This document shows positions 1 through 33,389 of a DNA stretch of 33,389 nucleotides, piece by piece. How positions within the stretch are numbered: the stretch's first letter is position 1; every line of letters starts with the position of its first letter. The notes under the pieces are model-generated. The model searched no databases. It had not been told where the DNA came from and was given only the letters and a program-made list of their open reading frames with translations. The position numbers and the translations under genes are program-made. This DNA comes from Kiritimatiellia bacterium (lineage in GTDB: Bacteria > Verrucomicrobiota > Kiritimatiellia > SLAD01). The stretch is taken from contig SKLK01000078.1 in NCBI GenBank assembly GCA_007123265.1, positions 1-33,389 of the forward strand, in the 5' to 3' direction.

Positions 1-307
1 CCAGTGGTGGAATCGCCAGAATCGATTCGGGGATATATTGTCCATAGGCTGCGACAACAATGATGTCCGGCGCTAATTCCTTGATCGCCGTCACCGCGTC
101 CGGCGCCCCGACCCGTTCCGGGGTCCATACCGGCACACCGGCGGTTTCGGCGCAGATTTTGGCCGGGCAGGCGGCGAGTCGGCGATGGCGTCCTTTGGGC
201 CGGTCCGGCTGCGTCACCACCGCCGCAACCGTAAAGTCCGGATGCGCCAACAGCGCCTCTAATGCGGGACACGCCACATCACCTGATCCCATAAATAGTA
301 TGCGCAT
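1..307 (-). CDS. fmt: methionyl-tRNA formyltransferase, N-terminal part, truncated by the window edge
   Basis: Reverse strand from 307 reads MRILFMGSGDVACPALEALLAHPDFTVAAVVTQPDRPKGRHRR...APDIIVVAAYGQYIPESIL, typical of Fmt. Not in the ORF track because it runs off the edge. Confidence 0.9.
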   Translation of the reverse strand, partial: MRILFMGSGDVACPALEALLAHPDFTVAAVVTQPDRPKGRHRRLAACPAKICAETAGVPVWTPERVGAPDAVTAIKELAPDIIVVAAYGQYIPESILAIPPL

Positions 308-414
308 TCCTTGTTTCAGCTCCTTCGCATTTGCGTCATTCGCCGTACATACTATACTGCCGCGCATAGATTGCCAGTGCCAACTCCCGCAACAGCGATT
401 ATCTTTAATACCCG

Positions 415-2181
415 ATGCAACGAGCCATCATCCAATGGAAGCCCGCAACCGAGCCATCCGCCTTATGGTTGGATTTTGATCGTCCCGCCCGTCTGATCGA
501 AGCGTGGACCGGTGCCGATGTGCTACCTGCTTTGCAGGCGCTGGAAAACACCGTCCGAAATGGACAAGCGATCGCGGGCTACATCACCTACGAAGCGGCC
601 AGCGGCATGGACGCGGCACTAGCGACGCATCCGCGCGGTCCCCTGCCCCTTTTACAGTTCGGTGTTTTCCCCTCGTTTCGGGTCGAAAAAGCGTTTCCGG
701 TCTCAGCCGCGCCCTACCACATTGGCGCATGGAACCCGACGTATCCGCGCGCCGCCTATACGGCGGCGATTCAACGGATCAAGGAGTGGATCGAACAGGG
801 CCATACCTATCAAGTTAATCATACCTTCCAGTTGCAGGCCCGTTTCTCGGGCGCTGCGGCTGGCTGGTTTAATCGACTGCTCCAGACGCAGCAAGCGGCT
901 TACGGCGCGTATGTGGATGCCGGGGACGATGTCTTTTGCTCCGTATCGCCTGAGCTATTCTTCGCCCTCGATCGGGATTCCCTCACCTGCCGCCCGATGA
1001 AAGGCACCGCACGGCGGGGCGTAACCTGGCACGAGGATCAGGCGGCGAAGCAGGTTTTAGCGGCTTCCACAAAGAATCGGGCCGAGAATTTGATGATTGT
1101 GGATATGATGCGCAATGATTTAGGTCGGATTGCCCGCACCGGCAGTGTTGCCGTGCAGCAATTATTCGAGATCGAGCGGTATCCCACATTGCTGCAAATG
1201 ACCTCCAGCATCACCGCGCAAACCGACGCCGGGCTGGCAGAGATCGTTCAGGCCTTGTTCCCCTGCGCATCCATCACCGGCGCGCCCAAGGTGCGCACCA
1301 TGCAGTTGATTCGTGAACTGGAACCCGTTCCTCGTGGGATTTATACCGGCGCCATGGGCTTTGTCTTGCCGCATCATCCACTTACGCAGCGTTCCGGCCG
1401 ATTTGGTCAATTCAATGTCGCGATTCGTACCGCACACATTCGGCGCCGTGATCAAACGGTCACCTATGGGACCGGTGGCGGAATCGTCTGGGACTCCGAT
1501 GCCGAACATGAATACCGCGAATGCCAAACCAAAGCCCTGATCCTGACCCACACCCAACCTGACTTTCAATTGCTCGAGACGATGCGATGGACGCCCGCTC
1601 GCGGTATCTGGTTTTGGCCGCAACACCGGCAACGGCTACAGCAAAGTTCGGACTATTTTGGCTACCGATTTTGTGCCGACACCATTGCGCGGGATTTGGC
1701 TGATGCGACGGCGAATCTGGGGCGCGAGCGACATCGCGTGCGTTTACTGCTCAGCGCGAGTGGAGAAGTCGCTATCACGGCCACCCCCGTACCGACGGAG
1801 CGGTCCATTTGGCGGGTCGCATTGTCCGAGCATCCCGTCTCCAGTGACGATGTTTTTTTGTATCACAAAACCACACACCGCTCGGTCTACGACCAAGCGC
1901 TGGCCCGCCACCCGGGGATGGATGACGTGCTTTTATATAATGAGGCGGGACAACTCACCGAAAGCTGTCGCGCCAATGTAGTGCTCCGCTTGGACGGTTG
2001 TTGGTATACCCCACCCGCTCGATCCGGCTTGTTGAACGGGATACTGCGCCAGCACTGGCTACGCAAAGGCTGGATCCAGGAACGCACGCTGACACCCGAC
2101 GCCCTCCAGAAAGCGGACCGGATTTTACTGCTCAACGCCCTGCGCGGCCCCATTCAAGCCAAGCTCAAGCCCAAAATGTAA
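415..2181 (+). CDS. pabB: bifunctional aminodeoxychorismate synthase component I / aminodeoxychorismate lyase (PabB-PabC fusion)
   Basis: Chorismate-binding motifs (PMKGTARRG, ENLMIVDMMRNDLGRIA, PCASITGAPKVRTMQLI, YTGAMGF) followed by a class IV PLP lyase-like domain (LLETMRW, DDVLLYNEAGQLTESCRANVV, PPARSGLLNGILR). Confidence 0.9.
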   Translation: MQRAIIQWKPATEPSALWLDFDRPARLIEAWTGADVLPALQALENTVRNGQAIAGYITYEAASGMDAALATHPRGPLPLLQFGVFPSFRVEKAFPVSAAPYHIGAWNPTYPRAAYTAAIQRIKEWIEQGHTYQVNHTFQLQARFSGAAAGWFNRLLQTQQAAYGAYVDAGDDVFCSVSPELFFALDRDSLTCRPMKGTARRGVTWHEDQAAKQVLAASTKNRAENLMIVDMMRNDLGRIARTGSVAVQQLFEIERYPTLLQMTSSITAQTDAGLAEIVQALFPCASITGAPKVRTMQLIRELEPVPRGIYTGAMGFVLPHHPLTQRSGRFGQFNVAIRTAHIRRRDQTVTYGTGGGIVWDSDAEHEYRECQTKALILTHTQPDFQLLETMRWTPARGIWFWPQHRQRLQQSSDYFGYRFCADTIARDLADATANLGRERHRVRLLLSASGEVAITATPVPTERSIWRVALSEHPVSSDDVFLYHKTTHRSVYDQALARHPGMDDVLLYNEAGQLTESCRANVVLRLDGCWYTPPARSGLLNGILRQHWLRKGWIQERTLTPDALQKADRILLLNALRGPIQAKLKPKM

Positions 2182-2338
2182 CCCCCGCCAGATATTGAAA
2201 CATTTTTGTATCAATAAATAATTGGTGCCACAATTTTGTCGCGAATTTTCCGGCTAAAAACTAAAGTGTAATTTTTTATCCGCGAATTTTATCGAATTAA
2301 CGCGGCATTTGGGGTGTTTAGGTTGGCCCCCTTCTCTT

Positions 2339-2355
2339 TTGGCACACCGATTGCT
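2339..2355 (+). promoter_or_regulatory. sigma54 (RpoN) -24/-12 promoter for amtB-glnB
   Basis: TTGGCAC-ACCGA-TTGCT matches the TTGGCAC-N5-TTGCW consensus, about 75 nt upstream of the probable amtB ATG at 2429. Confidence 0.8.
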
Positions 2356-2428
2356 TATCTCCTTCCCGTCGCAGTGCATAGGGTGTGCATTGCAGAGCGA
2401 AAGCATATTCAGTGAAGGAGAACAACGT

Positions 2429-3796
2429 ATGAAAAAACCCGTGCTGTATACGGTGTTTCTGCTATTTGCCTTGTCTGTCGTTGGCTTGCCCGTTGCAAGT
2501 ATGGCGTATGACGTTGAGGGGGCGGTAGCTGAAGCGATTGATGAAATCGAAGAATTGGCCGATGTCTCGGCGATGGATGCAATGTTTTGGGCGAGCAACA
2601 CCTGGATGCTGGTGGCGACCTTTCTCGTCTTCCTCATGCACCTCGGCTTTGCATCGCTTGAAGCGGGTATGACCCGGGCGAAAAATACCGTCAACATTCT
2701 ATTTAAGAATACGGCGATCATTTCAATCGGTATCCTGACCTATGCGCTGGTGGGCTTCAACTTGATGTACCCCGGCGACTTTTCCATCGGCGAATTCTTC
2801 GGTTTTGCCGGCTTTGGCATTGGCGGATTGTATGACGGCATCATTGTCGAAGATGGTGTTCAGGCCTTTACGGGCTGGACGGACTTTATCTTTCAGGCCA
2901 TGTTTGCCGCAACCGCGGCCACGATTGTTTCCGGTGCGGTGGCGGAGCGCATCAAGCTCCACAGCTTCCTGCTGGTAACCACGCTCTATGTGGCCTTTGT
3001 CTATCCCTGGCTGGGTAGCTGGCAGTGGGGTGGCGGCTGGCTCGACCAAATGGGCTTCTACGATTTCGCGGGGTCCACCTTGGTGCATTCGGTCGGTGGC
3101 TGGGCGGCCTTGGCGGGTGTAATCCTGCTTGGCCCGCGTCTGGGTAAGTATGTGAATGGTTCGATCAAGCCGATTGTGGGCCACAACATGCCGCTCGCTA
3201 CGATCGGGGTGTTCCTGCTCTGGCTCGGCTGGTTCGGTTTCAACGGCGGCTCGGTGCTGTCGGCGGATCCGGAAATGGTATCCTTCGTCTTTGTCACCAC
3301 GGCTATCGCGGCCTCATCGGGCGTGATTGGCGCCATGCTCTTGTCCTGGTTCCTGCAGAAGAAGCCGGACTTGACGATGGCCCTGAACGGTGCCTTGGCG
3401 GGCTTGGTCGGCATTACCGCCGGCGCGGACGTGGTAAGCGTCTCCAGCGCCGTGATCATCGGCTTCATCGCCGGTCTGATCGTGGTCGTCTCGGTGATGG
3501 GCTTGGACCGTGCGAAACTGGATGACCCCGTCGGCGCGATTTCCGTCCACTTGACCTGCGGCATCTGGGGCACCCTGGCCGTCGGCATCTTCAGCAGCGA
3601 GTTTTCCATTGTCACCCAATTGATTGGTGTCGTGGCCTACGGTGTAGTAGCGTTTGCTGCCGCGTTGATCATCTTCGGTGCCGTCAAGGCGACGATTGGT
3701 ATCCGCGTGAGCGAAGAGGAGGAGATGGTTGGCTTGGATATCGGCGAGCATGGTATGGAAGCCTACTCGGGATTCGAAATCTACACGACGCAGTGA
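2429..3796 (+). CDS. amtB: ammonium transporter (Amt/Rh family)
   Basis: Amt signatures (FASLEAGMTRAKNTVNILFKN, DFAGSTLVHSVGGWAALAG, GHNMPLATIGVFLLWLGWFGFNGGS). ATG at 2429 is preceded by AAGGAG and followed by a signal peptide; the ORF-track start at 2309 lies upstream of the sigma54 promoter. Confidence 0.95.
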   Translation: MKKPVLYTVFLLFALSVVGLPVASMAYDVEGAVAEAIDEIEELADVSAMDAMFWASNTWMLVATFLVFLMHLGFASLEAGMTRAKNTVNILFKNTAIISIGILTYALVGFNLMYPGDFSIGEFFGFAGFGIGGLYDGIIVEDGVQAFTGWTDFIFQAMFAATAATIVSGAVAERIKLHSFLLVTTLYVAFVYPWLGSWQWGGGWLDQMGFYDFAGSTLVHSVGGWAALAGVILLGPRLGKYVNGSIKPIVGHNMPLATIGVFLLWLGWFGFNGGSVLSADPEMVSFVFVTTAIAASSGVIGAMLLSWFLQKKPDLTMALNGALAGLVGITAGADVVSVSSAVIIGFIAGLIVVVSVMGLDRAKLDDPVGAISVHLTCGIWGTLAVGIFSSEFSIVTQLIGVVAYGVVAFAAALIIFGAVKATIGIRVSEEEEMVGLDIGEHGMEAYSGFEIYTTQ

Positions 3797-3827
3797 TCGT
3801 CGATAACTTATTACAGGAGAAAGAACG

Positions 3828-4172
3828 ATGAAATTAATTGTGGCCTATATCCAACCCGAGCGCCTAAACGCGGTGAAGCAAGCGCTCTACGAGAAAGAGG
3901 TGTACCGCCTCTCCGTGATGAACGCCCTCGGCTGCGGCCAGCAAAAGGGCTATCACGAGAGCTATCGCGGATCTGATATCGAGGTGAACCTGCTCAAGAA
4001 GGTGCGCCTGGAAGTGGCCGTGAATGACGAATTCACGGACAGCACGGTCGACGCCATTATCAAGGGCGCCCGTACCGGCAAGATCGGCGACGGCAAAATC
4101 TTTGTCCTCGACCTGCCCGAATGCATCCGCATCCGGACCGGTGAAAAGGGCAAGGAAGCAATCGGTGGTTAA
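3828..4172 (+). CDS. glnB: PII family nitrogen regulatory protein (Tyr51 replaced by Ile)
   Basis: 114-aa PII protein directly after amtB, RBS AGGAG. T-loop reads [25 protein letters not shown]. Confidence 0.93.
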
Positions 4173-4184
4173 GTAAACCTTAAG

Positions 4185-4260
4185 CGGGTGCTGTTCCGGA
4201 GTCAAACGGTGACATCAACATCTGGGGGATTGATGAACCTGTTTCCCGGTGCAGCACCCG
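4185..4260 (+). ncRNA. nested inverted-repeat structure, possible structured RNA element
   Basis: CGGGTGCTG(4185-4193)/CAGCACCCG(4252-4260), inner CCGG/CCGG after a 2x2 internal loop, then a possible GGT..CATCAA/TTGATG..ACC helix. No U-tract follows. Confidence 0.35.
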
Positions 4261-4365
4261 TCTTCAAATACAAAAAAAGTTGGCCTCCCCCGGAAATAAA
4301 CACATAATAATCATCCCAAGGATCGTGATGGGCATGGTCTGAGGGGTAAGCAGGAGAAAGCGAAT

Positions 4366-5091
4366 ATGAACAAAGTGAGTAAAGTAGTAGGTGCCGGTTT
4401 GTTGGCCGGAGCCATCATGGCTGGGCCAGCAACAGTTGAAGCGACGGAAGTCACGATCGGGGCCGATATCGCCTCGTCTTATGTCTTTCGTGGTATCACC
4501 CTTAACAAGGATGCGGTTATCCAGCCCTCCTTGTTGGCTGAGCATGAAAGCGGATTCGGGATTGAAGTCTGGGCAAACTTCGATATCGGCGATGATAACG
4601 GGGCATTCGAAGAACGTCAGTTCTCGGAAGTCGATTTTGTCGTCTTCTACGGCTATGACCTCGATTTTGCCTCCGTGGAAATCGGCTACACCGAATACAT
4701 CGAAGAAATTGGCGATGCGTTCCGCGAAGGGTATATCAGCCTCGGTACCGGCGTGGCTGGGTTCGATGTGGGTTTGACCTATTACCAAGGGTTCCAGGGG
4801 AGCGACGAAAACTATATTGAGCTGTCCGCGGGATACGGCCTAGAGGTCATCGAAGGCTTGGAAGTAGGCATCGGCGGTCATATCGGCTGGGGTGGCAAGG
4901 GCGCCACGGCTGGTGGCAAAGCTGGTTTTCATGACTACCTCGTCGGCTTGAGCGCAGCCTATGAAGTGCTCGAAGGCCTGGAAGTCAGCGCCTTCTTTAA
5001 CTACGTCGGCAGCTTGGACAGTGATGTCCTGCCGGATGATGATGTCCGCGAGGACTTTGTGGGCGGCCTTGGCGTGTACTACACGTTCTAA
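4366..5091 (+). CDS. outer-membrane protein, TorF/Gcw_chp-like putative porin
   Basis: Signal peptide; N-terminal DIASSYVFRGITLNKDAVIQPSL motif resembling the TorF family (xSxYxFRGIxxx); alternating beta-barrel pattern ending in YYTF with terminal Phe. Confidence 0.75.
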   Translation: MNKVSKVVGAGLLAGAIMAGPATVEATEVTIGADIASSYVFRGITLNKDAVIQPSLLAEHESGFGIEVWANFDIGDDNGAFEERQFSEVDFVVFYGYDLDFASVEIGYTEYIEEIGDAFREGYISLGTGVAGFDVGLTYYQGFQGSDENYIELSAGYGLEVIEGLEVGIGGHIGWGGKGATAGGKAGFHDYLVGLSAAYEVLEGLEVSAFFNYVGSLDSDVLPDDDVREDFVGGLGVYYTF

Positions 5092-5114
5092 TCGTCGCGC
5101 ATAGATCAAAAGAG

Positions 5115-5143
5115 CCCCGACGCATTTGCGTCGGGGTTTTTTT
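5115..5143 (+). terminator. Rho-independent terminator after the porin gene
   Basis: CCCCGACGC-ATTT-GCGTCGGGG followed by TTTTTTT. Confidence 0.92.
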
Positions 5144-5267
5144 GTTATTTTATCTGTTTTCCGACTTTCATTCTGACACAATATCGCTATATTTCCCCAT
5201 CGAGTCGACCGTTCCACCTTTACAACAAGGGGTGCGGTGTATCTAGCAGGGTGAATAAGGGCAGTTT

Positions 5268-8200
5268 ATGAGGACTAAAATACCATACCATCTGGGCCGC
5301 GCCGGCTATCCGGAGCCACAGGGATTGTACCATCCCGCCTTCGAACATGACGCCTGCGGCGTCGGCATGATTTGCAACTTGAAGGGCGAAAAATCCCATT
5401 CGATCATCGAAAACGCCCTGCAAATCCTTGAAAACCTCTCCCACCGAGGCGCTTGCGGGTGCGATGAGAAGACCGGTGATGGTGCCGGGATCCTGATGCA
5501 GATGCCGCATAAATTCATTGCCAAAGTTGCCGGTGCCGAAGGCTTCAATGTCGGCGACCCGGAGGATTATGCCGTCGGCGTTGTCTTTTTACCCCGCAAG
5601 GCGGAGGAACAAGCCTACTGTCGCGAACAACTGGAGGCGGTCGTACGGGCGGAAGGCCAGGATTTCCTCGGGTGGCGCAGCCTTCAAGTCCACAACGAAT
5701 ACCTGGGCGATATTGCTCTCGCGGTCGAACCGGTGATCGAGCAGGTCTTCATCAAGCGCGGCAGCGGACTCAAGGATGTCGCCCATTTTGAGCGCAAGCT
5801 CTATATCATCCGTAAACGTATCGAACGCGTGATCCGCGAATCCGAGCTGGAAGAAAAGAACTATTTCTATATCTCCAGCCTCTCTTCGCAAACGCTGGTC
5901 TACAAGGGCTTGCTGCTGGCGGACCAAATCAAGCCGTTCTTTTCGGATTTGACGGACCCCGACATGGTCAGCGGCCTGGCCTTGGTGCATCAACGCTACA
6001 GTACCAACACCTTCCCCACATGGGATCTGGCCCAGCCGTTCCGCTTTTTATGTCACAACGGCGAAATCAACACCGTTCGCGGCAATACCAACTGGATGAA
6101 CGCCCGCCAGTACAAATTTGCGTCGGACCTGTTCGGCGATGACATCGAAAAACTGTTCCCGATCATCACGCCGGGCGTCAGTGACTCCGCAGCATTGGAC
6201 AATGCCGTGGAACTTCTGTACCACACCGGTCGCTCATTGCCACATGCGATGATGATGCTGATTCCGGAGGCCTGGCAAAATCATGAAACCATGCCCGACG
6301 ATAAGCGGGCTTTCTACGAGTACCACGCTTCCATGATGGAGCCATGGGACGGCCCCGCCTCGATCCCTTTCACCGACGGCAAATGCATCGGCGCCGTGCT
6401 GGACCGTAACGGACTGCGGCCTTCCCGCTACACGGTGACCAAGGACGGTTTTGTCATTATGGGCTCGGAAAGCGGCGTGATCGAAGTCGATCCGGCTAAC
6501 GTCGCTGCACAGGGCCGGCTCCAGCCCGGACGTATGTTCCTGGTCGATACGGAGCAAGGCCGGATTATCGACGACGAGGAAATCAAAAGCGAGATGGCCG
6601 CCCGCCGCCCCTACCGCGCTTGGCTAAACAAGTGTCTCGTGCGCTTCGACCGGCTACCGCAACCGCAAAAGGTGCCGCACACAAATTTCGAAACGCTGAC
6701 CACGCGGCAACAGCAATTCGGGTATACCCTGGAGGATCTCAAAATCATTTTGGGCCCGATGGCAAAAGCGGGCAAAGAACCCATCGGCTCGATGGGCGAT
6801 GACACGCCGTTGGCGGTCTTGTCGAACCGGTCCCGCTTGCTCTACGACTATTTCAAGCAACTGTTTGCGCAGGTAACCAATCCCCCACTGGACGCCATCC
6901 GCGAAGAATTGGTCACCTCCTTGCATTCTACCCTGGGCAGTCGCCAAAACCTGTTTGAAGAGACCCCGGACCATTGCCATCAATTCCGTATCGATCAACC
7001 GATCTTGACCAACCGCGAGATTGCCCAGATTCGTGACATGTATATTGGCGACATCCGCGCGGAAACCCTGCCGATTCTATTTAAAGCCGAGTATGGCGCC
7101 GCAGGCTTACAACGTGCGCTGGACGAATTGTTCGAGTCTGCGGTCCGGGCCGTGGACAATGGCGCCACGATTCTGATTCTATCCGATCGGGGCGCCAATG
7201 CGGAGCTGGCCCCGATACCGGCGCTGCTGGCCTCTGCGGGTGTGCATCATCATCTGATTCGCGAACATCGACGGGTCCAATGCAATATTGTCGTGGAAAG
7301 CGCCGAGCCGCGTGAAGTGCATCACTTTGCCCTCCTGATCGGTTACGGGATCGGCGCCATCAACCCGTATTTGGCCTTTGAAACGATCGAAGACATGGTC
7401 GCGCGGGGCGTCACACAGGACGTACCGCCCGAAGTTGCGCGCCGCAATTACATTAAATCGATTGGCCAAGGCCTGCTGAAGGTTATGTCCAAGATGGGCA
7501 TTTCCACCCTCAAAAGCTACCACGGCGCCCAGATTTTCGAGGCGGTGGGGCTGCACGCATCCGTTATTGAGCGCTACTTCACTGGCACGCCTTCACGAAT
7601 TGGCGGGATTGGTTTGGATGTCATTGCGGAAGAGGCCTTGATTCGGCATCGGCGGGCGTACCCGGACAAGCAGGTGCCCGAAAATCTTGGTTTGGATGTG
7701 GGCGGGCTCTATCAGTGGCGGCGCGGCGGGGAATACCATCAATTCAACCCCATCACCGTTGCTAAACTCCAACAGGCCACGAAGATTCGGGATGAAAAGT
7801 CCTACATGGAATACGCGGACTTCATCAACAAACAGAACAAGGAAATTGGTACCCTTCGCGGGCTAATGGAGTTTAAGAGCGAGGCCGATCCGATTCCCTT
7901 GGACGAGGTAGAACCGTGGACCGAAATCGTGAAGCGATTCAAGACCGGGGCCATGTCCTACGGCTCGATCAGCAAGGAAGCGCATGAGTCCTTGGCGATT
8001 GCCATGAACCAAATCGGCGGCAAAAGCAATAGCGGCGAAGGCGGCGAAGACGAAGACCGGTTCCAGCCGGACGCCGATGGCAAATGGCGCAACAGCGCGA
8101 TCAAACAGATCGCGTCCGGTCGCTTTGGCGTGACGAGTCACTATCTAGTCAACGCCAAGGAATTACAGATCAAGATGGCCCAGGGCGCTAAGCCCGGTGA

Positions 8201-9842
8201 GGGCGGACAGTTGCCGGGCGAGAAAGTCTATCCGGATATTGCCAAGACGCGGCATTCCACTCCGTATGTGGGACTCATTTCGCCGCCGCCCCACCATGAC
8301 ATCTATTCAATTGAAGACCTGGCCCAGCTAATCCATGACTTGAAGAACGCGAATGCCGACGCGCGGGTCAATGTGAAGCTCGTATCGGAAGTGGGTGTCG
8401 GCACTGTCGCCGCCGGGGTATCCAAAGGCAAAGCCGATGTGGTGCTGATCAGCGGCTTTGACGGCGGTACCGGTGCCTCCCCGCAAACCTCGCTGAAACA
8501 TGCGGGTCTGCCCTGGGAACTTGGGTTGGCGGAAACGCATCAGACCCTTGTGTTGAACGATTTGCGCAGCCGGATTGTGGTGGAATGCGATGGTCAAATG
8601 AAGACCGGACGCGATGTCGCGATTGCCTGCTTGCTAGGCGCCGAGGAATTTGGCTTTTCGACTGCGCCACTGGTTGTGATGGGCTGCATCATGATGCGGG
8701 TCTGCCATTTGAACACCTGCCCGGTCGGGATCGCCACGCAGGACCCGGATCTCCGCAAAAAGTTCACCGGTCAGCCGGATCATGTAATCAACTATTTCTA
8801 TCTTGTCGCGAATGAATTGCGTCGCATCATGGCCCAGCTCGGTTTCCGCACGGTTAACGAAATGGTGGGGCGCGCGGATAAGTTGATCATGCGTGATGCG
8901 CAACAGCATTGGAAAGCCAAGGGACTGGACTTCTCCATGATTCTAAAGAAGCCCGATGTGCCAGACACGGTGGGCGTCTACTGCTCCCAAGCGCAGGATC
9001 ACGGCTTGGCGGATGCGCTGGACAACCGGCTGATTGAGCTGGCGGAGCCGGCCCTGAGCCGACGCGAACGGGTTGAGGAAACCGTCCGCGTCCGGAACAT
9101 CAACCGTACCGTGGGCACCATGTTAAGTAGCCGCATATCCCGTGCGTTCGGTGCCGACGGACTGCCCGATGATACCATCACCTTCCATGTCGAAGGATCG
9201 TGCGGGCAAAGCTTCAGTGCGTTTGGGGCGCGCGGATTGACCTTTGACATTCGCGGTGACGCAAATGATTACTTTGGCAAGGGCCTCTCCGGCGGAAAAC
9301 TTGTGATTCGGCCGCCGGAAGCCGCTGACTTTGTCGCTGAGGACAACATCATCATCGGCAACGTCGCCTTTTATGGTGCCACCAGCGGTGAGGCCTATAT
9401 CCGGGGGATGGCGGGCGAGCGCTTTTGTGTGCGGAACAGCGGCGTAAACGCCGTGGTGGAAGGTGTCGGCGATCACGGCTGTGAATACATGACCGGCGGG
9501 CGGGTCGTCGTACTCGGCTCAACCGGACGGAATTTCGCGGCGGGCATGAGTGGCGGCATTGCTTACGTCTTTGATCAGGTGGGCGACTTTGCCTCGGCGC
9601 GTTGCAATCAGGAAATGGTTGAGTTGGAGGCCGTGACAGAGACCGATGACATCGCCGAATTACGCGGTTTGATCGAGCGACATATTCGCTACACGGACAG
9701 CGCGGTCGCGAAACGTATCTTGGACCGTTGGTCCTATACCTTAACCCAGTTCGTCAAAGTCATGCCCACCGATTATAAGCGGGCGCTGGAACGACTGGCG
9801 AAGGAAGCCGCCGAAACCGTTGAACCGGCGATGATGATTTAA
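5268..9842 (+). CDS. gltB: glutamate synthase large subunit
   Basis: 1524 aa; [14 protein letters not shown] class II amidotransferase N-terminus, [82 protein letters not shown]-terminal GXGXG domain. Confidence 0.98.
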
Positions 9843-9851
9843 GGAGTAGCC

Positions 9852-11318
9852 ATGGGAAAGCCAACTGGATTCAAAGAATTTACACGTGAATTGCCGAAGA
9901 AGCGGGCACCGCAAGACCGGGTTAAGGATTACAAGGAATTCTACCTGCCTTTCCCGGAGGAAAAGATCCGCAACCAGGCGGCCCGCTGCATGGATTGCGG
10001 GGTACCCACCTGTCATGCCGGTTGTCCGCTGGGCAACTTGATCCCGGACTGGAATGATCTCGTTTATAACAATCTGTGGAAAGACGCGATTCATCGCCTG
10101 CACGCTACCAATAACTTCCCGGAATTTACCGGTCGACTATGCCCTGCCCCGTGCGAAGAGGCCTGCGTACTTTCAATCAATGAGCCGGCCGTAACCATCG
10201 AGGAAATCGAAAAGCAGATCATCGAGCGGGCCTTCAACGAGGGCTGGGTGCTGCCGGTGCGTCCGGAAACACGCACGATGAAGAAGATCGCCGTGATCGG
10301 CTCCGGTCCAGCGGGCTTGGCGGCCGCCCAACAACTCAACCGTGCCGGCCACTTTGTCACGGTCTATGAGCGGGACGCGAAGGTGGGTGGTCTGCTGCGG
10401 TACGGCATACCCGACTTCAAGATGGAGAAATGGGTCATCGATCGTCGGATTCACCTAATGGAGGCAGAGGGTATCACGTTTCGCACCGATGCCCGGCTGG
10501 GCGACAATGTGCCTTTTGACGACCTGAAAGCGTACGACGCCATCGTGCTATGCATCGGCGCCACCGTGGGCCGGGATTTGCCCGTCGAAGGACGTGACCT
10601 GGAAGGCATTGTGCCGGCGATGAAATTTCTGGCCCGCCAGAACCGTGTCGTCGGCGGTGAACCGCTTGAGGACAACGAGATTCTGAACGCCAAGGGCAAG
10701 CATGTGATTGTGATTGGTGGCGGCGATACCGGCAGCGATTGCATCGGCACCTCGAATCGTCACGGCGCGGCATCGGTCACCAACTTCGAACTGTTGCCCA
10801 AGCCTCCGAAGGGCCGACCGGAGCAGCAACCCTGGCCCTACTGGCCCATGCGCTTGCGCACCAGCACCTCCCACGACGAAGGGGTGCACCGGGAATGGAG
10901 CATCAACACGAAGAAGTTTATTGGTGCCAACGGCCGGGTGGAGAAACTGATCACGACGCAGATCGAATTTGTCCCCGACCCCAACGGCGGTCGGCCGCAA
11001 ATCAAGGATGTGCCAGGGACAGAGCGGGAGTGGCCTGCAGACCTCGTCCTCCTGGCACTGGGCTTTACCGGTCCTGAGCCAGGCGGTTTGATCGAACACT
11101 TGGGTGTGGCCTTGGACGAGCGCGGCAATATCCGCACCGATGGACAGTACGCGACCAATGTCCCTCATGTTTTCGCTGCGGGCGACGGGCGACGCGGTCA
11201 GTCGCTGATCGTCTGGGCCATCTCAGAGGGTCGCGAAGCTGCTCGCGCCGTCGACCTGGCCTTGATGGGCCGTACCGAACTGCCCACCAAAGGTGACGGC
11301 GACCTGCCCCGCGCTTAA
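9852..11318 (+). CDS. gltD: glutamate synthase small subunit
   Basis: N-terminal [27 protein letters not shown] Fe-S region, [20 protein letters not shown] motif, [17 protein letters not shown](P) motif; 9 nt after gltB. Confidence 0.97.
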
Positions 11319-11392
11319 GCGATGGGGGCATCAACTGGCATTATCAGGTTTTCGGCTCAGCCGGAGGATTCGCCCGTCGCGTGAAAAAACCG

Positions 11393-11496
11393 GTGGGGCG
11401 AGGTGTCCCGCCGAGCCGCGAGGGAACCCGTATAGGAAGTCCAAAGCGGCGCGCAGCGCCGCAGTCCATAAGGAACGTGTTCAGCGACTTTGGAGT
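11393..11496 (+). repeat. intergenic repeat family copy C1
   Basis: Closely similar to 14416-14518; contains the hairpin GCGGCGC-GCA-GCGCCGC (11446-11462). Confidence 0.8.
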
Positions 11497-11796
11497 GCGC
11501 CGCTGGGCGGCGCTTTGGATGATGGCCAGACACGTTCCATTGCAGCAAACGTATCATCGGATCAGCAAGCGATGTCTTACTGGGTGTAGGCGGAGCTCCG
11601 CGACGCTGCGGAGGAAACGTAGAAACATGTTCGGAACTTGCTCGATTCCCGGTCACGGCGTGGCGCGAGCGCCAGCCCTACAGATAGCAACCGGGTCTTG
11701 AGTGGGCCATCACTCCTGTCACGCCCTAGGCCCAGCGAAAGCGAAGGCACCGGGCGGAAGCACGGGCGCATATTCGGAAATTGCTCGGTCCATTAT

Positions 11797-11893
11797 TTCG
11801 GCTCATCCGGAGGATTCGCCCTACCGTCGCATGACGGGATCGGTAGAGCGAGAAGCACAGACCATCGCGCGACCGCTTCGGCCAGCGCCACTC
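11797..11893 (+). repeat. intergenic repeat, partial related copy
   Basis: GGCTCATCCGGAGGATTCGCCCTACCGTCGCATGACGGG... and CGCGCGACCGCTTCGGCCAGCGCCACT resemble 11351-11375, 14379-14415 and 14550-14588. Confidence 0.65.
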
Positions 11894-11985
11894 CATGTGC
11901 ATGCTGCAGACAGCTACTACTCATTCGCCGGACAGAGAGGTCCGGCCTACAGCCACCTACAAGATATTATTTGCAAACTATTTGA

Positions 11986-12013
11986 TTGACATATAAATCA
12001 TCTGATCTATTTA
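11986..12013 (+). promoter_or_regulatory. possible sigma70-type promoter for the TonB receptor
   Basis: TTGACA (11986-11991), 16-nt spacer, TATTTA (12008-12013). Confidence 0.4.
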
Positions 12014-12070
12014 TGTTCGCCAATGCGCCGTCAGGGGTGATGGCGGGAACCGATAACGGGAGTTAATTGA

Positions 12071-14152
12071 ATGAAGGTGAAGGACATGAAGTTACGTATA
12101 GGGATGTTAGGTTGGGCGGTTGCAATGATGGGGATGTCCCCTGCCCTGCGAGCGGAGGAGCCAGCGGCTGCAGCAATGAAGCTGGGCACGGTAACGGTGT
12201 TGGGTAAACAGCAGGCGACGGAGCTGCTACCGGGTTCGGTGTCGCTGGTTAGCGAGGACATGATTGATCAAATACAGCCTCGTTCCACGGAGGATGTGCT
12301 GCGGCGAGTGCCCGGCATCTTTGTTAAAGGCGAAGAGGAAAGCGCAGTAGTCGTGAATATCGGCGTACGCGGGCTGCCAGCTGGTGATTACAAGACGCTG
12401 GTCTTGGAAGATGGTGTGCCGATTCAGCCCGGCATCTTTGTCGGCAACGCGCGCTACTATAATCCGCGCATTCAACGTATGGGCGGCGTGGAGGTACTGA
12501 AGGGCGCAGCGTCGTTGCGATATGGCCCGAACACCATCGGCGGCGTGATCAACTACCAAACCAAGGTTCCGGATGATGGCGTCGCCATCAGCGGAAGAAT
12601 CGGATCCTGGAACACTTACGAGTCCACCGTCGAGATCGGCGGCCGTACGCCCGCCGAGGACGCTTACTTTGGCGTGATCGCCACGTGGGCCGAAAGCGAT
12701 GGGTTCATGGACAAAGGCTACGAGATGACGGATGTGATGGTCAAAACCGGCACGGCGATCGGTGAAAACCAGTTTGTGGGCGTGAAGTTCTTGTACTACG
12801 AGAATGACGCCAACATCTCCTACCGCGGACTCTTCCCGGATGCCTACCGGGCGGGCGCTCAGTTTAATCCCGCCCCTGATGATTGGTATCTAACCACGCG
12901 CAAGGCCTTCGATATCAACCACGAATGGCAAGTTACGCCGGATCTGTCGATACAAACACTGGCGTATTGGAGTCAAATGAACCGCGATTACTGGCGCTTT
13001 CAACTGGACGCCGAGAATCCCACCACCGTCAATGCCGATGGATTCCGGGTCTGGAATTACAGCGATGAGGTGCAGGGGAATAATCGAACATTCGATCGCT
13101 ACGGCCTGGACTCGCGCCTGACCTTTAATCACGCAACTTTCGGGATCGGCAACGAGACCGAATTCGGCCTGCGGGTGATGCGGGAGGAAATGCTGGATGA
13201 GACGATCCGGGCGGACCGGGACACGCCACGGAATCCGAATCAAACGCTCCTGCGCAATCGACTGGACTCCGCCGACAGCTTGGCCGTGTTTGCTCAAAAC
13301 CGCTTCGACGTGACCGACCGCTTTTCGGTTACGGGGGGCCTACGCGTGGAGGTGTATGAACAGAAACGCGATGATCTTCGGAGCGCCGCTTCCGCTGACC
13401 GATTCACCAACACCGAGTGGATGCCGGGCCTTGGGGCGACGTACACGTTCACGCCCTTGGCGCAGGTGTTCGGCAGTGTGTACCGCGCCTTTGCGCCACC
13501 GCTAGTGGGCAGCGTGGTCGGCGTGGACACCCCGCCGACCGACGCAGAGACATCCGTAAACATTGAGTTGGGACTGCGTGGCGTCAACGGCCGGTTCACT
13601 TATGAGGTGACGGCGTTCCAGATGGATTTCGCCAACCAAGTTGATCCGGGCGTGTCCGGAATCCGAAACCCGAATGAGGGTAGCGCACTGATCCAAGGAC
13701 TGGAAGGCGCGGTGGGGTATGCTTTCGATAATGGGTTCCGGGTGGACGGCAACGTGACGTGGATCCCAACAGCGGAATTCGGTGAAGATCGCCCCGGGGA
13801 CGCGCTGAAGGGCAATCGCCTGCCCTACTCCCCCGAGTGGATGGCCAATCTTTCGCTGGGCTATCAATCCGGTCGCCTCGAAACGGCCTTGCTGTTGAAT
13901 GTGGTCGGTCAGGCGTATGGCGACGGAATGAATGTGCGGGACCTCACCACTGAGGAGACGGGGACGTGGGGCGGCTCGATGTCCAGTTACTACACGCTGG
14001 ATTTAACCGGTCGCTATGCCGTTAACCCAAATCTGAGCGTTTTTGGCGCAGTCAAAAACTTGACGGACGAGCTGTATATTGCTGGCCTGCGACAAGGCAT
14101 CTATGTCGGGCCCGAACGTAGTTTCGAGTTCGGCGCAAAATATACGTTCTAA
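12071..14152 (+). CDS. TonB-dependent outer-membrane receptor, FecA-like
   Basis: Signal peptide, plug domain (STEDVLRRVPGIFVKGEEESAVVVNIGVRGL...VEVLKGAASLRYGPNTIGGVINYQTK), barrel with NLTDELY and C-terminal FEFGAKYTF. Confidence 0.93.
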   Translation: MKVKDMKLRIGMLGWAVAMMGMSPALRAEEPAAAAMKLGTVTVLGKQQATELLPGSVSLVSEDMIDQIQPRSTEDVLRRVPGIFVKGEEESAVVVNIGVRGLPAGDYKTLVLEDGVPIQPGIFVGNARYYNPRIQRMGGVEVLKGAASLRYGPNTIGGVINYQTKVPDDGVAISGRIGSWNTYESTVEIGGRTPAEDAYFGVIATWAESDGFMDKGYEMTDVMVKTGTAIGENQFVGVKFLYYENDANISYRGLFPDAYRAGAQFNPAPDDWYLTTRKAFDINHEWQVTPDLSIQTLAYWSQMNRDYWRFQLDAENPTTVNADGFRVWNYSDEVQGNNRTFDRYGLDSRLTFNHATFGIGNETEFGLRVMREEMLDETIRADRDTPRNPNQTLLRNRLDSADSLAVFAQNRFDVTDRFSVTGGLRVEVYEQKRDDLRSAASADRFTNTEWMPGLGATYTFTPLAQVFGSVYRAFAPPLVGSVVGVDTPPTDAETSVNIELGLRGVNGRFTYEVTAFQMDFANQVDPGVSGIRNPNEGSALIQGLEGAVGYAFDNGFRVDGNVTWIPTAEFGEDRPGDALKGNRLPYSPEWMANLSLGYQSGRLETALLLNVVGQAYGDGMNVRDLTTEETGTWGGSMSSYYTLDLTGRYAVNPNLSVFGAVKNLTDELYIAGLRQGIYVGPERSFEFGAKYTF

Positions 14153-14326
14153 GCCAAGGCATTACGATTCAGAAGACCGGGTACGTGTATCCGATGAAGA
14201 GCTGCGAGTAAGAAGAAGGGAGGAGGGATTCTAGAAACTACGAAACAAACGAAAGTCGCGAAATCAGATGCCAGCCGGATCTATGCAACGTCGCCTCTCA
14301 GCACTTAAAATGCCCATAAACACACG

Positions 14327-14367
14327 TTCTCCGTCCCTAAACTATGCAATGAATTAGGGACGGAGAA
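14327..14367 (+). repeat. perfect 14-bp inverted repeat, REP-like
   Basis: TTCTCCGTCCCTAA - 13 nt - TTAGGGACGGAGAA. Confidence 0.8.
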
Positions 14368-14415
14368 TCTGCTTCCTGTCCAGAGGATTTACCCTACCGT
14401 CACATGGCGGGTTCG

Positions 14416-14518
14416 GTCGGGCGAGGCGTCCCCCCGAGCCGCGAGGGCAAACGTATGGGAAGTCCAAAGTGGCGCACAGCGCCGCAGTCCAAAGGAACGT
14501 GTTCAGCGACTATGGAGT
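14416..14518 (+). repeat. intergenic repeat family copy C2
   Basis: Direct-orientation near-copy of 11393-11496: GTCGGGCGAGGCGTCC...CCGAGCCGCGAGGG...AGTCCAAAGTGGCGCACAGCGCCGCAGTCC...GGAACGTGTTCAGCGACTATGGAGT. Confidence 0.8.
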
Positions 14519-14521
14519 CAC

Positions 14522-14583
14522 CCGCAACAACGCGATAGGCCGTAGCAGGCACGAACCAGCGCGCGACCGCTTCGGCCACCGCC
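14522..14583 (+). repeat. intergenic repeat A, copy 1
   Basis: CCGCAACAACGCGATAGGCCGTAGCAGGCACGAACCAGCGCGCGACCGCTTCGGCCACCGCC, near-identical to 14841-14902. Confidence 0.8.
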
Positions 14584-14804
14584 ACTCTACGCACGGCCAC
14601 CATCCATATGCCGGACACTGAGGTCCGGCCCAAAGCGACTTCCCAATCAAGAGAACTACGACTTAAAGAGTAAGTAGACCGGGTAAGCTGCCATGAACGC
14701 CCTACTGAAGCCCCGCAGGGCTGCAATGCGGTGGGCGAAGGGGGCAAATTCGGTCACGAATTTGAGCGCGGGGGACGGGTCAGATGCGGCCTAGCGCTAG
14801 GCGC

Positions 14805-14841
14805 GGGGGGCGGCGCTGGACTCGTGTCCGCGCCGCCCCCC
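14805..14841 (+). repeat. very GC-rich hairpin
   Basis: GGGGGGCGGCGC (14805-14816) and GCGCCGCCCCCC (14830-14841) pair perfectly; inner GGAC/GTCC extends the stem. Confidence 0.75.
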
Positions 14842-14902
14842 CGCAACAACGCGATAGGTCGTAGCTGGCACGGACCAGCGCGCGACCCCTTCGGCCACCG
14901 CC
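14841..14902 (+). repeat. intergenic repeat A, copy 2
   Basis: CCGCAACAACGCGATAGGTCGTAGCTGGCACGGACCAGCGCGCGACCCCTTCGGCCACCGCC. Confidence 0.8.
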
Positions 14903-14983
14903 CATACGCCCTTCCTTCCTCCCCCTCCCCGATTCATAGAAGTACTTGACCGCTTAGCACTTCCTTCGCACACTGCCCGCATT

Positions 14984-16381
14984 ATGAGTGACAATAAACC
15001 TACCCTGAACATGGAACAACTGGCCTCGCTGTGTAAACGGCGTGGCTTCATCTTTCAAAGCTCCGAATTATACGGCGGCATCAACGGATTTTGGGATTAC
15101 GGTCCCCTGGGCGTAGAGCTGAAACGAAACATCAAGGATGTTTGGTGGCAGGACGTGGTTCAGCGACGTGATGACGTGGTCGGACTGGATGCGTCGATAA
15201 TCATGCATCCGCGGATTTGGGAGGCGTCGGGCCATTTGGAAGGGTTTTCGGACCCGATGATTGACTGCAAAACCTGTAAAGGCCGTTTTCGTGCGGACCA
15301 ACTGGAAGGCACCGCATGTCCGCAAAAGCCCAGCAAACGCGTCGGCGCGTGTGGCGGCGAGCTGACCGAGCCGCGACAGTTCAACTTAATGTTCAAGACG
15401 TTCGTGGGCCCCGTCCAGGATGATTCCTCCACCGCTTATTTGCGACCGGAGACCGCACAAGGGATTTTTGCCCAGTTCGACAATGTTTTATCCGTGTCGC
15501 GCCAAAAAGTGCCGTTCGGGATTGCCCAAATCGGCAAGGCCTTCCGAAACGAGATCAATCCGCGCAATTACACGTTTCGTTCGCGCGAATTCGAGCAAAT
15601 GGAGCTGGAATTTTTCATCAAGCCCGGTACGGATGAAGAATGGCATACCTACTGGGTCAAGGCGCGGATGGATTGGTATACCCGGATCGGCATTGCCTCC
15701 GAACACTTGAGCCAATACGTTTATGGCCCAGACGAATTGGCCCATTACGCCAGCGCCTGTGTAGATATCATGTACGCGTTTCCTTTCGGCGTACAGGAAC
15801 TGGAAGGGGTAGCCGCACGCGGAAATTATGACTTGAGCCGACACAGTGAATTTAGCGGCAAAAAGCTGGAATATTTCGATCAGGAATCCAATGAACGCTT
15901 CATTCCGCATGTCGTGGAACCGTCGGCCGGTGTGGACCGGATTGCGTTGGCGGTGCTCTGCGAGGCCTACGCGCTGGAATGGATCCCGAAAGAAGGCACC
16001 GACGGCGAACGTCAACCGACTCGCGCGGGCGAAAAAGTGCCGGATGGATACGAGGAACGCACCGTTCTGCGGTTTGCCCCTTGCGTCGCCCCGATTAAAG
16101 CGGCGATCTTCCCGCTGTTGAAGAATCGACCGGAATTGGTCAAGGTCGCCCAGGATCTCTACAGCGAGCTGAAACAACATTATCCCGTGTTCTATGATCA
16201 AACCGGCGCGATTGGGCGACGCTACCGACGGCAAGACGAGGCCGGCACGCCGTTCGGGATCACCGTGGATTTTGAAACGCTCGACAACCAAACGGTTACC
16301 TGGCGGGACCGGGACACCATGAGCCAGGAACGTATCCCGATTGGCGAGGTGGCCATCCGCCTGGCAACAGCCCTTCAATGA
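14984..16381 (+). CDS. glyS: glycine--tRNA ligase (single-chain, alpha2 type)
   Basis: SLCKRRGFIFQSSELYGGINGFWDYGPLGVELKRNIKDVWW, YLRPETAQGIFAQFDNVL, FRNEINPRNYTFRSREFEQMELEFF, C-terminal anticodon-binding domain (RFAPCVAPIKAAIFPLL). Confidence 0.97.
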   Translation: MSDNKPTLNMEQLASLCKRRGFIFQSSELYGGINGFWDYGPLGVELKRNIKDVWWQDVVQRRDDVVGLDASIIMHPRIWEASGHLEGFSDPMIDCKTCKGRFRADQLEGTACPQKPSKRVGACGGELTEPRQFNLMFKTFVGPVQDDSSTAYLRPETAQGIFAQFDNVLSVSRQKVPFGIAQIGKAFRNEINPRNYTFRSREFEQMELEFFIKPGTDEEWHTYWVKARMDWYTRIGIASEHLSQYVYGPDELAHYASACVDIMYAFPFGVQELEGVAARGNYDLSRHSEFSGKKLEYFDQESNERFIPHVVEPSAGVDRIALAVLCEAYALEWIPKEGTDGERQPTRAGEKVPDGYEERTVLRFAPCVAPIKAAIFPLLKNRPELVKVAQDLYSELKQHYPVFYDQTGAIGRRYRRQDEAGTPFGITVDFETLDNQTVTWRDRDTMSQERIPIGEVAIRLATALQ

Positions 16382-17589
16382 AGCCCCGGGTTCCTCCGCA
16401 TGTGTTCGACCTGCCCGTGCATGAGTTGCGGCGGGGCTACCGGAGCGACACCTATTTCTGGCGCGGCAAGATCGCACTCGAGCGCGCGGGCTTGTGCCCG
16501 GAAATCCTGATGCAGGTCTTTCAAAAGGAGCAAGCGATTGTCGCGGGAATTGACGAAGCGCTGGCGATCCTGCGAGTCGCCAGTGGTCGCTACAGTGATT
16601 ACCCCGAAGCCTGCAATCTTTTCGATGAATTCATCGACCTGAAAAAGAAAGCCCGGGCAATCTACATGTCCGATCGCAACGAGTACGAGCGCATGATGCG
16701 GCGTAAGCTGGATTTGCACGAGGAACTTGAAGCGCTTTGGGAAGACGGCTATGCGAATCTCGAGATTGACGCCCTCTTTGATGGAGACGACTTGGCGCCG
16801 TGGGAGACCGCGCTGCATATTCGCGGCGATGCAGCTACCTTTACGCATCTCGAAAACATCTACTTGGGTGTGCTGGCCCGTCGCACCCGCGTCGCCACCA
16901 ATGTGCGTCGCGTGGTCGAGGTTGCGAACGGAAAGCGCGTGCTGTTCTTCCCGTCCCGGTATGATCATTGGGCGGTACAGGGCGGCGACGGCTATGCAGC
17001 ACAAATCGGCGGAGCGGACGGGGTGTCCACCGATGCCCAAGGCGAATGGTGGGGTGGCAAGGGCGCGGGCACCGTCCCGCACGCCTTGATTGCGGCGATG
17101 GGCGGCAACACCGTCGAAGCCGTCAAGATTTTGGGCGACGCCTACCCCCATGTGAACCTCGTCGCACTGGTTGACTTTGAGAATGACTGTGTCCAAACCG
17201 CCCTCGCCTGTGCCCAAGCGCTGGGCGACCGGCTGTGGGCCGTCCGGCTGGACACAGGCGAGAATATGGTCGATCGCTCGATTCAACCGTTGATGGGCCG
17301 TATGCGCCCGACCGGGGTCATTCCGGAACTCGCCCACAACGTGCGTCAAGCACTGGATCAGGCCGGATTCAAGCACATCCAAATCATCGTATCGGGAGGC
17401 TTCACCCCGGAACGAATCGCCGACTTCGAGGCGGCGCAAGCGCCCGTGGATGCGTATGGAGTCGGCAGCTATTTTCTCAGCGGTGGCCACCACTTCACGG
17501 CGGACGTCGTTGAAGTAAATGGCCGCCCTTGCGCGAAAGCCGGCCGTCGCCGCATCGACAATCCGCGGATGCAACGCGTCAACTATTGA
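16378..17589 (+). CDS. nicotinate phosphoribosyltransferase family protein
   Basis: HELRRGYRSDTYFWR N-terminus, VRLDTGENMVDRS, IIVSGGFTPERI, DAYGVGSYF motifs; start overlaps the glyS stop (ATGA). Confidence 0.88.
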   Translation: MKPRVPPHVFDLPVHELRRGYRSDTYFWRGKIALERAGLCPEILMQVFQKEQAIVAGIDEALAILRVASGRYSDYPEACNLFDEFIDLKKKARAIYMSDRNEYERMMRRKLDLHEELEALWEDGYANLEIDALFDGDDLAPWETALHIRGDAATFTHLENIYLGVLARRTRVATNVRRVVEVANGKRVLFFPSRYDHWAVQGGDGYAAQIGGADGVSTDAQGEWWGGKGAGTVPHALIAAMGGNTVEAVKILGDAYPHVNLVALVDFENDCVQTALACAQALGDRLWAVRLDTGENMVDRSIQPLMGRMRPTGVIPELAHNVRQALDQAGFKHIQIIVSGGFTPERIADFEAAQAPVDAYGVGSYFLSGGHHFTADVVEVNGRPCAKAGRRRIDNPRMQRVNY

Positions 17590-17702
17590 TCATAGCGAGG
17601 CGGAGGGCTTTCGTGACCCCGACCTTCCAAGGTTTTTTGCTTTGACCCCTGCACGGATCAGTACTAGCCTATGACATCATCAATACGTATGGAGAACATG
17701 GC

Positions 17703-19085
17703 ATGACCGACGCATCAGACGGCAAAGAAATCAAACAACCGCCAAAGATCAAACTGGGGTTAGCCGATACGAAGCCTGCGCCCGGTGCTTCGCCAGCCAA
17801 GCCATCTACGGAAAAAGACGATGCGCCGCAACCGAAAATCAAACTGGGTTTGGGCTCGGTAACCAAAGCCATTGATGAGGCGCAGGCCGCCGAGTCGAAA
17901 GACGATTCAGTACCTGCCAAGGAAACCCCAAAAGCTGACGCACCGGAGAAAGACGTGGCCGATCAATCGACTCCTGAAGAAAAATCATCCGAAAAACCCA
18001 AGATCAAGTTGAATCTGGACCAAGCCGAGGCCAAGCCTGAGGAAGAGGCCGAAAAAGAAGCCCCCAAGGCCGAAGAAAAGCAGGTGGAAGAACCTGAGCA
18101 ACCGGCTGCGGAGTCCAAACCAGAGGCAGAGGAAAAGCCGAAGATCAAGCTCGGCCTCGGACAGAACGACGCACCCAAGGCCGAGCAGGCCGAGGAAAAA
18201 CCCAAGATCAAGTTGAATCTGGACCAAGCTGAAGCCAAGCCTGAGGAAGAGGCCAAAAAAGAAGCGCCCAAGGCCGAAGAAAAGCAGGTAGAAAAACCCG
18301 CGCAACCGGCTGCGGAGGAAGAGTCGGCGGAAGAGTCGGAAGCCGCCAAAGGGCGGACGATGCAGATTGCCGATATTGAGGGCGAATCGCTTGATGACCT
18401 GTACAAGGCGGCGCTCAATGCGACGCAGCGCGTCATTTTGGACGAAAAAGAGCGCGCCGCAGACGCCGGAACGGCTGAATCAGAAACCCAGGCTCTGAAA
18501 AAGGCGGAGATGGCGGAATCCACAAAGAAGTCGACGGCGCGGCTCGACTTGCAAGACATGCTTTCGGACGAAGACCGGAAGGAAATGCTCAAGGACGAGA
18601 CCATGCACATTAACGTCGATGGCGAAGCAGAGCCGCAGAAGCCCAAGGGTACATTGAAGATTTCACGCACGGCCGACGCCGAACCGCCGGCGCGGTCGGA
18701 TTCGACCATGCCCATCAGCTTGGATACGGAGGAATCGAAGAAGAGCGAAACCGCGCGGATCGAACTTCCACGTGAAGTGGCGTCCAGCAGCGGGCCCTCG
18801 AGTCAGCGGAAAACCATTCGCATTAAGCGCCCCGACGGGAGCGGCGCGGCGCCCCGCTCATTGAGCGTCGCCCGAAAGGCGGAGCCGGCCAGCGATGTTG
18901 GCGGCGCCGACTCGGAAGCAGTCACAAAAGCCAGTACGCTGACCTTGGATCACGAGGAGGAATCGGTTCATCCGGCATTTGGCGCAGTTGCGCTGGTGGC
19001 GGTATTGGTGGGGGTGCTTTTGCTCTATGTGCTCGTGGCCACACTGACGTCGGCACTGCCGTTCCCTGGACGCTTGGTGGGCTAA
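17703..19085 (+). CDS. low-complexity repeat protein with C-terminal transmembrane segment, function unknown
   Basis: 460-aa ORF with five PKIKL[GN]L motifs, many T-x-x-[IL] strand-like motifs and a C-terminal hydrophobic segment (FGAVALVAVLVGVLLLYVLVATL). Confidence 0.8.
   Translation: MTDASDGKEIKQPPKIKLGLADTKPAPGASPAKPSTEKDDAPQPKIKLGLGSVTKAIDEAQAAESKDDSVPAKETPKADAPEKDVADQSTPEEKSSEKPKIKLNLDQAEAKPEEEAEKEAPKAEEKQVEEPEQPAAESKPEAEEKPKIKLGLGQNDAPKAEQAEEKPKIKLNLDQAEAKPEEEAKKEAPKAEEKQVEKPAQPAAEEESAEESEAAKGRTMQIADIEGESLDDLYKAALNATQRVILDEKERAADAGTAESETQALKKAEMAESTKKSTARLDLQDMLSDEDRKEMLKDETMHINVDGEAEPQKPKGTLKISRTADAEPPARSDSTMPISLDTEESKKSETARIELPREVASSSGPSSQRKTIRIKRPDGSGAAPRSLSVARKAEPASDVGGADSEAVTKASTLTLDHEEESVHPAFGAVALVAVLVGVLLLYVLVATLTSALPFPGRLVG
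17991..18317 (+). repeat. in-frame 123-bp direct repeat (17991-18113 and 18195-18317, period 204 bp)
   Basis: Both copies begin GAAAAACCCAAGATCAAGTTGAATCTGGACCAAGC and end CAACCGGCTGCGGAG with few substitutions. Confidence 0.9.
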
Positions 19086-19171
19086 TTAGCAAAGTTTACT
19101 GGAAATCCTGCCTGTTCCAGATCGACATGACGAATGGAACGTATAGGTTTATTCATTGAAAGGAATACGAG

Positions 19172-19501
19172 ATGGCAAGTGATAAAATTATTACGGTGAC
19201 CGAAGCGAACTGGCAGTCGGATGTGTTGGACTCTACACAACCGGTCTTGGTCGATTTCTGGGCGGAGTGGTGCGGTCCCTGCAAAGCCATTGCGCCGATT
19301 CTCGATGAGTTGGCGGAGGAGCTGGATGGCCGAATCAAGATTGCCAAGGTTGATGTGGATCAACTATCCGATTTAGCCGGTCAGTTCGGCATTCGCTCGA
19401 TTCCCACCCTGCTGGTGATGCAGGGAGGCGAGGTCAAAGAGCAAATGGTGGGCGCCCTTTCCAAGCCCGCCCTCAAAGCCAAGCTGGAAGCGCACCTTTA
19501 A
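19172..19501 (+). CDS. trxA: thioredoxin
   Basis: [42 protein letters not shown]. Confidence 0.97.
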
Positions 19502-19579
19502 TCCGTCGCCCCGATGCGCCCAAGGGCACGCTGGTGGGGGGGATAGCTCCTTACAACCGGCGTGCAACGGAACTACCGG

Positions 19580-20629
19580 ATGAGTGATGTTTCTGTAGCA
19601 GCCGAACCCGCTTACGGCATCGTGTTGGCGGGTGATATGGACCTAATCCGCAGATCGCATGACCGCTTCCAGGAATTGGCAGTGGACTGTGATCATATGG
19701 CCGACGCGGTACCCGTAAAACCGCGCCCGGCCCGCACGGTGGCAACCGAGGTCTCGACGGAAGGACCGGGAACTTTCCTCGGCAATGAACGCCGCACAAT
19801 CACCTTAAAACCCTCTGATCAGCCCGGTTGGTGGTTTAATCGATGTGACCACACGGATTATCTGCCGGTTGGTGTTTCGGTTATGAATGTGTGGACGACC
19901 GGTAGCGTCGTCAGCAATATCGTCTTGCGCAGTGGCCCGCCCAGCAATTATATCCGTATGGTCGAGCACATGATCGCACTGCGGCTGGGTCGGGACGTCG
20001 ACCACCTGGTAATCGAACTGAGTTCCGGCGATCCGCCCCTGTTTGACCGGGGCAGTTTGGACTTACTGGAGGCCCTTGACGCTGCGGGTCGGCAGGATGT
20101 GCCGGGAACGGTCGACTATGTCACCGTCAAGGAGACCGTGACGGTTGGCGGTCCGTCCGGCAGCTTTCTGACGCTCATGCCGGCGGATCCGCATCGCCCC
20201 ATGCTGACGCTGGACTGTGCCGTTGACTTTAAGACCGCCATTGGCCAACAGCGCATTCGCTTTCCGGTCACCGAAGAGCATTTCACCTATGGGGCCGCGG
20301 CGCGCACCAATTCCTCGGCGTCCAAGAAGCTTTATTGCCAGACGATTGGCAAGTGCTTTGCCGATATCAGAAATCTCGGTTACACGGAAAAGAATGTGCT
20401 GATTGCCGGACGACGAAAGTATTTAAATGAGCCGGCCTTGATGCATAATGGAAAATCGTTGGAGGCGGTTTGGCATCGCGCGGTACTGGACTTGCTGGCG
20501 GCGCTGGCATTAATCGATCGCGGCCGCTTTCTCGGACATGTGGTGTCCTACAAGGCGGGCCACACGTTGGACGTGCAAATGATCCGATTGCTATATCAGT
20601 TGGATCTGTTAAAGTCCGTCAAAATTTAA
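19580..20629 (+). CDS. lpxC: divergent LpxC-like UDP-3-O-acyl-N-acetylglucosamine deacetylase
   Basis: Zn-ligand and catalytic motifs recognisable: MVEHMIAL, WHRAVLD, VSYKAGHTLD. Overall divergent. Start taken as ATG 19580; the ORF-track GTG at 19562 is an alternative. Confidence 0.7.
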   Translation: MSDVSVAAEPAYGIVLAGDMDLIRRSHDRFQELAVDCDHMADAVPVKPRPARTVATEVSTEGPGTFLGNERRTITLKPSDQPGWWFNRCDHTDYLPVGVSVMNVWTTGSVVSNIVLRSGPPSNYIRMVEHMIALRLGRDVDHLVIELSSGDPPLFDRGSLDLLEALDAAGRQDVPGTVDYVTVKETVTVGGPSGSFLTLMPADPHRPMLTLDCAVDFKTAIGQQRIRFPVTEEHFTYGAAARTNSSASKKLYCQTIGKCFADIRNLGYTEKNVLIAGRRKYLNEPALMHNGKSLEAVWHRAVLDLLAALALIDRGRFLGHVVSYKAGHTLDVQMIRLLYQLDLLKSVKI

Positions 20630-20696
20630 AATGCCGTAAAGGTATTTTGCCCGTCGGGATGGCCCGGCGGTTCACCCTCAGAAACAGGAGCTATAC

Positions 20697-21452
20697 ATGA
20701 AAAAGAACTATACGTGGAGTCGTCTGCTTGTGCTGGGCGCTCTCTTCGTTGGTGTGACGGTACAGGCCGACAGTGACGAAGCAGCGAAAGATTCAAAATC
20801 AGATGTCACCTTTAGCGCCGGTCTTACCTGGACGGACGGCAACAGTGACACCTTACGCGGGAATGCCGCCGTATTATACGAAGGCGAAAAGGAACGATGG
20901 GGGTCCGTTCGCGCGGGCGTCGAAGGGAATTATGGCTATACCCGCACCGACGGGGAACGGGAAACGGACGTCGAAAATGTCCGCGCCTACATTAACGCCC
21001 GTAAACCGCTGGCCAAACATATTTATGGGGCGCTAAACTTTTCCTTCCTCCATGATGGTCAAGCCGACGTGGATTATCGCTTTATTCTCGGTCCCGGCTT
21101 GGGTATCGCGGCGTTCAAAAATGAGTCGACCGAGCTGACATTCGAGATTGGTCCTTCGTACGTCTGGGAAAAAGAAGACGGGGTCACGGATGATTATCTA
21201 GCCCTGCGATTTGCCCAGCGACTGGACCACCGCATTAGCGAGACCGCCCGCGTCTGGCAACAAGTCGAATATCTACCGAATGCCGAGAAATTCAGCGATT
21301 ACCTGTTGTTTTCCGAAATCGGCATTAGCGCTGATCTGACCCAGCGTTTGGCCCTACGCCTAGTGGCTCAAAGTGCGTACAACAATAAGCCGGCGGCGGA
21401 CACGGAGCGGCACGACCTAACCGTGATCACCGGGTTAAGTTTTACCCTCTAA
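20697..21452 (+). CDS. DUF481-like outer-membrane beta-barrel protein
   Basis: Signal peptide; VTFSAGLTWTDGNSDTLRGNA, GPGLGIAAFKNESTELTFEIGPSYVWE, C-terminal LTVITGLSFTL. Confidence 0.8.
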   Translation: MKKNYTWSRLLVLGALFVGVTVQADSDEAAKDSKSDVTFSAGLTWTDGNSDTLRGNAAVLYEGEKERWGSVRAGVEGNYGYTRTDGERETDVENVRAYINARKPLAKHIYGALNFSFLHDGQADVDYRFILGPGLGIAAFKNESTELTFEIGPSYVWEKEDGVTDDYLALRFAQRLDHRISETARVWQQVEYLPNAEKFSDYLLFSEIGISADLTQRLALRLVAQSAYNNKPAADTERHDLTVITGLSFTL

Positions 21453-22577
21453 GAGATCTGCTCCAATCAGTTTGGCGGCTGTGGCGGCCGCATCGACATC
21501 GCCCAGACGGGCGGCGATGCCTTGCAAACCGGCAAGCATCGCTGCGCGTTCGGGCGTTTCGTCTATCAGGTCTTGCATGGCTGCGGCCATGGCAGTGGGC
21601 ATGGCTGCTTCTTGAAGGAACTCCGGGCAGAGCAATTTGTCGGCGACAATATTGACCATGCCGAGGTAGGGCACCCGGATTAATCGCTTGCCGAACCAAT
21701 AGGTTAGCGGCGCGGTTTTATAGACCACGATCATCGGACACTCCATCAACGCCGTCTCAATGGTGGCCGTGCCTGACGCCACCATGGCCGCCCGCGCTTG
21801 GCGCAGGACCTGCCGCGTTTCCCCCTGCACCACCGCCACGGGCAAGTCGGTATGCGCCTCCAAGTAAGGTTCGATTAACGCAGCAATGCGCGCGGAAGGC
21901 GCGGCAATAAGAAACGTGCAGGACGGCCGCTGTTGCTTTAGTCGCTCGGCGGCCTCTAACATCACCGGCAGAATCCGTTCAATTTCCTGGCGACGGCTGC
22001 CGGGCAACACGGCCACACGCGTATCGCCAGGCGGCCAAGGCAGGTCTACGGCGGGAGCCACCAAGGCGCGTTGGGTGGCGGCAACCAATGGATGTCCGAC
22101 AAAATCGACGCGCAGGCCTGTATCCTTGAAGACCTCCACTTCGAAGGGGAAAATCACCAGCAGATGATCGACCCATTGCGCCATGCGCTTCATCCGCGAG
22201 CGATGCCAGGCCCAAACTTGGGGACAGATATAATAGATCACCTTGATCCCCCGCCGATGGGCTTCCCGGGCGAACCGCAAATTAAATCCCGGATAATCGA
22301 CAAGCAACACTGCGTCCGGTCGTTTTTCCTCCATGCGCCGGACCAAGTCGTTGAAGACGCGCCGAAAGAAGCCATAGCGTTTAAGCACTTCATATAAGCC
22401 CAGCACCGCCATGTCGCGCACATCGTACAGGATATCCATACCGGTGCGTCGAAGAGCATCGCCCCCAACCCCCCAAACCGACCAATCGGGATTCTCGCGT
22501 TGCAGCGCCTCGACAATCGGTGCTACGTGCATATCCCCGGAGATTTCCCCCGCGACGACCAGCAACGATCGGCTCAC
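21435..22577 (-). CDS. lpxB: lipid-A-disaccharide synthase
   Basis: VVAGEISGDMHVAPIVEAL, DAVLLVDYPGFNLRFA, IYYICPQVWAWHRSRMKRM, FVGHPLV, VAVLPGSRRQEIERILPVMLEAA, VASGTATIETALMECPMIVVYK. Confidence 0.97.
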   Translation of the reverse strand: MSRSLLVVAGEISGDMHVAPIVEALQRENPDWSVWGVGGDALRRTGMDILYDVRDMAVLGLYEVLKRYGFFRRVFNDLVRRMEEKRPDAVLLVDYPGFNLRFAREAHRRGIKVIYYICPQVWAWHRSRMKRMAQWVDHLLVIFPFEVEVFKDTGLRVDFVGHPLVAATQRALVAPAVDLPWPPGDTRVAVLPGSRRQEIERILPVMLEAAERLKQQRPSCTFLIAAPSARIAALIEPYLEAHTDLPVAVVQGETRQVLRQARAAMVASGTATIETALMECPMIVVYKTAPLTYWFGKRLIRVPYLGMVNIVADKLLCPEFLQEAAMPTAMAAAMQDLIDETPERAAMLAGLQGIAARLGDVDAAATAAKLIGADLLEGKT

Positions 22578-23527
22578 GAAGCGCCCTCACTCAAGCGCCG
22601 GATGATGTCGATGGCCAAATTCAGCGCCTGCGCCGCATGTTCACCCGACACCACCGGCTGATCGCGCCGGGCCACACACGCAACGAACGACTGCAACTGA
22701 TGGGCCAGCGGCTCCCCTTTTTCGATCGGCACCTCGGCCCGCTCAAACGATTGGCCAGCACGGGTATATACTTCGCCGCTTTGGTTTTGGTAATCGAGCG
22801 AGATATAGGCTGCGTCAAGGAATACCCGGATTTTGCGCATGCGTTCCGGGCTGATGCGGCTGGCGGTGATGTTGGCGACACAGCCGTTTTCGAAGGCAAG
22901 TCGGACATTGGCAATGTCCTCCGTCGGACTCAACACCGGGGCGCCCACGGCATGGATGGACTTCACAGGTGACCGCACCAAGTGCAGGATTACTTCGATA
23001 TCATGAATCATCAAATCCAATACGACACTCACCTCGGTGCCACGGGGATGGAGTCCTTCCCGCGGTGGCGGATACGGGGCCAATCGGTGCGCCTCAATGA
23101 AGCGGGGCTGGCGGGCGACCTGTTCCAAATAGCTGAGGACGGGATTGAATCGCTCCACATGCCCCACCTGAACAATCACGTTATGGGTCCGGGCCAACTG
23201 GACCAAGGCCTCCGCCTCCGCGGTGGTAGCGGCGATCGGCTTTTCAATCAGGACATGACGCTTGGCCTCTATCAGGGTGCCGGCCACCTCGCGATGGAGG
23301 TCGGTCGGAACCACCACGCTCACCGCCTCAGCGCGCTCGGCCAACTCCTCGAGGCTGGCACAAGCATGCACACCGTGCCGATCGGCAATTTCGCGGGCCC
23401 GCTTCTGGTCCACGTCGTATACACCGACCAGTTCGGCATCCTGTAGCTCATGGTAGATACGGGCGTGGTGTTGTCCCAGTGCCCCGGTACCCACTACGCC
23501 GACTTGAACGGATCGTTTTGCCATCAT
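22574..23527 (-). CDS. Gfo/Idh/MocA family oxidoreductase
   Basis: VGVVGTGALGQHHARIYHEL Rossmann motif, HVLIEKPIAATTAEAEALV. Start taken at MMAKRSVQ (23527), overlapping the lpxI stop as ATGA; stop overlaps the lpxB GTG start. Confidence 0.9.
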   Translation of the reverse strand: MMAKRSVQVGVVGTGALGQHHARIYHELQDAELVGVYDVDQKRAREIADRHGVHACASLEELAERAEAVSVVVPTDLHREVAGTLIEAKRHVLIEKPIAATTAEAEALVQLARTHNVIVQVGHVERFNPVLSYLEQVARQPRFIEAHRLAPYPPPREGLHPRGTEVSVVLDLMIHDIEVILHLVRSPVKSIHAVGAPVLSPTEDIANVRLAFENGCVANITASRISPERMRKIRVFLDAAYISLDYQNQSGEVYTRAGQSFERAEVPIEKGEPLAHQLQSFVACVARRDQPVVSGEHAAQALNLAIDIIRRLSEGAS

Positions 23528-24393
23528 GTACTCCCCTCCGCTAACGCCATCGACCGGCCACCTGTCTGACGGTCCATATCCACGGCGATGAGCCGTATAC
23601 CCCATTGTCCGGCCAATTTAATCATTTCCACCTGATCTAAAAGGATTGTGCGGTGCGCCTCCACCGCCAGTACCGCCGCGCGCGCCCGCTTCATGTTGCG
23701 TAAGGTCCGCTCACCGATCACGGGAATATCAAAACGCATATCATGGCCTTGCTTGGCGGCCTTCACCACGACCGCACCGGGGCCGCCCAAGCGCCCGGCA
23801 CGTTTGATGGTCTCGTCCGTCCCTTCAAAGGCTTCCACGGCCAGAATGGTACCGGCTTTAATCACGACGGTCTGACCGATATCGAGGCCACTGGTCGCTT
23901 TAGCGACGCGAACACCCAAGGCGACGTCCGCTTGCTGTTGCTCGTCCAAGGGATCGCCGGTCAAGGGGCCGGGAGCGGGCATCGCGGCTTCCATGTAGCT
24001 ATGGGCCTCGACCAATTCGAGGCCGATAGCGGCCAGTTCATCGGCAATCGCGCCAAAAATGGAGTGGGCGTTGCGTTCCTTCAGCCCGCGCAATAAGCGC
24101 AGCAACGCGGCATCCATACGGACATTGAACAGATGCGTGGGCTTGATTTGACCGGCCATAACCACCCGGCGCACGCCACTGGCCTTGAGTGTTTCGAGTA
24201 ACGGGGCCAACTGCCCCAGATGCATCCAATGGACTTCCGAGGCCACGGCCTCAATCCGGCGGTCGGTCTCACGCTTAAAGGCAATGGCCACGATCCGTTC
24301 CACGCCTTGGCGGCGGGCCGACGCGGCCAGTACCCGCGGATACGCCCCGCGCCCCGCTATGATAGCCAATGCCTTATCGTCATGCTGTTCCAT
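23524..24393 (-). CDS. lpxI: UDP-2,3-diacylglucosamine pyrophosphatase LpxI (DUF1009 family)
   Basis: LAIIAGRGAYPRVLAASARRQG, VRRVVMAGQIK, QQQADVALGVRVAKATSGLDIGQTVVIKAGTILAVEAFEGTDETIKR, DMRFDIPVIGERTL, EMIKLAGQWGIRLIAVD. Start set at MEQHDDKALAI. Confidence 0.92.
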   Translation of the reverse strand: MEQHDDKALAIIAGRGAYPRVLAASARRQGVERIVAIAFKRETDRRIEAVASEVHWMHLGQLAPLLETLKASGVRRVVMAGQIKPTHLFNVRMDAALLRLLRGLKERNAHSIFGAIADELAAIGLELVEAHSYMEAAMPAPGPLTGDPLDEQQQADVALGVRVAKATSGLDIGQTVVIKAGTILAVEAFEGTDETIKRAGRLGGPGAVVVKAAKQGHDMRFDIPVIGERTLRNMKRARAAVLAVEAHRTILLDQVEMIKLAGQWGIRLIAVDMDRQTGGRSMALAEGST

Positions 24394-24492
24394 GGTGCCC
24401 GAGTATGCCAGAGTGGCGCGGGGTAAACAACACCTTGCATGCGGCAAGAAGCGAGAATCCGTAGAATTGGCCAGCCGGGGCGGCTTCGATGA

Positions 24493-25008
24493 TTAATCGG
24501 CGCTGATTCGATGAAATTGCAGACGCTCCACCGCCACGGCCAGCGACCGGCGATCCGCACCCAAACGGGTGGTGTAGGCGGCGCGCAGCGTAATCCGGTT
24601 TGGCCCTGACTGCCAGTACACGGCGGGAACCGCTGTCGTATAGGCATGAAACGCCGAATCATCCTTGGCCAACCATTCCGTCACATAACGGTTGTTAATA
24701 AACAAGCCAATGCGTTGTCTTCGGTATGGTTGATGGGCGATACCCGTAATCAGGGTGAGCGTAACCGCTTCCGGCTCGGTCCAGTCCCAATACAGATCGG
24801 CCTCCATCGCGATCATCCATCGGAAGGTCCGCTCGGGGTTGGTTTCCGCGTGACTCCATCCCCGCCCGATCCAATCAGCTTCCGCCACCGCCCCGGGCAC
24901 GATCTCGTGAATCAGCTCCGCACCCGCCGATACGGCTGTAGCGGCCCCCCCCCCCCAGACGATGCCGGCAAGCAGGATGGAACCTACACGCAACCAACCA
25001 CGAGTCAT
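24493..25008 (-). CDS. small secreted protein of unknown function
   Basis: From ATG 25008: MTRGWLRVGSILLAGIVWGGGAATAVSAG signal peptide, then a 140-aa beta-rich domain (DWIGRGWSHAETNPERTFRWM...RIGLFINNRYVTEWL). ATGA overlap with the upstream mutase stop; the ORF-track N-terminal extension is antisense-like and unlikely. Confidence 0.7.
   Translation of the reverse strand: MTRGWLRVGSILLAGIVWGGGAATAVSAGAELIHEIVPGAVAEADWIGRGWSHAETNPERTFRWMIAMEADLYWDWTEPEAVTLTLITGIAHQPYRRQRIGLFINNRYVTEWLAKDDSAFHAYTTAVPAVYWQSGPNRITLRAAYTTRLGADRRSLAVAVERLQFHRISAD
24945..24956 (-). repeat. 12-nt homopolymer (C on +, G on coding strand) inside the signal-peptide region
   Basis: GCGG-CCCCCCCCCCCC-AGAC on the + strand; encodes W-GGG-A in the 24493-25008 ORF. 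Confidence 0.95.
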
Positions 25009-26366
25009 TGTGATTTTGCCCCGGCCAAGCGGTGTTTGACTTGATCGATTAATGCCTCGCTTTCGTCGATGGTTGGCGCCTCGGCAATGATACGCAATAC
25101 GGGCTCGGTGTTGGAGCGACGCACCTGCACCCAACGGTCTCCCATATCGATGAAGAGTCCATCCACGTTCGTGATATCGTGATCGGCATATTGCTGCCGC
25201 AAATGCCGCAGTAGGTCCGGCGCATCGCCACTGCCAATCGGAATCTTTTCCTTCACCAATGCGTAGCGAGGAATGTCGGCGCATAACTCGCTGATCGATC
25301 GTCCGGAAACAGCCATCCACTCCAGAATCACCGCCATCGCGCCGTAACTATCTCGACAGGGATGGATAGCAGGAATGATGATGCCGCCGGTATGCTCGCC
25401 ACCGACGACGGCCCCGGTTTGGCGCATGACGGCGGACACATGCACCTCGCCGGTTTTACTCCGCGTCAAGGAGCAGCCCGCCGCTTGCGCCACTGCGGCC
25501 ACCGTCTGACCGGCGCTAAAGTTGGCCACGACCGGTCCCTTCCCATGCATGGCCAGCACCGCCTGTATCGCCAACGCCACGGTCATTTCCTCGCCAATCG
25601 GTTGCCCGGTCTCGTCGACAACGGCGAGCCGGTCGCCATCGGGATCCTGAGCGAATCCGACCGCATAGGCCCCTCCGCGCATTACGTCGCATAGCGCGTC
25701 CAAATGCTGTGCCAAGGGCTCCGGCTCACGCTCAAACGCCCCACTGGGGGTATCGAACAAGGTCGTCACGCGACAGCCCAACGACTTCTCCAGAAAGGGC
25801 CGGGTATAAATCGCGCCCACCCCGTTGCAACAATCCACTGCCACCGGAAATTGCCTCCCCCGAATCGCAGCATGATCGACATACCGCAGGATCTTCTCCA
25901 CATGGGGTTCCATTGCGCCTTCGCGGATCTGCACACTGCGCATATCCGTTTCTGGAACCAGCGGAAAATCCTGTTGATGATAAATATCAAACAATTCCTC
26001 GGCATGCACCGCATCAAAAAAGAGCCCGCGCCGGTCCACGAACTTGAGTGCGTTCCATTCCGCGCTATTGTGGCTGGCGGTGATCATGATCCCGCCGCGC
26101 GCCCCCTCCTTTCGCACCAGGTACAGCAACGAAGGCGTCGGAATGACGCCCACCAGAACCGGCTTACAACCGGCGCTGATCAGGCCGGCCACCACCGCAT
26201 GCTCAATCATCACCCCGGTGGGTCGCGTATCGCGGCCTACGAGAACGACACCGCCTCGTACAAATGTGCCCAGTGCCTGCGCAAATGCTGCAGCAACTTG
26301 AGGGGTAAATGATTCCCCGACCACGCCGCGCACACCGGATAAACCAATTTTCAGGGCATAATTCAT
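25005..26366 (-). CDS. glmM: phosphoglucosamine mutase / phosphohexomutase, motifs intact
   Basis: KIGLSGVRGVVGESFTPQVA, MITASHNSAEWNALKF catalytic Ser loop, DPDGDRLAVVD metal loop, GGEHTGG sugar loop, RRSNTEPVLRIIAEA phosphate loop. Confidence 0.88.
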   Translation of the reverse strand: MNYALKIGLSGVRGVVGESFTPQVAAAFAQALGTFVRGGVVLVGRDTRPTGVMIEHAVVAGLISAGCKPVLVGVIPTPSLLYLVRKEGARGGIMITASHNSAEWNALKFVDRRGLFFDAVHAEELFDIYHQQDFPLVPETDMRSVQIREGAMEPHVEKILRYVDHAAIRGRQFPVAVDCCNGVGAIYTRPFLEKSLGCRVTTLFDTPSGAFEREPEPLAQHLDALCDVMRGGAYAVGFAQDPDGDRLAVVDETGQPIGEEMTVALAIQAVLAMHGKGPVVANFSAGQTVAAVAQAAGCSLTRSKTGEVHVSAVMRQTGAVVGGEHTGGIIIPAIHPCRDSYGAMAVILEWMAVSGRSISELCADIPRYALVKEKIPIGSGDAPDLLRHLRQQYADHDITNVDGLFIDMGDRWVQVRRSNTEPVLRIIAEAPTIDESEALIDQVKHRLAGAKSQ

Positions 26367-27718
26367 AGCCCCTCCAATAAAAGGCGCATGGCTTCATCGG
26401 CCCGCTGCTCGGCCAAGGAAGCCTCTCGAGCCTCGGCGATCACGCGAATCAATTGCTGTGTTTGCGAGGCCCGCACATGAATCCAGCTATCGGCCCAATC
26501 CACCCGGAACCCGTCCGTCACATCTACTTTCCCGTCGCCGACAAACGCCGGCCGCTCTTTGAGAATGTCCAGTGCCCGATACCCTTCGCGTGAGCCGCAC
26601 GGCACACTGCGTTTTACAATGTGATAACGCGGCAAGGCATTCACCAGAGCCGACAACGGTTGCTCACTTTCGGCCATTGCTTCCAGCGCGCGCGCCATCA
26701 TCAAAAATCCATCAAACGCCGGCGAAAATGCCGGATCGGCCACGCTACCACTGCCTTCGCCACCCAGCGTGGCTTGATGATCCCGCACGGCCGACATCAC
26801 ATAGGCTTGTCCAACACGCGTCTTCACGACAGGCGCTTGGTGACGCGCGGCCAAATCATCCACGGTTCGGGTCGTGCACCCATTCGTGACCACCGTCCCC
26901 GAGCGCCGGGCCAGCATGTGATTGGCGATCAGCGCCAAGGTATATTCCTCGCTGGTAGGTTCGCCCGCCTCGGTCACGATCGACATCCGGCCCATATCGC
27001 TGCTCAGCACGAATCCGGCATCGCCCCGCACATGCGAAATGATCGAAGCCATTTGCAGGGCACTGCGTGGCCGGGGTTCGGGTTCGCGGGCCAGGTAACC
27101 TGACGGTTGGGCGTTAATGGGGATCAGACGCAGATTGAATTGTTGCGCGAAAGGCGCTAAGTAGGCGCACCCGGCGCCGCCGACGGGGTCAATTAACACC
27201 GTAAAACCAGCTTCACGAATAGCTTCCGCATTCACATGCTTGACGAGGGCGTCAAAGTAGGCGGTGCCGACATCGTGCATGGGCGCAATGGTCCCCATGC
27301 GCTGCCAATCCTGCTTGAGAAAATTGCGGCCATGGTAACTATCCAGTACCGCCTCGCCGCCCCAAGGCTCCAGCACGGCACCGTCAGCGCCGATCAGGGT
27401 CATCGCGTTCCAGCCCATGGAATTGTGTCCGCCGGAAACGGATAACGCGCCGGCCGCGCCCAGGCGGGGTACGGCAAATTGCACGAGGGGCGTGGGGCAG
27501 ACCCCCAAATCCACCACGTCACAACCGGCGCTAAGCAATCCCGACACCGCCGCCGCATGCAGCATAGGGCTGGAGGTACGGGTATCCCTGCCGATCAGCA
27601 CACGTCCTCCCTCGACATAGGTGGCAAAGGCGGAAGCGAAGTCAATGATCAGCAGTGGCGGCAACGATTCACCAGCAAAGCCGCGTAATCCAAAACTCGC
27701 GAGACGCAATTTGTTCAT
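26363..27718 (-). CDS. phosphohexomutase paralogue with degenerate active site, predicted pseudoenzyme
   Basis: Same fold landmarks (LASFGLRGFAGESLPP, VLIGRDTRTSS), but SGGHNSMGWN, SSDMGRMSIV, GGEGSGS and RASQTQQLIRVIAEA replace the canonical loops. Stop overlaps the next start (ATGA). Confidence 0.88.
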   Translation of the reverse strand: MNKLRLASFGLRGFAGESLPPLLIIDFASAFATYVEGGRVLIGRDTRTSSPMLHAAAVSGLLSAGCDVVDLGVCPTPLVQFAVPRLGAAGALSVSGGHNSMGWNAMTLIGADGAVLEPWGGEAVLDSYHGRNFLKQDWQRMGTIAPMHDVGTAYFDALVKHVNAEAIREAGFTVLIDPVGGAGCAYLAPFAQQFNLRLIPINAQPSGYLAREPEPRPRSALQMASIISHVRGDAGFVLSSDMGRMSIVTEAGEPTSEEYTLALIANHMLARRSGTVVTNGCTTRTVDDLAARHQAPVVKTRVGQAYVMSAVRDHQATLGGEGSGSVADPAFSPAFDGFLMMARALEAMAESEQPLSALVNALPRYHIVKRSVPCGSREGYRALDILKERPAFVGDGKVDVTDGFRVDWADSWIHVRASQTQQLIRVIAEAREASLAEQRADEAMRLLLEGL

Positions 27719-27879
27719 GCCGACATGATCCCCTCACCCTTCCGTAGTCAACGCATAGCACACCCCCGTCCACAACACACGCCCAAAAAAAACATCGCTC
27801 TGCTATAGACGGAATCGGCCAAGTTGTCTATTATACGCCGTTTCCGAAAGATTTCAGGCGAAAGGACAGTCATTTCCTC

Positions 27880-28752
27880 ATGAGCAAATTGATACTGGGA
27901 CTCCCCAAAGGCAGTCTACAAGAAGCGACCTTCGGCATGATGCGCAAGGCCGGCTGGACCATCTCCGGCGGGTCGCGCTCCTACATGCCACGTATAGATG
28001 ATGAAGACATAGAAGTCCGGCTAATCCGCGCTCAGGAAATCAGCCGCTATGTAGAAAACGGCCATTTGGATGCCGGCATGACGGGTCATGACTGGATCGT
28101 CGAAAACGGGTCGGACGTAGTCGAAGTCACCGAATTGGTCTACTCCAAGCAAGGCATGAATCCGGTTCGCTGGGTCGTAGCGGTGCCTAACGATTCGCCG
28201 ATTCGATCGGTCAAGGACCTGCAAGGGAAACGGATCGCCACGGAAGCCGTGGGCATAACCAAACGGTACCTGGAAGAAAACGGCGTCGACGCCCAAGTCG
28301 AGTTTTCGTGGGGTGCCACCGAGGTGAAGGCGCCGGAACTGGTGGATGCCATTGTGGAAATAACCGAGACCGGCTCCTCGTTGCGAGCGAACAATTTGCG
28401 AATTGTAGAGGACATCCTGTCCTCGACGACCCGTTTCATTGCCAACAAGGCGGTATGGGCGGATCCCATCAAGCGCCGCAAAATCGAGAAGATGGCGATG
28501 ATGCTGCAAGGGGTGCTGGCGGCGGACCGGAAGGTTTTGATTAAGATGAATGTGCAGGCCGGTGATCTGGATGCCGTCGCCAATCAACTGCCGTCGATGC
28601 ACGCGCCCACGATCAACAATCTGCGGACGGAGGGGTGGTACTCGATTGAAACGGTCCTGGATGAAAGTGTGGTACGGGAGATTATCCCGGAGTTGAAAGC
28701 CGCGGGTGCGGTAGACATTATCGAGTTGAGTCTAAACAAAGTCGTTCCGTAA
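27880..28752 (+). CDS. hisG: ATP phosphoribosyltransferase, long form
   Basis: LILGLPKGSLQEATFGMMRKAGW, DAGMTGHDWI, RIATEAVGITKRYLEENG, DAIVEITETGSSLRANNLRIVEDIL, C-terminal regulatory domain. Confidence 0.97.
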   Translation: MSKLILGLPKGSLQEATFGMMRKAGWTISGGSRSYMPRIDDEDIEVRLIRAQEISRYVENGHLDAGMTGHDWIVENGSDVVEVTELVYSKQGMNPVRWVVAVPNDSPIRSVKDLQGKRIATEAVGITKRYLEENGVDAQVEFSWGATEVKAPELVDAIVEITETGSSLRANNLRIVEDILSSTTRFIANKAVWADPIKRRKIEKMAMMLQGVLAADRKVLIKMNVQAGDLDAVANQLPSMHAPTINNLRTEGWYSIETVLDESVVREIIPELKAAGAVDIIELSLNKVVP

Positions 28753-28817
28753 CACACCGCATTGCGCCGGACGCATTACGGTAGCGGAAATGATTGAAGC
28801 GTAAGGAATAAGTCAAG

Positions 28818-28907
28818 ATGGGTTCGATCAAGAAACAGCGTCGTCGGAAAATGGCCAAGCACAAGCGTCGTAAGCGCCTCAAGGCCGACCGGCACAAGAA
28901 GAAGTAG
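28818..28907 (+). CDS. 29-aa highly basic protein, bS22 / AURKAIP1-COX24-like ribosomal protein
   Basis: ATG 28818 to TAG 28907: MGSIKKQRRRKMAKHKRRKRLKADRHKKK, preceded by AAGGA. Below the ORF-track length cut-off. Confidence 0.85.
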   Translation: MGSIKKQRRRKMAKHKRRKRLKADRHKKK

Positions 28908-28928
28908 ACACGTTCGGACTCGCCAATA

Positions 28929-28962
28929 CGCCTCCTGTCCTTGCTTTTTTGGGCAGGAGGCG
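28929..28962 (+). terminator. strong hairpin, possible terminator after the small basic ORF
   Basis: CGCCTCCTGTCC - TTGCTTTTTT - GGGCAGGAGGCG (12 bp with one G-T pair); no clear U-tract follows. Confidence 0.5.
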
Positions 28963-29028
28963 GATACTTTCAGCAGGATAAATGCTGAGCGGCAAGCTAT
29001 GCTATGCCGTGTAGACCGTTGGTGAGCT

Positions 29029-31140
29029 ATGACGTTGGAAACACCGAAACGACGAAACCGAATAGCGGCAGGTTGGGCAGGGTTCACCCTGTTGATTACC
29101 GGCCTACTCACGGGTTGCCAGTCCATTCCTCATAGGACAGAGGCGGAGCAGGACTTGTCTCCGCCCGATTGGGATATTGAAATTGCGGCGCCGGAACGCC
29201 TGCAGGCCGAGGCGCTGGCACTTTTTATCCGCGGACAATTGCACGATGCCGATGGCGCCTATGAAGAGGCGCTGGCCTCTTATCAACGCGTGATTGAACG
29301 CGATCCCGGTGCGGATCAGGCCTATTTCCGGGCCGCTTTAAACCTGTTCCGGCTGAATCGCGACGACGAGGCCCTCGCGTTATTGAAATCGTTGGTGGAA
29401 CAGCGCCCCGGCGAAGCACAACCCCTCCTGTGGTTGTCTGCGGGCTACCGCCAGAACGCACAATTGAAAGAGGCCACGGAAGTTCTGGCCGAAGCGCTGT
29501 CCGTCGCACCACGCAACGAAGCCATCTATCTGCAAAAGGTGGAAGCGTTGTTCCAGTTGGATCAATCCGATCGCGCTGTCGCGCTTTTGCGGCAAGGAAT
29601 CGAGCGGTCCACCGCCCCACTCCGGCTGCAACGTGTTCTGGGCGAGCTGTTGATGCGGACAGCCCTTCTGAGTGAGGATCGTGAGGTGCGGGCTCAAGCC
29701 ACCACCGAAGCCATTGAACTGCTTGAGCAGGTTCTGGAGAAACAACCGAACGACCGGGTGCTGGTGTTGGGTTTAGCCGATCTGTATCTGCGGACCGGCC
29801 AGATCCAAAGCGCCTTGGCCCACTACGAAAGCGCTGCGCAGTTGGACCCGACCGATGCGAATGTCCGCGAGCGACTGGCCTATCTGTACGAGCGACTCGA
29901 ACGTCCGGAAGATGCTATCCGCACCTTGAATGAACTGGCACGGTTGCAGCCCAACAATGCCCGCGTGTTCTATGCGTTGGCGGCCTTGCACGAAGAGCAG
30001 GATAACCGCGCACAGGCCATCGAGCAGTATCGACGGGCGGCGCAGACGGGTCGTCCCGATCCCGCGCCGTACCTTAAACTTGGGGTATTGCAAATGGAGG
30101 ATGCCCCCGAACAGGCCGTCGCCGATTTGCAAGAGGGCTTGGAATTGATCCCCAACCATCCGCGCTTGCTGGAAATGCTGGGCTACGTGCAGTTTAACCG
30201 GGAGGCGTACCGCGAAGCCGCCGATGCCTTCGACCAAGCCCAGCAAGCGTGGCTGGAATTGGAGCCAAGCCGGGACGCAATGACACCGAATTTTCACTTG
30301 TATTTCGCCCTCTCCCACTACTTTGCGGACGAACCGGAGAAAGCCATTCCGGTCATGGAGGATGCACTGCTTCAAAACCCGCAGGCCATTGAAGCGTTTG
30401 CTCACTTTGTCTTTCAGGATGAAAGAGAGGACCGGTCGCATTCCGCCATCGAAATTCTTGAGACCTTGCTGGTCGATCATGCGGACTCGATCGAACTGTG
30501 GAGCACCCTCGGTTACTTGCACAGCTTTCACGAGGACTATGAAGCCGCGTTGGATGCGTTCGATCAGGCCTACACCCTGATCGAAGCGGCAGGCGATGAT
30601 GCATCGGACCATGCCTCTTCCCGCTTCTATTTTTGGTACGCGGCCGCACACGAACGGACAGAGAAATATGACCGGGCCGAAGAACTTTTCTATCGCAGTC
30701 TGGAGATGGACCCGGATAATGCGGAAGCGTATAATTATCTGGCCTATATGTGGGCGGAGCTGGGCATAAATCTGGAGCGGGCTGAATCCTATGTGCAGAT
30801 TGCCTTGGAAGCGCGACCGGAAAGTGGCGCATTTATTGATACACTGGGCTGGATTTATTATCAGCAGGGTCGGTATGACGAGGCCTATACGGAAATCCGC
30901 AGGGCGCTGGACATAATTCCCGATGACCCCGTAATTCTCGACCACTTAGGCGATATCTATTACGCCCTCGACCAGCTGGATCAAGCGCTCGTTAAGTGGA
31001 CACGTGCGTATGAACAGGATCCAGATATCAAGGATCTGGCCACGAAGTTACGGGAACATCAACCGCAGCCGGACCCTGATCCCGCCGTAGATACCACGCC
31101 GTCCGATGAGACCGATGCCGTTGATGAGGATGAAGATTAG
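29029..31140 (+). CDS. TPR-repeat lipoprotein
   Basis: N-terminal hydrophobic segment with lipobox LLTGC; many TPR units (e.g. PDNAEAYNYLAYMWAELGINLERAESYVQIALEARPESGAFIDTLGWIYYQQGRYDEA). Confidence 0.9.
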   Translation: MTLETPKRRNRIAAGWAGFTLLITGLLTGCQSIPHRTEAEQDLSPPDWDIEIAAPERLQAEALALFIRGQLHDADGAYEEALASYQRVIERDPGADQAYFRAALNLFRLNRDDEALALLKSLVEQRPGEAQPLLWLSAGYRQNAQLKEATEVLAEALSVAPRNEAIYLQKVEALFQLDQSDRAVALLRQGIERSTAPLRLQRVLGELLMRTALLSEDREVRAQATTEAIELLEQVLEKQPNDRVLVLGLADLYLRTGQIQSALAHYESAAQLDPTDANVRERLAYLYERLERPEDAIRTLNELARLQPNNARVFYALAALHEEQDNRAQAIEQYRRAAQTGRPDPAPYLKLGVLQMEDAPEQAVADLQEGLELIPNHPRLLEMLGYVQFNREAYREAADAFDQAQQAWLELEPSRDAMTPNFHLYFALSHYFADEPEKAIPVMEDALLQNPQAIEAFAHFVFQDEREDRSHSAIEILETLLVDHADSIELWSTLGYLHSFHEDYEAALDAFDQAYTLIEAAGDDASDHASSRFYFWYAAAHERTEKYDRAEELFYRSLEMDPDNAEAYNYLAYMWAELGINLERAESYVQIALEARPESGAFIDTLGWIYYQQGRYDEAYTEIRRALDIIPDDPVILDHLGDIYYALDQLDQALVKWTRAYEQDPDIKDLATKLREHQPQPDPDPAVDTTPSDETDAVDEDED

Positions 31141-31182
31141 AGCATTTACAATAAAACTGTAGCCGTCCGGCTTGCCTCATCG

Positions 31183-31298
31183 GTCACCCCGAGCGCAAGC
31201 CTGCCCTAAAGAACCGAGGGTGGTTGACAAAGATTGAGATGTCTCGATCCATTCGGCTTCGCTCAGGACAGGCTTCGCTTCGCTACGCTCGACATGAC
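31183..31298. repeat. dispersed intergenic repeat element with imperfect inverted ends
   Basis: GTCACCCCGAGCGCAAGCCTGCCC...GAGATGTCTCGATCCATTCGGCTTCGCTCAGGACAGGCTTCGCTTCGCTACGCTCGACATGAC; the minus strand gives the familiar spurious peptide CHVERSEAKPVLSEAEWIETSQS. Confidence 0.7.
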
Positions 31299-31362
31299 AA
31301 CATTTTACATTAACCCGGTTCTTGACCCGAGCCAACCAGCGTCGCGCAAACACGACAAACAA

Positions 31363-32514
31363 TTACTCGTCGTTCGCCGCTTCCTCGTCATTTCCCTCAT
31401 CGCGATCACCGCGACGCAACACGCGGTCCAAGCCTGAACGTCGTTCCTCGGTTGCATCCTCTTCCAAAACGTCTTCCACCTCGGGTTCCGCATCACGACG
31501 CAAGAAGCGGCGCGATGATTCCTCTGCGTCTTCGGAAACATCCTCCAAGACCTCGTCCGCTTCCTCATCGCGATCACCGCGACGGAATAAGCGCCCACTC
31601 CGGGCCTCCTCATCCACGTCCTCCTCAAGGATTTCGTCCGTTTCCTCATCGGCGGCGCGGCGTAGCAAGCGACGAGGAGACTCCTCCTCCACGGCCTCTT
31701 CGAGTTCCACTTCGACGTCTTCGCCACCACCGGTAACCCGGTCGCGGACGGCGCGTGCGCCGGTAGCGATGCCGCCGCCAACCGCGCGGGCGCCGTCCAC
31801 CGCCATGCCGCCCAGTGCGCCGACGCCGTCGAACGCGGACATCAAGCCATCGCCCAAGAGGGAGCCGGCGTTGGCCACGCCGTTCACCACGGTTCCCAAT
31901 ATCGCACGCGTGATTTGCGTGATGATTTCTGTGGTGCTCTGGTCCTCGCCACCCAACTCCGTCAGCCGTATGGTGCCCAACTGGATGGGTACCGAACCCC
32001 CACGCAATGCAGTGGCGCTGATACGCGCCGTGGCATCGGCCAGGACAAACTCCTTGATGATGACTTGACGCGGCACGACATCATCCTCTACCGGCAGCTC
32101 TTCGGCCTCCTCTTTTTCGACCTGGCTTTCCAGTCCCTCAAGCAAGACCCCCAGATTGGTCCGACGCAAACCCATTTCATAGGTGATCACCGGATTATCG
32201 ATGATGATCCGGTTGATGATCAAGGGATCGGAAAACAACGAGCGCATGTCCACGTCGACTTCCAGGTTGCGCATATTGAACAAGTTCTCGGTGCGGAACC
32301 CTTCGGGATTATCGACCACCAGGCCCGAAATACTGATATATCCGCGCAGCGGATGAAAGCGGGCTTGTTCCACCTTCACGGGCACGCCCAATACCTGTGG
32401 CCCGACCAATTCAACGGTATGCTTTACGACATGACCGCCCCAAAATACGAGGACCACAACAACGATAACCAGAACGAGCGCCAATCCGCTCAGAACACGC
32501 AATAGAATCTTCAT
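31363..32514 (-). CDS. AsmA-like envelope protein with C-terminal Arg/acidic repeat tail
   Basis: N-terminal TM (MKILLRVLSGLALVLVIVVVVLVFW), then AsmA/DUF748-like ISISGLVVDNPEGF...LEVDVDMRSLFSDPLIINRIIIDNPVITYE; Gly/Ala linker and four charge-patterned repeats. Start set at MKILL (32514). Confidence 0.75.
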   Translation of the reverse strand: MKILLRVLSGLALVLVIVVVVLVFWGGHVVKHTVELVGPQVLGVPVKVEQARFHPLRGYISISGLVVDNPEGFRTENLFNMRNLEVDVDMRSLFSDPLIINRIIIDNPVITYEMGLRRTNLGVLLEGLESQVEKEEAEELPVEDDVVPRQVIIKEFVLADATARISATALRGGSVPIQLGTIRLTELGGEDQSTTEIITQITRAILGTVVNGVANAGSLLGDGLMSAFDGVGALGGMAVDGARAVGGGIATGARAVRDRVTGGGEDVEVELEEAVEEESPRRLLRRAADEETDEILEEDVDEEARSGRLFRRGDRDEEADEVLEDVSEDAEESSRRFLRRDAEPEVEDVLEEDATEERRSGLDRVLRRGDRDEGNDEEAANDE

Positions 32515-32538
32515 TATGAATTGTCTCCCCACTATATG

Positions 32539-32558
32539 CTGTCACCACCTGGTGACAG
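32539..32558. promoter_or_regulatory. perfect 9-bp palindrome, candidate operator
   Basis: CTGTCACCA-CC-TGGTGACAG between hisC(-) and the AsmA-like gene(-); on the minus strand it is followed by CATATAGT. Confidence 0.45.
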
Positions 32559-32580
32559 GTTCACGTTACGTCAGTTATTT

Positions 32581-33389
32581 TTACTTGATCAAGGCGAGAA
32601 ATACATCCATCTGTTCATCGGTGCCCACGGTCACCCGCAAATACTCGGCGGTGGCCGGCGCAGGGAAATACCGGGTGTAAACCTGGTTTTCCCGCAACCG
32701 CTGAAACAAGTCCGTCGCCGACTCACGCGGCGGACGTAACCAAAGGAAATTGGTCTGCGACGGAAACACGTCGAAACCCTTCGCCCGCAAGGCCTCAGCA
32801 ACCCGGGCGCGGGTGGCACAAATCAATTCGACATTGTTGCGCATGTGGGCCTGATCCGCGATCGCTGCACAGCCCATGTCCTGGGTCAAACGATTGATGT
32901 TGTAGGCATCCTTAATCTTGTATAGCGCCTCGATTAGTTCGGGATGCCCCACGGCATAGCCGAGGCGTATACCCGCCAATGAATAGGCCTTGGACAGGGT
33001 CCGGCTGACCAACACGTTGTCCATGCCGATGGCCAATGGCAAGGCCGTCGCATCGGCAAAGTCGACATAGGCCTCATCGATGACCAGGACGCCCTGCGTG
33101 TGCTCGGCTACATCCGCCAATGCGTCCACTGGACAGCACAAGCTGGTCGGCGCGTTCGGGTTGGTCCAAAAGAACAGGGGCACATCGTAGCGCGCCGGCC
33201 AATCGGGGCAACGGAAGTCCGCATTCAAGGGAATTGGCGCCGTTGCCACATCAGCGATAGCGGCAAGGACCGGATACAAGGAGTAGGACGGATCAAAGTA
33301 ACCAATCCGTCCATGCGGCGGCACAAAGGCGCGGATACACAAGGATAGAATCTCGTCCGAGCCATTGCCGCAAAACACGTGATCGACGG
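32581..33389 (-). CDS. hisC: histidinol-phosphate aminotransferase, C-terminal part, truncated by the window edge
   Basis: VFCGNGSDEILSL, FFWTNPNAPTS, VLVIDEAYVDFA, LVSRTLSKAYSLAGIRLGYAVG, FPSQTNFLWLR. Confidence 0.92.
   Translation of the reverse strand, partial: VDHVFCGNGSDEILSLCIRAFVPPHGRIGYFDPSYSLYPVLAAIADVATAPIPLNADFRCPDWPARYDVPLFFWTNPNAPTSLCCPVDALADVAEHTQGVLVIDEAYVDFADATALPLAIGMDNVLVSRTLSKAYSLAGIRLGYAVGHPELIEALYKIKDAYNINRLTQDMGCAAIADQAHMRNNVELICATRARVAEALRAKGFDVFPSQTNFLWLRPPRESATDLFQRLRENQVYTRYFPAPATAEYLRVTVGTDEQMDVFLALIK

Follow-up and report, generated by a model that had tools for sequence, protein, structure and literature searches.

Non-catalytic paralogues and archaeal-type mutases

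The nearest parallels to the gene described here, a predicted inactive alpha-D-phosphohexomutase paralogue (gene X) lying next to an intact mutase gene (gene A), are PGM5 and the prozymes of trypanosomatids. Herring PGM5 (aciculin; 6y8y) is a PGM paralogue that lacks measurable mutase activity and has kept substrate binding (PMC7761743). In trypanosomatids, the AdoMetDC prozyme and deoxyhypusine synthase are examples of a dead paralogue beside an active one (PMC5201418, PMC3663545), and in deoxyhypusine synthase the dead paralogue is part of a heterotetramer (PMC3663545). A non-catalytic role exerted by protein binding, as proposed here for X, is also found for a phosphosugar mutase in the GlmM-CdaA complexes (7olh, 7ojs, 9g69). 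However, the GlmM of these complexes is competent in catalysis and its partner is an unrelated protein, whereas X is predicted to be dead and is tied to its own paralogue.

In four-domain fold and length, X resembles the archaeal-type mutases (Pyrococcus horikoshii 1wqa, Sulfolobus tokodaii 2f7l, and Thermococcus kodakarensis TK1108, 9du5, and phosphopentomutase TK1777, 9ix8), which also match it best in sequence and structure. Both T. kodakarensis enzymes assemble as homotetramers of the D2 or dimer-of-dimers type (PMC11940775, PMC11641776), which by analogy suggests that the ancestral assembly of X and A was tetrameric.

Vertebrate PGM5 is of the eukaryotic PGM1 type and keeps the phosphoserine and the metal loop, whereas in X much more of the catalytic set is missing. 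We know of no role of PGM5 as a subunit of an active paralogue. The prozymes belong to unrelated enzyme families and eukaryotic hosts; complex formation and activation are proven there, whereas for X and A we infer the complex, as well as the inactivity of X. No description of an inactive bacterial phosphohexomutase paralogue was found in the open-access literature searched. The proven dead-paralogue subunits cited above are all eukaryotic and PGM5, the well-studied inactive phosphohexomutase, still has its catalytic serine; the X family would represent bacterial phosphohexomutases with an old, extensive and conserved loss of catalysis. Annotation is likely to name its members phosphoglucosamine mutase or phosphomannomutase, and would then place pathway steps wrongly in these mostly uncultured bacteria.

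Fold and catalytic loops of X and A

The window, i.e., the whole stretch of 33,389 nucleotides that was analysed from a Kiritimatiellia bacterium, contains X and A on one strand (Table 1). The open reading frame that a sequence-only reading had assigned to X was borne out, and it lies on the minus strand, as the plus-strand translation is riddled with stops. A domain search found Pfam PGM_PMM_I to IV in X, all four in order and above cut-off. The claim that the overall fold is kept was corroborated by an AlphaFold2 model built from 29 orthologues, which shows the whole mutase fold with high confidence (mean pLDDT 92.2, pTM 0.92) and has 1wqa, 9du5, 2f7l and 9ix8 as its top solved matches in Foldseek (TM about 0.9). 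Thus, by descent and by fold, X belongs to the alpha-D-phosphohexomutase superfamily. It is not of the PGM5 lineage, since PGM5 structures are distant fold matches (15% identity) and archaeal-type mutases are the nearest.

X and A share 34% identity. Against TIGR03990 (Arch_GlmM; curated cut-off 439), A scores 471.5 bits and X 386.8 bits. Compared with the archaeal-type mutases, X therefore falls below the cut-off and is devoid of the phosphoserine and two metal-binding Asp residues, whereas A has them all. In addition to A, the genome of the window encodes a canonical GlmM, which passes its cut-off with 619.9 bits, and a further mutase of the PMM/PGM type. The overlap between the X stop and the A start recurs as a 4-bp ATGA in 25 of 56 X-A pairs measured, and translational coupling of the two genes is likely on the basis of this sequence.

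Table 1. Positions in the window of the two paralogues, the adjoining downstream gene and the loops and residues discussed in the text
Feature	Position	Strand	Basis
Gene X, predicted catalytically dead alpha-D-phosphohexomutase paralogue, 451 aa	26363..27718	minus	ORF, domains, model, family residues
Gene A, partner mutase with intact catalytic loops, 453 aa	25005..26366	minus	TIGR03990 (Arch_GlmM)
X stop/A start overlap, 4 bp ATGA	26363..26366	minus	ORF coordinates
Loop 1 of X, residues 93-107 SVSGGHNSMGWNAMT, position 97 Gly, position 107 Lys to Thr	27398..27442	minus	Alignment
Loop 2 of X, residues 239-244 SSDMGR, without metal Asp 1 and Asp 3, with Asp 2 and Arg	26987..27004	minus	Alignment
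Ser256-Glu257-Glu258, X-specific invariant	26945..26953	minus	74/74 X; not conserved in A
Gln304 of VGQ	26807..26809	minus	Gln in 64/74 X; Glu (VGE) in 70/70 A
Loop 3 of X, residues 319-325 GGEGSGS, sugar-binding loop with its key Glu/Ser/Gly retained	26744..26764	minus	Alignment
Lys369, X-specific invariant, between domains III and IV	26612..26614	minus	74/74 X; not conserved in A
Loop 4 of X, residues 416-421 RASQTQ, phosphate-binding Arg, Ser, Thr kept	26456..26473	minus	Alignment
Small predicted secreted protein, about 171 aa, directly downstream of A	24493..25008	minus	ORF

The substitutions quoted by the sequence-only reading are real: ITASHNS is replaced by SVSGGHNS, which turns the phosphoserine (residue 97) into Gly, DPDGDR by SSDMGR, GGEHTGG by GGEGSGS, and RRSNTEP by RASQTQQ. 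Active enzymes carry the phosphoserine in a T-x-S-H-N loop 1 and three metal-binding Asp in DxDxDR, and X has neither. The decisive losses are in loop 1, where the Lys of WNALK has also become Thr, and in loop 2 (Asp 1 and Asp 3). The accompanying statement that all four functional loops are altered holds for these two loops; in contrast, loops 3 and 4 keep the usual ligand residues (Glu321, Ser323 and Gly324; Arg416, Ser418 and Thr420), in line with the GExSG and R-x-S-x-T patterns of active enzymes. As domains III and IV keep most of their ligand residues, that statement overstates the loss at the ligand end. At loop 3, GGEGSGG was also read in some intact A partners.

These changes are conserved across the large X orthologue family, as was seen in a residue table of 74 X and 70 A sequences. 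Among the 72 X sequences readable at the phosphoserine position (two are gapped), 69 have a residue other than Ser (Gly 66, Ala 2, Thr 1) and three have Ser, compared with Ser in 70 of 70 A. Metal Asp 1 is present in 3/74 and Asp 3 in 2/74 X sequences, whereas all A have both; every X retains the middle Asp and the Arg after it. The loop-1 Lys (WNALK) occurs in all 70 A and is replaced by Thr, Ile or Val in most X. The sugar-loop acid (Glu/Asp), Ser and Gly, together with the Arg, Ser and Thr of the phosphate loop, are mostly retained throughout the X family. The catalytic-base Lys of domain III (aligned position 301) was too variable in both the X and the A alignments to be used.

The loss of three independent catalytic elements is a strong argument, from residues, that X is catalytically dead. 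It is very improbable that X is still a mutase by an unconventional route, e.g., with a different phospho-acceptor or a free sugar bisphosphate. The kept fold and substrate-binding residues of domains III and IV would be compatible with such a route, as would the phosphoserine of three early-branching X sequences, but the two metal Asp and the loop-1 Lys are gone and loop 1 has no other conserved Ser or Thr (X sequences of the Lentisphaeria type read GAGHQ or GAGHH). A phospho-acceptor shifted to the Ser/Thr two residues ahead of position 97 was considered and rejected, since this residue is Gly in 26 X sequences, leaving loop 1 with no conserved alternative acceptor.

Descent, selection and distribution of the pair

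A tree calculated after masking of the functional loops has X and A as sister clades (SH-aLRT 92 and 89). When Acidobacteriota were added, a free quick tree placed one X (L175) among the A sequences; the tree holding all X together had a likelihood 22 units higher. Because of the sister clades and this gain in likelihood, the simplest account of the sequences is one old duplication of an archaeal-type mutase, after which X lost catalytic residues. The three X sequences that keep the phosphoserine are deep-branching (L050, L177 and the second pair of genome G267). The X of L050 keeps all three metal Asp. The metal loops are partial in L177 and the second X of G267, and other partial catalytic states occur in L175 and L176. 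Acidobacteriota have intermediates in which part of the catalytic set is left, and nearly every genome has an intact partner gene alongside. With living intermediates and an intact neighbour, the steps from a homomeric enzyme to an enzyme with a pseudoenzyme are testable by ordinary biochemistry.

The second, divergent X-A pair of G267 (L107, on G267:C73) has an X with the phosphoserine kept (TGSHN) and metal Asp 1 and 3 lost. This pair groups with L177 of another phylum, which suggests that the pair may have been horizontally transferred between the two lineages.

Selection on X was assessed by dN/dS in close species pairs and ranged from 0.034 to 0.170, compared with 0.038 to 0.163 for A, i.e., purifying selection on X equals that on the active partner. 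The mean protein distance of X is slightly smaller than that of A within Kiritimatiellia (0.402 versus 0.422) and slightly larger in other lineages (0.518 versus 0.486), with no sign of accelerated decay. The distance matrices of X and A are correlated (Mantel r 0.88; none of 1000 permutations as high), and shared species history explains part of this correlation. It is next to inconceivable that X is a pseudogene or a decaying duplicate. All that speaks for it are the sequence changes in the loops themselves and a distant relative (G309) with an in-frame stop near the C-terminus, but the frame is open in dozens of genomes, dN/dS is far below 1 and equal to that of A, and the altered loops are conserved after a single old origin. 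Simple decay is ruled out by dN/dS, rate parity with A and the conserved loops, and the intact-loop orthologues that the sequence-only reading had named as a sign of such decay do not bear it out, the phosphoserine being kept only in the three deep X sequences. The stop of G309, an Aminicenantes X (L047/L169), is a TAA ahead of the phosphate loop, and may be either an error of the metagenome-assembled genome (MAG) or a truncated copy.

X is not an oddity of one genome. Orthologues with 54-71% identity were found in all genomes sampled from the family to which the window belongs, and in part of the class. Named relatives come from Kiritimatiellae, Lentisphaerae and other PVC bins; those in Aminicenantes and an Acidobacteriia bin are more distant. 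The X-A pair was found in 4 of 99 genomes from the phylum of the Aminicenantes bin. For the phylum of the window, 291 genomes, mostly MAGs, were searched with an X and an A profile, and both searches matched the same 53. From a reading of both profile tables, A occurs in 53 genomes and X in 50 of them; A without X was seen in three (G060, G124 and G237, with no X remnant beside A in G237), and X without A in none of the 291. The dead paralogue is thus obligately retained with the active one, as for prozymes.

X lies directly upstream of A nearly everywhere that the contig allows. Exceptions are several genomes that keep X and A on separate contigs, and a few in which the two are no longer adjacent (e.g., G059, G064, G066 and G109); in one Lentisphaeria-like genus they have moved apart and both are still present. 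In one pair (L089, G246) the A partner is altered too (ASQHPAEWNA, DPDGDSLT, RKSYSGS), and both members may be inactive, judging by these motifs.

Proposed role of X and neighbouring genes

X has the whole fold without the phosphoserine and two of the metal Asp, and it has been retained only in genomes that also retain A. The proposal of the sequence-only reading that X is under selection for a non-catalytic role found support in dN/dS, loop conservation, co-occurrence and adjacency with A, and the fold model. X is probably a dedicated non-catalytic partner of the active mutase A, an ancient and selectively maintained pseudoenzyme. The closest solved relatives are homotetramers, so the ancestor of both would have been one too, and X and A probably form a joint assembly, e.g., an X2A2 hetero-oligomer in which phosphoryl transfer would be carried out by A only. 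More tentatively, X might still bind sugar phosphate via the kept loops of domains III and IV and its own Ser-Glu-Glu and Lys369, and might stabilise, activate or tune A in a prozyme-like manner. A more specific version, an obligate hetero-oligomer in which dead X binds sugar phosphate at the altered site (Ser-Glu-Glu, Lys369) and allosterically controls A, is conceivable and rather less than an even prospect. That A can live without X and X not without A fits a helper subunit. However, the three genomes with A alone also mean that A-type enzymes do not always need X, and the few genomes with non-adjacent X and A likewise speak against a dedicated partner. Mutual information between X and A showed no enrichment at predicted interface segments, where 1 of the top 100 pairs fell and 0.8 was expected, at low power (50 effective sequences). 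If the more specific, allosteric version holds, this would be a prozyme-type system in central sugar-phosphate metabolism that spans Kiritimatiellia, Lentisphaeria-like classes and some Acidobacteriota.

A role of X as a stand-alone sugar-phosphate sensor or regulator of a protein other than A, as GlmM acts on the c-di-AMP cyclase CdaA, is distinctly unlikely. Domains III and IV have largely retained their ligand-binding loops, the X model matches the solved GlmM-CdaA complexes, several genomes retain X though not beside A, and the window's genome has a gene for a DAC-domain (c-di-AMP) cyclase (G000:C231:7037-7390). However, X does not occur without A, it is usually closely coupled to A and shares its evolutionary history, and the canonical GlmM of the genome would be available for the CdaA role.

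It is likewise unlikely, if somewhat less so, that X was neofunctionalised, i.e., that mutase chemistry was lost and the remaining conserved pocket (His98, Asp241, Arg244, Ser256-Glu257-Glu258 and Lys369) runs another sugar-phosphate reaction coupled to A in a pathway. In all readable X sequences, the ancestral active site and its surroundings contain several invariant polar residues, Ser-Glu-Glu and Lys369 are specific to X, and genes of the same pathway are often paired. On the other hand, His98 and the Asp-Arg pair are ancestral and also kept by A, and no known member of the fold suggests a reaction. The neighbours of the pair also differ between classes, none being common to different classes, and thus imply no pathway.

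Downstream of A, the window (21435-25008, minus strand) encodes the small protein of Table 1 that is predicted to be secreted, a UDP-2,3-diacylglucosamine pyrophosphatase resembling LpxI, an oxidoreductase of the GFO/IDH type closest to UDP-GlcNAc 3-dehydrogenase, and LpxB. The small protein starts with an ATG at 25008 in a 4-bp overlap with the A stop, has no Pfam or NCBIfam match and is outside the conserved X-A pair. A role of the pair in lipid A synthesis was considered and set aside, as the cluster (LpxI, GFO/IDH, LpxB) is linked to X-A only within the genus (in full in L188, LpxI alone in L182). A TatC gene lies ahead of X in 5 genomes. The gene after A encodes a HAD-IB family phosphatase in 13 genomes of the Lentisphaeria-like type (e.g., L134:11592-12248), which hints at a sugar-1-phosphate dephosphorylation step.
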